Source of the DNA: Chrysophaeum taylorii
Taxonomy: Eukaryota; Sar; Pelagophyceae; Pelagomonadales; Pelagomonadaceae
Assembly (NCBI GenBank): GCA_029834535.1
Contig: JAQMWT010000022.1
Location: 1 to 64,000 of the forward strand
Direction: 5' to 3'
DNA: 64,000 bases
Shown here: piece by piece, positions 1 through 64,000 of the stretch
Numbering within the stretch: the stretch's first letter is position 1
How the letters are laid out: the number at the start of each line of letters is the position of its first letter
Made by a program: the position numbers and the translations under genes
Notes under the pieces: generated by a model
Told to the model about the DNA's origin: nothing
Seen by the model: only the letters and a program-made list of their open reading frames with translations
The model's database searches: none

Positions 1-382
1 AGCCGGGAAAGTTCCCGGCCGGATACGTTAGCTGTCGGAAGTGACGACGCGCGATTCGCGCCAGCTGACGCGCAACCTGGGTACCGCTGCCGCAGGCGAG
101 CGGAGTTAGGATCGCAACTCACGGATAAGGCATTGATTGCCGGGCAGAGACGAGTTCTGCCGCCCACCGGACTGATAGATTGTCGGTGGAAGACGCACGC
201 AACGACGATATTACGCGTGTCGACGATTAGAAGTTCCAGAGTCGAAGGAGCACGAGAACGACGACGACTCAACCATTTTGGACCCGCTCTGATCTCGGCC
301 GACTAGAACGAGCCAGAGCCGATATGGAAGACGATGATGCTGCCGTCGAGCAGCTACGATATGAAGAACCGCCGCCGTCAGG

Positions 383-3300
383 ATGAGACGAACGAGCGGA
401 ATGACGATGATGATAATGACGACGATGAAGAAGAGCGCGACACAGAAGTTGACGACGAGGAAAAGAGCTAGACTACAACGACGGCAAGCCCACGGAGAGA
501 GGGCCAACGCTCGAGCAGACGCCTTCCAAGATCAAGTAAGCTCGTTGACACGTGAAAGAGACGAGTTGCGTACGCCGAGTCGATCAAGGCGAGCGAGCAG
601 CACGGGGTCCCGAGCTGAGGAGGAGCCGCCAACTACACGATCACGCGCGAAAGCTAGGAAGCCGCGCTATGAAGACGATGATGAAGAAGAAAAGGAGGAG
701 ACGCGCGGCGACGGAAGGATCGACACCCAAGAGTTCTTGATGGGGGTTACAGATCGACTCGCCAGCGCGTTAGCTAAACACGATCGCAACAAGGAGCGGC
801 GATCAACCTCTGGATTAAAAACCGAAACTTTTAAACTGGTTCTCGATGGACGCGATCAGGACCAGTTCGATTTAGATGCGGGCGCGGTGATGAGTACGTT
901 AGCCGAAGACCATTTCAGCTTGGAGAAACTACGATATCTGCTTCCCGCGACCCTGCGCGACACAGTCGCACCGATTTTTCGAGAACACTTAGAGAAGTAT
1001 GAAGACCTGTGTAAAGACCTCGATCACCCAGCGTCTTTTTATTTACGTCGGGATATCGACGATGAGGAGTACGGTTCCGTGGTACGACGGATACGACGAT
1101 TGAACGAGAAGTATTGCCTCAAGATTTTGAAATATTTCCGAGAGAGTTGTCCGCTGCCGGTGACGGCAGAGGAATCGTTACGAAAGTTACAATGCACGAC
1201 CCAAGCGACCGTTCCGAAACGCTCTGGGGAACGCCACGTGCATACGTATTGCATTAAATTTCAGCAAGAGGCCATGGCGTACTGTTCCGTGGCCAACCGA
1301 GATCTCAACGATGTGGAGATCATCTCTTACTTGATACGCGGACTGGAGTCCAGCGAATTGAAATCCCGCGTGCGAACGATGCGCAGCGGACACCCGACGA
1401 CGTATAAGACGTTTACGTCTACGTTGTCGCTGATTACACGGCTCGAGAACGACTTCGCAACAGCCATGGCGGAGAAGAACAGCCGAAACTCAACGAACCC
1501 ATCGAGCGGGAAGCCGCAGAAGCCACCGTCTGGACGCGGAGGACGGGCTCTCGCCTCGGGAACGAAAGATAAAACGACGAAATATGAAGCATTGTGCCTC
1601 GAAGAGAATCCGAAAAAGTGGTTCGAGAGGACATGTAAGGATTGTGGGTTTTTCTTAACGACCCACGACAAGGATGAACACGGGAACCGAGTCATTTGCA
1701 ACCGCGAGCCCGACGACTATTATGTAGCGATGTGCAAATACATCGAAGACGGCAGAAAGCCCATTTCGCGAGGACGATGGGAGAGCCGACAAAGGAAAGA
1801 TAATCATTCGCGTGACGACGGCAGTTCTAATGCCACCCTCGGTTCGAGCGCTGCTCAAGATATTCAGAGCAGACTCCATGATATGGGCACGCAGCTGACC
1901 ACGGTTATGGATTCCGTGAAGCACTTAACAGATGGACACGGCCGATCGTCTTCGACACGACCGGGCCGTCGAGATAGCCGGAGCCCCCGACGCCGCGACA
2001 AGAGCCGTAGCAGCTCGCGCCAGCGCCGACGGAAAGATAGCAGGAGCTCTAGCAGACATTCACGCCGCCGCCGGCGACGAAGATCTCGCGATCGAAATTC
2101 GGACGATGGTCGTTACCGGGAAGACTCGGGACATTCGTCTGCAACGTTCGCGTTTACGACCCCTTGCGGTCAACAGTTACCATTAGGAGTGATGGTGTAC
2201 CCGAACACGGACACCCGCACCGACGACGCAGCCGACGCCCTTGCCGCGGCCGCATTCGAAGATCTTGCTCGCCCACCGATGGACGAGCCACCCAACGACG
2301 TGCTGACCAATCGTCGGTCTTTGGCACAGATTTATGAGCAGATGTCGAGCGATGAACTCGAAGATTCGAGCGATGAACTCGAAGCTCCACGATACTGGGA
2401 AGGCGATTCAGATTCGGAAGATGAAGAAGCTACACCTTGTGAACCAGTGTCCGCGATAACGTTATTTGACGAGTCGTCCACGGACGACCCACCGTTTATT
2501 TTTGACGAGGAAGCCCTCGACGCCATCGGCTTATCTTTGGACCCTCCAGAGACGACCGTTGGCGACCGAACTGGCTGTGAGCCAGACATGGATTTCTGCA
2601 GTGATAGCTTGTGCGCTCATTCGACTGACGAGACGATGACCAGCGCGAGTAATGCAGACGACGATCTTACGATAGAGTTGACGTCGGGGACGACGCCATC
2701 TTTTCCTGCGGACCCCCCCGAAACGGTTTCGGTTACTACGGATCGAGCCACGGATACGCCGCCGGAAGAAAAGGATAGATTTAAGAAGAAGATTAGCAGC
2801 GTTCTCAAGTGGGACGAAGACGAGCCGACGTGGAACCTGCAGGATTGGTGGACGAGAACTCGGAACTTCTTGCTAAAGAAGCCACCAGAACAACCGCTCA
2901 GCTACGGACTCGAAGCTGCAGCCGACACGGAACCGATCGCCGATGATGGTGATGATCAACCGAGGACGAATGAATTTACAGATGCATTCTGGAAAGACGA
3001 AATGAATGATTTATGGGAGGGGTCCTTTGCTTCCAAGAACTACGAAGACCAGGATCCCCTACCAGCGCTGATTCCCTCCGAGATTGTCTTGGAGGAAGAG
3101 CGGAAGCCGCCAGATAAAGAGGCTGCCGCGAGCGTTATGTCGATGACGCCAACAACAGATGATACGAAAGCTCAAGCCGCGGTATCGATGCCCAACCCCG
3201 GAGATGAGCGAGTCAGAGCCCGATGTGCTCACACTTCGTTGACGCCGCGAGACGGCAAGACGATCGAAGATGATTTGGTTACCCTCCGTTGTTTAGATAC

Positions 3301-5887
3301 GGGTACTCTTACGTTTATAGCCTGTCACATCTACAGGAATCGTGACGGACCGAAATTCTCGACGACCATCGGTGTCGATGGAATGGCAGATGTTTCTTAT
3401 ATTTGCCGAGAAATGGTCACAAAGTTGGCCAAAGATCAGTTGATTTTCGATGAAGGCGAACTTCCGATTAAGCGCAAGCTGTACGGATCAGGGTTGAATA
3501 CGACGACGATCTATCGTTGGATCGCCATTCGGGTCGCCCTCGCCGACGACATCGCTGCCCCCATTGTCGCTATTGTAGCCGATACGAACTATCTGTTCCT
3601 GTTGGGAGGGCGCGATATACGAGTTTTAGGAGCCGTCGTGGACTATCCCCACGATCGGATCTGTTTTTATCGAACCCAAGTCGTCTACGGGCGCAAGAAG
3701 ATTAAAGTTAAGGATGAACGAGTCGATGCACCCATCGTGACCTTTCGATCTATTTACGATCGAGATCCGATAACCGTACCGATTTACAATCATCAACACG
3801 ATGCCTTTCGGAAGAGTCTCGACCTGGTCAAGACTCGAGTTTACGCTCGTTTGAGCACGATTAAAGATCTCCGAAGCCCGCCGCCGGAACGTACGGTAGC
3901 CTTGGCTACGCGGGGACATGCTACGACCAAATTCTCCCCAGCTCCGGGAGAAGACGCGCGAGAAGTAGTGGCTTACGCTGCGCGCACGCTTCAAATCGAG
4001 CCCGGTCGAACTTACAATCTACCGGTTATTTTGTCGAAACCTATGGAAATGGGACAGGTTTTCGTCGCTACGTTTGCTGAGAACGAGCAGTTGGGAGTTG
4101 TCGAAGGAATGTGTTCTTCTTGCGAAGAGCACGACCGGTCCGCTGCTCGGGTGGCGGTTACTGCCACGGAAGAAGTGCCGACGGTCGTCACTCAAGGCGA
4201 AGTCCTTGCGATTGGCGATATCGTTAGGTACGAAGATGAGTTGAACGTCTCTACGATCAACGAACTTACGAAAGAATGTGAAGAAGGATACGACAAGGGG
4301 AACCTTTCTTTCACCGTTTCTGTCGCTAGTCACTTGACGCGATGCGACGAATCTCCCCCGCCGATGCTGCTGAGCACGGTGCAGAAGGACGCTACGACCG
4401 CTATGGCGGACAAGTCCACCCTCAAACGACCCGAAGGCAGCGACGATTTCGCTCGAAGGTCGGAAGAAGATGAAAAGAAATGCCGCGAGATCACCGAAGC
4501 GGAGATCCGCCGCCGATACGAAAAGGTTCAATGGCTTCCAATCACTTATCGCAAGGTGGTGATGCTGTTCAGTGGAGCCGGAGGCAGTACTTTAGGTCTC
4601 CAACGAGCCAACGAAACGTGTGGGACGTCGTTTCGAGTCGTGCTAGCACTCGATGCGTCGGACACCGCCAACCAGATCCACCATAAGAATTTTCCGAATA
4701 TTCCTGTGGTGCAGCACACACTGTGTGGTCGCTATGTTACAACCTTACGGTTGATCGAATCTTATTTACCCTACGCGGAATGGTCGTCGTCGATGTGTGT
4801 CGCGTCGCCACCCTGCGTACACTCCGCTCTGTGCAACTTGACCTCCAGAGATGTTGGGAAAGGAGTCACCGCTACCCACTGGACGATGAAATTATGCAAG
4901 ATGGCTGGTTTCTTCATGTGGTTGATAGAGCAGGAGGCCTCGATTATTTCTTACGTTGCACGTTTGCACCCTTACGTGTACGTCGTCAATTTTTACGACA
5001 TAACGCCCAGTTTGATGAGCTGTCGCGTGCGATTGTTGGTTTCCAGCCATCCGCTCCATTTGCGCGCAGTTCCAAAGACTTGCAAGAATATGCAGCAAGA
5101 GTTCGCCGCAGCACTTGGCTACGCCGACGAACGACATTTACTTCAGATGAACAATTTAGGATCATCACGAGCCGCGACAGACGCAGCTTATACCGTTACG
5201 CGTGTCCCGCTTCGCGTAGGACCGCACCGTTCCGATTACAGATCTCTGAATCTGAAAATGACTTCGGAGTTGCTGACGATGCCCCTTGATTTTGATTGGG
5301 CCGGCTTCTCCAGGACGACCTCGTTGAAACACTTGGCGTCCGTCGTGCCACCAGACACGATGACCTTATTAGTACTCGATCTGCACAACTCTGTGACCAA
5401 GGATTTTCACCTGAGCGGCGAAGCTTTGCCGTCAGCGTTGAGTCCTGCAGACCGACCGTTTGATTATTATTTGCAAATTGATGAAACCACCCTTCGTCAC
5501 GTACAAGTTCCGCTGTTAAACACGCGCACACGTGTCGTAAGATGGGTGTCGACTGATGATCTCCAAGATCGCACCAAATGGAAACCTCCAGAGGTACCGT
5601 TGATTCCGCCTGCAACAGATGAGCCGGGGACGTCTCATGCTTCTTCTGCTGCCCCCCCCCGACAACCAAATTTGGACGTTCCGCCAGATCCTGAGCGAGA
5701 TCGGGAACCGAAGATTAAGAGCGAGCCGAGTGTTCGTGTCAAAGGCGAGAGGATCAACAAAAGCCACCCGGAAGTGAGACTAAAATATGAGAAAAGTTCG
5801 ATGTGCCATGGAAAGATGCGCCGCGCGATGCTGAGGGTGCACCGCTGCCGCAAACTCCCGAGCATGTCAAGGATAACGAAGCTATGA
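383..5887 (+). CDS. Retrotransposon ORF1: Gag, SR-rich region, retropepsin-like region and C5-cytosine DNA methyltransferase
   Basis: This is a 1834-aa polyprotein. Residues about 130-390 are a helical Gag-like region. C418 and C421 with a later His and Cys suggest a degenerate zinc finger. Residues about 518-575 are rich in RS/SR dipeptides, then comes a long acidic linker. A retropepsin-like part has VDGMAD at 998-1003 and LLGGRD ending at D1078. Residues about 1390-1665 look like a DNA cytosine-5 methyltransferase: motif I LFSGAGG (1395-1401), motif IV SPPC with C1478 as the expected nucleophile, VVNF around N1536 where ENV is expected, CRVRL at 1547-1551 for motif VIII, and a motif X-like VVPP (1654-1657). 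The ATG follows an in-frame stop at 362. The end overlaps the pol ORF, which lies in the -1 frame. Family assignments are by motif; the protease is the weakest. Confidence 0.8.
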   Translation: MRRTSGMTMMIMTTMKKSATQKLTTRKRARLQRRQAHGERANARADAFQDQVSSLTRERDELRTPSRSRRASSTGSRAEEEPPTTRSRAKARKPRYEDDDEEEKEETRGDGRIDTQEFLMGVTDRLASALAKHDRNKERRSTSGLKTETFKLVLDGRDQDQFDLDAGAVMSTLAEDHFSLEKLRYLLPATLRDTVAPIFREHLEKYEDLCKDLDHPASFYLRRDIDDEEYGSVVRRIRRLNEKYCLKILKYFRESCPLPVTAEESLRKLQCTTQATVPKRSGERHVHTYCIKFQQEAMAYCSVANRDLNDVEIISYLIRGLESSELKSRVRTMRSGHPTTYKTFTSTLSLITRLENDFATAMAEKNSRNSTNPSSGKPQKPPSGRGGRALASGTKDKTTKYEALCLEENPKKWFERTCKDCGFFLTTHDKDEHGNRVICNREPDDYYVAMCKYIEDGRKPISRGRWESRQRKDNHSRDDGSSNATLGSSAAQDIQSRLHDMGTQLTTVMDSVKHLTDGHGRSSSTRPGRRDSRSPRRRDKSRSSSRQRRRKDSRSSSRHSRRRRRRRSRDRNSDDGRYREDSGHSSATFAFTTPCGQQLPLGVMVYPNTDTRTDDAADALAAAAFEDLARPPMDEPPNDVLTNRRSLAQIYEQMSSDELEDSSDELEAPRYWEGDSDSEDEEATPCEPVSAITLFDESSTDDPPFIFDEEALDAIGLSLDPPETTVGDRTGCEPDMDFCSDSLCAHSTDETMTSASNADDDLTIELTSGTTPSFPADPPETVSVTTDRATDTPPEEKDRFKKKISSVLKWDEDEPTWNLQDWWTRTRNFLLKKPPEQPLSYGLEAAADTEPIADDGDDQPRTNEFTDAFWKDEMNDLWEGSFASKNYEDQDPLPALIPSEIVLEEERKPPDKEAAASVMSMTPTTDDTKAQAAVSMPNPGDERVRARCAHTSLTPRDGKTIEDDLVTLRCLDTGTLTFIACHIYRNRDGPKFSTTIGVDGMADVSYICREMVTKLAKDQLIFDEGELPIKRKLYGSGLNTTTIYRWIAIRVALADDIAAPIVAIVADTNYLFLLGGRDIRVLGAVVDYPHDRICFYRTQVVYGRKKIKVKDERVDAPIVTFRSIYDRDPITVPIYNHQHDAFRKSLDLVKTRVYARLSTIKDLRSPPPERTVALATRGHATTKFSPAPGEDAREVVAYAARTLQIEPGRTYNLPVILSKPMEMGQVFVATFAENEQLGVVEGMCSSCEEHDRSAARVAVTATEEVPTVVTQGEVLAIGDIVRYEDELNVSTINELTKECEEGYDKGNLSFTVSVASHLTRCDESPPPMLLSTVQKDATTAMADKSTLKRPEGSDDFARRSEEDEKKCREITEAEIRRRYEKVQWLPITYRKVVMLFSGAGGSTLGLQRANETCGTSFRVVLALDASDTANQIHHKNFPNIPVVQHTLCGRYVTTLRLIESYLPYAEWSSSMCVASPPCVHSALCNLTSRDVGKGVTATHWTMKLCKMAGFFMWLIEQEASIISYVARLHPYVYVVNFYDITPSLMSCRVRLLVSSHPLHLRAVPKTCKNMQQEFAAALGYADERHLLQMNNLGSSRAATDAAYTVTRVPLRVGPHRSDYRSLNLKMTSELLTMPLDFDWAGFSRTTSLKHLASVVPPDTMTLLVLDLHNSVTKDFHLSGEALPSALSPADRPFDYYLQIDETTLRHVQVPLLNTRTRVVRWVSTDDLQDRTKWKPPEVPLIPPATDEPGTSHASSAAPPRQPNLDVPPDPERDREPKIKSEPSVRVKGERINKSHPEVRLKYEKSSMCHGKMRRAMLRVHRCRKLPSMSRITKL

Positions 5888-8800
5888 AAGTTCAAATTCC
5901 TACGAAGGAAGAAGTTGACAAGGTTGTTCAGGAGCTGGGAATTCCTGACAATCCGCACTTAGATGACGAGGCGAAACTGATGCTCCGTCACTGTGTGCAA
6001 TATTCTTGGGCCTTTTTCGACCCGATTATGAGACCTGTGGACTCGCCTCCTGTGTCTCTACGATTCAAAGACGCGAATCCGCGACCGATTAAGATGACGC
6101 CCTACCGATTGACGCCTGCGAAGCTCGATTGTCTCCGCAAGCAGATCAGCGAGTGGTGCCGGGATGGAGTCATTCGTCCGGCCAACTCACCTTGGGGCTT
6201 TCCTGTGTTGATGCTTCCGAAGAAAGGAGCTGAGATTGGAACGTCAAACGCGTTCCGTGCTGCAGTTGACTTACGTCAGCTCAACGATCAATTGGTCAAT
6301 GACAGTTGGCCGAACATTCGACAAGATGATGCTTTAGCTTTTCTCGCCATGCGACGATGGCGGACATGCATTGATATTAGATGGGGATACCACAACCTTC
6401 GTCTGGATCCGGCAGCGCAAGACGCTGTCACGATGGTTAGCCCACTTGGCGCTCATAGTTTCTTGCGATTACCTCTAGGTGTGAAGACGGCCGGAGCTCT
6501 TTTCTGCAAGCAAATGGCGAGCGACCTTTCGAAATGGATGTATCAAGACTTGGTTGCGTTTGTTGACGATATTATGATGGGATCCGACGATCTTCATCGA
6601 CATTTACAAGTTTTGATCGAAGTGATGTGTCATTTGGCACAGAGAGGGTACAGCGGTCGAACCGCGAAGTTCCACCTTCTCAAGGATGATATAGAATTTC
6701 TGGGACACATTTCTACCCCAGAAGGCTTGAAGCCGAATCCGAAGACGCTGGAAGCACTGCAGAAGATGCCGATTCCAGGTACTTTACCGAATACTTCCCC
6801 GAAGACCCAGATACGCTCTTTCATCGGCATGAGTAATTACTGCCGGCGATATGTGAAGGGCTACTCGAAGATCGTGGAACCGCTGAGACGATTATGCCTC
6901 GAAGGTGTAAAGTTCGAGTGGACGCCCGAGTGTCAGAAAGCTTGGGATACGATTATTGAAGCTTTGGTTGATTCCCGTGGAGTCTACCACCCCGATTATG
7001 ATCTGCCTTTTCAGATCCGATCCGATGCTTCCAAGGATGGACTTGGAGCATATCTCTTCCAGATTGTCGAAGTCAAGGACGATGCCGGAAGAGTGACTCG
7101 AGAAGAACGAGTGATTGAATATTGGAGCCGAGCTGTGCCGAAGGAGATGCGCAATTATGAGCCCCGTCGGCTAGAGCTGCTGGCAGTTATACTTTCTCTA
7201 GAGCACTTTCGAGCCTACATCGAAGGGCACCGGACTGTTTTGGAGACCGATCACCGAAATTTGACGTTTTTACGTAAGGCGACGCACTCGTCTGGGCAGC
7301 TTGCTCGTTGGGCGATGCGCCTCGCCAATTTTGACCCTGAACTTGGTTACAAGCCGGGAAAGTCACCGGGAATGAGTATCCCTGACTGTCTCTCCCGCAA
7401 CCCGATAGATCATGTCATCGAGACTGACGAGTTTGGAGAACCTTTGAACCACGCTTATTTGGTGTTCCAAGAGCTCCCCCGACCTGTTGATGACCGAGGA
7501 GTTCCCGCTTCCGGCTGCCACTTCATAATGTCGTTTATTACGACCGAACTGCCGGAAGACGAGGAAGAAGATCCTGAAAAGGATCCGATAAAATTGGCTA
7601 CGTCTCACGCTACGAGACAACGTCGGAAGAACCGTGCGCGCGATGAGCCACAGATCTTCAAGGACGCAGCCGCTTACAAAGATTATATCGATAAGATACC
7701 CGATAATATGACGCTCGCTGAGATCGCACGTGAGCAAGAATCTGATGCTACTTGCGAGGATATTCGCTACCGAATGGCCCAAGGTCAGACGCCGCGACGT
7801 TCCCGAGCGAACGAACGATTCGAAGTCGTTAAAGACGTTCTTTGCCGCATTTCTGCTGATTTGCACCCGATGATTGTTGCACCTGCTACGTTGCGCAAGC
7901 GCATTATTCGACTCTACCATGACACTCCGGTTAACGGTGGTCATATGGGACGTCACAGTACCGTCCAGGCTATCCAAGAACGATTTTGGTGGCCTCACAT
8001 GTCGAACGAAGTTGGAGTCTTCATTGCTGAATGTTTAGTTTGCCAGAAAGCTCGTACGCCTGAGCCGAAACGAGCTGGACTCTTGCAGCAGCCCGTCTAC
8101 GATGGTGATGATGCTGTTCTCTGCATGGATTTATTTGGACCCTTGCCCAGCGCTGGTCCCGAGACGTATCTTCTAGTATTTTTTGATCCGTTCTCGCATT
8201 TCTTGATTCTGGATGTTTTGAACGATAAGACTGCTGAGTCTGTCCTCGAGTCTTTTGTCATTAACATTCTCCTCGAGGGCTACTTGCCCCAGATGATTCG
8301 CACCGACAACGGTAAAGAGTTCGTGAACAAGTTGATGCGCGAGTTTTGCCATCTCTTCAACACACGATACCAAACTACGATTCCTTATCATGCCCAGTCG
8401 AACCCGGCTGAGCGTGTAAACCGATTTATCAAGGCCTTCCTCCGTGCTTGCCTTCAGGGCCGGAACATCACGGATTGGCCTGACTTTGCTCATTATATTG
8501 CGTTTTGCTACAACCGCAAGTTTATTCCAGGCACGCAGATTTCTCCCTTTATGCTGCGCCTGAACCGTCAGCCGATGCTGCCGACCGACTACACGCTTAT
8601 GGACTTTGATACGCGATTATTGCCGAAGACTCGCTCTGATGCAGTCGCCGAAACTCGTGAACGATTGAAGTATTATACGAAGATCGTCCGCGAGGCTCGT
8701 GATAAGGCTTTGAAGAAACAACGATTGGCTTACAATGCTGATCATGTTGATGTTGAATACAAGGAAGGATCGCACGTTTTGCTCTACATTCCTTTCCTTC

Positions 8801-9420
8801 AGAACAAACTTCGACCGGAATGGCGAGGACCGTTTATTATCAAGGAACGCCTTTCCCCGGTCACCTATAGGATTGAGTCTCTCGACTCTCCGCCCGAAGA
8901 ACGACGTGTTCATGTTAGTCAGATCACGCCTGTGATGGTACCTCCGATCGTTGATCAAGCCATCCGCAAACCCGAAGAAACCTTCCGTGATGATTATCAG
9001 CACGGCAAGTTTGTTGTTTTCCGGATTCCTGACCGGAAGCGCTCTGATTGGCGCAAGAAGATTTATGTTGCTGAAGTTTATGAGCCTTACGATTACCAAA
9101 ATGATCGTGTTGCTCTACATTTCTATTCCGATTTGGGTCCGAACGATGATGTGGCTTATTTCAAGCCGACCTCTCACCTTTCGCACCGCAAGCTCAAGCC
9201 CGAGTTCAAGGACGTTGAAGGTCGAAGTTTCACCGACAAGTCCAGAATTTCCTCCAACACAACTCCTTGTGTCACGGATTTCGCTCCGCACGAGATTGAT
9301 GTGTTGATCCCCAAGTTTACTTTGCGCAGTGGCCGAGTTCCTGAACCGGTCATCACCCGCGTTTACCAGAAGATTCGTTCACGAGATGCTCGTAAGGCGA
9401 AGCCGCGCTCCTCGCGCTAG
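5791..9420 (+). CDS. pol: Retrotransposon ORF2: reverse transcriptase, RNase H, integrase
   Basis: Frame 1 is open from just after a stop at 5788-5790 to 9420. The first in-frame start-like codon is GTG at 5803, so translation probably depends on a -1 frameshift or another recoding from ORF1 in the 5791-5887 overlap; no classical slippery heptamer is obvious there. Numbering from 5803, the RT active site is FVDD at 253-256 (6559-6570), with the upstream catalytic Asp in CIDIRWGY. RNase H begins near IRSDAS (D408). Integrase has a zinc-binding H706/H714/C744/C747 and a catalytic triad D776, D835, E870. The C-terminal region after about residue 950 resembles the SH3-like and basic tail of gypsy integrases. 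All key residues are intact, so the product could be active. Confidence 0.9.
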   Translation, partial: EKFDVPWKDAPRDAEGAPLPQTPEHVKDNEAMKVQIPTKEEVDKVVQELGIPDNPHLDDEAKLMLRHCVQYSWAFFDPIMRPVDSPPVSLRFKDANPRPIKMTPYRLTPAKLDCLRKQISEWCRDGVIRPANSPWGFPVLMLPKKGAEIGTSNAFRAAVDLRQLNDQLVNDSWPNIRQDDALAFLAMRRWRTCIDIRWGYHNLRLDPAAQDAVTMVSPLGAHSFLRLPLGVKTAGALFCKQMASDLSKWMYQDLVAFVDDIMMGSDDLHRHLQVLIEVMCHLAQRGYSGRTAKFHLLKDDIEFLGHISTPEGLKPNPKTLEALQKMPIPGTLPNTSPKTQIRSFIGMSNYCRRYVKGYSKIVEPLRRLCLEGVKFEWTPECQKAWDTIIEALVDSRGVYHPDYDLPFQIRSDASKDGLGAYLFQIVEVKDDAGRVTREERVIEYWSRAVPKEMRNYEPRRLELLAVILSLEHFRAYIEGHRTVLETDHRNLTFLRKATHSSGQLARWAMRLANFDPELGYKPGKSPGMSIPDCLSRNPIDHVIETDEFGEPLNHAYLVFQELPRPVDDRGVPASGCHFIMSFITTELPEDEEEDPEKDPIKLATSHATRQRRKNRARDEPQIFKDAAAYKDYIDKIPDNMTLAEIAREQESDATCEDIRYRMAQGQTPRRSRANERFEVVKDVLCRISADLHPMIVAPATLRKRIIRLYHDTPVNGGHMGRHSTVQAIQERFWWPHMSNEVGVFIAECLVCQKARTPEPKRAGLLQQPVYDGDDAVLCMDLFGPLPSAGPETYLLVFFDPFSHFLILDVLNDKTAESVLESFVINILLEGYLPQMIRTDNGKEFVNKLMREFCHLFNTRYQTTIPYHAQSNPAERVNRFIKAFLRACLQGRNITDWPDFAHYIAFCYNRKFIPGTQISPFMLRLNRQPMLPTDYTLMDFDTRLLPKTRSDAVAETRERLKYYTKIVREARDKALKKQRLAYNADHVDVEYKEGSHVLLYIPFLQNKLRPEWRGPFIIKERLSPVTYRIESLDSPPEERRVHVSQITPVMVPPIVDQAIRKPEETFRDDYQHGKFVVFRIPDRKRSDWRKKIYVAEVYEPYDYQNDRVALHFYSDLGPNDDVAYFKPTSHLSHRKLKPEFKDVEGRSFTDKSRISSNTTPCVTDFAPHEIDVLIPKFTLRSGRVPEPVITRVYQKIRSRDARKAKPRSSR

Positions 9421-9785
9421 CACCTCGCTGGGGCAGCTCGAATTCTTACCAGGGGAGTCCTGTGGCGGCAACTCCCGCCTCCTAAGGCTTACCCCTCTTC
9501 TAGGGCCCCCCCTTATCAGGGGCACCCTACTCCGTTCTGATGATGTCAGTTTTCTTTATGACATCATCTTCCTTTCCGTGACATGTGTCACCCTGATTTC
9601 TGTGTTTCGATAATATCTTAATCATAAAGCAACAGCCGATCCTCAAGTTGTGAGGACCAGGCACGGAAGTTGTTTGTGGTTGTGTGGCGGGAGAACGGCC
9701 ATCCTCGTCCAGTGACTCCATCAAGGGCACGGACGCGAGCGGCGAGCCAGGATTCGAAGGCACGCCAGGTAGCCCCTAAAATCCC
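9421..9785 (+). other. Probable 3' LTR region of the retrotransposon
   Basis: No gene is seen here. The stretch starts after the pol stop and contains AGGGGAG (9451-9457) next to TGTGG. A 10-bp inverted repeat, GATGATGTCA at 9539-9548 with TGACATCATC at 9559-9568, is separated by a 10-nt loop, and a perfect 14-bp palindrome lies at 9578-9591. TGACATCA-type sites resemble bZIP (CREB/ATF) sites, so these could be LTR promoter elements. An A/T-rich run follows at 9609-9630. Identity as an LTR is inferred from position only. Confidence 0.35.
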
Positions 9786-10280
9786 CCTTACGCCACAATG
9801 CCCCCCCCCACACACCCCCCTCTTAGCAGTCGACATTTAAAGACAAACAGGACCCCGACTAGGTCCCGCGTACTTATCTCCGCCCGTCAGGCACATCCCT
9901 CCTACCCCACAAAACCACCCACATCCTTCATGCCCCCCACACACACACCCCTCTTGGCAGTCGACATTTAAAGACAAACAGGACGTCTAGCAGTCGACAT
10001 TTAAAGACAAACAGGACGTCACCCTTCGTTGCACATACGTCCGGCGGCAGCATGCGTACGACCTACGGGCGGGGCCCGTCCTCTCTTCGCCTGCCCCACG
10101 ACTCGGCAATGACCCCGACTAGGTCCCGCATACTTATCTCCGCCCGTCAGGCACATCCCTCCTACCCCACAAAACCACCCACATCCTTCATGCCCCCCAC
10201 ACACACCCCCCTCTTAGCAGTCGACCTGTAAAGACAAACAGACAGACAGACAAACATCTGTCGATTAGTAGTAAGGATTA
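9786..10280 (+). repeat. Cluster of truncated non-LTR element 3' tails
   Basis: Several partial copies of one tail follow each other. Each holds a CCCACATCCTTCATGC segment, a C-rich CACACACACCCCCCTCTT stretch and then AGCAGTCGACATTTAAAGAC or a close variant (for example near 9825, 9954, 9988 and 10215). The longest copy, 10019-10280, also encodes part of a degraded peptide. It matches, in inverted orientation, the sequence at about 18290-18540, where the same tail follows a longer decayed reading frame. Such 5'-truncated copies sharing a 3' end are typical of non-LTR retrotransposition. Confidence 0.6.
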
Positions 10281-10355
10281 GACTACAAGTATAGTTTCAA
10301 CCAAAGGCCCCGATTTCGACCCCATTTACCATTTTCGAACCATTCGACGCTATTC

Positions 10356-11633
10356 ATGCGAAGCCGAGGCCCAATCCTTACCCCTATTCTCGTGATGAAG
10401 GCGTTGTTCGCAGGGCTGGTAGCGACCAGCGGCTTCGTACTACTTCCCGGACTCGATGTTCGCCGAGGCCCTGACCCCCTGCACGCGAAGGAGCACGAGC
10501 GCGCGACCTTCGCGGGTGCGCAAGGCTCTTCTGGACTGACGAACATGACAACGAACGACTTCGTGCGTCCAGTGGTTCGTGATCAAAGGGCACCTTGGTT
10601 GGGCGCGTCTTCCCCGTCGAACCGCCAGGTCTCGGAAGAATCACGCGTCACGCGCCAAACGGTCGATCTGGACGAAGCCTACGACGCGGCCTGCCGGAAG
10701 CTCGAGCGTGGCGAGCGCGACGACGTCCACGGCGTGCGTGTCATGGAGGGTCTCCCGGAGTACGACCCCGCGAACTTCTTCGGCGATTATCCCGTGGAAT
10801 GGGCCCTGGAGGATGACGACGGCACGTGGACGGTGTACGTTACAAAGATGATCACGGGGGCGCACGGAACACTGCTGCCGCGGGTTGCTCGGCAGGTGGA
10901 GCGATTCGTGGACAGTCTTCCCGCCGCCTTGCCTGAAGTTATTGTCGCAAGCAACGACGGCCCCGAAGTCCGAGTCCTCGGCAAGGTGAAAAAACCGTGC
11001 GTGGACGCGGGCATTAAGCTAGGTAGTTTTCCTGACGGTTGGCGCGTCATCTTGGAAATCGAGGTGAAGAACAACAACCTCCTCAACGGCATCAAGCGCG
11101 TCTACGATCTCATGCGTGGGTGGCCCGAAACCCGCGTGGGTGTCGTCTTTAACCTTTTCGACCAGCGCGGCGACGGCACGTGGGTCGGCGTTGCTTGCGT
11201 CCTTCGCCGCGATGCGGACGACCGCCCGCAGCTAGATCGCGTCTTCGATATGGGGACGCGGAACCACGACGGGAAGCAGGCTAATGCGACCCGCCAGCTC
11301 GTCGACTGGCTTCGAGCCGAAGTCAACGCGCACAACATGACCCTCAACCCCGCCAGTCCGAACTTGGACCTCGACGACTTTCGCATCGAAGTGGTTCCGC
11401 CCGGGCTCGCGCGCCCCTTGCCTCTCCCTTCGAATAAAATCGCCATCGCCGACACGCCTGAGCTCCAGCAGCACTTCGCGATTCCCATACGTGCTGAAGA
11501 GCTCACGTTCGGATACTCCGACGTCCCCGCGAGCGTCGTCGCCGAGACGCCCAGTCTCCTTCTCAATGTTTACGATCTGCTCCTGCGTCTAGATCGATTT
11601 GAAAAGGACTGGAATACGCCTTGGTGGAACTGA
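10356..11633 (+). CDS. Hypothetical 425-aa protein with a PD-(D/E)XK-like motif
   Basis: I do not recognise this family with confidence. The single-exon ORF starts at ATG 10356, with a hydrophobic stretch near residues 10-32. The central part has VDAG (D217) followed by ILEIEVKNNN, giving D217, E236 and K238. This is the spacing and strand context of a PD-(D/E)XK nuclease core, as in Uma2-like and other restriction-endonuclease-fold proteins. A helix rich in Arg and Trp follows. The C-terminal third has no clear motif and ends WNTPWWN. It sits directly after the cluster of non-LTR tails and is oriented against the decayed minus-strand ORFs downstream, so it may be a mobile or recently arrived gene. 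Codon use is GC-rich and coherent. Nuclease function is only a suggestion. Confidence 0.5.
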   Translation: MRSRGPILTPILVMKALFAGLVATSGFVLLPGLDVRRGPDPLHAKEHERATFAGAQGSSGLTNMTTNDFVRPVVRDQRAPWLGASSPSNRQVSEESRVTRQTVDLDEAYDAACRKLERGERDDVHGVRVMEGLPEYDPANFFGDYPVEWALEDDDGTWTVYVTKMITGAHGTLLPRVARQVERFVDSLPAALPEVIVASNDGPEVRVLGKVKKPCVDAGIKLGSFPDGWRVILEIEVKNNNLLNGIKRVYDLMRGWPETRVGVVFNLFDQRGDGTWVGVACVLRRDADDRPQLDRVFDMGTRNHDGKQANATRQLVDWLRAEVNAHNMTLNPASPNLDLDDFRIEVVPPGLARPLPLPSNKIAIADTPELQQHFAIPIRAEELTFGYSDVPASVVAETPSLLLNVYDLLLRLDRFEKDWNTPWWN

Positions 11634-11873
11634 TGAGTCCTTCCTTCTTTCTACCACCGCATTGGTTCGAAGAAGTCGGGTGTCGTGCCACCCTTGTACC
11701 TCTATCGTCTGCCGCGGCGCTGATTTAATACCCGGGCTCTAGAAAATATTATTAAACGCCGCTCAAAGCGGCGTTTTTAGGCCGTTTCCCGCGTCACCGG
11801 AGGTGGCGGGCCTCTCAGCGCGCCTTCCCCATCAGCCCGCCATCGTGCCAGCGTACATGGGAGCGCACGCGAG
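11634..11873. other. Intergenic, no gene seen
   Basis: The stretch lies between two convergent reading frames. A short inverted repeat, AACGCCGCTC-AAAG-CGGCGTTTTTAGG at about 11756-11780, could act as a transcript-end hairpin, but terminators of this type are bacterial and have no defined meaning here. Confidence 0.3.
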
Positions 11874-14800
11874 TCACGTCGTGGAGGTACCCGTCAATAA
11901 GGAAGTCGTAACGCCCCGCGCGGCGAAGGCTGCAAAGCGGTCAGTGAGCACGTCGGGCCGAGGGGCGCCGCCTCGTGGTGCTCGCCGAAGAAGTAGGCTG
12001 TGAAGGCTCATGTACCAAAGGAGGGCACAGTCACGAGCGTCATCGGAAGTGGCGACTTCAAACCACGAACACACCTCGGCCATTGCGCACGCCCATGCCT
12101 CGCAGAATTGGGCGGGAATGTTGCGAATGCACGAGCACGGCGACATAATGAGGTCTTTGATGGAGACCTCGTCGATCGCAGAGCGCAAATCGCCCAGGTC
12201 ACGTGGACGGCGTGTCGGGAGGGAGGGGGGTGGCCCGGATCGCGTAGGGTGGACGGGGGCGATAAACGGTGGCGCCGAATGTGACCGTGGCCTAATGGGA
12301 GAAGTGCCAGGCGAAACGCTCATGGAGGCTGCGGCCGTGACAGGGGCGTTGCGGTGGCTGCTGGCAGGGGCAGGGGCGCGGCGGTTGCCGGCGGCAGCGG
12401 CGGGGGTGGAGGGGGTGCTAGTAGTGGGGGTGTTGCGGGTGCCAGCGGCAGGGGTGTTGCGGTTGCCTGTTGCATGCGCAGTGCGGTTGCCAGACGCAGT
12501 GGTGCGGCGGTTGCCAGCGGGAGGGGTGGTAGGGGTGTTGCGGGTGCCAGTGGATCGCGTGCGGGCGCCAATGTGGGAGAGGCGGCCGCCACGGGTAGCT
12601 TGGGCAGCGTGGGCGCCAGCTCGATAGGCGAGGTAAGCGTCGGCGCTGGCAGCAGCGGCGGCGGCCCGTCCCGCGTCGAGTTGGAGTGCCGCAGCAGCGG
12701 CAGTAGCAGCGCGCATAGCGGCGAGATGGCGTTCCGCAGCAGCAGCGGCTCGAGCGGCAAGGGAAGCGCCGCGCATACGCGCGCTGGAATGCGATATCGG
12801 GCGGTGGCGGCGGCAAGGGCTCTGCAGCAAGTGGGAAAATGCGATGAGGTGCGGCATCGCGGACATGGGGGAGAGAGTGCACAGACACCCAGCGTTGATG
12901 AGGGCGGACCACGCGTATAGGACTGCGGCAGTCGGGGCACGGCGGAAGGCGCGCGCGGTTGGCGGGCGCCACGTCAGGGTCGCCTTGGTCGCCGGCGAGG
13001 TTGCTTAGCGCCCACTGACCAACGCAGGCGTGGTGCAGGACCACGCGACAGCAGCGGACTTGGCAACGGGTAAAGCAAGGGCTGGAGCATATAGGACAAG
13101 CGCGGTCCCGTAGGTAGCTGACATAGCGGCCAGCCGTGTGGCGCAGGAAGCGGCGGATTATTGCCAGGGACCGACGAGCACGTAATCGCTTCCAGGCTCG
13201 AAATTGGCGCTGAAGAAGGACCGCTGCGTAGTGGAGTGGCGGGCCAGGAGTCTGGCGCAAGGCCGCGACGCGGTTCTGCCGGGCTTCACGTGCTTGAGCG
13301 TATTGAGCGCGGGTGCGTATAACGCGGGCGACATCCGGATGTGCAGAGTTTGCGCGTGCGCGTGAAGGCGAGGCAGATAGCGGTGGCTGAGGGGTAGGTG
13401 ATGGGCCCGAGGGTGGCGAGGAAGTTGGCCTCGGTGTGGCAGACGGCGGGGAAGTATTGGTAGCAGTGGGTGCGACGGACTGTGTAGGCGTAGCAGGTGA
13501 ACGACGGGCACGGTGGTGCTGCCGAGCGCGAACGAAGCGCTGAAGACGGATCGCGGCGGTGTGACGTGGCTGACCAGGAGCGCGGCGCAGGGCCGCAACG
13601 AGGTCCTGTCGGGCAGCACGTGCCAGAGTATACTGCGCGCGACTTCGGGCAGCACGAGCGGTGGACAAGAGAGTAGAGTGCTGAGCAGGGGTCGAAGCCA
13701 GAGCCGGCTGTGGTGGCTGAGGGGGAGTTGACGAGCTCTGGGTCGCGGACGCGGGTGGCGAGTGAGCCGGTGTGGCCGCAGCAGACGACGGAAGGCTGTC
13801 GGTAGCGAGAGGTGCCTGGGGTTGAGTCCGTGCGCGAAACTGGCGCTGGAGAAGAGTTGCAGCGTGGTGGCGAGACTGACCATGATCTTAGCGCCGAGCT
13901 GCGACGAGGTTCAGCCGGGCTGCACGCGCCTGAGCGTGTAGATGTTGGGTGCGCGCAGCGCGGGTGTCCGCTGGCAAAGTGGGATGTGTGCGGGCTCGAG
14001 CACGACCGGTAGGCAAGGCGTGGTGACGCGGTAGGGGGGCGTGCGACGAGCCAGGAGCCTCGACAGAGGGCGAAGGCGCCGGCGTGGGTGCGGGAGATGG
14101 CGGACAGATGCCAGGGGCAGCGCTGTGCGTGGGACCCGGCGACGAATGATGGATGACCTCAAGGTCCATGTCCGTGTCGGTGGGAAGAGGGTGTGTGCCA
14201 GACGAGGGGAGGTTCTCGGCGGCAATGTGGGTGGACACGAAGGACGCTTCGAAGTCCATAGGCGCAGGCTCGAGTGGTATGGGGTCCTGAACTGTGGCGG
14301 AGGACCGCTGGCGGTGTGGGCGGAGGCGACGCGATGCAGGAGAGTTGTCGGCAGAGGGGCCGGGGGAGTGGGTGGCTGGCGCCGTGGTGGGTACTGGGAA
14401 GGGCGCGGTGGTATTGGTGTTCCCCGCGTTCGGTGGAGGCGCGATGTCCGTAGCAACAGACCCGGATGGTGGCGCGCGGCGGCGGGGGCCATGGCGGCGC
14501 GGTGCCGGTGTCGCAGCGGGCGGAGGGGAGTCGCATTGGTGGGTTCCCGACGGCGAGGGGGGGAGGTAGCGGACCCTGCCTCCGATGACTCCAGGTCCAT
14601 AGCCACAGGCCCAGGAGGTGTGGTGTCAGCGGCCGTGGGGGAAGACCTGCGGCGACGGGAGTGGTGTCGGTCTGGTCCTGGTGCGGGAGGAGGGGAATCC
14701 GGCCCCATGTCCGTGGAGGGTGGAGTGGTGAGCTCCTGTCGGCGCTGACGGCGAGGACGCGGAGCATGCGGACCTGAGGACGCATCCGAGGTTGCAGGAG

Positions 14801-15432
14801 ACTCCGCACGAGGGGCGGACTCCTGTTGGCGGCGATGGCGAGGACGCGGAGCATGCGGACCTGAGGACGCATCCGAGGTTGCAGGTGATTCCGCACGAGG
14901 GGGCGGACTCCTGTCGCCGTCGATGGCGAGGCCGAGGAGCGGGTGTGGCTGGGGGTGGCTCCGAGGTTGCAGGAGACTCCGCACGAGGGGGGGACTCCGA
15001 GGCTGCTCCACGGGGATCGCGATGTTGCTCGTAAGGGAGAAACACGTCATGAGCAAGGCCAAGGGCCACGGAAGTGGCATGGCGCGAAACAAAAGCGACG
15101 CGCTCGAAGAAGGCGGCAAAAGGGCGCGGGACATGACCGTAGACTCTGCGTGCCTCGGCGTGCGCGAGAATAAGGCAGCCATAAACGGCAGCAAGGCACC
15201 GGGCGGATCGATGGAAAGGATCACGCTGAACCGCACGGCGGAGCCACGAAAAGCCGCGCAGGAGACGCAGCTGGGCCGCCCGCGAGGAGCAGCAATGGCG
15301 GTGGCAACGATGATTGCGGTGGGCGAGGCGGTGACGAGCACGCGCGAGTGAGATCCGCACGAGCGTGCTTACCAAGTTGCAGAGGGCGGTAAGAGATCCA
15401 ACGCAAGCGGCCTTGGAGGGTGCGCAAGGCAA
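11874..15432 (-). pseudogene. Decayed non-LTR element ORF region with IQ-like repeats and a RING-like finger
   Basis: Long minus-strand frames replace one another: 15341-13911, 13668-12418 and 12866-11874. The frame must shift near 12780 and again near 13800 to keep sensible protein, so this is probably a broken ORF, or an intron-split one. The 13668-12418 frame has two copies of an Arg/Ala-rich unit (RAQY...AREARQ...VAALR...PG.P..) followed by LQR.FRA..R..ARR, which looks IQ-like. A RING-like cluster follows: CPIC, CQVRCC, HHAC and CPDC. The 330-aa frame 12866-11874 is Ala-rich and then Thr/Pro-rich. It ends with a helical segment finishing LLLRRAPRGG, reminiscent of the region before the RT in protist non-LTR elements. 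No RT follows. The 5' part (about 13.9-15.4 kb) is Pro/Ser/Arg low-complexity sequence with near-identical repeats at about 14780-14900. Confidence 0.4.
14770..15000. repeat. Tandem direct repeat in proline-rich coding region
   Basis: A unit of roughly 80 bp recurs. GAGGACGCGGAGCATGCGG is found near 14752 and 14839, each followed by ACCTGAGGACGCATCCGAGG. GAGGTTGCAGGAGACTCCGC then appears near 14795 and 14963, with a variant at 14875. The minus-strand translation gives repeated Ala-Glu-Ser-Pro-Ala-Thr-Ser units. Confidence 0.7.
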
Positions 15433-16201
15433 AGAGGTGCAGGCGGTGGCTAAAGATGAGCCGGCAGCAGCAGCTTGCGAGATAGTTAACCAGGAGGAGA
15501 GTCAAGAGCCGCACTAACATAAGCACAGTAAAGCCTATGGGGAACATGAGACGCTGGGACCAAAAGTAATCGACGTCGGTGGGGAAGAAAGACATCGAGC
15601 CGCTTGACGCCGCAGGAGACCTGCACCGAAAGCGGGGGTCAAACACGGAATGGATGACTCGCGGGGGCTGATGGCGAGCTGACAATGAGAAAAATGGCGA
15701 AGATGGTGGAAAGAGCAGGAGACGGCGGAAGCAGTCCCCGACTGCCCGAAGCCAAGGTGGCGGGACTTGCGTGAGCTCAAAGAATCAGGGTAGGGCTCAG
15801 TTTCCCCTAACACTCCCCCCAAACCTCCGCCTAAATCTAACTATATATGCCGCGTTTGGCTAATTGACGTTCAGCCTACAATGCTGTAAAATCCCAAATG
15901 ACAATTATTAGGCGCGCGAGCCGGACATACATCCACCCACATCCTTCATGCTCCCCACACACACCCCCCTCTTACCAGTCGACATTTTAAGACAGACATA
16001 GATCCTTCAAGCCGTCTACGGCGACCTCGCAGACTATTTCCACGACAGGGGGCTCCGCAGATGACATACGGGAGGATGCTAGCCAAGGCGCTCCGGAAAT
16101 GCGACATCCCCTTCAACTCATGGCACGACCTAGCACGAGACCGCGCGCTGTGGCGGTCCGCCATCTATTCTTTTTTGAAGTTCTTTTTTTTGTCCCTCGC
16201 C
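15433..16201. other. Intergenic, with one partial copy of the non-LTR tail
   Basis: No gene is recognised. At about 15930-16000 a short copy of the tail found at 9786-10280 is present (CCCACATCCTTCATGC, C-rich stretch, ACCAGTCGACATTTTAAGAC). A T-rich run with TTTTTTTGAAGTTCTTTTTTTTG lies near 16171-16193. Confidence 0.5.
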
Positions 16202-17233
16202 TCAACCCCAACTACTGTGTGATTTTCCTCTGTGATTCTGGACCGGCTCCTGCCGGTCGAGCCTGGCTCCCATGCTCTGGAGAGGTCTGAAGTTAGTTCC
16301 AAAGTGCGAGACACAACGCACGGCAGGTCCAAGGAGACAAATCAAACTCCCGGGGCGAGGGGTAGCGGTGAGCGGCGGATCGGAAGTAACGCGCGGGAGT
16401 TGTGACAGCGAGATGCGAGTCCGCAAGAACTTGGAAAGACGGGGGAGAGGGGTGGCGGCGGCAAGCGGGGCCGAGGAGGCGGACGTCGAGCCTGAGCATC
16501 CGGCGACCGTGCCGAAGGGTTGGAGTAGGGGGCGGCGCCAAGAGAAAGGCGCAATACCGGAGATGGGGCAGATGACGGCAAAGCGAGGAGGTCGCGGCAA
16601 GAGGGAGCCAGATCCCCGTCGGGAGTGGAGGAAGACTTCGGGGGAGCGTCGACGTGAGCAGAAAGACGGGCATGCCGAGCTCTCAGAAAACGATACCGGA
16701 TTCAACGTAGCCAGAACGCGGACGCGGGTACGTCGAGCGAGGAGGAAACCCAAACGGCAGACGAACACGCGCAATGTAGACAGAGCAGACCTGCGGGCGT
16801 GCTGCGCCCGGTGAAAACGCCGGCGAGCGGCGAACTTGCGCAACGTAGTGTGAGCATGGAGGCGGGCGCGCCGAGCACGAAGGAGACGCCAACGAGCGAC
16901 GAGCAAACGCGCAACACCGCGCGCACCGCGCTGCCTCCAGTTCAGTACGTGCGAAGGCGGCCGCTTGCGACTAGACGCAAAGGACCTGGAGCGCGGGGAA
17001 GGGCGGGACATGATGAACGACAGGACAACGACGGTGAGAGGGCACGAATAGAGGACGCAGGTGTCGAAGCGCGTACCGTTGACGAAGGCGCATGGGGACA
17101 AGGAGACGACCGGCACGTCGAGGGTCTCAGCTGCAGACGAAACGTGGCAGATCCGAACTCCACAAACAACGACCAGCGGGGAGAAGTGAAGACGCTCGAC
17201 ATGAAGTAAGCAACAACCAAAACGTTCAAGCAC
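16202..17233 (-). pseudogene. Arg-rich minus-strand ORF of a repeat element
   Basis: The 343-aa frame has about four Arg-rich units of 22-24 residues, with cores like ARLHAHTTLRKF and ARRSALSTLRVF. At the DNA level these show as GCAACGTAG-type marks near 16707, 16771, 16840 and 16912. The pattern resembles the IQ-like units of the 12.4-13.7 kb frame. The C-terminus reads MGARLDRQEPVQNH, which is matched on the other strand at 31739 (MGARPDRQEPVRNH), so this end belongs to a dispersed repeat. It is more likely an element remnant than a host gene. Confidence 0.35.
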
Positions 17234-17239
17234 CCACCC

Positions 17240-17370
17240 AAACGCACATCCCTCCTACCCCACAAACCCACCCACATCCTTCATGCTCCCCACACACCCC
17301 CCTCTTAGCAGTCGACATTTAAAGACACCCAAACGCACCCCCCACCCCCCCCTCTTCGCAGTCAACCTTT
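17240..17370 (+). repeat. Two partial copies of the non-LTR tail
   Basis: The CCCACATCCTTCATGC block, a C-rich stretch and AGCAGTCGACATTTAAAGAC occur at about 17270-17325. A second shortened copy reads TTCGCAGTCAACCTTTAAAAAC at about 17354-17376. Confidence 0.6.
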
Positions 17371-17464
17371 AAAAACCGCAAAAAGCTGCGCAAAAAAGCT
17401 GGTTGGTTGTTCTATCTCGTTCGTCCTCGTCCTTGTCGTCGTCGTCGTCGTCGTAAACAAGGGA

Positions 17465-18274
17465 TCAGGGCGCCCGGAGGGCCGTCCAGAGCTGGTTGGC
17501 GGCCTTGTCTAGCGTGAGGACGAGGGTGTCGTCCTCCAGGGTCCAGCAGGTGTCAGTTTCGATGGCGGCGAATAATTTTGGTATGTCGAGAATTTTTGGG
17601 TGTATAGAAAGGGAGGTCCTGCGCGCGACGACGCGAATTTCGGATTTCGGAACCGAAGTCACCGGAACACGAAGCTCCAGGTCCGACGGAGTTTGGGTCC
17701 AGTCGACCGCGCCGTCGCGGCGGGTCTTCGAGATGTCGGCAGCCGCCAGACTTTGCGCGTCGATTCTGACCGGATTATCGAGGTCGATTCCCCATTTTTT
17801 CTTTCTCTTCGGGGGTATGTCGCGAATCCATTCCGCATCGCTCGAACAATCCTGGATCCGAAAGTCCGTTCGCACCCAACGGTCGTCGTCATCGAAGTAG
17901 CGAGAAAGAAAAGCGTCTCCGTGAATAACTGACTCTAACCCGCAGGCTCGAGCGATCGCGGAAGCGCGCTCGTTCGCTCGCAAACCTTTTTCGTTCGCTT
18001 TTTCGTCCGCGTACAGCGACACGGCCCACGGCTTTTCGCGCGACGGAATCGTGAGCGCGATCGTCTCAATGGACGGCATCGCACCGACGCCCCGGAGAGC
18101 GGCTCCGTGAGTCTCAACGTACTTCTCCAGCGCCGCCCCCGACAGCCCCGTCATGCTCTTCTTCAGCGTCTCCCTTAAATCGTCGTCGTCGAGGCTCGTG
18201 TTCTTTTTGTGCCTCCGCTCGACCATCGCACCATCGATGGGTATCTCCACGTACGTGTACTCCTCGTCGCTCAT
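17465..18274 (-). CDS. CS-domain (p23/NudC-like) protein
   Basis: This 269-aa protein starts at ATG 18274. Residues about 190-269 have the strand pattern of a CS domain: DWTQT, then LELRVPVTS, EIRVVARRTSLSI, CWTLEDDTLVLTLDKA and a final LW. This beta-sandwich is used by HSP90 co-chaperones and NudC proteins to bind chaperones or clients. The N-terminal part is acidic and helical, followed by FDDDDRWVRTDF, which I do not recognise. The gene lies between tail repeats on both sides, yet its frame is intact and it has no intron. It is likely a cytosolic co-chaperone-like adaptor; the exact partner cannot be told. Confidence 0.55.
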   Translation of the reverse strand: MSDEEYTYVEIPIDGAMVERRHKKNTSLDDDDLRETLKKSMTGLSGAALEKYVETHGAALRGVGAMPSIETIALTIPSREKPWAVSLYADEKANEKGLRANERASAIARACGLESVIHGDAFLSRYFDDDDRWVRTDFRIQDCSSDAEWIRDIPPKRKKKWGIDLDNPVRIDAQSLAAADISKTRRDGAVDWTQTPSDLELRVPVTSVPKSEIRVVARRTSLSIHPKILDIPKLFAAIETDTCWTLEDDTLVLTLDKAANQLWTALRAP

Positions 18275-18284
18275 CTCTTATCCT

Positions 18285-19289
18285 TACTACTAATTGGCAG
18301 TAGTGTCTGTCTTTCTCTCTGTCTTTAAAAGGTCGACCCCGAGTGCTAAGAGGGGGGGGGTGGTGAATGAAGGATGTGTGTGGTTTTGTGGGGCAAGAAG
18401 GATGTGCCTGACGGGCGTAGATAGGCATGCGGAACCCAGTCGGGGTCATCGCCGAGTCGTGGGGCAGGCGAAGAGAGGACGGGCCCCGCCCGGAGGTCGT
18501 ACGCATGCTGCCGCTGGACGTATGTGCGACGAAGGGTGGCGTCCTGCTGGGATCGGGCGGCCTGGGTGGTGGGGCTGCCCGACCTCTCGGCGGCGACATG
18601 GGTGAGAACGGCGAGGGCACAGCGAGCCCGGCCCAATGCGTTGGGGATCCCCCACTCACGGTAGATGCGGCGAGTTTTGGCCGCCTTTCCCACTGTGTTC
18701 AAAGTTGGCGCAGCCGCTTGCCACCCAGGTTCGCGCAGCGCAGCGCTCTCCGCATGTTTGGGCGAGGGCGTGGCACGCCGCGCTCGCCTCACCGAAGGTA
18801 CCAAAGACGAGGCCGGCGACGGTGCCGTAGCTACGTAGCCGCTGTTCGACAGGGCCCAAGAAGCCAGGCGGTGGTGCTGTACTCGGCTGGGGGATGCTGG
18901 CGTCGATGCCGCGGGCGTGAGCGAGGTATTCGGAGTGGACTCGCGCTGCGCGCCGATCGACAGGCGTGACGGGCGGGAGGGGTGGAGGGCGGTGTATAAC
19001 GAATGCATGTGACTCGGGTTTTGAGGTCGTAGTAGAGTTGCTCCTTGGTGTCGAGCGTGGTGAGGATGTGTCGGACGACTTGGCGTCGGGCGAGATTGCG
19101 TCCGTACCGGCCGTAGAGACGCGCGCGAACGGTAGGGGCGACGACGTCAGCAAAGATGCCGAAAACCTCGGTTGTACAGGGCGGGGATGCCGGCCTCTTA
19201 GACGATGCAGAGGACGCACTCGAGTAGGCCGTCGTGCGCCAGGTGGTCCGCGCTGGGCCACGAGCGCTGGCGTGTTGGCGGATCATCAA
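18285..19289 (-). mobile_element. 5'-truncated, frame-broken 3' end of a non-LTR retrotransposon
   Basis: Read on the minus strand, three overlapping frames (19289-18831, 19261-18656, 19008-18346) give segments of one protein. One is RVHSEYLAHARGIDAS, followed by GPVEQRL and GLVFGTFGEAS; I associate this with the extreme C-terminus of protist non-LTR polyproteins. Then comes REWGIPNALGRARCALAVL. The frame changes between them indicate decay. The 3' end, about 18290-18540, is the same tail as at 10019-10280 in opposite orientation, ending in CTTAGCAC...GTCGACC TTTTAAAGAC and TTAGTAGTAAGGAT. The reverse transcriptase itself is absent. Confidence 0.5.
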
Positions 19290-19520
19290 AGCAGCTTTGA
19301 TTTTTGGCGGGGGTGAGAGCGACGAGTCAAAGGGTTTGTTTGTTTGTTTGTTTGTTAGTTTCCTTCCGGCGCCGAACTTGCTGGGGCTAGCTAGAGATTG
19401 GGACTAGGTGAACTTACTGAGACCACCAAGTGAAAAAAACTTACTGGGGTTAGAGAGAGGTGAACTTATTAGTGGCCTGCACTGCACTGCACTGCACTGC
19501 AGTTGTCTTCTGAGGTCATA
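19290..19520. repeat. Simple-sequence intergenic region before the PARG-like gene
   Basis: (TTTG)n lies at about 19333-19356 and (CTGCA)n at about 19478-19501. Two related lines, GGTGAACTTACT and GGTGAACTTATT, occur at 19407 and 19461. No gene is seen. Confidence 0.7.
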
Positions 19521-20708
19521 ATGAAGTGGTCGTTGGAGGGTGTGCGGGGCGTGCTCGCGCGGCCATTCCGGAGCGTCGGGGACCTCGAGACGGCCATCGG
19601 AGCATCGTCCGAGCTCTGCGGATTGCGGCGGGCGTGCGAGGTGGCGGAATTCGGCGAGTTCGAGGCCATCAGGCAGCACGCGCTTTCGGTTGAGGTGGAA
19701 GGCGATGCGCCTGTTGTGGGCGCCCGCATGTCGCTCAAGCAGGTGCGGGCTCTGATGGCGCTCGCGACGGTGTGCGCCCTCCCCGAGCGCATGAATCGAG
19801 CGATTTCGCACGCGTCGCTGTACGCTACGTCCGACGAGGTGTCGGTCGCGCGAATCGCTTGCCTCCTCAACTACATCCGGCAGCCGGTCGCGGAGGGCGA
19901 GTTGGTGGTGGAGCGCCGGAGAGGCGAGCTGCCGGAGGTCGAGGGGGAGCTGTGCGAGGTGGTCATGACCGAGGCGAAGATCGAATCGTCGCGCGCGTCG
20001 CACCACGTCGACTTCGCGAATCGCCGGCTCCACGTCGGGCGCGTGATCGCGTCCGCCACGCAGGAGGAGGTGTTGTTTTCGATAAGGCCCGACCTTTTTG
20101 GCGCGATGATCGGGTGCGAGCCGATGGCCGAGGACGAAGCGATCGTGGTGCGCGGGGCGGCGCGCTACAACGACTACCGCGGCTACCTCCGGACGTTTCG
20201 CTACGCCGGGTCTTATCAAAATCATCATCGCGAGGACGAGCCGCCGGCCATCGTCGCGATCGATGCCGTCGTCGTCGACGAGTATGCTGCGCAGTTCTCG
20301 CAAGAGGCGCTAGTCCGCGACCTCCGCAAGGCCTACGTCGGGGTCTCGGGCGCGACGAGCGTCTCGACCGGCGGATGGGGAACCGGTGCTTTTGGCGGCG
20401 ATCCCATTCTCAAATGGGTTCAGCAGTGGATCGCCGCGTCGCTTGGGGGCGTCGAGCGACTCGAGTACTCGTGCTACGGAAATCCGAGCCTCTACGGACG
20501 ATTGACGCGCCTCGGTTCGCGCGTCAAAAATATCCCCGTCTCGAGGTTGTGGAAGATCGCGTGCGAATTCCAAAAACAACAACAAACAACGGAGGATGGA
20601 GGAATGGCGCCGTACCTCTCGGGGCGCATGGGGGACCTGGAGTCGCGCGCCACCTCGACCCCCGAGACCCCCTTCGAGACGTACCTGGGAGCCCAGCTCC
20701 CTGATTAA
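19521..20708 (+). CDS. Poly(ADP-ribose) glycohydrolase-like protein with altered catalytic loop
   Basis: This is a 395-aa single-exon protein from ATG 19521. It matches the PARG layout: SRASHHVDFAN, then QEE at 181-183 (nt 20061-20069), FSIRPDLFGAMIGC, an ARYNDYRGYLRTFRYAG line, IVAIDAVVVDEYAAQF and TGGWGTGAFGGD. PARG removes poly(ADP-ribose) from proteins. The family signature is GGG-x(6-8)-QEE. Here the QEE is kept, but the exactly aligned GGG is HVG (171-173) and the GxGCV part is replaced by IASAT. The glycine loop binds the diphosphate, so activity is doubtful and the protein may be a reader or a non-catalytic relative. It converges on the methyltransferase gene with 54 bp between stops, mostly a GGAA repeat. 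Confidence 0.75.
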   Translation: MKWSLEGVRGVLARPFRSVGDLETAIGASSELCGLRRACEVAEFGEFEAIRQHALSVEVEGDAPVVGARMSLKQVRALMALATVCALPERMNRAISHASLYATSDEVSVARIACLLNYIRQPVAEGELVVERRRGELPEVEGELCEVVMTEAKIESSRASHHVDFANRRLHVGRVIASATQEEVLFSIRPDLFGAMIGCEPMAEDEAIVVRGAARYNDYRGYLRTFRYAGSYQNHHREDEPPAIVAIDAVVVDEYAAQFSQEALVRDLRKAYVGVSGATSVSTGGWGTGAFGGDPILKWVQQWIAASLGGVERLEYSCYGNPSLYGRLTRLGSRVKNIPVSRLWKIACEFQKQQQTTEDGGMAPYLSGRMGDLESRATSTPETPFETYLGAQLPD

Positions 20709-20736
20709 GGAAGGAAGGAAGGAAGGAAGGAAGGAA
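20709..20736. repeat. (GGAA)n microsatellite
   Basis: Seven GGAA units lie directly after the stop codon of the PARG-like gene, in the short gap to the convergent methyltransferase gene. Confidence 0.95.
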
Positions 20737-20762
20737 CATAGCATCAATCCAATCGAGTCCCC

Positions 20763-21899
20763 TCACGCGGGGAGGAGTCGGAGTCGGAGTCGGAGTCGGC
20801 GGCGGACCTCGTGCGGTCGAATGGCGGCCAAGGAGGCGTGGAGATTGGTGGCGTGCGGGGCGAGTTTTTTGGCGTAGACGTGGAGGGGGAGGGTCGAATC
20901 GAGGCACCAGGAGACGGGGACGCGGATCTCTGTCAAAAAATCGAAGTGGGCGTCCTGGTGATGCAAATTCGGGGCGTAGTCCACGACAATCGCGGCCGGC
21001 GCGAGATCGGGTCCCTCGAGCAACTGGACGACCGAGGCGACGACGTCGGGGCTCCAGCACGACGAGGTGAGGACGACGACCGCGGCTCGACGCACCAGAG
21101 GCCGGAGGGCCGCGTGGTCCCTCGCGTCAGCGCACACGAAGTCCCTCGGGTGCGCGCCGATCTGCGGGTGCGAGGCGGCGAGCTTCTTGGCGACGGCGAC
21201 GAGCGTAGGCACGACTTCGACGCCGACCGACCGCAAGCCGAGCGCGGTCGCGAAGAGACACAAAGATCCGGTGCTCGAGCCAACGACCAAAACATGGCGG
21301 TCGGCGTAGCAGCGTCGCCGCATCGCCGCGCAGCTCTCGTGGGCGAGGACGGTCGCAAAACTCGCGAAGGGGGTGGTCCCGTAGGCGAGCGCGTCTCTCG
21401 CCCGCCCCTGCGGCGCGAGCCTCAGCTGATCGAGGAGCAACGCTCGCTGAAATGTCGGCGACTTTTCGATCCTCCGGAGCGCCAACAGCGCCTCGCCGAG
21501 GCCCGCGACCCGCGCCGACCGAAACTTGCCGGTCCGGCTCTGCGCGAACTGCCTCGAAAGCCACGCGACGCACCGGGCGTCGCGCGACGCGATCTCGAGC
21601 CGCGCCTCCGCCGCGCTGAACCACAACTCCTCCGACCCCAGCTCCTCCAACAATGCCCGCGTCCGCCGCGTCAGCCCGACGAGCAACTGCTCGTACCGCG
21701 ACACCTCTGTATCGTCGTCGCAGCCGAGCAAGGCCGCCTCGACCGACCGACGCACCTCGCGCCGTCCGGCGACAGCCATTCGAATCAGGGTGCGAGCCCG
21801 CGATGCGACGCACCCGTTCTTCGCCGCGGCACGCTTCGCCGACACCGACACCTCCAGCATCCCGTCCAGCACCCTCTCGAACTTGCTCAACTCGAGCAT
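20763..21899 (-). CDS. SAM-dependent methyltransferase-like protein
   Basis: This 378-aa protein starts at ATG 21899. The N-terminal half is helical. Residues about 210-235 form a Rossmann nucleotide-binding turn, HVLVVGSSTGSLCLFATALG, then GVEVV ending strand 2, which carries the acidic SAM ribose contact. FVCADARD (motif II-like) and AAVVVLTSSC (motif III/IV-like) follow. The substrate is not evident; the helical N-terminus before a class I fold is seen in DOT1-like and other histone or protein methyltransferases, but no diagnostic motif is visible. The last residues RRRLRLRLRLRLLPA are encoded by a (GGAGTC)n run at about 20771-20806, so the C-terminus may vary in length between strains. 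Confidence 0.6.
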   Translation of the reverse strand: MLELSKFERVLDGMLEVSVSAKRAAAKNGCVASRARTLIRMAVAGRREVRRSVEAALLGCDDDTEVSRYEQLLVGLTRRTRALLEELGSEELWFSAAEARLEIASRDARCVAWLSRQFAQSRTGKFRSARVAGLGEALLALRRIEKSPTFQRALLLDQLRLAPQGRARDALAYGTTPFASFATVLAHESCAAMRRRCYADRHVLVVGSSTGSLCLFATALGLRSVGVEVVPTLVAVAKKLAASHPQIGAHPRDFVCADARDHAALRPLVRRAAVVVLTSSCWSPDVVASVVQLLEGPDLAPAAIVVDYAPNLHHQDAHFDFLTEIRVPVSWCLDSTLPLHVYAKKLAPHATNLHASLAAIRPHEVRRRLRLRLRLLPA

Positions 21900-23806
21900 T
21901 TAAACCTTGGTCAGAACGCGAGACCTTCATTGGGCTCCCATAACTGACGACGATACTATCGGCCTTGGTCGTCGTTTTTTTGGCGCCGGAGTTGTACGAG
22001 GCGGCGGCCGCATCGACGTGCGCGAGTTCGTGCGACCTTCGAGGAGTTTTTCGAGTAAGCCAAGGGAACATCGCGAGCGACGTGGATTGATTCGGTGGTG
22101 GTGGGATCGCGAACGAAACAAAGATCAGCAGACGACGCGATGATTTTTTCGGGCGAATTGCTCGCGCGCGGTCTTCAAGGCGTCGAGTTTTGACGACGTC
22201 GTCGTCCGCGTCGACACAAAATGGTCGATCTCGAACAGAGGCGTCAACAAATTGCTGCTGCAAAAAGTACGTCTTTTCGCGTTCGTCGGCCTCGCCGCGT
22301 TCGACGGCGCGATTCTCCTGGACGACCCGAGCGTCGCGCGCGCAGCCTGCTTTGTGGTGGTTAGCCTTATCGAGCCTCGAGGCGCTTAAGTCGCGGGACT
22401 TCCCGAAGAGCGGCACTCGCATGGCAGTCGTAGAGACGCTCGCACTCGCACGGCAGTCGTAAAGACGCTCGGCAGTCGTAAAGACGCTCGAGGTCATCTC
22501 GAAACTCTTGGTGTCGCTCCGACCTGTCTGCGACGGTTTTGCGTCCGTTATTGCGCCCGCTCGTGCTCCTTCTCCTTGTCGTCGGGCATCGCGCGAGCAC
22601 GACGCTGGCGTTTTTGGTCGGCGTCGAGGTCGCGGTGCTTCTGCTGCTTCTCAGCTTCGCTTGGTCGGCGCCGCGCGGGCCGACAGATCGTGTCTCTCGC
22701 GATCGCGCCGCTCTTTACGCGGGAGACGCCGTCGCTCCTGAGGCGTCGCCATCATTTCTTCGGGCCTTTCCGTCGGTTCGGGCCCTTTCCGTCTGTCGGC
22801 GAGGTCGCCGCCCATCGCCGACCCGAACCCGCGCATCTCCGTCCCGCTTGCGCTCCGCCACGCCGAAGGCGCTGCCATCGCCCGCGCAGGCGAACCTTGA
22901 CCTCGAAGCGCTTCTGACTTGAACGCTGACTTGAACGCTGCTGCGTCATACAGTTTTTTTCTGACTTGAAGGCGGTGTTGTATAGTTTCTTACATACGTT
23001 CAACCAAAGGCCCTGCCGCGCCCCGTCGTCCACTAATTCGATTCGTAGCTGTTAATGGAACTCCGTTCCATAATCCTCAACTGGATTCGATTCGTGGCTG
23101 TTATAGCACGGATGGAGCAAGAACGCAAATTCTCATCAGAGGCGAAGGTAGGAAGAAGGGAGCTAGGCAGAAAGGAGTAACAACGCAAGGAGCTCAAAGA
23201 GGGCGAGGGGAAAGAAGAATAGAGAGTAGCGGCAAGCGCGGGGATGAAAATAAATAAACAAACAAAATAAAATAAAATAAAATAAAATACTTACAGCCCC
23301 GTTTCGTTCTGCGCTATAACTTGGGCCTCGTCCCTCGCAAACACTCGTCCTTCTAAAAGTGCTCCACCTCTTCTTCGTTCTCTCTGCAATACGCATGAGC
23401 CGGTGCTCCGGCCTGCTGAGCTCTGCGCTCGACGGCTCTGCTGCGGGAGAGAGGGCGGCTACCCGAGGACCTCGCGGTACATGTGGCGGTAACCCTGCCA
23501 CCACCCCTCTTTCCATCGAGTTCTACTTCCCTATTACAGGAGGCTGGTGACCAATCCAAGGTAGTCCTTTCGGACGTCTTCCGTTTTTTTTTTTTTTCGC
23601 GACAGACCGCGCCATCGCTCGCGCCGGCGGGGACTGCCACGCGGCTCGAGATGACAACACAAACCGTCCGGCGGCCCGCGAGGCGGGAGACACCATCAAC
23701 CACGCCCATCGCCGACTTCCGAACCCGGAGAAGACGGGAAACGAGCGGATGAGGTACGGGTTTTATTACTCAGCTTCTTCTTACGTTGCGTGCGAAACGG
23801 GAATCA
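21900..23806. other. Gene-poor region with short ORFs and small direct repeats
   Basis: No gene is recognised. The minus-strand frame running through 21127-22497 is a shadow over its left half. A plus-strand frame from about 22146 to 22389 lacks an ATG but reads VVVRVDTKWSISNRG...LLLQKVRLFAFVGLAAFDGAILL and could be a gene fragment or terminal exon. GGCAGTCGTAAAGACGCTC occurs twice in tandem at about 22452-22490, with weaker copies upstream. A 127-aa ORF at 22539-22922 has a hydrophobic start but no family. (AAAAT)n lies at 23260-23290 and a T-run at 23586-23598. Two half-copies of GATTCGATTCGT.GCTGTTA occur at about 23037-23105. Confidence 0.4.
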
Positions 23807-24586
23807 TCATAATTCATCCGCCAGGGCCTTGGACTCCTCCTCATCCTCCTCCTCCTCCGTGATGTTCTCGGCGTTTTTGAGTTCGCCGTAGGCCGGCTCC
23901 TTGAACCGGGGGGCCACGACGTTCCTGTACGCGCAGAAGATGCATCCACCGCACGCGGGGAGGAGGATGATGACGACGAGAGCAAGAGCCACGTACGGCA
24001 ACCTGAAATTTTCGTCGTCATTTTCGTGGTCACCGCCGCTCGGAAGGTGATCGTCCTCCATCGCCGTTGCGCTGAGGTTGTCGCCTTTCGGCACGAGGAC
24101 CGCGTCGACGACGTGGACTACTCCGTTCGCCGCGAGCACGTCAGCCTCGATGAGGTTAGCCACGTCGCCAAGGTCGTCGACGACGCGAACCGGATCGAGC
24201 CGCGAAGTGAGGTTGCGGCCTGCGAGCGTTGCGATGATTCCGTCGTCCTGGATCTCGGCTCGGACAATCTTCTTGTTCGGCGCCACGTGGTAGTCCAAAA
24301 TGTGAGCGAGCGTCGCGCGCTCCACCGACAGTAGTTCTTCGAGCACCGGGCCGAGCGCACTGAAGGCCGCGTTCGTGGGCGCGAAGAGCGTGTAATTAAC
24401 ATTTTGGTCCTCGAGCATCGACACAAATCCCGCGCTCTCGAGCGCGTCGTAGAGCGTGGTAAGGTCGTCCCGCGCCTGCACGACGTTGGCGATATTGTCA
24501 CGGAAGACCGCCGCCTTCTCATCGTTGGTCTCGTTGTCTTGCGCCGCCGCCAGGACGACGCTCGCGAAGAACAATACTTGTAGCAT
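23807..24586 (-). CDS. Fasciclin (FAS1) domain membrane protein
   Basis: This 259-aa protein starts at ATG 24586. It has a signal peptide (MLQVLFFASVVLAAAQ) and one FAS1 domain at about residues 28-165. The domain shows LTTLYDALESAGF, the H1-type motif YTLFAPTNAAFSAL, HILDYHVAPNK and the H2-type motif VLAANGVVHVVDAVLVP. A transmembrane segment follows at about 197-219 (LPYVALALVVIILLPACGGCIFC) and an acidic cytosolic tail ends it. FAS1 proteins mediate cell-surface or matrix adhesion. N-glycosylation sites (NET, NYT, NLT) support an extracellular position for the domain. The gene diverges from the PX-domain gene, with 108 bp between start codons. Confidence 0.85.
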   Translation of the reverse strand: MLQVLFFASVVLAAAQDNETNDEKAAVFRDNIANVVQARDDLTTLYDALESAGFVSMLEDQNVNYTLFAPTNAAFSALGPVLEELLSVERATLAHILDYHVAPNKKIVRAEIQDDGIIATLAGRNLTSRLDPVRVVDDLGDVANLIEADVLAANGVVHVVDAVLVPKGDNLSATAMEDDHLPSGGDHENDDENFRLPYVALALVVIILLPACGGCIFCAYRNVVAPRFKEPAYGELKNAENITEEEEDEEESKALADEL

Positions 24587-24694
24587 AATTCGTCACCTAA
24601 TAATAATTTATTACACGAAGGATTACCACCACCACCACCACCACCGATTTCTGGACCGTTACATTTTCCCTACCAAAACTAAAAGTCCGTTGAA

Positions 24695-25615
24695 ATGGCC
24701 ACAACTGAGATTCCGGCCGTATGGCGGACCGAAGAGACTCGGGTGCGCGAGGCGCTGCGCAAGGCGCGCCTCGAGTGCGATTTCGAGCTGCGGCGCAAGC
24801 CGTTCTTGCGTTCCGGATTCGACGGGGACCACGTCCTCGAGGTCCAGTGCCTCGTGTGTAACTGCCTCGTCCCTCTCCACGACGAACGGGGCCAATTCTG
24901 GAGCTCGGGGAAGATCTCGCTCCAGAGCTATGTCCAGCACGCGCTCAAGGAGCACGCCACAGAAGATTCTCGCCAGCTGCGCTTCTTTCAGACGGCGGTC
25001 CCGTCGACGAAGACGGCGGGCGGCGTCGTTTTCTTCGAGATTGCCGTTCGAGCGTGGCTGACCGTCGGCGGCAAGCACAAGAAGCTCGAGTGGATCGTCG
25101 AGAGGCGCTTTCGGGAAGTAGTAGCACTCCGGGACGCCCTCGCCATGCCCGGTCTCGAGCTGTCGGCGTCGACGCGGTACGGCCTGAAACGCCGCGACGA
25201 GCTCGTCGAAAAACGCCGCGCCGCCATCGACGCCTTTCTCGCGTCCCTGGCAACTACAGCCTGCGAGGACATCCGCTTCTTGAAGTTCCTCGGCTGCGCG
25301 GATCTCGGCGACGTCATCGACAATCCTAGCCTCCAGGTCCAGCATCACCGCGAGCACCAACATCAAAACGCCTCGCGACAGCAAAAGAAAAGGCCACGCC
25401 GCCACCGCCTTTTCTGCTGCTGCGTCGCGACGGCGCCCCCCGACATCCAGGATGACGTCATCGAAACGCCGCAGCGCCCTTCGCTCCGTCCTCCGTGCTC
25501 TCCGACCCTGGACCGACCGCCTTCCTTTGCTTCGAGGACACCCTCATCCGTCTGCAGCGAACCGCCCCGCGCCTCGTTCTCCCCGCCCCGAAACACCACA
25601 CAATCGCTCGTCTGA
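24695..25615 (+). CDS. PX-domain protein with N-terminal Cys/His cluster
   Basis: This is a 306-aa protein from ATG 24695. Residues about 45-95 contain CLVCNC and later H.LKEH, a possible C2H2-like zinc site. Residues about 105-215 look like a PX domain: FFEIAVRAWL, the RRFREVVALRDAL helix, a proline-containing loop, RRDELVEKRRAAIDAFLASL and a final FLKFLG. PX domains bind phosphoinositides and direct proteins to endosomal membranes. The basic loop that binds the 3-phosphate (R-F in ERRFREV) is kept. The C-terminal 80 residues are low-complexity, with CCCVAT and many Pro/Arg. The gene diverges from the fasciclin gene. Confidence 0.7.
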   Translation: MATTEIPAVWRTEETRVREALRKARLECDFELRRKPFLRSGFDGDHVLEVQCLVCNCLVPLHDERGQFWSSGKISLQSYVQHALKEHATEDSRQLRFFQTAVPSTKTAGGVVFFEIAVRAWLTVGGKHKKLEWIVERRFREVVALRDALAMPGLELSASTRYGLKRRDELVEKRRAAIDAFLASLATTACEDIRFLKFLGCADLGDVIDNPSLQVQHHREHQHQNASRQQKKRPRRHRLFCCCVATAPPDIQDDVIETPQRPSLRPPCSPTLDRPPSFASRTPSSVCSEPPRASFSPPRNTTQSLV

Positions 25616-26091
25616 CTCCGGACATGATGCATGCTGCCGAGTGTTATGTATTCGAGCGACACACTGGCTGCCACGCTTTAGAATTGACGGCAAACTATAG
25701 GCCAGAACATATGGGGCGTAGGCGGCGGTGCTGGGATCATCAGGCCCCACCTTTTTTTCTCTTTCTCTCTCTCTCTCTCGAGAGGGGAGCGTTTTTTTGG
25801 CATGGTGACGCCCCCCCGATGGCGACATATGGAGAGTCTCCGCGATGATCTCGTCGCCGAGCAACTGCCGAATAAATTAATATTATCGAGAAGAATGCGG
25901 CATCGATGTGCGCCTTTGATTAACGAATAAAAAGAAGGGAGAAGGGCCCTTCTCCCTCTCGCGTCGCGAAGTTAATAAACGTCGGTGGCCCGGACAGCAA
26001 CATAGTGAGCACGGGAGGGGCGTGTTCTTTCGAGTCGCGCCGGCGGTGGTGATGAAGTGTCTCCTCCTGCTTGGTGAAAATCATGCACCCT

Positions 26092-26124
<33 letters not shown>

Positions 26125-26286
26125 GCAGACGGCACTATTTTCAGGCAAGGCCAGGCACGAAAGGAGAAAGCGCGTACAAATAAATAACCGAGCGGACGTC
26201 GTCGCGCGAGACCGCAAAAAAGAAGAATGGGTTCCGTTGGATCGATCGGCCAAAGCTCCACCGCGAACGATAAAAGTAGGAGGTCA
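25616..26286. other. Intergenic, with (AATC)n microsatellite
   Basis: No gene is seen. (AATC)n runs at 26092-26124. A (CT)n tract lies at about 25760-25780. Confidence 0.8.
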
Positions 26287-28404
26287 TCATGTATCGGCCG
26301 CCGCGTCGGAGCAGGGGCTCAGGACCGGCTCGGCGTCCTCGGGCCAGGGCACGGTCAATCCCGGAACGAAGGCGTCCATCCACATCTGATCGGCCATCCA
26401 CGGTCGGCCCGGCGCGTACACGACGAGTTGGTCGTAGGCGTGTTGAACACCCATGGTTCTGTAGACGTCGCCGCCGGAAACGATGTCGTTAGCCAGGTCC
26501 AGGATCTGCGCCTTGACGTCGTCGGTGACGTTGTTGTAGAAGCCGCCCTGGACAGGAGTGGTTGTTTGGCCCGCGGCAAACGTGTAGAATCCAGTGATTT
26601 CAGCCGCCAGGAGAAACGCCGCGTAGCCGACGCCTTGCTCGCAGTCTTGGGCGAGATCTTCCAAGCTAGGACTACTTTGACATAGGAAGTCGCCGCCCTC
26701 GGCGAGCGTCAAGTCGCCGTCGTCGTCGCTCATATCGTTCGCCAGACGCTGAGCAACGAAACCATGGACGAATTGGGCGTAGAGTTCGCGTAGAGAAAAG
26801 GCGCACAGTTCGGAGGAACCCCATCGCAGCTCGTTCATCGCCGCGACGCTCGCGTCGTAGTCAGTTTCCGCGGTACTCGTCAGCGCGTCGTAATCCCTAC
26901 GCGCGCTCAAAAGCGAGGGCGTCGAAATGTCGTCGTTATCGAGGTTCGCCGAGCACCATCCGAACCAGAACGCGCTCCACCACCCAAACGCGTAGTCCTC
27001 CGCGAAGTCGACGTCCGTCGCGTTGTCGCGCGCCGAATAAGAGTAGATCGCGTCGAAGATAAGAGTTAACGGAAGGGATCCTCTGGCCGTGGCGAGGGCG
27101 TCGCAAAAGCCTCCGATATCGACCATCTCGCCGCCTTTCCCCGCGAAGTTCTCCGCGTACTGGGTAGCCAACGCCACCTCGAGGGCAGCGACAGCTTCGT
27201 CTTCGCCCGGATACTTCTGCAGCGCGACCGCGTCGACGGATCCTTCGGGGTACAAGATAAATTTCGAGTGGACAATCCCATCCGGCGTGTTACAGTACAG
27301 ATCGCGCTCGTCGCCCGTGCCTTCCACGCCACACACCATCGTCGGACCTTCCGGCAGCTCTTCGTCGATCAGCGACCAGCCGCGCGTCGGGTCGAGGATC
27401 ATGGATTGTTCGACGTGCGTGCCCGCCGGTCTGCACTGGTTCGGCTTGTCCTTCACGCCGCCGACAAGCAACAAAAACGAGTCGTCGATCGCGAGCGCGG
27501 AGGCCGAGATGTGTCCCCGTCCCTCGGGCATTGGGAACTCGGACAGCGACCACTCGCCGATCGCCGGGTCGTACACCTCGACGACGGCCATGTTCGTGCA
27601 CGCTTCGTACGTGAGCAGCTGGCCACCGACAGCGTAGATTTTCCCACCGAGCGCGGTGACGGCGAGGTGGTTTCGCGTGTATAACGGCGGGGGGAGCCAA
27701 GACCAGTTGGTAGCTTTGTATTCGGGGGACCATTCGATCGCGAAGTGATTCCGCACGTCCGTCTTGATCGGCTCGGTCGTAGTATCGAAGACGTCCAAGG
27801 TAGGATCGCTGAGAGCGCCGCTGATAACGTGCAGGGTTCCGTTAACGTATGCCGCTCCGCCGGCGCCGACCGGCCCGGGCAAATCAGGCAACTGAACCCA
27901 CGTGTCCGTGGGAACGTCGTACTCCAGAACTATCGTCGCCGAGTACGCGTTCTCGAAACCCCACACGGTGCGCGTCGCATCTGTCTCATCGAGTGGCATC
28001 GCTAGGCCCCCAGTGATATACATTTTGTTGTTCTCGCTATCGATTGTGTTTCCGCAATGCGTGTTCCCTCCTAAATCCACCGCGTCGATCGGCATGGCCG
28101 AAAGTTCCTCCCATTCGCCGTCCGTGCCGCCCGCTTCGATTGGAGTCCATTTCCACGTCCACTTGTCCATCGCTGCAAAGTCCTCGCACGGCATCTCAGG
28201 TTCGAACCGGCAATCAGGGACGAAGCCACCAAACACGTACAGCGACCCGTCGTGCCACATACCCTGCGCCTCTCGAACTTCGGGCGTAACATTGTGAGCT
28301 GTCCCGTCCCCTGCCGGAAACTGAGTCACCTGAACCAGCTGCCCACCAACGAGGCCCGACGTCGTCAGCAACGCGACCGCCAAGCCGCCACTCGGATACT
28401 TCAT
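26287..28404 (-). CDS. Secreted Kelch-repeat beta-propeller protein
   Basis: This is a 705-aa protein; I choose ATG 28404 because it opens a signal peptide (MKYPSGGLAVALLTTSGLVGGQ), although the frame is open further upstream. Kelch-type blades follow to about residue 370. Their marks are SLYVFGGF, NKMYITGGLAMP, GTLHVISGAL, GKIYAVGGQLL and FLLLVGGV, each ending in a GG turn and followed by a W or Y in the next strand. Residues about 400-700 form an unrelated helical region (AVAALEVALATQYAENFAG, SAFWFGWCSA, ELYAQFVHGFVAQRLAND). It has several Cys and no family I know. Propellers of this kind bind sugars or proteins, and some are galactose-oxidase-like; oxidase copper ligands are not apparent. 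A broken paralogue lies about 1.3 kb upstream on the same strand. Confidence 0.8.
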   Translation of the reverse strand: MKYPSGGLAVALLTTSGLVGGQLVQVTQFPAGDGTAHNVTPEVREAQGMWHDGSLYVFGGFVPDCRFEPEMPCEDFAAMDKWTWKWTPIEAGGTDGEWEELSAMPIDAVDLGGNTHCGNTIDSENNKMYITGGLAMPLDETDATRTVWGFENAYSATIVLEYDVPTDTWVQLPDLPGPVGAGGAAYVNGTLHVISGALSDPTLDVFDTTTEPIKTDVRNHFAIEWSPEYKATNWSWLPPPLYTRNHLAVTALGGKIYAVGGQLLTYEACTNMAVVEVYDPAIGEWSLSEFPMPEGRGHISASALAIDDSFLLLVGGVKDKPNQCRPAGTHVEQSMILDPTRGWSLIDEELPEGPTMVCGVEGTGDERDLYCNTPDGIVHSKFILYPEGSVDAVALQKYPGEDEAVAALEVALATQYAENFAGKGGEMVDIGGFCDALATARGSLPLTLIFDAIYSYSARDNATDVDFAEDYAFGWWSAFWFGWCSANLDNDDISTPSLLSARRDYDALTSTAETDYDASVAAMNELRWGSSELCAFSLRELYAQFVHGFVAQRLANDMSDDDGDLTLAEGGDFLCQSSPSLEDLAQDCEQGVGYAAFLLAAEITGFYTFAAGQTTTPVQGGFYNNVTDDVKAQILDLANDIVSGGDVYRTMGVQHAYDQLVVYAPGRPWMADQMWMDAFVPGLTVPWPEDAEPVLSPCSDAAADT

Positions 28405-29741
28405 GCTCTTCGCGATGCCCGCTTTCCAAAACACCACCACCCACCCAAAATGCTCTCCGCCACCCAACCGATCCTTGTTAGAGTGTAATAATAATAATAA
28501 TAAGCATTCTCTGTGATGTTTCTGAAAGCCCTGATTTTTTGTGACATTTCTGAGATTTTTCAGCGTTGCAGATATTGTTTTGCTGTGAATTACTTGCTGG
28601 ATTCTGACGCATTCACATGTCGATATCGTTATTATATCCATCAAGGCTCATCAGAGAACAATGCTACATGTACCATCATCCCTCATTATTTAGTTATTAG
28701 TCTCGCCGAGTAGCTTATCATCATCGTGACTACGGCTGCTTTCTTCCCGTTAATAGACGGAAGAATGCTCACGATTCAAGGAAACTGGTATACTACTACT
28801 CGTCTACTACTACCAAATTGAAATGCATAACTGCAACCGTATTTCGTTTTCTCAGTGTCATGTCGTCGACGACAAACTCTCCGTCGGTTTTTTTTTTTTT
28901 TCAGGGTGCTGTTACTCATCACTCGGGCGCAGAAGTTGACGGTTAGCAGCACAAGGCAACTAGCTTGCAGGACAACAGGGCACGTAAACCGCAACTACCT
29001 GAAAGTAAACCGCGAAGCACCGAACGAGCCATGCGCAAGCGCCAAGGACCCACCACCCTAGTTTGCAGCATGTTCGTTCGTACGTTGTTCTCGGGCGAAG
29101 CCGCGTCCCTCTGGGGGCTCTTATTAGCAGGCGAGCTGCACCGCGCGTATGATGTCACCCACCACGCAGAGAGCATATTAGAACCTGAAGTTGCAGGCAG
29201 ACGAGGTGGGGCTAAATGGGTAGAGTGAGATACTTGGCACGTTCCTCCCATGGTGGATCCGGCTGCCTCGGAGAGGGGTTAAAAAAGGCCTCCGGTGATA
29301 TTCCAATGAGGCACCATTGAAGGCGATCTCCGCCCGAGGACCCACTGCAGAGACCTCGTAATCACTCCACCAGGCCCCACACACATTTCGACGGTCTAGA
29401 GTAACAACAGCTATAGCAGAACAACAGCGCGCGACAGGGGGCGAAAGGCAGAAACATGAGCGTAAACCACGCGGGAAAGCCTGGTAGGCAACCGGCTCCC
29501 GGCGAAAGCCAACGCAAAGAGCGAGTCATGCGCAAGCGCAGAGGACAGGCTCCTGACGACAAAAAATCGAGCCTAATCATCCAAAACAAGCAGGCACTTT
29601 TGACCACGCGGGCACTTGAGAAATTATTGGCAACTTCGCCTTCAAGTCCCCTTGCCGAGAATTTTCCTTCTCCAGGCATGTCACTGAAGGAAAACATGAT
29701 TCAACGATTACCACAGATATATATGTCCCTGCCCTTCGGGT
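28405..29741. other. Intergenic between the Kelch gene and its broken copy
   Basis: No gene is recognised. It holds (AATAAT)n at about 28488-28502 and a T-run at 28888-28901. Two stretches share short words (CGTAAACC, GAGCCATGCGCAAGCGC / GAGTCATGCGCAAGCGC) at about 28980-29040 and 29460-29540 and may be degraded copies of one repeat. Confidence 0.4.
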
Positions 29742-30525
29742 GCTCGCTCAACCTCCACTCATCGAGCAATGGATCGTACTCCTCGACAACAGCCATATTC
29801 GCACTACTTGTTTCATACGTGAGCAGCTGGCCGCCAACAGCGGAGATTTTGCTGTCGAACGGGGCGACAGCGAGGTCGTTCCCCGAGATGAACGGGCGGA
29901 GCTCGCGACGTCCTCGCAGCTCATTGATTTCCCGGTGACCATTTGGTTACAAAGAACGTCCGTCGTTATCGGCTATGTCCGTAGTATTGAAAACTTTTTC
30001 GGTAGAGTGGCGCTAATGACGTACAACAGAGTTCCATCTAAAAAGGCCGATCCGCCAGCCCCAGGGCAAGTCAGGTAGCTGTCGGCGGGAACGTCGTACT
30101 GAGAACGATTGTCATCGAGTAAGCGTTCTCAAAACCCCACACGGATCGCGTCGGATCTGTCTCATCAGTTGTCATCGCTAGGCCCCCCGCAAAGTAGATT
30201 TTACGATTCTCACGATCGGTTGTGTTGCCGTAGTGCGTGCTTCCACCTAATCCAACGAGGTCGATCGGCATGGCTGACGGCTCTTCCTACTGGCCGTTTT
30301 TTGGTGCCGCCCTCCTCGATTGGAGTCCACTTCCATGTTTCCCTGTCCATGGCCGAAATAATTGACACCTCTTATCGAGCTCGTATCGGCATATAGGGGT
30401 AATTCGGGCGCGAGGTCGTCCGTCTCATCACTTTTGGGCAATCGAGTCACCACCAAAACTTGCCCGGCAACCATGCCTGCCGAAGAGAGCACCATGAGCG
30501 CCAAGCACACGGGACACATCGTCAC
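29742..30525 (-). pseudogene. Broken partial duplicate of the Kelch gene
   Basis: The minus strand keeps pieces of the gene at 26287-28404 in order. A signal-like start (30525, MTMCPVCLALMVLSSAGMVAGQ) is followed by MPIDLVGLGGSTHYGNTTD (30271), which pairs with MPIDAVDLGGNTHCGNTID. Next comes GGLAM..DETD.TR.VWGFENAYS, and then the blade around 29740-29900 that pairs with about 27540-27690. Frame changes occur between the blocks and the middle is shortened, so no full propeller can be made. This is a decayed tandem duplication. Confidence 0.75.
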
Positions 30526-33184
30526 GCGGCGACCAATGACTCTTCAACAATTAATGACGTGTTTCGAGGGACCTCCCGTAATTAAATTTGCAGTGCACCA
30601 TTGATACAGTTTTTAGTTTTTGTGCGGGGATATGTTCGGACACATAAGGGATTGATGATGACGAAGTATCCGTAACTGTCCTTCAACAGTATTTTGTTTC
30701 GTTCGCGAACAAAAGAACACTGAGCGCAACTCCCAAATCTTCCGACTGACCAGTCCAATATAATAAGCCTTGTGCGTCGTCGTCTGACACCATTATTGAG
30801 TTCTTCACGACGACAAGGTTGACGACGCCAAAATTCCCTAGCAAACGTGATTCAAGGTTGACGCTTCGCCCAACAAAAGTTAGAATTCGTGGCACACGAA
30901 GCCGAGTCCGGGACGGATAGGTCACACAACGGGAGGAGGCTTTGATCGCGCGTGAAAGCAAGCGCTCAAATAGACACCGCGGACGTACGATGAAGAGCGC
31001 GTCTACAGCTTGGAGGAGGCCACGTCGCAGAAAGGCGGTTGCGGGCGGCGTCGACGGCTTCGACGCTCGGCAACTTGAGCGAGACCTCGAATATGTCCAT
31101 TAAGGATATCCTGGAGTTCGTCGACGCCACGAAAGTCCGCGCACCGCATGCCCGTTTGCTGGTCGACGACATTATTAGTCTGTGCCTTGGCATTTCCCTC
31201 TGCGAGGATTTGCGACACAATCGACAGGGTCGACGCGAAGAAGCGGGCGGCAAGGCCCGCATATGGTCTGAATAAGGCTCGCCGCGCCCCGGATCTCACT
31301 CCGTGTGATTCTAGCCCTCTGAGCTCTTCTACCGTTCCTTTCGTTTCCAGAGCGGTCTCACTGCGCTCTGAAGGCCACGCCGACCCTGATGGCCGAGGGC
31401 CTTGCGGATGACGACCCTCGACCCCAAACGTCGGCGGAGCCCCGCCGAGTGTGGTCACCACCTGAGGAGCACGGGGCAATGGCCCGACAGGGAGGGCATT
31501 GTGGTAATATGGCAACGAAGCATAGCAGGAAGCAAAGAGAATGACCCAGCAAAGACAGAGGAGGAGCTACGTGGACGGAAGGAGTTTCTATCTCTCGAAA
31601 GCGAAGGCTAAGACTCCTGCGTTTTGCCGACAGAAAAGTTATCATATGCGATGCACGATTCACGACGACAGAAAGCATGTTGATGAAAAGGGGGGGTAAA
31701 TGGTGAACTAACTAACTAACTTCAGACCTCGCCCGAGCATGGGAGCCAGGCCGGACCGGCAGGAGCCAGTCCGGAATCACGGGCCTGTAGACAAGGAGCG
31801 CCGAAAGGTCGGTCGGCGGAGAGTGACCATCAAGCTTGTAGCCTTGCGACGAGGAGACCGCGATGTGACCGACAACCATCTCGTCGATAACCTTCCGTCT
31901 TCGCCCCCCCGCCATACCCCGTCCCACTGCGAACGTTCCGGCTGCCAACCGGCCCGCCCGGGAGGCGAATAGGTGCCAACCTACGCCGGGAGGGCGGTGG
32001 GGGTGCTTGTGGGTGCTTGAAGGTTTCGGTGCGGTGTGTGGGGGTATGAAGGATGTGCCTGAAGGAAAGTTTCATTATAATGTTGTTGTTGGTCCAGTCC
32101 AATGCATAATTTTGCTTTCCCAGCTCGCTGCTTAACTCTATCCAATACCAGCCGCCGGCAAGCAATAGGTAGGTTAAAATTCGTTGCCAATAACGAGTGC
32201 TCATGGCGAAAGTAGATGGCGGCTAGGTGGCCGCCCAGTCACAAGCAGACCGCCCCGGCCGCGCCGGCTCAATCCGACGAGCGGTGCCATCGTAGCAGCT
32301 TGATTCATAACATAAAGATAGTCGTGCAAGTCCGCCAGGCCGAGCTCCGCTAGCGTCGCGTCGTCGACATGGGCGAAACAGTCGCCGTCCGCAGGCACGT
32401 CCTGCGCGTCTCAGGAGCGTGCGATGTCTCGGACCTGAACCTCCCCGTCGCGCACGGCCTTCAGATCGTTTCATTGATCATTTGCTCGCCTGCGTGTGTG
32501 GCGTTTGGCGATGCTGTCGGCCGCGGTGTCGGCCACCTCATTTCGAAAAGTTAAAACGGGCGGAAAAGTCGGGCTTGGGGTTGTCGAACTGCACTCGCAC
32601 AAGACCGTTCCGTTCACTCTCGCGCCGCAAGCGACATCGATGCCTCCCGAACACGCGCTTTAGCACACGTCACAGCATGTGTAGGCGATCTGAATCCTCC
32701 ACTCGTCGTTCGGCATGGCGCACTGGATTCTCGAGTGTCTCCGGACTCCCATCGTGTTCGCCGCACGTCCGACGAAGATCTTTATCTTCTCGCGCGTGAT
32801 GATGAACTTGGCGACACACTTACTCCAAGCGCTGTTGGCCGTTTGAGCAGCCGTCGATGTGCCAGGGCGCAACGAGCTGGTCGTCGTCGCAGCAACGACG
32901 AATTGGTCGAGTCTACCGGCGGCAGTGCACTTTACACAGCTCTACACCTGAGTGGTGCAATACCCGTCTCAGCTCTCGTACGACGCCACGTTGTTGTCCA
33001 TGTTCACGCGACATGACTCCTCGGACTCGTCGCACGTCAAGGCAGCATCCGTCGTCCATGGCGCGTTTGCGCACGCCCGTCAACCAGTCGCGCATAATAT
33101 CACGAGCCACGAAAACCCTAATATGTTGCATTCCACGTCATCCCTCATAACCGTCACAAGACGATATCCTATCCATATCTTATC
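30526..33184. other. Repeat-rich region without a secure gene
   Basis: No gene is convincingly supported. A 170-aa minus-strand ORF at 31003-31515 has no family. A dispersed repeat occupies about 31730-31990 (separate entry). On the minus strand at about 32990-32660, fragments such as CDESEESC and IITREKIKIFVGRAANTM suggest a decayed coding sequence of unknown origin. A short minus frame at 32201-32398 (MPADGDCFAHVDDATLAELGLADLHDYL) could be an exon end, but nothing supports it further. Confidence 0.35.
31730..32070. repeat. Dispersed repeat shared with 16.2 kb and 63.3 kb
   Basis: GAGCATGGGAGCCAGGC, followed by CGACCGGCAGGAGCC or its variant, occurs here at about 31736-31775 and inverted at about 16230-16277. 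The stretch GCCAACCGGCCCGCCCGGGAGGC, preceded by CCCGTCCCACTGCGAA, occurs at about 31920-31970 and again at about 63325-63370. The words GAGACCGCGAT and GACAA.CATCTC.TCG precede it at both sites. An inverted piece of the CACATCCTTCAT tail is at about 32030-32060. It is probably one element family with the 9.8-19 kb material. Confidence 0.5.
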
Positions 33185-33894
33185 ATGACGACGCCGACGA
33201 GACCGTGGACGGCGTTCGACAAGGCGCGGTCCGTGCCGCCGGAAATGGGTCACGTGAGCGGCTACGGGGGCTTTGTGAGGTTGCATCATGTTGGCGTCCC
33301 ATCGAGGGTATGGCGCGCGCGCAGGTACCCAAGGCAGCGAACTACTTTGGCAAGCCATACCCAGAACTGACGGCCCTTGCCTTGTCGCCGCGAGCGTCTA
33401 CGGCGGGGCCGGCGTCACGGCGAGGCCCCAGGTCACCGCGCACCCAAGTCCCCGGATACGCCGGCCATTTGGGGGGCGAGAGATTCCAGTTCGCCGCGAC
33501 ATTCGGAAACACCGTCAAAGACCTCCACAGCGGCGTAAAAATCGAAAAGCCGACGCACCTCCAGAAAGATATTCCCGGGTATTCGGTACGGATTTTCATT
33601 TAACGAGTGTCATTCATTCGGTCCCAGGGCTTTGTGCGCTCCGGCATGCACTTCGTCGGAAACACCTTTGCCCAGCACGCGCGCGCGGCCGACGCGACGG
33701 GCTACCGCTTTCGCCAAGGGCCAGAGATGGCCGAGAGCGAACACATCCTCGCGCGCAAGAAACTTCCAGTCGAGGGCCGCCGCCCAGGGTACGCGGGCTT
33801 TGTCGGTGGTGCCCGAGACCAGTTCGGAAAATCGTACGGCCACGTCACCGGTGCCCTCGTGTCCCGCGACAACAAAACCACCACCACCTCCTAG
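33185..33894 (+). CDS. CIMIP2/FAM166-like ciliary microtubule inner protein
   Basis: Three exons, 33185-33274, 33325-33585 and 33628-33894, join in phase 0 across GT-AG introns of 50 and 42 nt to give 205 aa. The spliced protein has the repeated line of this family: SGYGGFVPKAANYFGKPY, then VPGYAGHLGGERFQFAATFGN, then IPGYSGFVRSGMHFVGNTF and finally RPGYAGFVGGARDQFGKSYG. This is the P-G-Y-x-G-(F/H)-(V/L)-P...F-G-x-(S/T)-(F/Y) repeat of FAM166/CIMIP2 proteins, which sit inside the A-tubule of doublet microtubules and stabilise the axoneme. Two of the repeats are created only by splicing, which strongly supports the introns. The presence of this gene implies a flagellated cell type. Which CIMIP2 subtype it is cannot be told. 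Confidence 0.8.
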
Positions 33895-33999
33895 CCGTGC
33901 CGTTTGCTGTTCGAGTTCGGGGGTCGCCCGTTCCTTTCCGTCGTACGAGCCAGCAAGCTAGCGACTCCGCCCGCTTACACATCACGGCGTAAAAAAATA

Positions 34000-34761
34000 T
34001 TATGCGGGGGGGGGGCTCGGGGTGGTGGTGGTGGCGGCAAAGTGCGCTCGACGAGTTCGCGCGCCGGGTCTGTCGGTCGCGCAGAGGCGCGTCGAGGAGT
34101 GTGTCGAATAGCCAGCTCTAAAATCGGAGACGAGCCAGAGCGTGAGGGCGAAACGGTGATCGTCGTCGGCCGCGGTGGGCAGGACCTCGTGGACGAGGCG
34201 GTCCGCATAAAAAGCGACGAAGGTGTCGGCGGCGGGCGCAACGTCGAGCGGGCGTCCACGCGGGGAAGTCGTCGGATCGTCGAGCCATAGCCTGAGGTCG
34301 CCCCCCTTGGGGCTCTCGTTGAGGTAGTAGATGCACGTGATCCACCGGAGATCGTGCGGGAGGCCCGTGGCGTCGCAGGTGCAGGCGTTGTCGACGTGCT
34401 TGGGATAGGCAGCCCCCGGCATGGTGACGGCGAGCTTGGTACCGTAGACGTTCGTCGAAACGTCGTCGAGTTGCGCGGGCAGCGTCGCGAGAAGGTCGAC
34501 CGTGTAGGCGAGGAGACTCGGGGCTGCGTGGAAATCGCCGGCCTCGAGCTCACAGCTCTCGACCCCTGGTTTCTCGAAGGCGAGGCCGTCTGTTCCCACG
34601 CTCAGTGACGGTCCGAATCTGCCACTCGCACGCAGTCGCATCGCCTCGGCGCGCATCTCGCGCCATGTCGAATCCCGGAGCAGCCCCTCGCGCACGAAGT
34701 ACCCCTGTCTCTCGAGCCCGTGCCGCAGCTCGGGGCCGATGCTCTTCAAGGCGCCGCGCAT
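34000..34761 (-). CDS. Prolyl 4-hydroxylase-like 2-oxoglutarate/Fe(II) dioxygenase
   Basis: This 253-aa protein starts at ATG 34761. The iron ligands are H122 and D124 in YPKHVDN and H191 in RLVHEV; R203 in DHRFALTLW is the 2-oxoglutarate anchor. WITCIYYLNESPKGGDLRLW between them is typical of HIF-prolyl hydroxylases (PHD/EGLN) and related P4Hs. The length and the motif YLN..pkGGdLrlw favour an EGLN-like enzyme acting on proline in a cytosolic or nuclear target, as in oxygen sensing, rather than a collagen-type ER enzyme; no signal peptide is seen. The last 30 residues are low-complexity. The 3' end lies near the convergent CIMIP2-like gene, about 105 bp away. Confidence 0.85.
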   Translation of the reverse strand: MRGALKSIGPELRHGLERQGYFVREGLLRDSTWREMRAEAMRLRASGRFGPSLSVGTDGLAFEKPGVESCELEAGDFHAAPSLLAYTVDLLATLPAQLDDVSTNVYGTKLAVTMPGAAYPKHVDNACTCDATGLPHDLRWITCIYYLNESPKGGDLRLWLDDPTTSPRGRPLDVAPAADTFVAFYADRLVHEVLPTAADDDHRFALTLWLVSDFRAGYSTHSSTRLCATDRPGARTRRAHFAATTTTPSPPPA

Positions 34762-36750
34762 GGGCTCGATGCTTCCTTACCCCAGAACCCTGCCTTGTGT
34801 GGTGAAATGGTCTTGTCTGAGGGTGGATCATGATTTTGCTTGCAGTTTTTTGAATGTGTCTTGCTAAAGACCCCGGCAGCGACCCAACTGCGGGCGCGCT
34901 TGGAGGCGGCGTTCCGGGAGGAGAGTATCTTCCGAGGGAGACGATTCCCTGCCGGCATGTTCTCCCAGCGGAGCTGGCGGCGAGAGATGTAGGTATCCAC
35001 ACTTTCAAGACCACCACGACGCTGCACAAAGGTGGAAGCTTAAGCATGTGTTTGGTGTCGTGTGATGCGGTACGTCCGCGAACGCAAAAATGCGACACGT
35101 CAGCCGACGCGAAAGCAGCAGAGACGACTGAAGACAACAACTGTGCAGTTAGGCACCATGATTCCGCAACGTGGAAGAGTAGGATGGCAGGATGAGACCG
35201 ACGTAGACAGTTCTTTTGGATCTTCCAAAGACATACTTCGAAGCGAAAATGTGTTGACGAATCGCACCGAAAGCCGATGCTGACTTCTTCAGACGAGAGT
35301 CGACGTCTACAGCGCCACTTAATGTCGTGAGAACGTCGTATAGAGCCCGAATATTTGAACGTCGTCTTCACTACTGGAATGACGACAGTCACCTACGTCG
35401 ATATCGGGAAGGTCGGCATCATCGCATGGCGCAGTATTTCATTGTAGAGCATGACTGGCTTGCTAAAACGAAAGGTATCTTGGATTTCGAGTCTTTCCCG
35501 GCTTGTTTTCGGTCGCCTGTGTGGACAGACTTCGATGCCCCACCTCGCAGTGCGTGATGAGATGAAGCGTCTCCTCACCCGCAATGCGGCGGGAGCGCCA
35601 CATTATCTACATACCTTGCTTGCTTCTTCAAACGCAAAAGTATTCCTCTACATCGCGTTTTGTATTGCACTAAAATCCCGAGCGTACATCATCCCGCATC
35701 GTCTTGAGAACGCACGGCCGACCTTCTCATCGTCGCCGTGATGTAGTCGAAGCTTGCGCCTTTTACAAAACGAAAACAACCGTACCGAGAACATCCCCCT
35801 GTTTCACGCAGATGAGGAAGTCGATCCAAGTGGTAGCACCGAAAACTGAGAACCTGCACCTGGGCTTGGACGAGGCGCACGAGTTTCTGTGTACTTCGAT
35901 AGCACTTGCCATGATAGTTCCCGAAGGACCCTGTCGAAAGCGCGGACGAAGTCAATAAACAGGGCCAACGTTTCCAGGCTGTGCTCGCGGCGCTTTTTCG
36001 GTGCTTATTGCTTCAAACTGCAGGCTGCGTCGGAACTTCCGCATTCCGGTCGAGTGCCGCCGCACTGCGATTCGTGGTCGAGCTCGGCGGAAATTGGAAT
36101 ACCATGGCGCGCGCGCATGATGCTGGAAGCACTTTTTTCCGTTACCGCGAGCATGATTATGCCACGATGTTTTCCTGGCAGCGAATTGAAGCCGCCTTTA
36201 GGTTTTAAAATACCAAGAAGGCCGATGTCCCATTCCCCCGGTTGTTTTTTTTTGTTCTCGGACGACTAGAAATCATGCACGACTGTTCGGAGGATCCAAT
36301 CGTTAGCTGATTGATGACCAGCAAGCGTCCGCCATACCTCCGCAAGTACTACCCCCGTTTCTTTCAACAAACTGCAAGGTTCTAACATGCTTTGCGCTAG
36401 AAAACAAGGATTGTTTTTTTTTTCAATAAGAAGGCAACGGAGGTAGTTCACCCGATACTCGAGCTGCTCGAAGGCTGGGATGTCGGAAAGCACTACGGAT
36501 CTCATCGTCCGACGATACAACGCCGAGTTCAGCACGAATAATTGGTCCTAGCGCAGTTTTCTCGATGATTTCTGGGCACCTCAAAGCAAGGTTGACGACC
36601 CTATAGTTGTACACGAACCACGTACATGAGCGTCTGACGCGACGACCAGTTCCTGGACAAACCACGCTTGAGACGGCCGACGCTCTTCCAATACCGTCAC
36701 GTTCCACCAAACGAATCGCAACCTGTCATCACACATCGAGCAGATCCATT
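34762..36750 (-). mobile_element. Heavily decayed LINE-type reverse transcriptase
   Basis: Minus-strand fragments in changing frames follow the order of a non-LTR RT. NYRVVNLALRCPEIIEKTALG near 36650 resembles the NYRGISL...KI.E motif. The degraded middle is at 35700-35950. VDSRLKKSASAFGAIRQHIF near 35270 matches the VD.R...A..AF.. block after the RT. ESVDTYISRRQLRW...NRLPRKILSS near 34990 is the tail motif of these enzymes. Many stops and frameshifts show that it is dead. The end near 34780 adjoins the start of the prolyl hydroxylase gene. Confidence 0.55.
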
Positions 36751-37267
36751 GCTTCTATCTCAGGCGTGGAAACAGCACAACGAGCAAACAGCAAAGGAGC
36801 AAGCGATGTGCGTGTCGGGCGAGAATGCTGCCGTGAACGCTGCGAAAGCCGAATTGCGCGCTTGAATCAGAGGTGAAAGCGTCTCTGAAGCGGCAGTGAA
36901 CCATGCTGGTTTCAGACGCGCACATCCAAAATCTTAAGCAAAAACTTGCGACAGCTTGGAGTTGGTGGGGCAAGATCGAACGAGGATGCACCAGCCATGG
37001 TTTGGTTTCGCGAAGAAGGTGCCGGTTCCCGTGTAGCGAGAAAGGTGTACATCCGGCGTGTGGGCCGCATACATGTCAGTCATCCATATCAACGCGGACT
37101 TGCCGACGCTGGCGTTCCCACCCCCCCCCAATATTTGGACGCCGTGACGCTGTTGTTTTCAGGCGTGTGTCCTCCCTCCACGCCAACAACCGGCGCATGA
37201 GTACACTGTGAAGGACGCTTCGAATTTTAAGCCGTGCACGAAGCGCGCGGGTAATAAGTAATTGTTG
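36751..37267. other. Intergenic, no gene seen
   Basis: Short unrelated frames only. The T-run at 36413-36423 lies just outside; nothing here is recognisable. Confidence 0.4.
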
Positions 37268-37963
37268 ATGATGTTGTTCCTCGTTGTTGTGACGTCGTTG
37301 GGCGGTTGTTTCGACGAGTCCGCGCTGCGGGCGCTGCGGCGAGACGGGGTCGCCGGCGTGCGGGGCCTGGTTGGCCAGCCGCCGAGCCCCGAGTGGGCCG
37401 CGGCGGCCGCGCTGGAGGCGGTCGCGGAGGTCGACGACACGTCGGGCGAGTTCCGGACAAAGAGAGTGTGTCGACGCGGCGCCGGGCGGGTCGACCTCAA
37501 GCTGGTGGCCGAGGAGGCGCGCGTTCGCGAAGTGGCGACGAGAATCGAAGAGGTGTTTGGGGGTTTGGGTGAGCTGTCGAGCGTGGGGTGCGTCGTCGCG
37601 TATCCCGGGGCCGAGGCCCAGCATCTCCACGCCGACGGGAACGCCGAGGGGTTCTACAACGTGTTCGTGGCGCTGCGCGACGTGACGCGCGCGCTGGGGC
37701 CTACCGAGTTCGCGTTGGGGACGCACCGCGACCCCCACGCCATCTCGCGAGCGCCGACCCTCGAATACGAGGAGAACGTCCGCCTCGCCGCCCCCCTCCT
37801 CGCGGCGGGCGACGCCCTCGTCTTCGACTACCGCGTCTTGCACCGCGGGCTCGCCAACACGGGGCTAGTCCCGCGACCGGTGGTCTACGGCGTGCTCTCG
37901 CCGCCCGGAGTTAGCGATAGAGTCAACTTTCCCATGGCGTGGTCGGCGGTGGAGACGGTGTAG
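37268..37963 (+). CDS. Phytanoyl-CoA dioxygenase (PhyH)-like protein
   Basis: The start is ATG 37268 (the two codons before it are TTG), giving 231 aa with a hydrophobic signal-like start, MMLFLVVVTSLGGC. The iron-binding H121-x-D123 lies in HLHADG and the distal H192 in VLHRG; R203 in PRPVVYGVL is the 2-oxoglutarate anchor. YNVFVALRDVT...GPTEFALGTH is the usual PhyH core strand and loop. Members hydroxylate lipids or small molecules, and the substrate cannot be predicted. The last 79 nt of coding sequence overlap, on the other strand, the last codons of the CSL4 gene. Confidence 0.8.
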   Translation: MMLFLVVVTSLGGCFDESALRALRRDGVAGVRGLVGQPPSPEWAAAAALEAVAEVDDTSGEFRTKRVCRRGAGRVDLKLVAEEARVREVATRIEEVFGGLGELSSVGCVVAYPGAEAQHLHADGNAEGFYNVFVALRDVTRALGPTEFALGTHRDPHAISRAPTLEYEENVRLAAPLLAAGDALVFDYRVLHRGLANTGLVPRPVVYGVLSPPGVSDRVNFPMAWSAVETV

Positions 37964-38355
37964 CGGAGGTTGTCGTCGGCGGTGTTGATGACGCGCGCGG
38001 CGATGATGTCGCCGCCTTTGAAAACGGTTCGGAGGTCGACCGTCGCGGGATCAACGCTCTCCCGGAAGACGTCCTCGCGGCGCAGCGCGGCGCGGAGCGG
38101 GGCGTCGGTGACGACGCCGTCGACGGCGAGGACGTCGAGGAATGCCTTGGTGATGTCGAGGCGCGTGACGCGCCCGAGCACGACGCTCCCCTTGTCGACC
38201 GCCGGCACCGGTCGTCGCGGGCGCACGCTCGGGACCGGCGTCTCGACGAGGTCGCCACTCACCGAGGCCCACAGCCTGCCGCGCGCTTCGTAGACGCCGC
38301 CGCCAAAAGCCCGCCTCTCGCCGAGGTCGTCGCCGGTCACGACTACCCTTTGCAT
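37885..38355 (-). CDS. CSL4: Exosome complex component CSL4 (EXOSC1)
   Basis: This is a 156-aa protein; I choose ATG 38355 because the family N-terminus, VVTGDDLG...FGGGVYEARGRLWASVSG, begins at once, although the frame is open upstream. The S1 domain is SVVLGRVTRLDITKAFLDVLAVDGV and then FRESVDP..VDLRTVFKGGDIIAARVINTADD. The C-terminal YTVSTADHAMGKLTLSLTPGG is the zinc-ribbon position of other CSL4 proteins, but here I see no Cys pairs. CSL4 caps the RNA exosome and helps RNA entry. The start codon lies 12 bp from that of the divergent alpha/beta hydrolase, and the 3' end overlaps the PhyH-like gene by 79 nt. Confidence 0.8.
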   Translation of the reverse strand: MQRVVVTGDDLGERRAFGGGVYEARGRLWASVSGDLVETPVPSVRPRRPVPAVDKGSVVLGRVTRLDITKAFLDVLAVDGVVTDAPLRAALRREDVFRESVDPATVDLRTVFKGGDIIAARVINTADDNLRYTVSTADHAMGKLTLSLTPGGESTP

Positions 38356-38367
38356 ACCTACCCACCT
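38356..38367. promoter_or_regulatory. 12-bp gap between divergent start codons
   Basis: The CSL4 ATG (38355, minus) and the alpha/beta-hydrolase ATG (38368, plus) are separated by only 12 bp. Each 5' UTR and promoter must therefore lie inside the other gene, or the two transcripts must start extremely close to their ATGs. Confidence 0.6.
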
Positions 38368-39570
38368 ATGCAGCAGCTTTTGTTGTTGTTGTTGTTGTTG
38401 GTGTGGTCGTGCGGCGCGGTCGTGATGGTCCCGAGCGTGGCCGAGGCACGGGCGCGCGGCATCACCGAGAAAGCCGCGCTCGAGTGGCTGGGGCGGTACG
38501 AGGTCGCGGTGCTGCCGTCGTCGTCGACCGCATTCGTGCGAACGCGGCCCGCAACGAAGCGCCGCGGGCTCCCGCTTGTCCTGGTCCACGGGTTCGACTC
38601 GAACGCGCTCGAGTTCCGGCGGCTCCTGGAGGCCCTCGAGGCCCGAAGCGTCGAGGCCTATGCCCTCGACGTCAGGGGTTGGGGATTCTCGGAAGGCGGC
38701 GACGCGTCTACCGACGCCAAGCGGACGCAACTCCGCGAATTCGTCGAATTCCTAAACCTCTCGGAGTTCGCGCTCGCGGGGGCCTCGCTCGGAGGCGCCG
38801 TCGCGATCGACTTCGCGCTCGCGACAAAGCCGACGACGCGGCTCGCGCTCGTCGCGCCGCAGTGCTTGGTCGACGGCACGCCCGACGTCCCGGCCGTACT
38901 CGCGAGACTCGGCGTCCGCGTGCTCAAGAGCCGCCCGCTTCGCGCCGCGGCGACGCGCCTCGCGTACCACGACAAGGCCTTGGCGACCTCCGAGGCTATC
39001 GAAATCGGAGGCCTCCACCTCGACCGCGCGGGCTGGGCCGACGACCAGGTCGACTGGCTCCTCGGGGAGGGGTACGCGCTCTCGGGCCGCCTCCAGCACC
39101 TCGAGGAGCCCCCCGCCATTTTCTGGGGCCGCCAGGACCAGATCCTCCCGCCCCAAGACAGCGTCCCGCGCTTGGAACTTATCTTTCCGACGGCCGACGT
39201 CACCACCTACGACGCCTGCGGCCACACCCCACACCTGGAGAAGCCAGCTGCCCTCGCCGACGACCTCCTCCGCCTCCTAGACGATGCCAATACTCTCCCG
39301 CCGCCGCCGGCGGCGGCGGGGGCGGGGGGGAAAAAAAAAAAGAGCAGCACGGTCTTCGACTGGGCCAGAGCCCCCGAGTTTCCGACCGCCAAAAGGACGC
39401 CGCGCCCAAAAACCGACATGATCTCCGTCGAGTGGAACAAGCCCGTCACCATCGCCGGCCTCCTCTTCTTCGTCCCTCTCTTCTCCGCCGAGCTCTTCTT
39501 CGCCATCTCGCGCCAGTTCATCTGCCCGAGCGCGGTCCTCGCCATCGCCGACCTCTGCAGCCCCGTCTAA
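38368..39570 (+). CDS. Alpha/beta hydrolase with signal peptide and C-terminal hydrophobic anchor
   Basis: This is a 400-aa protein from ATG 38368, where a signal peptide starts (MQQLLLLLLLLVWSCGAVVM); the frame is open further upstream through the CSL4 region. The oxyanion line is LPLVLVHGFDSNALEF. The nucleophile elbow is GASLGG with S140, the probable acid is D257 in GRQDQILP, and the catalytic His is H286 in CGHTPHLEKP. The core thus looks complete. After a low-complexity PPPAAAGAGGKKKK linker, a hydrophobic stretch (IAGLLFFVPLFSAELFFAI) could anchor the protein in a membrane. In algae, similar proteins with an N-terminal targeting signal are often plastid-located, but that cannot be decided here. 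Confidence 0.85.
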   Translation: MQQLLLLLLLLVWSCGAVVMVPSVAEARARGITEKAALEWLGRYEVAVLPSSSTAFVRTRPATKRRGLPLVLVHGFDSNALEFRRLLEALEARSVEAYALDVRGWGFSEGGDASTDAKRTQLREFVEFLNLSEFALAGASLGGAVAIDFALATKPTTRLALVAPQCLVDGTPDVPAVLARLGVRVLKSRPLRAAATRLAYHDKALATSEAIEIGGLHLDRAGWADDQVDWLLGEGYALSGRLQHLEEPPAIFWGRQDQILPPQDSVPRLELIFPTADVTTYDACGHTPHLEKPAALADDLLRLLDDANTLPPPPAAAGAGGKKKKSSTVFDWARAPEFPTAKRTPRPKTDMISVEWNKPVTIAGLLFFVPLFSAELFFAISRQFICPSAVLAIADLCSPV

Positions 39571-39762
39571 CATTCGTCGTAGTCTCTTTCGCAATATCTT
39601 TGTTGTCGGCGAGTGTCAGCAGCAAGACCGGCGGGACGATCGGGAAATGCTGCGCGCGCGCCGCGTAGGTGGTGGTGGGAGGCGACTGACTCCCAAAACG
39701 GACGGACGACAAGGTCGCTACCGCAGCAGAGGGGTTGTGGCAAAAAAATAGCCTCGGCAAAG

Positions 39763-40698
39763 ATGATCTTTGTTGTTGTTGGGTTGTTTCTCGTTGGCGC
39801 GACGGCCATGATCGAGGAGCGCGACGTGTGTCCCACGCGGATGCGGGACGCCCACCTGTTTCCGCGCGACGTCTTCTACACGGGCCTCTTTGACTCCTTC
39901 CTTTGGAACTCGACGCTGTGGCCCGTTGGCTACCGGTTCCACTTCTTCGACAACGAGCAACTCGAGGCCTCGGCGCGGAATCTCTCGGCCATCCTCGAAA
40001 GGAACAACGTCACGGGGCTCTACGAGGCCTTCACCGCGCTCCGACCCTGGGCCTTCAAGTCCGACCTCTGGCGCTACGCAATTCTGTGGGCTTGCGGCGG
40101 CTTTTACGTCGACTCGAAAATGAAGTTACGACAAAATATGGACGGTTTCCTGGAGAGAAGCGGCTGGGAAAAGAGCACCCAGGAGGGCCCACTCCTCATT
40201 AGTTGCCGCGATCTCACGGCGACCGCGAAGGACCGCTTCCACAACATCACGGCAATCTGGCAGGGTTTCATCGTCTCCGAGCCGAGACATCCCGACTTGA
40301 TCAAGGTGCTGAGGAGTGCGATCGACAACGTGCTCCAGCGAAGATATTTCGAGGATGAAGGGGTTCTCAGGATGCTCTACATCACGGGTCCCAACGCGAT
40401 GGCGAGGGCGATCCAGACCGACCCCGACTGGCACAAGAGGGTCAAGCTTCCGTGTCGCTGGGGAAACCACGGCAACGAGCTTCGCACCGTCTTCGGGGGT
40501 CGGCCCCCCGGCACGGGCACCCTTCTCTGGATGGACCAGAAGCTCCACAACACGCTCCGCAACGGGGCGATCCACTCCTACTCGAACCTCTACAAAGCCC
40601 ACCGCGTCTACGTCGACGACCCTCCTTGCGCTCAAAATTGCCATCTCATAACCGATCCTCGCCACCACCACCCCCGGCTACCGGAGGCTCCGCGATGA
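39763..40698 (+). CDS. GT32-like glycosyltransferase with modified DXD motif
   Basis: This is a 311-aa protein. ATG 39763 is preferred over the upstream frame because it starts a signal anchor, MIFVVVGLFLVGATAM. The core PWAFKSDLWRYAILWACGGFYVDSKM is the GT32 (OCH1-type) motif. In that family the last part is normally YxDxD, where the Asp pair holds the metal and nucleotide sugar. Here it reads VDSK, so the second Asp is Lys. The Golgi position implied by the anchor fits the family's role in glycoprotein or lipid glycosylation. Its stop codon is 23 bp from the stop of the convergent helicase gene. Confidence 0.8.
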   Translation: MIFVVVGLFLVGATAMIEERDVCPTRMRDAHLFPRDVFYTGLFDSFLWNSTLWPVGYRFHFFDNEQLEASARNLSAILERNNVTGLYEAFTALRPWAFKSDLWRYAILWACGGFYVDSKMKLRQNMDGFLERSGWEKSTQEGPLLISCRDLTATAKDRFHNITAIWQGFIVSEPRHPDLIKVLRSAIDNVLQRRYFEDEGVLRMLYITGPNAMARAIQTDPDWHKRVKLPCRWGNHGNELRTVFGGRPPGTGTLLWMDQKLHNTLRNGAIHSYSNLYKAHRVYVDDPPCAQNCHLITDPRHHHPRLPEAPR

Positions 40699-40721
40699 CT
40701 ACAAAACCACCACCACCCACC

Positions 40722-43187
40722 TTACGACGACGACGACACCACCTCATCATCCGTAGTAGCACTCGTCGCAGCAGTAGCAACAACCCCGGGGGGTACGGCG
40801 GGAGAGCGGATGACGAACCACGAGTCTCGTCTAGAAAAAGTGGCGGATTTAAGGGCGGGGTCGTGGACGACCTCAACTCCGCACTCCACGTGGAGCTTGC
40901 GTATCCGGTCGGGCGTCATCGCAGTCCCGCCTCTCTCGATGCAATGGAGCCATTCCCCGAGCTTGGAGTGCCGCAGAGGGTAGGTTCGACACCCGTCGGC
41001 CGCGCGACGGAAATCGCAGAGTTCCGCAATCCGCTGGTCGAAGACTCTCGCGCGCTCGTCAAAAACAAAACCCACCGCCTCGAGGCTCCGCAATTTCTCG
41101 GCATCGAGGCGGCCCGCTTTGTAGTCAATGCGCACCCGACGTACCCACTTCCCGAGATCGACGACGACCGGGCGCGCCTTTCGGTCGTCGTCGTCGTCGT
41201 CGTCGTCGTAAACGATCGGCACCTTGCACCTCGTGGGCACGTGGCCATGGGCTCTTTTGTGATTTTCGTACGCGGCGAGACCCGCGTCGAAGATGTCATA
41301 AAACCTGGGCGCCTTGGGCCTCGACTTGGGCTTTTTTGTCTCGAAGCCGACGCGCCTGAGCTCCTTCAACCGCTCGGGCAAGATCATGCCGTCGGCGAAG
41401 CGACGGTTCTGGTTGCGGACCCAGGACCCGAGGCGGGTCGAGCGTGCCACGCGCGGATTTTTGCGCTTTGCCTCGGTATAGGCCTGCCAATCCTCCAAGT
41501 TTAACTGCCATTGAGCCGCTTTCGTGTCCCAGACCATCCCGAGCGCGTCCAGTTTCGCCACCTGGTCGGGCATCAGCTTGCCCTGCTTGAAATCGACTCG
41601 CTGCCGCGACACCCAGGAGCCCAGGCGGTTTTCCTCCATATACGCGAACGGCACCATGCAGTGGCCGTACTGCGCGTGGAAGCGCACGAGTCCTTCGTAC
41701 CTTTCGTCCCATTTCGACGTCAGCCGCAGCACGGCCGCCCTCACGAGGTCGTCGAGCGCCTTGGCCATGCCCGGGACCTTGGCATCCACGATGATGCGCG
41801 GTTCCTTCTTTGGTTCATTCTGGTCGTCCGAAGAAACACCCGGCAGCACCAGCCCGTCATCCCTGATTACGGCGCGCCAGTCCTCCGCGTCGCCGACCGC
41901 CCGGAGGACGGCCAACACCGTCCCGAAGTCGCTCTCGTCCACGTCGTCCATCGTGATTTCCTCGTCCTCCTCCTCCTCCTCGTCGTCGTCGTCCGGGTTG
42001 TGTGTTCTTCTTCTTCTTCTTCTTCTGGTCGCGCGGACCGGCACGACCACGAGTCCCCTGGTTTTGCCGGGGGCCGCTCGCGCCGCGCGCGCGGCCATCT
42101 GCGCGATGTCGAGGTGAGATCTCCTCGGTTCGGCGACGACGACGGCGTCGATCGACGGCACGTCGACGCCCGTAGCGAGCAACCGCGCGTTCGTTAGGAG
42201 GTGCTTTTCAACGGCCGAATTGCTCTCGCGCACGACCCTCAGGATACCCTCGCGCTCCTCGGGCGACATCCCGCCTTCGACGTACGTCGTCTTTACCTCG
42301 GGCCGGTCGACGACCTTGAAGACGACGCCGGCCGCGGCCGTGAACGCCTTGACGCGGACCGTGCGGTTGAGGAAGCACAAAGCGCGGCTCACGCCGTAGT
42401 CGTCGTATATCCGCTTCAGCACCAGCGCAATCTCGACGTCGTCGGCCTGCTTGTCGGCGACGCGCGGCGAGTCGACGACGACGACCTGGAGGGGCACCGT
42501 TACGCCGCTCGCCGCGGCAGCCTCGCGCGACATCTCGAACACAACCTCTCCGTACGAGGTTTTGTCGTCCATCGAGTGCCGCGACCGGTCGGCCATGGGG
42601 ACGCGCGTCGCGATGCGCGGCGTCGCCGTCATAAACAGCCGGAACCGCGCGCGGAATTCGTCCGAGACCGCCGCTCCGTACCCGCTCGGTTTATGCTTCC
42701 GAGTCACGTACGTCGTCACGTGCGCCTCGTCCAGCACCGCAATGTCGACCGTGCGCCTCGAGCGCGCGAGGGCCTCGACGAGCTTGGGCAGCGACCGATA
42801 CGTCGACACGATCAGTAGTAACCTCTTCTCTTCTCCCGACGACGACAACGCCTCGCGCAGCGCGTCGACGCTCGTCGTCCGAAGCACGTCCCCCGCCGCG
42901 CGGCTCGCGACCACTAGAGTTGTATCGAGCAGCTCGGGCGACCATCGCCGGTACTCGCGCAGCGTCTGGTCAACGAGCGCGAGCGTAGGGACGACGACCA
43001 CGCCGATTGACTTGGCGAGCGATGCGACCACGCGGGCGCCCACGAGCGTCTTGCCCGCGCCCCCGGGCAGCACCACCGTGGCGCGAGTGGCGCCTCCTCT
43101 CGCGTGCGAAACGACGGCCTCGATGGCGGCGGCCTGGTGCGGCCGCGGCGTGCACAAAAACCGCCGAACCAACACGCCACAACGCAT
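40722..43187 (-). CDS. Superfamily 2 helicase with helicase-associated repeats
   Basis: The start is ATG 43187, giving 821 aa; the frame is open beyond it into the divergent gene. The Walker A motif is LPGGAGKT (K46), DEAH lies at 153-156, MTATP follows, and QMAARAARAA is the motif VI position. After a poly-acidic insert, about four helicase-associated (PF03457-type) repeats follow from about residue 480. Each has the form W...Y..L..F....GH..VP......LG.WV..QR..fk.G.L...R...L...GF. These triple-helix repeats are thought to bind DNA and are common in diatom and pelagophyte proteins. The restriction-type helicase core with such tails may act in DNA repair or chromatin, but this is inferred. Start codons of this gene and the DEAD-box gene are 59 bp apart. 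Confidence 0.85.
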   Translation of the reverse strand: MRCGVLVRRFLCTPRPHQAAAIEAVVSHARGGATRATVVLPGGAGKTLVGARVVASLAKSIGVVVVPTLALVDQTLREYRRWSPELLDTTLVVASRAAGDVLRTTSVDALREALSSSGEEKRLLLIVSTYRSLPKLVEALARSRRTVDIAVLDEAHVTTYVTRKHKPSGYGAAVSDEFRARFRLFMTATPRIATRVPMADRSRHSMDDKTSYGEVVFEMSREAAAASGVTVPLQVVVVDSPRVADKQADDVEIALVLKRIYDDYGVSRALCFLNRTVRVKAFTAAAGVVFKVVDRPEVKTTYVEGGMSPEEREGILRVVRESNSAVEKHLLTNARLLATGVDVPSIDAVVVAEPRRSHLDIAQMAARAARAAPGKTRGLVVVPVRATRRRRRRRTHNPDDDDEEEEEDEEITMDDVDESDFGTVLAVLRAVGDAEDWRAVIRDDGLVLPGVSSDDQNEPKKEPRIIVDAKVPGMAKALDDLVRAAVLRLTSKWDERYEGLVRFHAQYGHCMVPFAYMEENRLGSWVSRQRVDFKQGKLMPDQVAKLDALGMVWDTKAAQWQLNLEDWQAYTEAKRKNPRVARSTRLGSWVRNQNRRFADGMILPERLKELRRVGFETKKPKSRPKAPRFYDIFDAGLAAYENHKRAHGHVPTRCKVPIVYDDDDDDDDRKARPVVVDLGKWVRRVRIDYKAGRLDAEKLRSLEAVGFVFDERARVFDQRIAELCDFRRAADGCRTYPLRHSKLGEWLHCIERGGTAMTPDRIRKLHVECGVEVVHDPALKSATFSRRDSWFVIRSPAVPPGVVATAATSATTDDEVVSSSS

Positions 43188-43246
43188 TTGGTTCAAGCTG
43201 CGTGCCACTGCCAGCGTAATATACTTGTGTAGCTTGCAGACACGAA

Positions 43247-45184
43247 ATGTGGCGGCGGCGAGCCGGTGGCGGAACCTACAATCCGCCGCAGTCGAAAACC
43301 GTGGCGAGGCCGGGGGAGGAGGCGTACGTCGCGAGCTCGCGCGCGAAGCACGACGCGAGACCCAAGTCATACTTTGACGAGGAGAGCGACGACGACGACG
43401 AGGAAGTCTCGAAAAAAACGAAGGAGACAGAAGACTTTGAAGAAGTCACGAAAAACAACGGCTTCGAAGACGAGGAAGACCCGCTCGACGCTTTCATGGC
43501 GGGGGTGAACGCGAGCCTGAAGAAGAAGACGGAAAAAAAGAGCCCGCGGCCCGAGCGGCTGGACCTGGCGGCGCGCGACGCGGTAGACGAGGCGGCGTTC
43601 GCGGAGCGCGAAATCGAGGATGACCACGCGAAACGCGAGAAGAAGAATGAGGAGGAGGAGGAGGAGGAGGCAAGGTTCGTGGACGGTCGGCTCGTCGTCG
43701 ACCGCGAAACGAAGAAAAGGAAGATCGCCGCTTTTAAGGTGACCCACGAAGGTCGCGAGTATCCGGCGTTCGTACCGACGACGACGGCTCGGGCGTGGAA
43801 CGGCGACGCGCTCGAGGCCGAAGACTGGCCGCGGTGCGCGGAAGCCGCCGTGCGGCCGATGCGCGATTTCGGGGACCTGCCGATCGCGTGGCTGCGGCGG
43901 GCCATCGAGCGCCGCGGACTCTCGAAACCTACGGACGTCCAGGCGGTCGCGGTGCCGGCCGCGTTGTGCGGGTTCGACGTGCTGGCAACAGCGCAAACCG
44001 GGTCGGGGAAAACTCTCGCCTACGGCTGGCCGATGCTCGCATACGTCGCCGCGCAGCCGCGTAGCCAGCAGGACGAGGGGCCAATCGGGCTAGTGGTGTG
44101 CCCGACGCGAGAACTAAGCGATCAGGTCTCTCGATCGCTGAGAAAGTTCGCGCCAGAAAACGTAGACGTCGTCGCCGTCTTTGGCGGCGCGGGCAAGTGG
44201 GAGATGGGCCGCGCGTTGCGGCGCGGCGGCGACATCGCCGTCGCGACCCCGGGTCGGCTGTTGGAACTGGCCGCGGAGATCCCAAATCTGCTGCGATCGC
44301 GGTGCTGCGTCGTCGCCGTAGACGAGGCCGATCGCATGTGGGAGCTCGGTTTCCACGACCAGCTCGCGTCGATCATAAAGGCCGTGCGGCCCAAGGAGCG
44401 CCAGCTCGTAGTGTGTTCGGCGACGATGCGCCACGATTTGGAGTTCCTCGCGCGAGGTTCGATGCGCGGCAGGTGGACGTGTAGGCTCGCTGCGCGCGAA
44501 AACCAAATCTCGGATCGCGTCTCGCAGCGAGCGGTGGTGCTGGGCTCGGACGACGAGAAAACCGTGTGGCTCCAGAGATACTTGCCGAGTCTTGGGGGTA
44601 AGCCTCTCGTTTTCGTGTCTCAAAAGGCGCGAGTCGACGACTTTGTCTCGCGCTTTGGCTGTCTCGGTCTCCACGGTGACAAGGACGCGCGCGAGCGCGG
44701 CGAGATATTGGCCGCCTTCAAGCGCCGAGGGGTAAGGGCCATGTTGGTGGCGACGGATCTTGCGGCGAGGGGGCTCGATCTCCACGTGACCGCTGTGGTC
44801 AACTTGGACGTGCCCAAGTCCATCGAGGACTACGTCCACCGGGTCGGCCGCGCCGGCAGGCGAAGCGAGGACGGCGTTGCCTACACCCTCCTCGCCCCAA
44901 AGGACAAGCCCTTCGCAAGGCTCCTCGTCAAGAAGCTCCTCATGACCGCCGGTGGTGCCAACAATACAAACCGGCCTTCGATGGACCTCCTGCAGTTTGC
45001 CGACCTCAAGTACGTCGCGACCGACGATTCGTCCGACCGCGGCTTCGGGGCCGAAGTAGCCCCGCCCCCCTCCTACCCCCCTTCGTTTCCTGCCGCCCCG
45101 ACCGCGGGGAGTGATGGGACGGCCGAGGCCATCGCACGGGCCCGGGAAATTGCCCTCCGCCTCCGAAAACCCACCACCTCCTAA
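43247..45184 (+). CDS. DEAD-box RNA helicase, DDX42/DDX46-like
   Basis: This is a 645-aa single-exon protein from ATG 43247. The acidic N-terminus contains EDPLDAFMAGV, a line typical of DDX42 and DDX46/PRP5 splicing helicases. The Q motif region is GLSKPTDVQAVAVPAAL. Then come motif I AQTGSGKT (K255), PTRELSDQV, DEAD at 359-362, SAT, FVSQKAR, DLAARGLDL and HRVGRAGR, so the core is complete. The enzyme probably acts in the U2 snRNP/pre-spliceosome step of splicing. The C-terminus ends in a short Ala/Pro-rich tail without RS repeats. The 59-bp gap to the divergent SF2 helicase implies a shared promoter. Confidence 0.9.
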   Translation: MWRRRAGGGTYNPPQSKTVARPGEEAYVASSRAKHDARPKSYFDEESDDDDEEVSKKTKETEDFEEVTKNNGFEDEEDPLDAFMAGVNASLKKKTEKKSPRPERLDLAARDAVDEAAFAEREIEDDHAKREKKNEEEEEEEARFVDGRLVVDRETKKRKIAAFKVTHEGREYPAFVPTTTARAWNGDALEAEDWPRCAEAAVRPMRDFGDLPIAWLRRAIERRGLSKPTDVQAVAVPAALCGFDVLATAQTGSGKTLAYGWPMLAYVAAQPRSQQDEGPIGLVVCPTRELSDQVSRSLRKFAPENVDVVAVFGGAGKWEMGRALRRGGDIAVATPGRLLELAAEIPNLLRSRCCVVAVDEADRMWELGFHDQLASIIKAVRPKERQLVVCSATMRHDLEFLARGSMRGRWTCRLAARENQISDRVSQRAVVLGSDDEKTVWLQRYLPSLGGKPLVFVSQKARVDDFVSRFGCLGLHGDKDARERGEILAAFKRRGVRAMLVATDLAARGLDLHVTAVVNLDVPKSIEDYVHRVGRAGRRSEDGVAYTLLAPKDKPFARLLVKKLLMTAGGANNTNRPSMDLLQFADLKYVATDDSSDRGFGAEVAPPPSYPPSFPAAPTAGSDGTAEAIARAREIALRLRKPTTS

Positions 45185-45696
45185 CGCGCTTCTACGGCTG
45201 CCGCAGCCTCGACCTCTTCGAAGAGAGAGTCTTCGGGGGCCAGACTGATCAGAGCGGCATAGATCCTGGGGTGCTCAAGGGAGGCGGTATCACAGCAAAG
45301 ACGCATGCCGCTTGCAGAAGACGGACGGACGGACGGCAGACCGCGAGGAGCGTTTTGTGTCGGGAAAAGAGAGCCGCCGCTCGCTCGCAGAGAACGGCAG
45401 AGCGCGAGCAAGCCCCTAGGCAGACAGACAGACAGACAGACGGACGGGCGTAGGGGCCGTCGGCGTTGCTGTAGGCGTCCTGGCGATCACGGAAGCCGCT
45501 TGTGAGTAGTGTTGGAGACCGCACTTCTTCTTAGCCCTCTCTCGCCCAGGTCTCCTCCCCTCGACCTTCCTTCCGACCCCCAAGAAGAATAATCTGATCT
45601 GTCCTTCTTGAGTTTACTCGAAGAAACCTGACGTAACCGCGCCCTAACCCTCTCTCTACTGGTGTCGTCGCCGAGTCCTTGGCGACTGCTAGTAGG
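45185..45696. other. Short intergenic region and RPL10A leader
   Basis: (GGAC/AGAC)n stretches lie at 45332-45345 and 45421-45441. A pyrimidine-rich run before the RPL10A ATG (about 45530-45610) is of the type found near ribosomal-protein transcript starts. No other gene is seen. Confidence 0.5.
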
Positions 45697-46386
45697 ATGT
45701 CCAAGCTTAACCAGGAGATCATCAGCCAGGCTGTGGACAAGATCCTCGCGTTCGCCGCGGGCGATGAGGTGACCCACGACGGCAAGCCCAAGCAGGGCAA
45801 GAAACGCAAGTTCGTTGAATCGATCGACCTTCAGATAGCGCTCAAGAACTATGACCCGCAGCGCGACAAGCGCTTTTCCGGAACTTTCAAGCTCCCCGAG
45901 GTACCTCGCCCCAACATGAAAGTCTGCGTCATCGGCAACGCCGTCCACTGCGAAGAGGCCGAGCGCGTCGGCGTCGACAAGATGTCCGTGGACGACCTCA
46001 AGAAGTTTAACAAGAACAAGAAAATTATCAAAAAATTTGCCAAGAAGTACGACGCCTTCCTCTCTTCCGACAACCTCATCAAGCAGATTCCGAGGCTTTT
46101 GGGTCCGGGCTTGACTAAGGCGGGCAAGTTCCCGACCCTCATCGAATCCGGCGCCGACCTCACCGAGCGCATCGACGCCGTCAAGGCCACCATCAAGTTC
46201 CAGATGAAAAAGGTCATGTGCCTCAACGTCGCCGTCGCCAACGTCGGCATGACCAAGGAGGCAATCTGCCAGAACATCTCCCTCTCGGCCAACTTCCTCG
46301 CCTCGCTCCTCAAGAAAAACTGGCAAAACATCAAAGTCCTCTACATCAAGTCCACCATGGGACCTCCCACCCAAATCTTCTTCTAA
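45697..46386 (+). CDS. RPL10A: 60S ribosomal protein uL1 (L10a)
   Basis: This is a 229-aa protein of the expected length, from ATG 45697 (MSKLNQEIISQAVDKIL). Characteristic lines are ESIDLQIALKNYDPQRDKRFSGTFKLP, MKVCVIGNAVHCEEA, DAFLSSDNLIKQIPRLLGPGLTKAGKFPT and VGMTKEAICQNISLSANFLASLLKKNWQNI. uL1 forms the mobile L1 stalk near the ribosomal E site. The coding region has no intron. Codon use is more strongly C-ending than in the neighbours, as expected for a highly expressed gene. A CTT repeat lies just after the stop, at 46422-46440. Confidence 0.97.
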   Translation: MSKLNQEIISQAVDKILAFAAGDEVTHDGKPKQGKKRKFVESIDLQIALKNYDPQRDKRFSGTFKLPEVPRPNMKVCVIGNAVHCEEAERVGVDKMSVDDLKKFNKNKKIIKKFAKKYDAFLSSDNLIKQIPRLLGPGLTKAGKFPTLIESGADLTERIDAVKATIKFQMKKVMCLNVAVANVGMTKEAICQNISLSANFLASLLKKNWQNIKVLYIKSTMGPPTQIFF

Positions 46387-48854
46387 TCATCTAATAAGTG
46401 AGACGATGCCAGATCCTTTCTCTTCTTCTTCTTCTTCTTCCGGGATCTGGGATATCTCTGCATCGCGCCACTCGGGGCTTTCGTCCTGTGAGTACCGGGT
46501 CGAAAAGCGATTATGGCCCTCTAGAAACTAACAACATTTAGCAAGAAGGAAGGAAATGAAAGGAAGGAAGAAATACAACACCGCCGTCGGTGCGGGCGCT
46601 TTTGCCTCCTAAGCGGGGCGGATCGACATTCCCCTCGCTAAGAGAAAGAGAGGTCATCTCATGCCCAGAGATCTCCGAGAAGATTGGTGCGGCGAGGCCG
46701 ACACGTCGTCACCCCATTGCTCCGCGTGGCGTCGGCCAATGCGACGCCGTTCGCACACAGTACAAGTGGCTCGTAGCACCGCGCCCCGCTGATGAGCTTA
46801 GAATAGAACCTCGGCGACTTCCATCCCACCGAAGAAGGAGCAACGTTTGTCTTCTGTGCCCTGATAACATTGGAGTCGTGGCGAATCTGAGATGTTGACC
46901 CGCCGCAAGGTTTCAGGCCAAAATAAAATGGTAGCAATACAAAACTCGAAGGTCGACCGTGCCTGCGTCCTGGCGGAAGCAAGGCACGGTGATTTGGAGA
47001 GGGTGCATGCCCTCAGCCCTCAGAGAGAGACACTGAACAACACGCATCGCAGCGTCATCGTTGGGACAGCACCGTCGCCCCCACTTTTGCAATCAATCAA
47101 TCAAGGCCCTGCCTTTGACAAACAAAACAGGAGCCCGATGCATGATTAGAAGGGGAGAAGCGAGACGACAGAGACGCACCGGCGATAAGCGAAGTGTGGC
47201 ACGGAGGATATATAGACAAAGAGCTAGGCCAATCAGCGAGCTCCCCGATGCTGCACCCAGGAAGAGAACAGGAGCACGACGCTAGACTAATGTGAATGGC
47301 CAGCATCAGGATACGGCCGAGCAGCAAGCAGCGTTTGCAACCGGGAGGCTGGCAGCAAAAAGGGTGGGTTGTGGGGTCAAGAGTGGCACCAGGCGGACCA
47401 CGCGCGTCGACTGGTGGAGGCAACGATGATTTGATTTGCATCAAATACCACTCAGAAGAAGATGCACTGGATGTAGTTTCTTTGTCGCCATCTCCCGCAA
47501 CCAACAATCCAACGGGCTCCTCTGGCGCTGCTTAGAGATCGTCAATGGCAAACGCCGCAGCTGCCGAGGATCGCAACAGCTGCTTCATCATCGCACACTT
47601 GAGTGACATGACATTGCGACTCGAGAGGACTCTGAAACATCGAGTGCCCCGTTCTAAAAAAAGGTGCGGTGAGTTCTGCGGCGGAGCACCGCATATCCCA
47701 GGGGGGTGAGGAGAGCTTGGTAACTACAAGTCATCAACTCTCTCCTACCTGCCCGGTATTTGCGCCCATCGTAGTTTCTCGCGCTTCTCTCTCCAGGATG
47801 ATGAAGGAATTATATTGCCAAGGCCCCTTCAAATCGAGAGCCTCAGTGCTGTCGCGACGAAGAGGCATAGAATCGCCTTTCGGAATCCAGGGACAGCAGC
47901 ACCTCTCAGTGCGGTTCGCGCGGGAGCCCAGTGGCTCTGGCTCGTCGTCAACGGATACGATGGCGGGTATGGCTCGTCGAATTCCGAGTTTTCGTTCAAT
48001 AATCGGTGTCGCTTTGAACAGGGAGGTTTGACCCTTCGCGAGAGTGGCCCCCGGGTCGGTGTCTGTTGAGCCTTTTTTAGTGCGGCTTTGTGCCTCGATC
48101 GGGACCCCCTGTCCATTTCCACCGCTCTTTTTTTTGCACCGGTTCCGGGTGGAATCGCCTGCTCCATGACGCACGTCGAGACCTTATGAGCGTCGCTACA
48201 CATACGAATCCACAACAATTGACGAAAAATACCAGGGCTTTGGGTGAGAGGCGCAGTAAATAAAATTGAGTCGTAGTAGGTGATAATAATAAACTTTCCA
48301 AGGCTCCTCCTCTACGGACGGCCACATGCGCAATGCGAGCGACGTCGTCGCCTCGCCCGACGCCATGATGACCTCGCGGCGGCGGCGGCGGCGGCGGCTT
48401 CGGGAGCATTAGCTTCGAGAGGGGAAGGACCACCCCCCCCACTTTGGCGGTGGTGGCAGCGGTCGTCCGTAGTTAGGCTCAATAGCAGCAGTCTTGGTTG
48501 AACACACGAACTAGTAGTTGGGATGACAACTCGTGCTCTCGTCCGTTTCCCCCTTTTCCGTAATTGCCACGAATTGCGAGGAGTGATTACCACCTTGCCA
48601 CGTCATCGAAAATGAGGCGAACCCGCGTGATGACGTGTCGAGTTGAAAATTTCGCGGGATGAGGCCGTTCAAACGGATTTCAAAAACGAAACATCTATTT
48701 GGTGCGGTAAGTAACTAGAGGTTGAAGAGTTTCGAAAGGCTTCTGTAATTGGCGCGCGTCATCGAGTTGGGATTGGAAGAGGGCCGATTTCTGTTCATTT
48801 GTATTTGGCGTATTTGGCGAATTTTTGAGAGCGCCTTCCGGGAAGGAGAAGGTA
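46387..48854. other. Long stretch without a recognised gene
   Basis: Frames in both strands stay below about 150 aa and none shows a family. The longest (47734-48174, minus) has no start context or motif that I trust. (CTT)n is at 46422-46440, a GCGGCGGCGG run at 48376-48394 and C-runs at 48432. The sequence composition changes to lower GC near 48600. It may hold UTRs of RPL10A and of the coiled-coil gene, or decayed repeats. Confidence 0.4.
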
Positions 48855-49553
48855 ATGAAGCGCGCGCGCGAGCTAGAGGACGAAGAGCTCAAACGAGACG
48901 AGGAGGCCGAGCTCAAGCGGCTTCGGGCGGAGTTGGAGCGCGAGGAGGCCGAAAAGGAAGCGGCGCTCGAGGCGGCGCTCATTAAGGCGGCCCAAAAGGA
49001 GAAGAAGCAAGATATCGCTGCCTTGGTCCTGAAGACTGACACGCCGCCGCTCGAAGAGAGTGCTCCCGTAGAGGAGACTGAGGAGGAGGAGGAGGAGGAG
49101 GAGGATGACGATGCGACCGAGGATGATGAGGAGGAGCCCGAGGACGCATTGGAGGCGGCGATGGCGGCGCACGCCGCAAAGCTCAAAAAGGAGCAGAAGC
49201 TGCGCGACGAGGAGGAAGAGGAAGCGATGGCGGAGGAGATGCGTAAGATTGCCGAATTGGAGCGCGAGGCCGAGGCGATCGAGCGAGAGGCCAAGGCCTT
49301 CGAGCAGCAGCGCATGGAGCAGCTCGAGCGCGAGGCCCAGGCCCTCGAACAAGCCGCCGTAGCTGCTGAGGCCTCGAAACTCGCCATGCTTCAGCGCGAA
49401 AGAGAGGAAGCCTTTTCGGTGCACTTCGCCGTCGGACCACGCTGGGCGATCAATCCTGGCGCGCCGCCCCCCCGTCCCACGATCCGCGTGCCGTCGCCGC
49501 CCCCCAACGTCGTTACGCCTGCTGTAGTCAGCCCCTTCTCGCCCTTCGTCTGA
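48855..49553 (+). CDS. Acidic coiled-coil protein
   Basis: The start is ATG 48855 (the upstream in-frame start is only TTG), giving 232 aa. Residues 1-45 and about 95-185 are Glu/Ala/Lys/Arg-rich heptads (ELEREAEAIEREAKAFEQQRMEQLEREAQALEQ), predicted as long coiled coils. A run of Glu and Asp lies between them at about 74-92. The C-terminus is short and Pro-rich. No family can be named from such composition. It may be a structural or scaffolding protein; low-complexity bias also means that database matches would be unreliable. Confidence 0.55.
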   Translation: MKRARELEDEELKRDEEAELKRLRAELEREEAEKEAALEAALIKAAQKEKKQDIAALVLKTDTPPLEESAPVEETEEEEEEEEDDDATEDDEEEPEDALEAAMAAHAAKLKKEQKLRDEEEEEAMAEEMRKIAELEREAEAIEREAKAFEQQRMEQLEREAQALEQAAVAAEASKLAMLQREREEAFSVHFAVGPRWAINPGAPPPRPTIRVPSPPPNVVTPAVVSPFSPFV

Positions 49554-50409
49554 GGGGCGACCGCACCTACTTCCCCACGTCCATCTCGATCCCGATGCTT
49601 TCCCCCTTGGGGAACGCCACCGCAACCAGCCCGCGCGCGACGACGAAACGCGATTGTCACCGGGTCGCGCGCTGGGCCGCTGTAGACATCTTTCTCCACA
49701 ACATCGCGTGCATGCTGCATTCCCACTCTTTCGACTCCCTGCGTCTTCTCATCGACGCAGGTGGCCCGCGCGAGGTATCGCGCGAATTTTGATTGTCGTT
49801 GCTCTTTGTCGGTCGTCGCGCGAGGCGTCGCGCGAGCTCCCATGATTCCGCTGCCTGTCTTTGTTTCTTTCTCCTCCCCTGAGCAGCACCAGCAGCAGCG
49901 ATGAAACGCTCTTCACATCGGGATCTATTTTTTTTTTTTGGCGAGAGTTTGATTTATGAGAGTGAGACCTTGTTGCATCTCGTCGAGGTGCATTTTGACC
50001 CGTGGCCGGCCAGACGGGTCCTTTTCCCCTTTCATGATGATGATGATGATGATTCTTTTTTGCCATGTTCCTTTCTCACATCGTTTCTTCGTCCTTAAAG
50101 TGGGGCCCGGGGCGCATCCTACTGCGGTTCGACTGCCCCGCCCCTTGTTTTCTTTCTTTCTGTCTGTCTGTCTGTCTGCCAGTGTGAGACTCGAGGTGGC
50201 ATCCTGTTTAGTATATAGCTTGGTGGAGGGAAAAAAAATCACAAACTACTAGCCGCGCGGCTCCGACACTTTAGAAATACATAAACACCGGCGTCGAGTG
50301 GCGCCGAGTGTGTCTCCCACAAGCAGCAAGAAACAGGAGACCAAGATGGGAGGAAAAAAAGATAACGACCATTGGCGCGAAGGGAGCTGGGTGGGCATCG
50401 ACGTCAGCT
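49554..50409. other. Intergenic, simple repeats
   Basis: A T-run at 49928-49939, (GAT)n at 50036-50055 and (TCTG)n at about 50158-50179 are present. No gene is seen. Confidence 0.7.
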
Positions 50410-51075
50410 CTAAACGTCGACCTCGTCGTCTTCGGGGTTGGGGTCCGCGTTCGGGGTGTAAAAAGCCACGACTTTTGCCTTGAGCCAATTCCAGGCTACC
50501 GAGACGCCTCGCGTCGTGTGTTCCAAGCCCACCGCGACCCCTCGCGCCGTGTGCTTCATGCTGACTCTGGCCTTGGCACTGATGTACGTCGCGGCAATCT
50601 CGGTTTTCTCTCGAAGATGCCACTCTTCGCATTTCACTTTACAGAAGCCGAGCACCTTGGGCCCGAATCGCGCCCCCGCGGCGACACCATACAAACCCGT
50701 GCCGAGCGCGACCTTGGTCGCCGCGACGGGGAGCTGGACGAGCTGTCCCGCCTCGAGCGACGAGATAATACCCTTGGCGCCGTGGTTAGTATCGACGGCG
50801 CGAATGTGATCCGCGAATTTTGAAAAATGGTCCTTGGACTGCGCCACGAGCTCGTTGCCGTGGGAGGCACACCCGACCACCACGTCCTCGGCGCTCAGGT
50901 CAGCCAACGGCGCGAAGGCGCTGTCGAACTTGCGACTTCGCTCCTCGAGGCCCTCCTTCGTGATACCGTCTGGCCGCAGCAGCGACGGCAACGGCAGCTC
51001 CTCATCCTCATCCTCCGTGCCCTGGACGCCCTCCATCATGCGCGGATACGTCGTCGTTTTCATCTCCGGACTCAT
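50410..51075 (-). CDS. Hypothetical 221-aa protein
   Basis: I do not recognise this protein. It starts at ATG 51075 (MSPEMKTTTYPRMMEGVQ), with an acidic N-terminus. Residues about 45-110 look helical, then a Gly/Ala-rich stretch, VALGTGLYGVAAGARFGPKVLGFC, could touch a membrane. A basic amphipathic part (ISAKARVSMKHTARGVAVGLEHTTRGVSVAWNWLKAKVVAFY) includes a repeated (H/L)TTRGV/HTARGV unit. It ends in an acidic DDEVDV. Composition and codon use fit the neighbours, and the frame is intact. It converges with nothing close by and is followed after 75 bp by the DUF819-like gene on the same strand. Confidence 0.5.
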   Translation of the reverse strand: MSPEMKTTTYPRMMEGVQGTEDEDEELPLPSLLRPDGITKEGLEERSRKFDSAFAPLADLSAEDVVVGCASHGNELVAQSKDHFSKFADHIRAVDTNHGAKGIISSLEAGQLVQLPVAATKVALGTGLYGVAAGARFGPKVLGFCKVKCEEWHLREKTEIAATYISAKARVSMKHTARGVAVGLEHTTRGVSVAWNWLKAKVVAFYTPNADPNPEDDEVDV

Positions 51076-51150
51076 ATCGTCGTCAGCTCAAAACTGCCCA
51101 GCTCCGGTCGCTCGCCGGTTCAAACACTTAGGGTAACTAACTAACTGTTA

Positions 51151-52332
51151 TCAGTTCCACCAGAGGAGGGCTTGCTGGAGCGCTAGGGCAATGAAAGTCC
51201 CCGAAGCGTAGCCAAGGATGCCGACGAGCAACGCGGGGAGGACGAGGTCGTCCCAGCGCTTGGCGACGCACATGGCGGCGGCGGTGGTCGGGCCGCCGAC
51301 GGCAGCGTTGGAGCTCGCCGCGAGCGCCCGGAGCTCCAACGTGCGCGGAAAGACCCGCCTCGCGGCGAGGATGATGGCGTAGTGGACACCAATCTGGAGC
51401 AACGAAAAGACAAAGAGGGCTCGACCGGCGGCGGCGACGGCGCGAAGGTCGCCGGCGGCGCCGATGGCGGCGACGAAGAGCTGCATCGCGCAGGTGCCGA
51501 GGACGCGGCCCGAGGGAGCGACTCGCCTGCAGAAGCCGGGTGCGGCGGAGGCGATGGCCACCGCGTACAGCGTGCACAAGGGCAGCAAGAAGGGCCGGGG
51601 GGCGAGGGAGGCGACCGCGACGCACGCCAAGCCGACGGCGAGGGCGGCCGACGCGTCGACGGCAGTCGCTACGTCCGTCGTCTTATTCCCCACTGCCTCG
51701 CCCGCGTCCTTCTCGCCCGCCTTAGTTGTCGCAAACAGGAGCGCGAAGTAGGGCGCGACGACCGCGTTGTCGGCAGCGATGCCGGCGGCGACAATGGAGG
51801 CGGGGGCGGCGCCGGCGTCGGCGACGGCGACGTAGTTGACCGCGCCGCCGACGTGTCGCGCCGCCAAGGCCGCGGCGATGGTCGCGCGCACCTCGACGTC
51901 CGGTATGGCGCTTTTTAAGGGGGCGAGAGGCCACGCGACGAGCGTGCCGACGACGGTGCCGGCGCTCGCGACGACAAACGGCAGCAGTAGCTTCCGCCCG
52001 TCTCGTCGCACTCTCGCGAGGTCAGCGTCCATCAGTAGCAACGGAATGGCTAGCGGGACGAGCTTGGCGGTGACGAGCGAGTAAACGGGCGACTTTGCGG
52101 GCAGGATGCCGAGGTTCACCAAGGCGAGCGTTGCCACCATCGTCACCACGTTCGACGACACGGCCGCGCCCACCTTCGTGTACCGCTCGGCCCACAGACC
52201 GCCCGCGGCGCACGTCCCCAAGGTCGCCCAGGTCGCCTCGGTACTCATCACGCGTCGCACCACGGAGACGCGCTTCGGTGGCTGGGGGACCTGCTGCCAA
52301 GCCACCGCGCTCGCAACGACTTGTAGAAGCAT
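51151..52332 (-). CDS. DUF819-like multi-pass membrane protein
   Basis: The start is ATG 52332 (the codon at 52350 is GTG), giving 393 aa. The N-terminal 35 residues are Ala/Val/Arg-rich without acids, like a targeting peptide. About ten hydrophobic segments follow. Conserved-looking turns are HVGGAVNYVAVADAG.AP..VAAGIAADN and, near the end, ALAASSNAAVGGPTTAAAMCVAKRW followed by LVGILGYASGTFIALAL. These match the DUF819 (YjcL-type) family, found in bacteria and in plastids of algae and plants, with a transport-like but unproven role. It diverges from the thioredoxin-like gene with 50 bp between start codons. Confidence 0.8.
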   Translation of the reverse strand: MLLQVVASAVAWQQVPQPPKRVSVVRRVMSTEATWATLGTCAAGGLWAERYTKVGAAVSSNVVTMVATLALVNLGILPAKSPVYSLVTAKLVPLAIPLLLMDADLARVRRDGRKLLLPFVVASAGTVVGTLVAWPLAPLKSAIPDVEVRATIAAALAARHVGGAVNYVAVADAGAAPASIVAAGIAADNAVVAPYFALLFATTKAGEKDAGEAVGNKTTDVATAVDASAALAVGLACVAVASLAPRPFLLPLCTLYAVAIASAAPGFCRRVAPSGRVLGTCAMQLFVAAIGAAGDLRAVAAAGRALFVFSLLQIGVHYAIILAARRVFPRTLELRALAASSNAAVGGPTTAAAMCVAKRWDDLVLPALLVGILGYASGTFIALALQQALLWWN

Positions 52333-52382
52333 CTTCAATTTCGGACACACGAACGCGCCTGTTGCTTACCCTAGAGAGAGGG

Positions 52383-53003
52383 ATGAGGTGGTGGGTGGTG
52401 GTCTTGCTCCTTGCGAGAAGCCTCGGCGAAGAGGTTATCGACGAGGCGGAGGAGGAGCCGCCTCCCCCGCCCGAGAGCAAAGTGGTTGAGCTCGGGGACG
52501 ACACGTTCGAGCGGCGAACGCAAGCGTCGATCGGTGCGACCACTGGCGATTGGTTCGTCGCGTTCTGTGTGGAGGGATGTCCCGACGAAGCCCTCGAGGC
52601 CGTCGCGAATAGCCTCGACTCGGAGGAGTTCCACGTCGCGACGGTCGACGCCGACCTCCACCTCGCGCTCGCGACGCGATTTCGAGTCATTAATGATACG
52701 CGGATAGCACTCTTTAGCGGCGGAAAAATGTACGACTACGTTGGCCCGGAGACTGCTGACGCTATGCTCGAGTTTCTCAACATCACCGATAAGGAGGGCG
52801 TCAAGGTCCCGCGAAAGAACGGACCTCTCAAACCCCTCCACGAGGCCCTCGGCAACTTCTTCGACGTCGTCGACTACCGCGCTCTTTGCATGGGCCTCTG
52901 CGCCATCTCGGTTGCCCTTATCCTCATCGGCGCCTTCATACCCCACGATCCGCCCCCAAAGGACGACAAAAAAGACGACAAGAAAGACGACAAGACCGAC
53001 TAG
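52383..53003 (+). CDS. Thioredoxin-like single-pass membrane protein lacking CxxC
   Basis: This is a 206-aa protein from ATG 52383, which begins a signal peptide (MRWWVVVLLLARSLGEE). Residues about 35-140 resemble a thioredoxin fold: VVELGDDTFERRTQ, DWFVAFCVEGCPD, FHVATVDADLHLALATRFRVINDTRIALFSGGKMYDYVG. The place of the redox CxxC holds CVEGC, three residues between the cysteines, so ordinary disulfide exchange is uncertain. The cis-proline is not apparent (RVINDTRIAL). A transmembrane segment, CAISVALILIGAFI, at about 180 is followed by a tail of KKDDKKDDKTD. The layout is that of TMX-type ER proteins. Confidence 0.65.
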   Translation: MRWWVVVLLLARSLGEEVIDEAEEEPPPPPESKVVELGDDTFERRTQASIGATTGDWFVAFCVEGCPDEALEAVANSLDSEEFHVATVDADLHLALATRFRVINDTRIALFSGGKMYDYVGPETADAMLEFLNITDKEGVKVPRKNGPLKPLHEALGNFFDVVDYRALCMGLCAISVALILIGAFIPHDPPPKDDKKDDKKDDKTD

Positions 53004-53346
53004 CTCCTTCGTCTTCCTTGTCGGCGTGCTCTGATTGCTGCTTCGGAGGGTGTCGCTTGATGGAAGTTCTTAAAAGAGGGATCTAGAGACCTCATAAAAA
53101 TGACACTTCGACTCCCGCGCAGCGTTTTTAACAAGGAAAGTAGTACTACGACGAACGCGACCGCCAAAGTACAAAAAAATCCACGTGCGGTTCAAGAAGG
53201 AGCGATGACGAGGAAGCCTCTTCGCTGCTGCTGCTCGATACACGACCTCGCGACAGCAGACAACGCAGCAGCGCGTTTTCACAGGAGCAGACGACGCACG
53301 GTAGGATCAGGATGGCTCTCTACATATCGGCAGCAGTGCTCATCAC

Positions 53347-53377
<31 letters not shown>

Positions 53378-53660
53378 GGTGCCGTCATTGGAAAACCCGG
53401 TCTGCGTCGGCCACCGTCGAGCAGCGCACGCCTGGCGACTATGTTTTTTTTGTGCCCGTGGTGGATACTAGTTTCGAACTAGTAGAAGGTGGAACCGTTT
53501 CAAGAGTTCACCTCGGTGGTGGTGCCATGATCAAGCAACGGACGTTCTGCCTCGCGTCGAGAAGAAGTGCTCTAAAAACTTGATGTGAGGGCAACAAAGA
53601 AAGATTCTGCCACAAGAGTCGTGTTTCGGAGAAAAGAGTTCAAGAGCCACAACAAAAAAG
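53004..53660. other. Intergenic, (ATC)n repeat
   Basis: (ATC)n lies at about 53344-53377. A short inverted repeat, ACTAGTT TCG AACTAGT, is at 53467-53483. No gene is seen. Confidence 0.75.
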
Positions 53661-55525
53661 ATGGCATGGCGGATCGTGTTGGTCGCCGGCACCGCCTTGG
53701 CGGAGGTGTACACGCCGACACCGCAGCCCGTCTCGTACGCACCGACGAGGCTGCCCACCACGGCGGCCATCTGTTGTTTCTACGCGGAGTCGACGCCAGA
53801 GCTTAATTTGTTTGTCTTGGTTCGAAAACTACTACTTTCTCAGGTCGGGTGACCCCTGCACCGACTGCGCGGAGGAGAACCTCCACAGAAGCGGCTACTG
53901 TGTGAAGCAGCGTTGAAATCGAATTGATTAAGGCGAACTGAGGCGGCGCAGGCGCGGAGAGCGAGGAGAATTGCCTCGATTGTAGCGCGGCGGCAACCTT
54001 CTGCGTGCCGACGCCCCGCCCCACGGCATCGCCGACGCCGCGGCCCTCGTCGTCGCCGACGACGCCATCACCGACGACGCTGCCGCCGACGCCGCGACCG
54101 AGTCGACCGCCGACGCCGCGCCCGACGCCGTTTCCGACGCGACAACCATCGCCGTCTCCGACTAAAATCCCGACCAGCGGAAACGTGTGCTGTTTTTACT
54201 CGGACACGTCTGATCCTTGCGACTGCGAGCCAGGCAATAGCGCCAGGACCGGATTTTGTGTGATGAGCGAGGAAAATTGCCTCGCGTGCAGCCCGACGGC
54301 CGCCTATTGCGTCCCGACGCCGCACCCCACGCCATCGCCAACGCTGCGCCCTTCGCTATCACCGACAACCCTATCACCCACGACGCCGCAACCGACCCCG
54401 CGACCCACTCGATCACCGACGCTGCGGCCCACGCAGTTTCCGACGGTTTCGCCGTATCCGACGATAACTCCAACCACGACGAGCCTTTGTTGCTTCTACT
54501 GGGAGTCCTCCGACCCGTGCGACTGCGAGCCCTTGAACAGCGCCAAGAGCGGATTCTGCGTGCTGAGCGAGGAAAATTGCCTGATTTGCAGCCCGACAGC
54601 CGCCTTCTGCGCAGCGCCGCCGACGCCAATGCTAACGATGCCACCAACTCGCCGGCCTACCGCGAAAACGACGACGACGACGACGACGACGACCTGCGCG
54701 GACTCGAGTGACTGGTACAAGGCATCCGAGCCTGAGAAGGACTGCTCGTGGGTCTCCTCGTTTACCGAGGCGCGCTGCGTTGTCAAGGGCGAGGACGAGA
54801 CTTTTGCGTATCAGTCTTGCCCCTCGAGTTGCTCGACCTGCGAAACCGAATGCGAGGGCGACGACCCAGAATTTTATGTCACCGATCCGAGCAAGGACTG
54901 CACCTGGGTTGGTCAAGCCAGGACAGTCCGCTGCAAGAAGGAGGGAACTACTGGCTACGCGTACGCGCAGTGCAAGCACGCGTGTGGTCTCTGCGCCTAC
55001 GAAGAGTGCACCGACGACGACGATGCCTGGGTGCGCCTCCACCTCACACCTCATCATCATTGCTTGCGCGCCCGCAGCAAATGCCCGGCGATCCCTCCAA
55101 AGACTGCGACTGGGTCGGTGACTTTCGCCAGAATAGATGCGTCAAGGTGGGCGCGGACGGAACGTACGCCTACGAAAGCTGGTGAGGACACTCCCTCCTC
55201 CTTCGTTGAACGAGACTCCCCGCAGCCGCCACTCCTGCAAGTCTTGCGCCGAAACGCTGACGGGCTCGTGCAGCGACAGCACCTCGTGGTTCAAGAAGGA
55301 CGACCCTTCGAAGGACTGTGCGTGGAACCAACTATACCCAAAGCGCCGCGTTTGTTGATCGTGCGTGCGAGTAGGCGACTGGGTTGGGAATTTGCTGCCT
55401 ACACGCTGCGCCGTCAAGGGCGACGATGATACTTGGGCCTTCGAAGGTTCGTTGTGTTCTCTGATGTGGCACCGTGCTGAACTCGTTATGACACAGCGTG
55501 CCCCTTTACTTGCGACGTGTGCTGA
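53661..55525 (+). CDS. Secreted modular Cys-rich protein of the GH45 array, without a GH45 domain
   Basis: Seven exons, 53661-53788, 53844-53911, 53952-55030, 55078-55181, 55226-55317, 55375-55446 and 55497-55525, join in frame to 523 aa through GT-AG introns of 40-57 nt. After a signal peptide (MAWRIVLVAGTALAEV) come three copies of a module with CCFY...SDPC.C...N...SGFC..SEENCL.C...A.FC, separated by Pro/Thr linkers. Four modules of about 48 residues follow, of the form W......KDC.WV......RC..KG....YAY..C...C..C. The CCFY module resembles small putative carbohydrate-binding modules of diatoms; the second resembles Cys/Trp modules in many stramenopile secreted proteins. Both assignments are from memory. 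The last four exons have the same lengths (104, 92, 72, 29) as in the two GH45 genes downstream. Confidence 0.75.
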
Positions 55526-55781
55526 AAATAAGCACGGACTGTATTATTATTAGAGGCGGTGCGGCAACGTGTCAGACGTCGTCGTCTCGGGCTGTGGTGA
55601 CCAGTGGTAGTGATTTCGACACGACGACGTCCTGCGCCGCAGAAGAGCTCGCGTCTCTGGGCCTAGGGACGGAGGCAAGATAGCAAGATATTATACATGA
55701 TATTCGATTTTGCCACGACAAAAAAATTTCGATTTCATGCTGACGCGATGAAGCCAGAATCGTTCCAGGACATCTGAGAAG
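55526..55781. other. Intergenic, no gene seen
   Basis: The stretch holds the presumed 3' end of the upstream gene and the promoter of the first GH45 gene. A GATGATGATG run precedes and overlaps the ATG. No conserved box can be named with confidence. Confidence 0.5.
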
Positions 55782-58133
55782 ATGATGATGATGACATTGT
55801 GGGTTGCGCTCACCGGTCACGCCATGGCCGACGACTGGATCACGGGCACATACACGACAGGTACTCTCACTTTCAAAGTGCTCTAAGTTGTCAGACCGAC
55901 GGTGAGTTCTGACACCAGGATACTGGGATTGTTGCAAGCCGTCGTGCGCTTGGAGCGGCAAGGGGAACGTCGATACGCCCGTGCGAAGCTGCGAGGCGGA
56001 GACGGGGAACGTGCTGAGCAACCCGAATGTCGCGAGCGTCTGCGACGGCGGCACCTCGGCGAGCTGCGCCGATAACCAGCCTTTCACGATCAACGACGAG
56101 TTGTCGATGGGGTTCGCCGCCGCCGCGGTGGGAGGGGTTAGTGGGCTTAATGGCGATGAGAATTGCGGCATGTGCTACGAGCTCGTTTGGACAGACGAGG
56201 AGTTTGCCTACGGTGGAGGCGCGCACCCCAACATCGTGGGGAAGCGCCACGTCATCCAAGTGACCAACATTGGCTACGACGTTTCTGGCAGTCATTCCTT
56301 CGACCTCCAGATCCCAGGTGCGGGCCAGGGCATCTTCGACACCGGGTGCGAGATCCAGTTTCCCGACTTGGAGAGCGAAGACTTCGACTGCGGCAACAAC
56401 TACGGCGGTTGTAGCGATGTTTCGGGCTGCGCTGACCTCCCCGTCGATCTCCGAGCCGGCTGCGAGTGGCGCTTCGACAGTAGCGTGTACGGGTGGAAGA
56501 CTGACAACGGCAAGTCAGACAACCCTTTCGTGCGTTTTCGCCGCGTAAAATGCCCGTCCGAGCTGGTTGCCATCACCGGCACGACGCCCAACGACGACGA
56601 CGACTACCCCGTGATCGCGTACGTCACGAGCACGGACGCCGGTTCCTCGTCCTCGCCGACGCCGCGGCCTGCGTCCTCGCCGACGCCGCGGCCTGCGTCC
56701 TCGCCGACGCCGCGGCCCGTCTCGACGCCAGCCACTTCGAACGTATGTTGCTTTTACTTGGCGTTCGTAGCATCGCGATTCCGAGCTTTCTTCTTGTTTC
56801 AAAGTGCAATTGCTCGCGCGAAAGTTCGACCGCAGGTCGGGCGGCGATCCGTGCACCGACTGCGGGCCAAACGCCGACAGGAGCGGCTATTGCGCAGAGC
56901 AGCGTTGAATCGTCCCAGATCGCGAGTGCTTGAACCGAGTCGGGGCAGGCGCGGAGAGCGAAGAAAATTGTCTCGGATGTAGTTCGGCAGCTATTTTCTG
57001 CGGGCTTGGGTCTACGGCATCATCTGCCCCGGCGCCAACGCCGCGCGCTGTGTCACCACCAACGCCAAAACCTATTGGGTCGCAGCCGCCGAGACAAACG
57101 TCCCCGACGCCGCGCCCGGCGTCGACGCCCGCCGGCGCATCGAACCTGTGTTGTTTCTATTCAGCGTCGGGTGACGCTTGCAACGACTGTGGCAGTGGCG
57201 ACAGGAGCGGAGGATATTGCAGCCAGAGCGAAGAAAATTGTCTGGCCTGCAACCCCGCGGCCACTTTTTGCGCGTCGTCGACGACCTGCGCGGACTCGAG
57301 TGACTGGTATAAGGCCTCCGAGCCTGAGAAGGACTGCTCGTGGGTCTCCTCGTTTACCGAGGCGCGCTGCGTCGTCAAGGGCGAGGACGAGACTTTTGCG
57401 TATCAGTCTTGCCCCTCGAGTTGCTCGACGTGCGAAACCGAATGCGAGGGCGACGACCCCGAATTTTATGTCGCCGATCCGAGCAAGGGCTGTACCTGGG
57501 TTGGTCAAGCCAGAACAGTCCGCTGCAAAAAGGAGGGAACTACTGGCTACGCGTACGCGCGGTGCAAGCACGCGTGTGGTCTCTGCACCTACGCAGATTG
57601 CACCGACGACGACGACGATGTCTGGGTGCGCCTCCACCTTACAACAGCTTATCAATACTTTCGTGGCCTCCGCAGCATATGAACGGCGACCCAGCCAAAA
57701 ACTGCGATTGGGTCGGCGATTTCCGCCAGAACAGGTGCGTGAATCAGGGCGAAGACGGCACGTATGCCTACGAAAGCTGGTAAGCGCGCCGCTCCGTTTC
57801 ACGAAAATCGATAAGAGGCTTAGTCGCCACTCCTGCAAGTCTTGCGCCGAAACGCTCACGGGCTCGTGCAGCGACAGGACCTCGTGGTACAAGAAAGGCG
57901 ACCCCGCGAAAGACTGTGCGTCGTCGCCACGCCGACGATGCTTTGTTGTTGAAAGTTGACAGACGTATCTGCCTATAGGCGACTGGGTCGGAGGTATGCT
58001 GCCTACACGCTGCGTCGTCAAAGGTGACGACGATAGTTGGGCTTTCGAAGGTACTGCGTTGTGTCCTATGATGAGATTTGGTCACCCCCCTTCTACGCAC
58101 GCAGCGTGCCCCTTCACTTGCGACGCGTGCTAG
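55782..58133 (+). CDS. Secreted GH45 endoglucanase-like protein with binding modules (copy 1)
   Basis: Eight exons, 55782-55860, 55919-56762, 56836-56903, 56949-57625, 57676-57779, 57824-57915, 57979-58050 and 58105-58133, join in frame to 654 aa. After a signal peptide, the GH45 domain starts [13 protein letters not shown]30 is the predicted catalytic base of the family motif, and D155 in SFDLQIPGAGQG the predicted acid. Paired Cys (NCGMCYE, GCEIQFPD, DCGNNYGGC) fit the disulfide-rich double-psi barrel. Two CCFY modules follow in (SPTPRPAS)-type linkers, then four W/C modules. GH45 enzymes cut internal beta-1,4-glucan bonds. All introns are GT-AG, 44-73 nt. The modules at 57285-57625 are almost identical in DNA to 54695-55030 in the gene before it. 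Confidence 0.85.
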
Positions 58134-58425
58134 CTGGTCGGCACGGATTGACAGAACTCGAGAGTTCTTTCTTAGCAGAGGGCGCTTTCACAGTATGTGA
58201 TACGCGCAGTCCGGGACTCCTACATAGTATAGGCCTACCGCGCACGTAGTCGGGATAAACACCCTCACTACTCGCCGTCTGCCCTCACACACAAAAAAAC
58301 GAATAGTAGTTTAACGTTTTGCCCCCCCCCGCATAAAATGTGTCTCTTTGCCGCAAAAAACATGAGAAGAAGAAGAAGAAGAAGAATTTTTTTTCGGAGA
58401 CAGACAGACCGTTTGGAAGGAACAG
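58134..58425. other. Intergenic, homopolymer tracts
   Basis: A C-run at 58322-58330, (GAA)n at 58367-58384 and a T-run at 58387-58394 lie before the next start codon. No gene is seen. Confidence 0.7.
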
Positions 58426-60729
58426 ATGATGCTATTGTCGCAGCTGGTGGTCGCGGTCGCCGGCGGCGCCTTGGCGGCGGAGGAGTGGATCACGGGTACC
58501 TACACTACGGGTACTCCCTATTCACATCAGACCGCGCTTGACAGACACCACCACATACTGTAGGGCACTGGAATTGTTGCAAGCCGTCTTGTGCTTGGAG
58601 CGGCAGAGGGAGCGTGGACACGCCCGTGCGAAGCTGCGAGGCGGATACGGGGGACGTCCTGACCGATCCAAATGTCCCGAGTGTCTGCGACGGCGGCACA
58701 TCGGCGAAATGTGCCGACAACCAGCCCTTCAAGGTAAGCGAGGAGCTGTCGATGGGTTTCGCGTCCGCTGCCTCGGTTGGCGATGTCGACGGACTTTCCG
58801 GCGACGAGAATTGCGGCATGTGTTACGAGCTCGTGTGGAGCGACGAGGAGAATTTGAGTGCGCGACACGTTATCCAAGTAACGGACGTCTCCGAAGCCGT
58901 CGCCGGCTCGTTCGACCTCTTTATCCCGGGAGCGGGCCGGGGCCTCGGGTGCGAGATCCAGTATCCCGACTACGAGATCGAGGACTTCGATTGCAATAAA
59001 TCCGGCGGTGGGTGTGACGACATCTCGAGCTGCGCCGGCCTGCCCGCCGAGCTCTTTCCGGGCTGCGCGTGGCGATTCGACGCGTTCGGGCGGACGACCG
59101 ACGAGTCCGCGAACGTGCGCTTTCGTCGTGTCAAATGCCCGTCCGAGCTGGTTGCCATCACCGGTGCGACGCCCAGCGACGACGACGACTACCCAGAGAT
59201 CGAGTACGGCACGCAGCGCGCCTTGACAACCGACACGAACCTGTGCTGTTTCTATTGGGAGTCTTCGGACCCGTGCGCCGATTGCCAGGCCAGCAACAGC
59301 GACACGACCGGGTACTGCGCGGAGCAGTGTTGAAACACGACGCGTCCTGGGACGGTACCTTGTTTACGATTTCGGCGCAGGTTCGCAGAGCGAGGAGAAC
59401 TGTCTCACTTGCGCCCCGGAAGGCACGTTCTGCACGCCAACGCATCGCCCGACGCAACGCCCGACGCCCTATCCCACGCCGTCTCCAACGCCGAACCCAA
59501 CACCATCACCGACCCCGCACCCGACGCCGGCGCCGACGCCGCGTCCCACGCATCCGCCGACGCGGTTTCCAACGCCATCGCCGACGACGCATCCCACGCC
59601 ATTTCCGACGCACGCGCCCACCACCGCGAACGTTTGTTGCTTCTACTGGGAAGAATCGACCAACCCGTGCTTCGACTGCGATCCCAGCAGCAGCGCCAGG
59701 AACGGCTTTTGCGCCACGCCGCGTCCCGATCAGTCATTTCGCCTTGACGCGCGCTTTGTTTTTGGCACAGGCGCCGAGAGCGAGGAGAACTGCCTCGTTT
59801 GCAGCCCGACCGCTGCTTTCTGCGGGACACCGACCTCGTCGTCGACGACAACACCCCCGAGTCCTCGACCAACTTCGAGCAGTCAAGCAAAATCCCCGAC
59901 GACGACTTGCGCAGACTCGAGCGACTGGTACAAGGCATCCGAACCTCAGAAGGATTGCGCGTGGGTTTCCTCGTTTTCCGAGGCGCGCTGCGTCGTCAAG
60001 GGCGAGGACCAGAGCTTCGCATACAGTAGCTGCCCCGCGAGCTGTTCAACCTGCGAGACCGAGTGCGAGGGCGACGACGCCAACTTTTACGTCACTGATC
60101 CGAGCAAAGATTGTACCTGGGTCGGCCACGCCAGAACAGTTCGCTGCAAGAAGACCGGCACGACGGGCTATGCCTACGCCCAGTGCAAGCACGCGTGCGG
60201 TCTCTGCTACTACGCGGATTGCACCGACGACGACGACGACTGGGTGGGCCTTAAAATTCACTCGTCGCCATCATCACGTTGCGCGCCGCAGCAAATGCCG
60301 GGCGACCCCTCCAGGGACTGCGACTGGGTTGGCGACTTCCGCCAGAACAGATGCGTAAAGGTTGGCGCGGACGGAACGTATGCCTACGAAAGCTGGTGAG
60401 TCGAAGACTCCGACTTTGTGCGTGACTTTCTTTCGCCTCAGCCGCCACTCCTGCAAGTCCTGCGCGCAAACGCTCGCGGGGTCGTGCAGCGACGACGCCT
60501 CGTGGTACAAAAAGGGTGACCCCGCGAAGGACTGTATGCCAATGTCCCGAGTCAGCATTGCCGACCGTCCGCACGCAGGCGACTGGGTTGGGAATTTGCT
60601 TCCTACGCGCTGCGTCGTGAAGGGCGAAGACGATACCTGGGCTTTTGAAGGTTCGTTGTCCCCTCAAATAAAGATGCGCGCTCATCTTCGTGCCGTACAG
60701 CTTGCCCCTTTACTTGCGACGTGTGCTGA
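58426..60729 (+). CDS. Secreted GH45-like protein, copy 2, with Asp to Asn change in the catalytic motif
   Basis: Eight exons, 58426-58510, 58564-59328, 59381-59722, 59771-60243, 60292-60395, 60442-60533, 60579-60650 and 60701-60729, join in frame to 653 aa. Intron positions match copy 1, except that the linker introns lie differently within the CCFY modules. The domain opens [12 protein letters not shown], so the family's catalytic base Asp is N32; the change is created across the first splice junction and spans two altered residues (Y to H, D to N). The predicted acid D146 in [10 protein letters not shown] is kept, and the loop after it is shorter (GRGLGC for GQGIFDTGC). GH45 subfamilies with Asn at a base position exist, so loss of activity is likely but not certain. 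Two CCFY modules and four W/C modules follow, with long Pro/Thr linkers. Confidence 0.85.
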
Positions 60730-61742
60730 AGTCGCACCCTTCCTCTGATGGTAAGGTTCACTTCTTCTTGTGAGTGACATAGCTGTTTGGCGCCTTGAAA
60801 AATCGACGAGGGTGTCATCAATATGGGGGACTTATTACCTTGGTAAGCTGGCGGTGCTGGTTTGAGTTGGTCTAAAACAAACACACATGGGTAGGGGATC
60901 TGTCTGTCTTGAGCGAGTTGCGTCCTCTTTGAGCTCACGCTCCGGGGAGAAAGGGTCAGGGTGGGAGGGTCCTTGCATTAAAGACCGACCACGTGTGACA
61001 AACACCGGTCGAGACTGCCTGGAGAGGGGTGGTTTGCGCGGCACAATGGACTCGGGCTCGATCGAATATTCGCAGACCGGCCTCGACACCGGGCTATATC
61101 AAGCCCCGGGTCCACTCTCTCTCCTGGGACAGGCACATTCCCACGGCTTTTTGCTTGAGCCTACCACTATGTACGGACAAGTTGCGCCGCCGCCAGGATG
61201 GGGAAATGGACCACGGATTGACTTTCTCTCTTCGTGGAAGGTAGCGTCGTCACTTGGTCACATCATGTGCTCGGACTTTTAAACTGACAATACGGATATT
61301 CTCCTTCGAGACTCACCATATGGCGTGTGGTCCACCGTCCGGTACTGCAGCAGCAATAGATTATGCGCCCCGCGGTCACGCACATCGTGCACTGCCAAAC
61401 CGGCACTTCCGGAGGCTGTTGGTGCGATCATGATAGCACACAGTTGGTACGCCATCTTTTTGACCTGGCATCGACCATGAGCTGTGGACGGCATCGCATC
61501 CTAATGTCGCGGAGCACATTCAAATAGTTCTACGACGTCACCGAGCGCGCGTGCAGTATTCAGACTCGTCGCTCGCAGGACGAACGAGATTTTCAAATGC
61601 GGAACTCCTGAGAGAGAATCAAAAATCGGATATGCATGCAACTTTATCAGATACTTCATATTGCATCTCCCAATCATAGTGCCTTACCAAGGTTGTCAAC
61701 ACAATCGCCTACGATGCTTTTCACGCACAGTGCGCACGCGCG

Positions 61743-62032
61743 ATGTGCCGCGTTACACGTCGCCAGACCTGGAAACATCAAATCAAGTTTTCAAGACTCC
61801 TTCAGCGCCTTGGCCTGGTGAGTATCAATACCTACATCTTTCGCCGACCACTCCGCTGGGCAGGCCATGTGGCCCGCATACCCTGGAACCGCCTCCCTCG
61901 GAAAATGCTCTCCTCCTGGTGCGCCTCAACAAACGCCTCCGCGGGTCCCCACAGTTCACATACTGGCGGGGTCTCAGCATGGCACTCCGCAAATTCTACG
62001 TACGAACGAAGAGGCGGCACTCCCTCGTTCAA
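61743..62032 (+). mobile_element. LINE reverse transcriptase C-terminal fragment
   Basis: The frame reads RLGLVSINTYIFRRPLRWAGHVARIPWNRLPRKMLSSW, the well-known post-RT motif (LRW.GH..R....RLP) of many non-LTR reverse transcriptases. No upstream RT core survives in frame. The copy is closely related to the fragment at about 34930-35027 on the other strand (ESVDTYISRRQLRW...NRLPRKILSS). Confidence 0.7.
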
Positions 62033-62504
62033 GACCGTGTCAACAGAAGACAGATATCATCTCGCCCTCAATCCTCTTTTCTATCGATCAATGATTCGTG
62101 AGGTTAGCAAAATTATCGTTTGTGGGAAGTGACAGCCGCGTTTGCGTGAGGGTAAAGCACGCTGGGCCGCTACATGATCTTGATGTCAGTTCCTTCGGTT
62201 GTGCGAGCCCGAGATAGGCGAGTCAAAATTGCAGTGTGAAAAAGAGTTTCCCAACGAGAAACTGGACAAATACGTTGGTTCTCGAGAGGGCCCGCAGCCT
62301 CTCTACGAGTCTTCAGAGGCTAAACCAAGAACCAATGGTCCATCGCAAGAAGACATTCGATCCTCCATTCTGGCTCGATGAGCCCGGAGTTGCGTGCCAA
62401 AATGAAAATACGACACTCTGTGTTGTTCTCGCGACATGCTCGCCCGGAATAATTTGCGGCGGCCTGTTTAGGACGTATGGCATTCTCCTGCTGCGACCAT
62501 CTCC

Positions 62505-62830
62505 TAGCGTCATCTTCTCGTTTTACTTCACGGTTTTCTCTCTCTCTGCTTCATTTCTTCTTCTCTCCTCCTCCGTCATTTTGTTCCTGCTTCTGCTTCT
62601 TTCTTCGCCCTTCTTCTCCTGCCTGTTCAGTAAAATTGTCCTCTATATTTCTCTTTAATTTTTCTTACTTCCGTCCTAGCTCTCCTGGCACCGCTTCTCT
62701 CTCATTTTTCTCCATTATCAAATTTTTTTTTGCTCTCGAGTGCTCTCTTTGCGCATTCTTGATTTCTCTGCACGGTCCTCTCATTCTCTTTTCTTTCACT
62801 TCCTCCATAAACTCCTTCTTGGGCCTGGGA
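62505..62830 (+). repeat. Long polypyrimidine tract
   Basis: About 325 bp of the plus strand are mainly C and T, with few A and G. Runs such as TTCTTCTTCTCTCCTCCTCC and TCTGCTTCTTTCTTCGCCC recur without a fixed period. Such mirror-like purine/pyrimidine asymmetry can form triplex DNA, or it may come from decay of a simple repeat. Confidence 0.7.
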
Positions 62831-63239
62831 GTTGCTTATTAAGTAATACACTAAGAGACCCCAGCCCAACGCACATGGGGCGTAGGCGAATAATCCAGCG
62901 CCGTGGCGCGCGGGATAAGAGTCACGGGCGTTCAGACGGAGTTGCTAACAAAAAAAAATAAAAATACAACTAGATGGAAACATGAGAGGCGCAGAGGTCA
63001 CCCGAACTGACGAGCATGGACAAAGCCGAGGGCACAAGCCGTCTTGACACGGGCCGCAGGACAACAAAAACGCGTTGTTGTTCGCCGCATGGTTCGTTTG
63101 GCATTCAGGTATGAAGATGTATCATCGAACAAGCGCATTTTGCGTAGGCTAATCACAATGCGCAGGATCAGAATCACAGGGAAAGAGACGGGGGGCGCAG
63201 AACAAAGGGGCGTTGGGGGAGATTAAATTTTGACGCCTG

Positions 63240-63400
63240 TCGCCATGCGGAGACCGCGATTTGTGCCTGACAATCATCTCCTCGTTGGAACGTTTGCTCC
63301 TGCGCCCCACGGCTATCACCCGTCCCACTGCGAAACTTCCCGGCTTCCAACCGGCCCGCCCGGGAGGCTAAGAGTGCCAACCTACGCCAGGAGGACGGAT
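63240..63400 (+). repeat. Dispersed repeat shared with 31.9 kb
   Basis: The words GAGACCGCGAT, GACAATCATCTCCTCG, CCCGTCCCACTGCGAA and CCAACCGGCCCGCCCGGGAGGC follow each other as they do at about 31855-31990, with GTGCCAACCTACGCC after them at both sites. Confidence 0.6.
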
Positions 63401-63682
63401 GCCCTCTCACACGGCGCAGCTTCCACCAAGGCACCGTTTTAGACCATCGAAAGAGGAAAAAGAAAGGCCCCGCGTCGTTATCCGACGTAACGTCAACACG
63501 ACCGCACCAAGATTTTCCATCGACCGTTAATACGAATCAAGGCCCGAGGGTCGAGACTAATAATAAGTAGTCTGATGATATGATGATGATGATGATGACT
63601 TGAGGAAGGAAGCGAGGAAACTGCGGGGAACATCCACCTCGCGTTTCTTTCCTCAGAGAAGAAGCAGTCTACGAGAACGAGA

Positions 63683-64000
63683 ATGGTGTCGTGGCGGATT
63701 GCGCTCGCGATGGCCGGTCGCGCGTTGGCCGACGAGTGGATCACGGGCACTTATACCACGGGTACAACGACGCCAAATTGTCATCCTTGCAAGGCGCGTG
63801 ACCATGTGCTTCTTTCTCTTCAGGATACTGGGATTGTTGCAAGCCGTCGTGTGCTTGGAGCGGCAAGGGGGACGTCGATGCGCCCGTGCGAAGCTGCGAG
63901 GCGGAGACGGGAAACGTGCTGAGCGACCCCGACGTCGCGAGCGTCTGCGATGGAGGTACGTCGGCGAGCTGCGTCGACAACCAGCCCTTCACGATCAACG
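63683..64000 (+). CDS. GH45-like gene, copy 3, truncated by the window end
   Basis: Exon 1 is 63683-63761 (79 nt, as in copy 1), with signal peptide MVSWRIALAMAGRALADEW and the shared ITGTYTTG. The first intron is 63762-63823, and exon 2 runs to the end of the window. The domain opens [12 protein letters not shown] with the catalytic Asp (D30) intact, then SGKGDVDAPVRSCEAETGNVLSDPDVASVCDGG. It is closer to copy 1 than to copy 2. The rest lies outside the window. Confidence 0.85.

Follow-up and report, generated by a model that had tools for sequence, protein, structure and literature searches.

A divergent C5-cytosine methyltransferase domain encoded within a Ty3/gypsy retrotransposon of the pelagophyte Chrysophaeum taylorii

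The window considered here is the whole stretch of 64,000 nucleotides at the start of contig JAQMWT010000022.1 of Chrysophaeum taylorii, read on the forward strand. Close to its beginning lies an LTR retrotransposon with two open reading frames, the features of which are as follows.

383..5887, + strand: ORF1 (1834 aa), comprising a gag-like region, a protease-like stretch, the C5-methyltransferase domain and a linker; gag and protease recognised by eye
3240..3690 (ends approximate), + strand: divergent protease-like stretch, by eye only, with VDGMADVSYI at 3374-3403 and LLGGRDIRVLG at 3599-3631
4550..5380, + strand: C5-cytosine methyltransferase domain in which motifs I to X follow one another in the canonical order
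4568..4585, + strand: motif I, FSGAGG, S-adenosylmethionine site; GAGG in 46 of 48 loci
4805..4816, + strand: motif IV, SPPC, with the predicted catalytic Cys 1478 of ORF1; Cys in 48 of 48 loci
4928..4933, + strand: motif VI, Glu-Gln (LIEQE, Glu 1516); Glu in 48 of 48 loci, the following Gln in 47 of 48
5021..5035, + strand: motif VIII, CRVRL (RxR), in 45 of 48 loci; aligned beside QxRxR of reference enzymes
5243..5353, + strand: motif IX-like stretch (SLNLKMTSELLTMPLDFDW, 5243-5299) and motif X-like ASVVPP (5336-5353)
5803..9420, + strand: ORF2 (1205 aa), pol, with reverse transcriptase (RT), RNase H, integrase and an additional C-terminal domain
6217..6711, + strand: reverse transcriptase, PF00078 (Pfam, 2.6e-12)
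6994..7332, + strand: RNase H-like domain, PF17917 (Pfam, 1e-25)
7882..8391, + strand: integrase zinc-binding domain PF17921 and core PF00665 (Pfam, 2e-18 and 6.6e-12)
9461..9797, + strand: 3' long terminal repeat (LTR); the 5' repeat would fall past the contig start

The order of domains in pol, i.e. RT, RNase H and then the H2C2 and rve integrase domains, is that of Ty3/gypsy elements, such that the assignment as gypsy-type in an earlier note on this DNA is borne out by Pfam. The window copy is truncated at the start of the contig. Both LTRs, of 339 and 337 bp, are present in a copy on contig C486 (L082, L083), where they differ from each other by five substitutions and a 2-bp indel; around this one copy, the only one examined in this respect, there is a 5-bp target duplication, GGTAG. 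In the window copy the reading frame shifts between the methyltransferase domain and the RT, and in the L015 copy on contig C5 the two lie within a single open frame. Pfam gives no protease or gag match in ORF1, where at E <= 1 only PF00145 and a weak DUF4964 (0.094, under its cut-off) appear. The domain is in frame with the polyprotein and lies in ORF1 between the protease-like stretch, recognised by eye, and pol. On balance, the favoured reading is that the C5-methyltransferase serves as an enzyme within a Ty3/gypsy polyprotein with the order Gag, protease-like, C5-methyltransferase, RT, RNase H and integrase.

The domain almost certainly has a C5-methyltransferase fold, complete but very divergent. 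The earlier claim that a retrotransposon here carries such an enzyme is upheld by a significant match of the 299-aa piece from the window to PF00145 (E 4.4e-6; 26.8 bits, the cut-off being 22). The whole of ORF1 scores 21.9 bits with the same profile, 0.1 under the cut-off, from which it follows that the domain could escape routine annotation and that similar cases may be undercounted. All 11 scanned members of an alignment of subfamilies A, B and C match PF00145, the best at 1.4e-10, and bacterial C5-methylase profiles give 9.3e-10 with the window piece and 5.4e-11 with the L066 copy. Moreover, when 14 family members are compared by hhalign with a reference set of seven C5-methyltransferases (five from phages, a Dnmt2-like protein encoded in the same genome and a piece of P0001), the result is 97.4% over 253 columns spanning motifs I to X, and none of 40 column-shuffled versions exceeds 2.3%. 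In Foldseek searches with the predicted structure, the best 50 rows listed are all of the C5-methyltransferase family; the model itself is weak (mean pLDDT 48.7, pTM 0.46), such that this apparent fold match is supportive only. In a second comparison based on the predicted structure, Rossmann-fold RNA methyltransferases score almost on a par with C5-methyltransferases, and among the structural alignments listed the modelled domain has an identity to C5-methyltransferases of 20% or less.

Sequence searches do not place the domain close to any DNMT class. A protein search with ORF1 gave no relatives among 3811 candidates scored; one with the domain profile gave a single weak match, P0001 at E 0.24, among 8000 candidates scored. 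The best PDB sequence matches of the window piece are to DNMT2, weakly (E 0.03), and viral contigs and prokaryote genomes yielded no relatives by the patterns used.

All four motifs named in the earlier note (FSGAGG, SPPC with Cys 1478, CRVRL and ASVVPP) lie at the places claimed for them, and to these can be added motif VI and the motif IX-like stretch. The 48 loci of the motif counts represent 47 copies. Motif VI of C5-methyltransferases is usually Glu-Asn-Val, as it is in the references; in the domain it is Glu-Gln, at a distance of 38 residues from the motif IV Cys (37-49 in the seven references). The motif order, the Cys-Glu spacing and the predicted fold are common to the domain and to bacterial and phage C5-methyltransferases, DNMT2 and DNMT1, from all of which it differs in its Glu-Gln motif VI and in its location in a retroelement polyprotein. 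Three relatives, P0003, P0004 and P0010, retain both Cys and Glu and lack the Pro before the Cys (PSC in the first two, PDC in P0010); motif I is degenerate in P0010 and intact in the compared rows of A, B, C, P0003 and P0004. With its Glu-Gln motif VI, the domain may constitute a previously undescribed class of C5-methyltransferase, one which could reveal a new substrate or sequence context.

A search of the genome finds at least 131 matches to the domain, 102 without a stop in the matched stretch and 29 with one, such that the domain is kept in other copies, contrary to the refuting case named in the earlier note. This count is a lower bound since scoring covered 131 of 1005 first-look candidates, and some pol copies have no partner among the methyltransferase matches listed from that scoring. 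Between subfamilies A and B, dN/dS is 0.06 in the domain and 0.05 in the RT, ratios which are rough because dS is near saturation (the list leaves out L081); L077 and L078, which are intermediates, have ratios of 0.26 and 0.12. Within 30 A copies the values are 0.15 for the domain and 0.28 for the RT, but these are set aside in favour of the A-versus-B comparison because the copies were picked by protein score in the same domain. The domain is under purifying selection of a strength like that on the RT.

In terms of age, the RT relatives of the element form a 10-row clade apart from other gypsy elements (SH-aLRT 100, quick tree), one relative being a transcript of Chrysocystis, a pelagophyte. 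This transcript, along with the many light-harvesting genes of the host, makes the stramenopile host considered in the earlier note plausible. Upstream of the RT, the domain is found in the window and in all four of the other clade members that reach at least 300 residues upstream, in one of which, P0002, only the domain end is visible; the five further members stop short of 300 residues. Outside the clade it is found in none of 52 rows; 38 of these extend to 300 residues upstream and 12 to 600. The deepest split of the wider gypsy clade has relatives with the domain on either side, and the domain is also in related elements from other marine sources; this sharing suggests an enzyme long established in the element under selection rather than a stray insertion. 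Judging from these four relatives, the ancestor shared by a divergent gypsy clade most likely had the domain already, and the domain was probably not captured recently. The suggestion of recent capture is therefore unsupported, and recent capture from the host in particular is disfavoured by the supported RT clade that carries the domain. With regard to a host-gene origin, there was no close relative among the candidates scored, and the Dnmt2-like and DNMT5-like genes of the host (L031, L032) are, by eye, not close to the domain.

As to function, the position of the domain between protease and RT leads us to infer that the methyltransferase would be packaged in the particle with RT and integrase. 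There it could methylate cytosines of the element's fresh cDNA, before or during integration. C5-methyltransferases act by base flipping, attack of a Cys on C6 of the base and protonation via a Glu; in the present case the base would be flipped, Cys 1478 would attack C6 and Glu 1516 would protonate. The resulting mark on the incoming copy might then help that copy to survive in the host or to be placed there. The domain is probably catalytically active in some copies at least; DNA, as cDNA, is somewhat favoured as the main substrate; and a benefit through protection or chromatin placement is a tentative suggestion.

The copies show no CpG footprint: singleton C-to-T changes occur at 0.056 per CpG site versus 0.066 per CpH site in 28 of 30 copies picked by domain protein score (L016 and L024 were dropped for poor alignment). 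In other words, CpG decay as proof of methylation was looked for in the copies and not found. The idea in the earlier note that the element might methylate copies to hide from host silencing gains no support from these counts. The CpG observed/expected ratio is 1.35 in the element and 1.28 in the remaining window.

The absence of a footprint would also suit an enzyme used in the manner of DNMT2 to methylate cytosines of RNA, its target being the element RNA or a primer tRNA. Such an enzyme is rather unlikely, even though the weak PDB matches to DNMT2 point the same way, as do the link of DNMT2 and DNMT6 with RNA in one study (PMC12344493), the RNA activity proposed for a Symbiodinium LINE enzyme in another (PMC5890265) and the RNA demethylase of an orchid gypsy element (PMC9289625). 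Against it, the profile tie to DNMT2 is not above that to bacterial enzymes, and a location beside RT and integrase fits cDNA equally. The Glu-Gln of motif VI, together with the degenerate motif I and lost Pro of P0010, could instead indicate a non-catalytic descendant, retained in the particle as a module that binds nucleic acid or cofactor; this is improbable given the Cys and Glu kept at every one of the 48 loci and in P0003, P0004 and P0010, and given motif I, intact in the other rows compared.

Action in trans, in which host chromatin or rival elements are methylated and the host methylome is altered, would accord with the many element copies and with a host that has DNMT5-like and Dnmt2-like genes, but the rest of the window is not depleted in CpG, and this is a very improbable role. 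Finally, the reading that the motif match is spurious, or that a gene fragment landed by chance in a single copy, can draw on the marginal Pfam score of the full ORF1 and on the lack of close homologues among the candidates of the two protein searches; it is ruled out for practical purposes by the at least 131 matches, the dN/dS of 0.06 and the shuffled controls, to which is added that elements of other organisms carry the domain at the same place.

C5-methyltransferases of retrotransposons are known, and the cases found described in detail are from dinoflagellates (Symbiodinium) and one charophyte (Klebsormidium) (PMC5890265). KnitGypsy-Dnmt3 of Klebsormidium nitens is likewise an LTR element of the gypsy type whose polyprotein includes a C5-methyltransferase, with evidence of purifying selection (Ka/Ks < 0.2) (PMC5890265). 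Its enzyme, however, is of the Dnmt3 class and inside the Pol ORF, whereas here the domain, with no close relatives found, lies between the protease-like stretch and the RT; and its repeats are arranged in a DIRS-like manner, as opposed to the flanking LTRs and 5-bp target duplication (one copy examined) here (PMC5890265). SymbioLINE-Dnmt and SymbioDIRS-Dnmt3 are also many-copy cases, the former with an enzyme that is likewise of an orphan class, but they are LINE and DIRS elements of dinoflagellates and not Ty3/gypsy (PMC5890265). The SymbioDIRS-Dnmt3 enzymes methylate CG in yeast; those of SymbioLINE and KnitGypsy gave no methylation there, a result termed inconclusive in that text (PMC5890265). 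In the orchid gypsy element (PMC9289625), a gypsy lineage likewise fixed an additional nucleic-acid-modifying enzyme, although the AlkB enzyme demethylates RNA m6A and was recently acquired, unlike the C5-methyltransferase here. What is new here is the host lineage, the Glu-Gln class, the age and the presence of two families within one genome.

The second of these is an unrelated multi-copy family carrying another C5-methyltransferase, placed after its protease. A common origin of the two methyltransferases is unsupported (hhalign 0.1%, the shuffled controls being those of the first family). The downstream piece of family 2 has no integrase match in Pfam, and its sole PDB match at E <= 10 is 'Integrase' 7z0h (E 0.1), which we take to be Ty1 integrase; an unconfirmed assignment as copia-like is the result. 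DNMT3 is listed for 'LTR Copia and DIRS families' in PMC12344493; family 2 may resemble these, the DNMT3 assignment being theirs.

That retroelements should carry a silencing-type enzyme is a puzzle. With a domain that seems old enough to characterise a clade and is constrained like the RT, and with another methyltransferase-bearing family in this genome, it becomes testable by comparison why a retrotransposon should methylate. The overall picture towards which we lean is that the Glu-Gln methyltransferase has since ancient times been a core gene throughout one Ty3/gypsy clade, of pelagophyte-type and other marine algae, that the second LTR family recruited its own by convergence, and that these elements regularly methylate cytosines of their own nucleic acid as they replicate. 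The host genome is itself compact, with DNMT5-like and Dnmt2-like genes of its own, and contains many light-harvesting genes.

The first 9797 bases of the window are occupied by a Ty3/gypsy element, the 5' LTR of which would fall outside the sequence since the contig (C22) starts at window base 1. Its principal features are:

383..5887, + strand, ORF1, the gag-like, protease-like and methyltransferase polyprotein
5803..9420, + strand, ORF2, pol
9461-9797, 3' LTR of 337 bp, which closes the element

The gypsy-type assignment of the earlier note is borne out by ORF2, in which Pfam matches reverse transcriptase (RT), RNase H, H2C2 and the rve integrase. ORF1 matches PF00145 alone, together with a weak DUF4964 hit under its cut-off. 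A copy on contig C486, flanked by the 5-bp target duplication GGTAG, has LTRs of 339 and 337 bp that differ by a 2-bp indel and five substitutions; the near-identical LTRs and this duplication indicate that it transposed fairly recently. On contig C5, two copies each show one open frame, 3063 aa and 3067 aa long, that is listed for both a methyltransferase and a pol match (the one read being L015), and the two-ORF arrangement may therefore be a trait of the window copy. Downstream of the integrase, window 9004-9420 encodes a stretch (GKFVVFRIPDR...VAEVYEPYD...LHFYSDLGPNDD) which is common, by eye, to the related proteins P0002-P0004, P0007 and P0009; it resembles a chromatin-reader barrel, and Pfam gives it no match at E <= 1.

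That the methyltransferase belongs to the element, as had been proposed, is upheld by the other copies in the genome. A search of 70.8 Mb in 697 contigs returned at least 131 matches to the domain of this family (family 1), of which 102 of the 131 listed, counted by hand, have no internal stop and 29 have one. In 48 loci (47 copies, since L074 lies within L084), SPPC, the motif IV with the predicted catalytic Cys, followed by the motif VI Glu, is present in every case; GAGG of motif I is retained in 46, and RxR of motif VIII and the motif X-like VPP in 45 each, part of the losses being in broken or shortened copies, and the counts being generous since thirty of the loci were chosen as top scores. 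Moreover, dN/dS for the domain between the window copy (subfamily A) and eight subfamily B copies is 0.05-0.06, with dS of 1.7-2.1, near saturation. When the window is paired with L084 alone, the ratio is 0.06 for the domain and 0.05 for RT; the stretch before the domain gives 0.17, the tail 0.26 and the middle of ORF1 0.35, dS being saturated in gag and protease. Within subfamilies, dN/dS is 0.18 (C, four copies) and 0.22 (B, eight copies).

A protein search with ORF2, in which 8000 candidates were scored, found 74 proteins, which fall into two groups by RT identity: 47-64% (13 proteins, P0002-P0014) and at most 35% (matches over 350 residues). In an RT tree of 62 rows, made by a quick method, the window and nine of the 13 form one clade with SH-aLRT 100. 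Five of these nine begin within 185 residues of RT, and four extend at least 300 residues upstream: P0002 (Chrysocystis, Pelagophyceae, MMETSP1165, by taxid look-up), P0003 and P0004 (metagenomes) and P0010 (MMETSP), two of the four being transcripts by source label. The domain profile finds a match in each of the four, with domain E of 1e-57 (P0004), 3e-57 (P0003), 2e-28 (P0010) and 2e-6 (P0002, where only the C-terminal end of the domain is present). Among the other 71 proteins searched, only a stand-alone enzyme, P0001, gave E < 1. Of the 52 tree rows outside the clade, 38 extend 300 and 12 extend 600 residues upstream, so that absence of the domain is covered for part of these rows. At its deepest split the clade divides into one branch with P0003 and P0004 and another with the window, P0010 and P0002, such that domain-bearing relatives sit on both sides; most simply, the domain would already have been present in the common ancestor. 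Two pol proteins of this clade, P0005 and P0008, are filed under Pseudomonadota and Planctomycetota MAGs, and are most likely eukaryotic contigs inside bacterial bins.

No description of the methyltransferase-bearing gypsy lineage was found among the matches listed from the open-licence literature, which is no proof of absence. PMC12344493 speaks of DNMT3 in elements of the LTR Copia and DIRS types and uses a PF00145 cut-off of E < 0.0001; the value for the whole window ORF1, 1.4e-4, lies near this limit, a rough comparison since databases differ.

In terms of function, the domain lies between the protease-like stretch and RT, and shares one open frame with RT in the C5 copy, P0003 and P0004. 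From this placement, the methyltransferase would be produced and packaged alongside RT and integrase, and the packaged enzyme would then methylate the element cDNA, which is the simplest reading of its role. The same role has been proposed for Symbiodinium DIRS elements, the enzymes of which methylate CG in a yeast test where those of LINE and of the Klebsormidium gypsy element showed no methylation (PMC5890265). C-to-T rates in element copies are similar at CpG (37/664) and CpH (88/1330) sites and the element CpG observed/expected ratio is 1.35, both of which stand against a lasting, mutagenic CpG mark; the mark may instead be short-lived or in a non-CpG context, or the substrate may be RNA.

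The PF00145 search of the genome gave 121 matches, including another group, family 2. Its 28 best-scoring loci (L033-L060) all match each other in a C5-methyltransferase that differs from that of family 1. Profile alignment gives 96.7% over 154 columns against seven reference C5-methyltransferases and 0.1% against family 1, the latter offering no support for kinship. Near-full copies retain LPCQ (16/16), ENV (15/16) and AGGL (14/16), and dN/dS among 11 stop-free copies is 0.15. By eye, a long insertion precedes motif X, the target-recognition part contains a long insertion that bears an HLD motif (CAYHLDG), and a protease-like stretch lies 5' of the methyltransferase in L036, L042, L047 and L048. 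The residues downstream have a single PDB match (E 0.1), to an integrase which we take to be that of Ty1; this likeness points to the copia class, for which family 2 is a likely candidate.

By eye, two further loci look like host genes. L031 (contig C634), with SPPC and LENV and a PF00145 match of 4e-19 across nearly the whole profile, looks like a Dnmt2-like gene; L032 (contig C621), with PF00145 at 7.9e-18, a GTSC motif and a weak RING-like match (E 0.23) in a 2086-aa open frame, looks like a DNMT5-like gene. Despite the latter, CpG is in excess in window 10301-64000 (observed/expected 1.28). The host, whose genome gives 84 light-harvesting matches, is an alga, and perhaps a pelagophyte, a guess drawn from the RT relative of Chrysocystis. 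On contigs C88, C539 and C390, light-harvesting genes form clusters whose profile scores are the same or almost so, in the manner of tandem arrays. Elsewhere in the window, two helicases sit side by side on opposite strands (40725-43370, - strand; 43247-45181, + strand), the first carrying three helicase-associated (HA) stretches and the second of the DEAD-box type.
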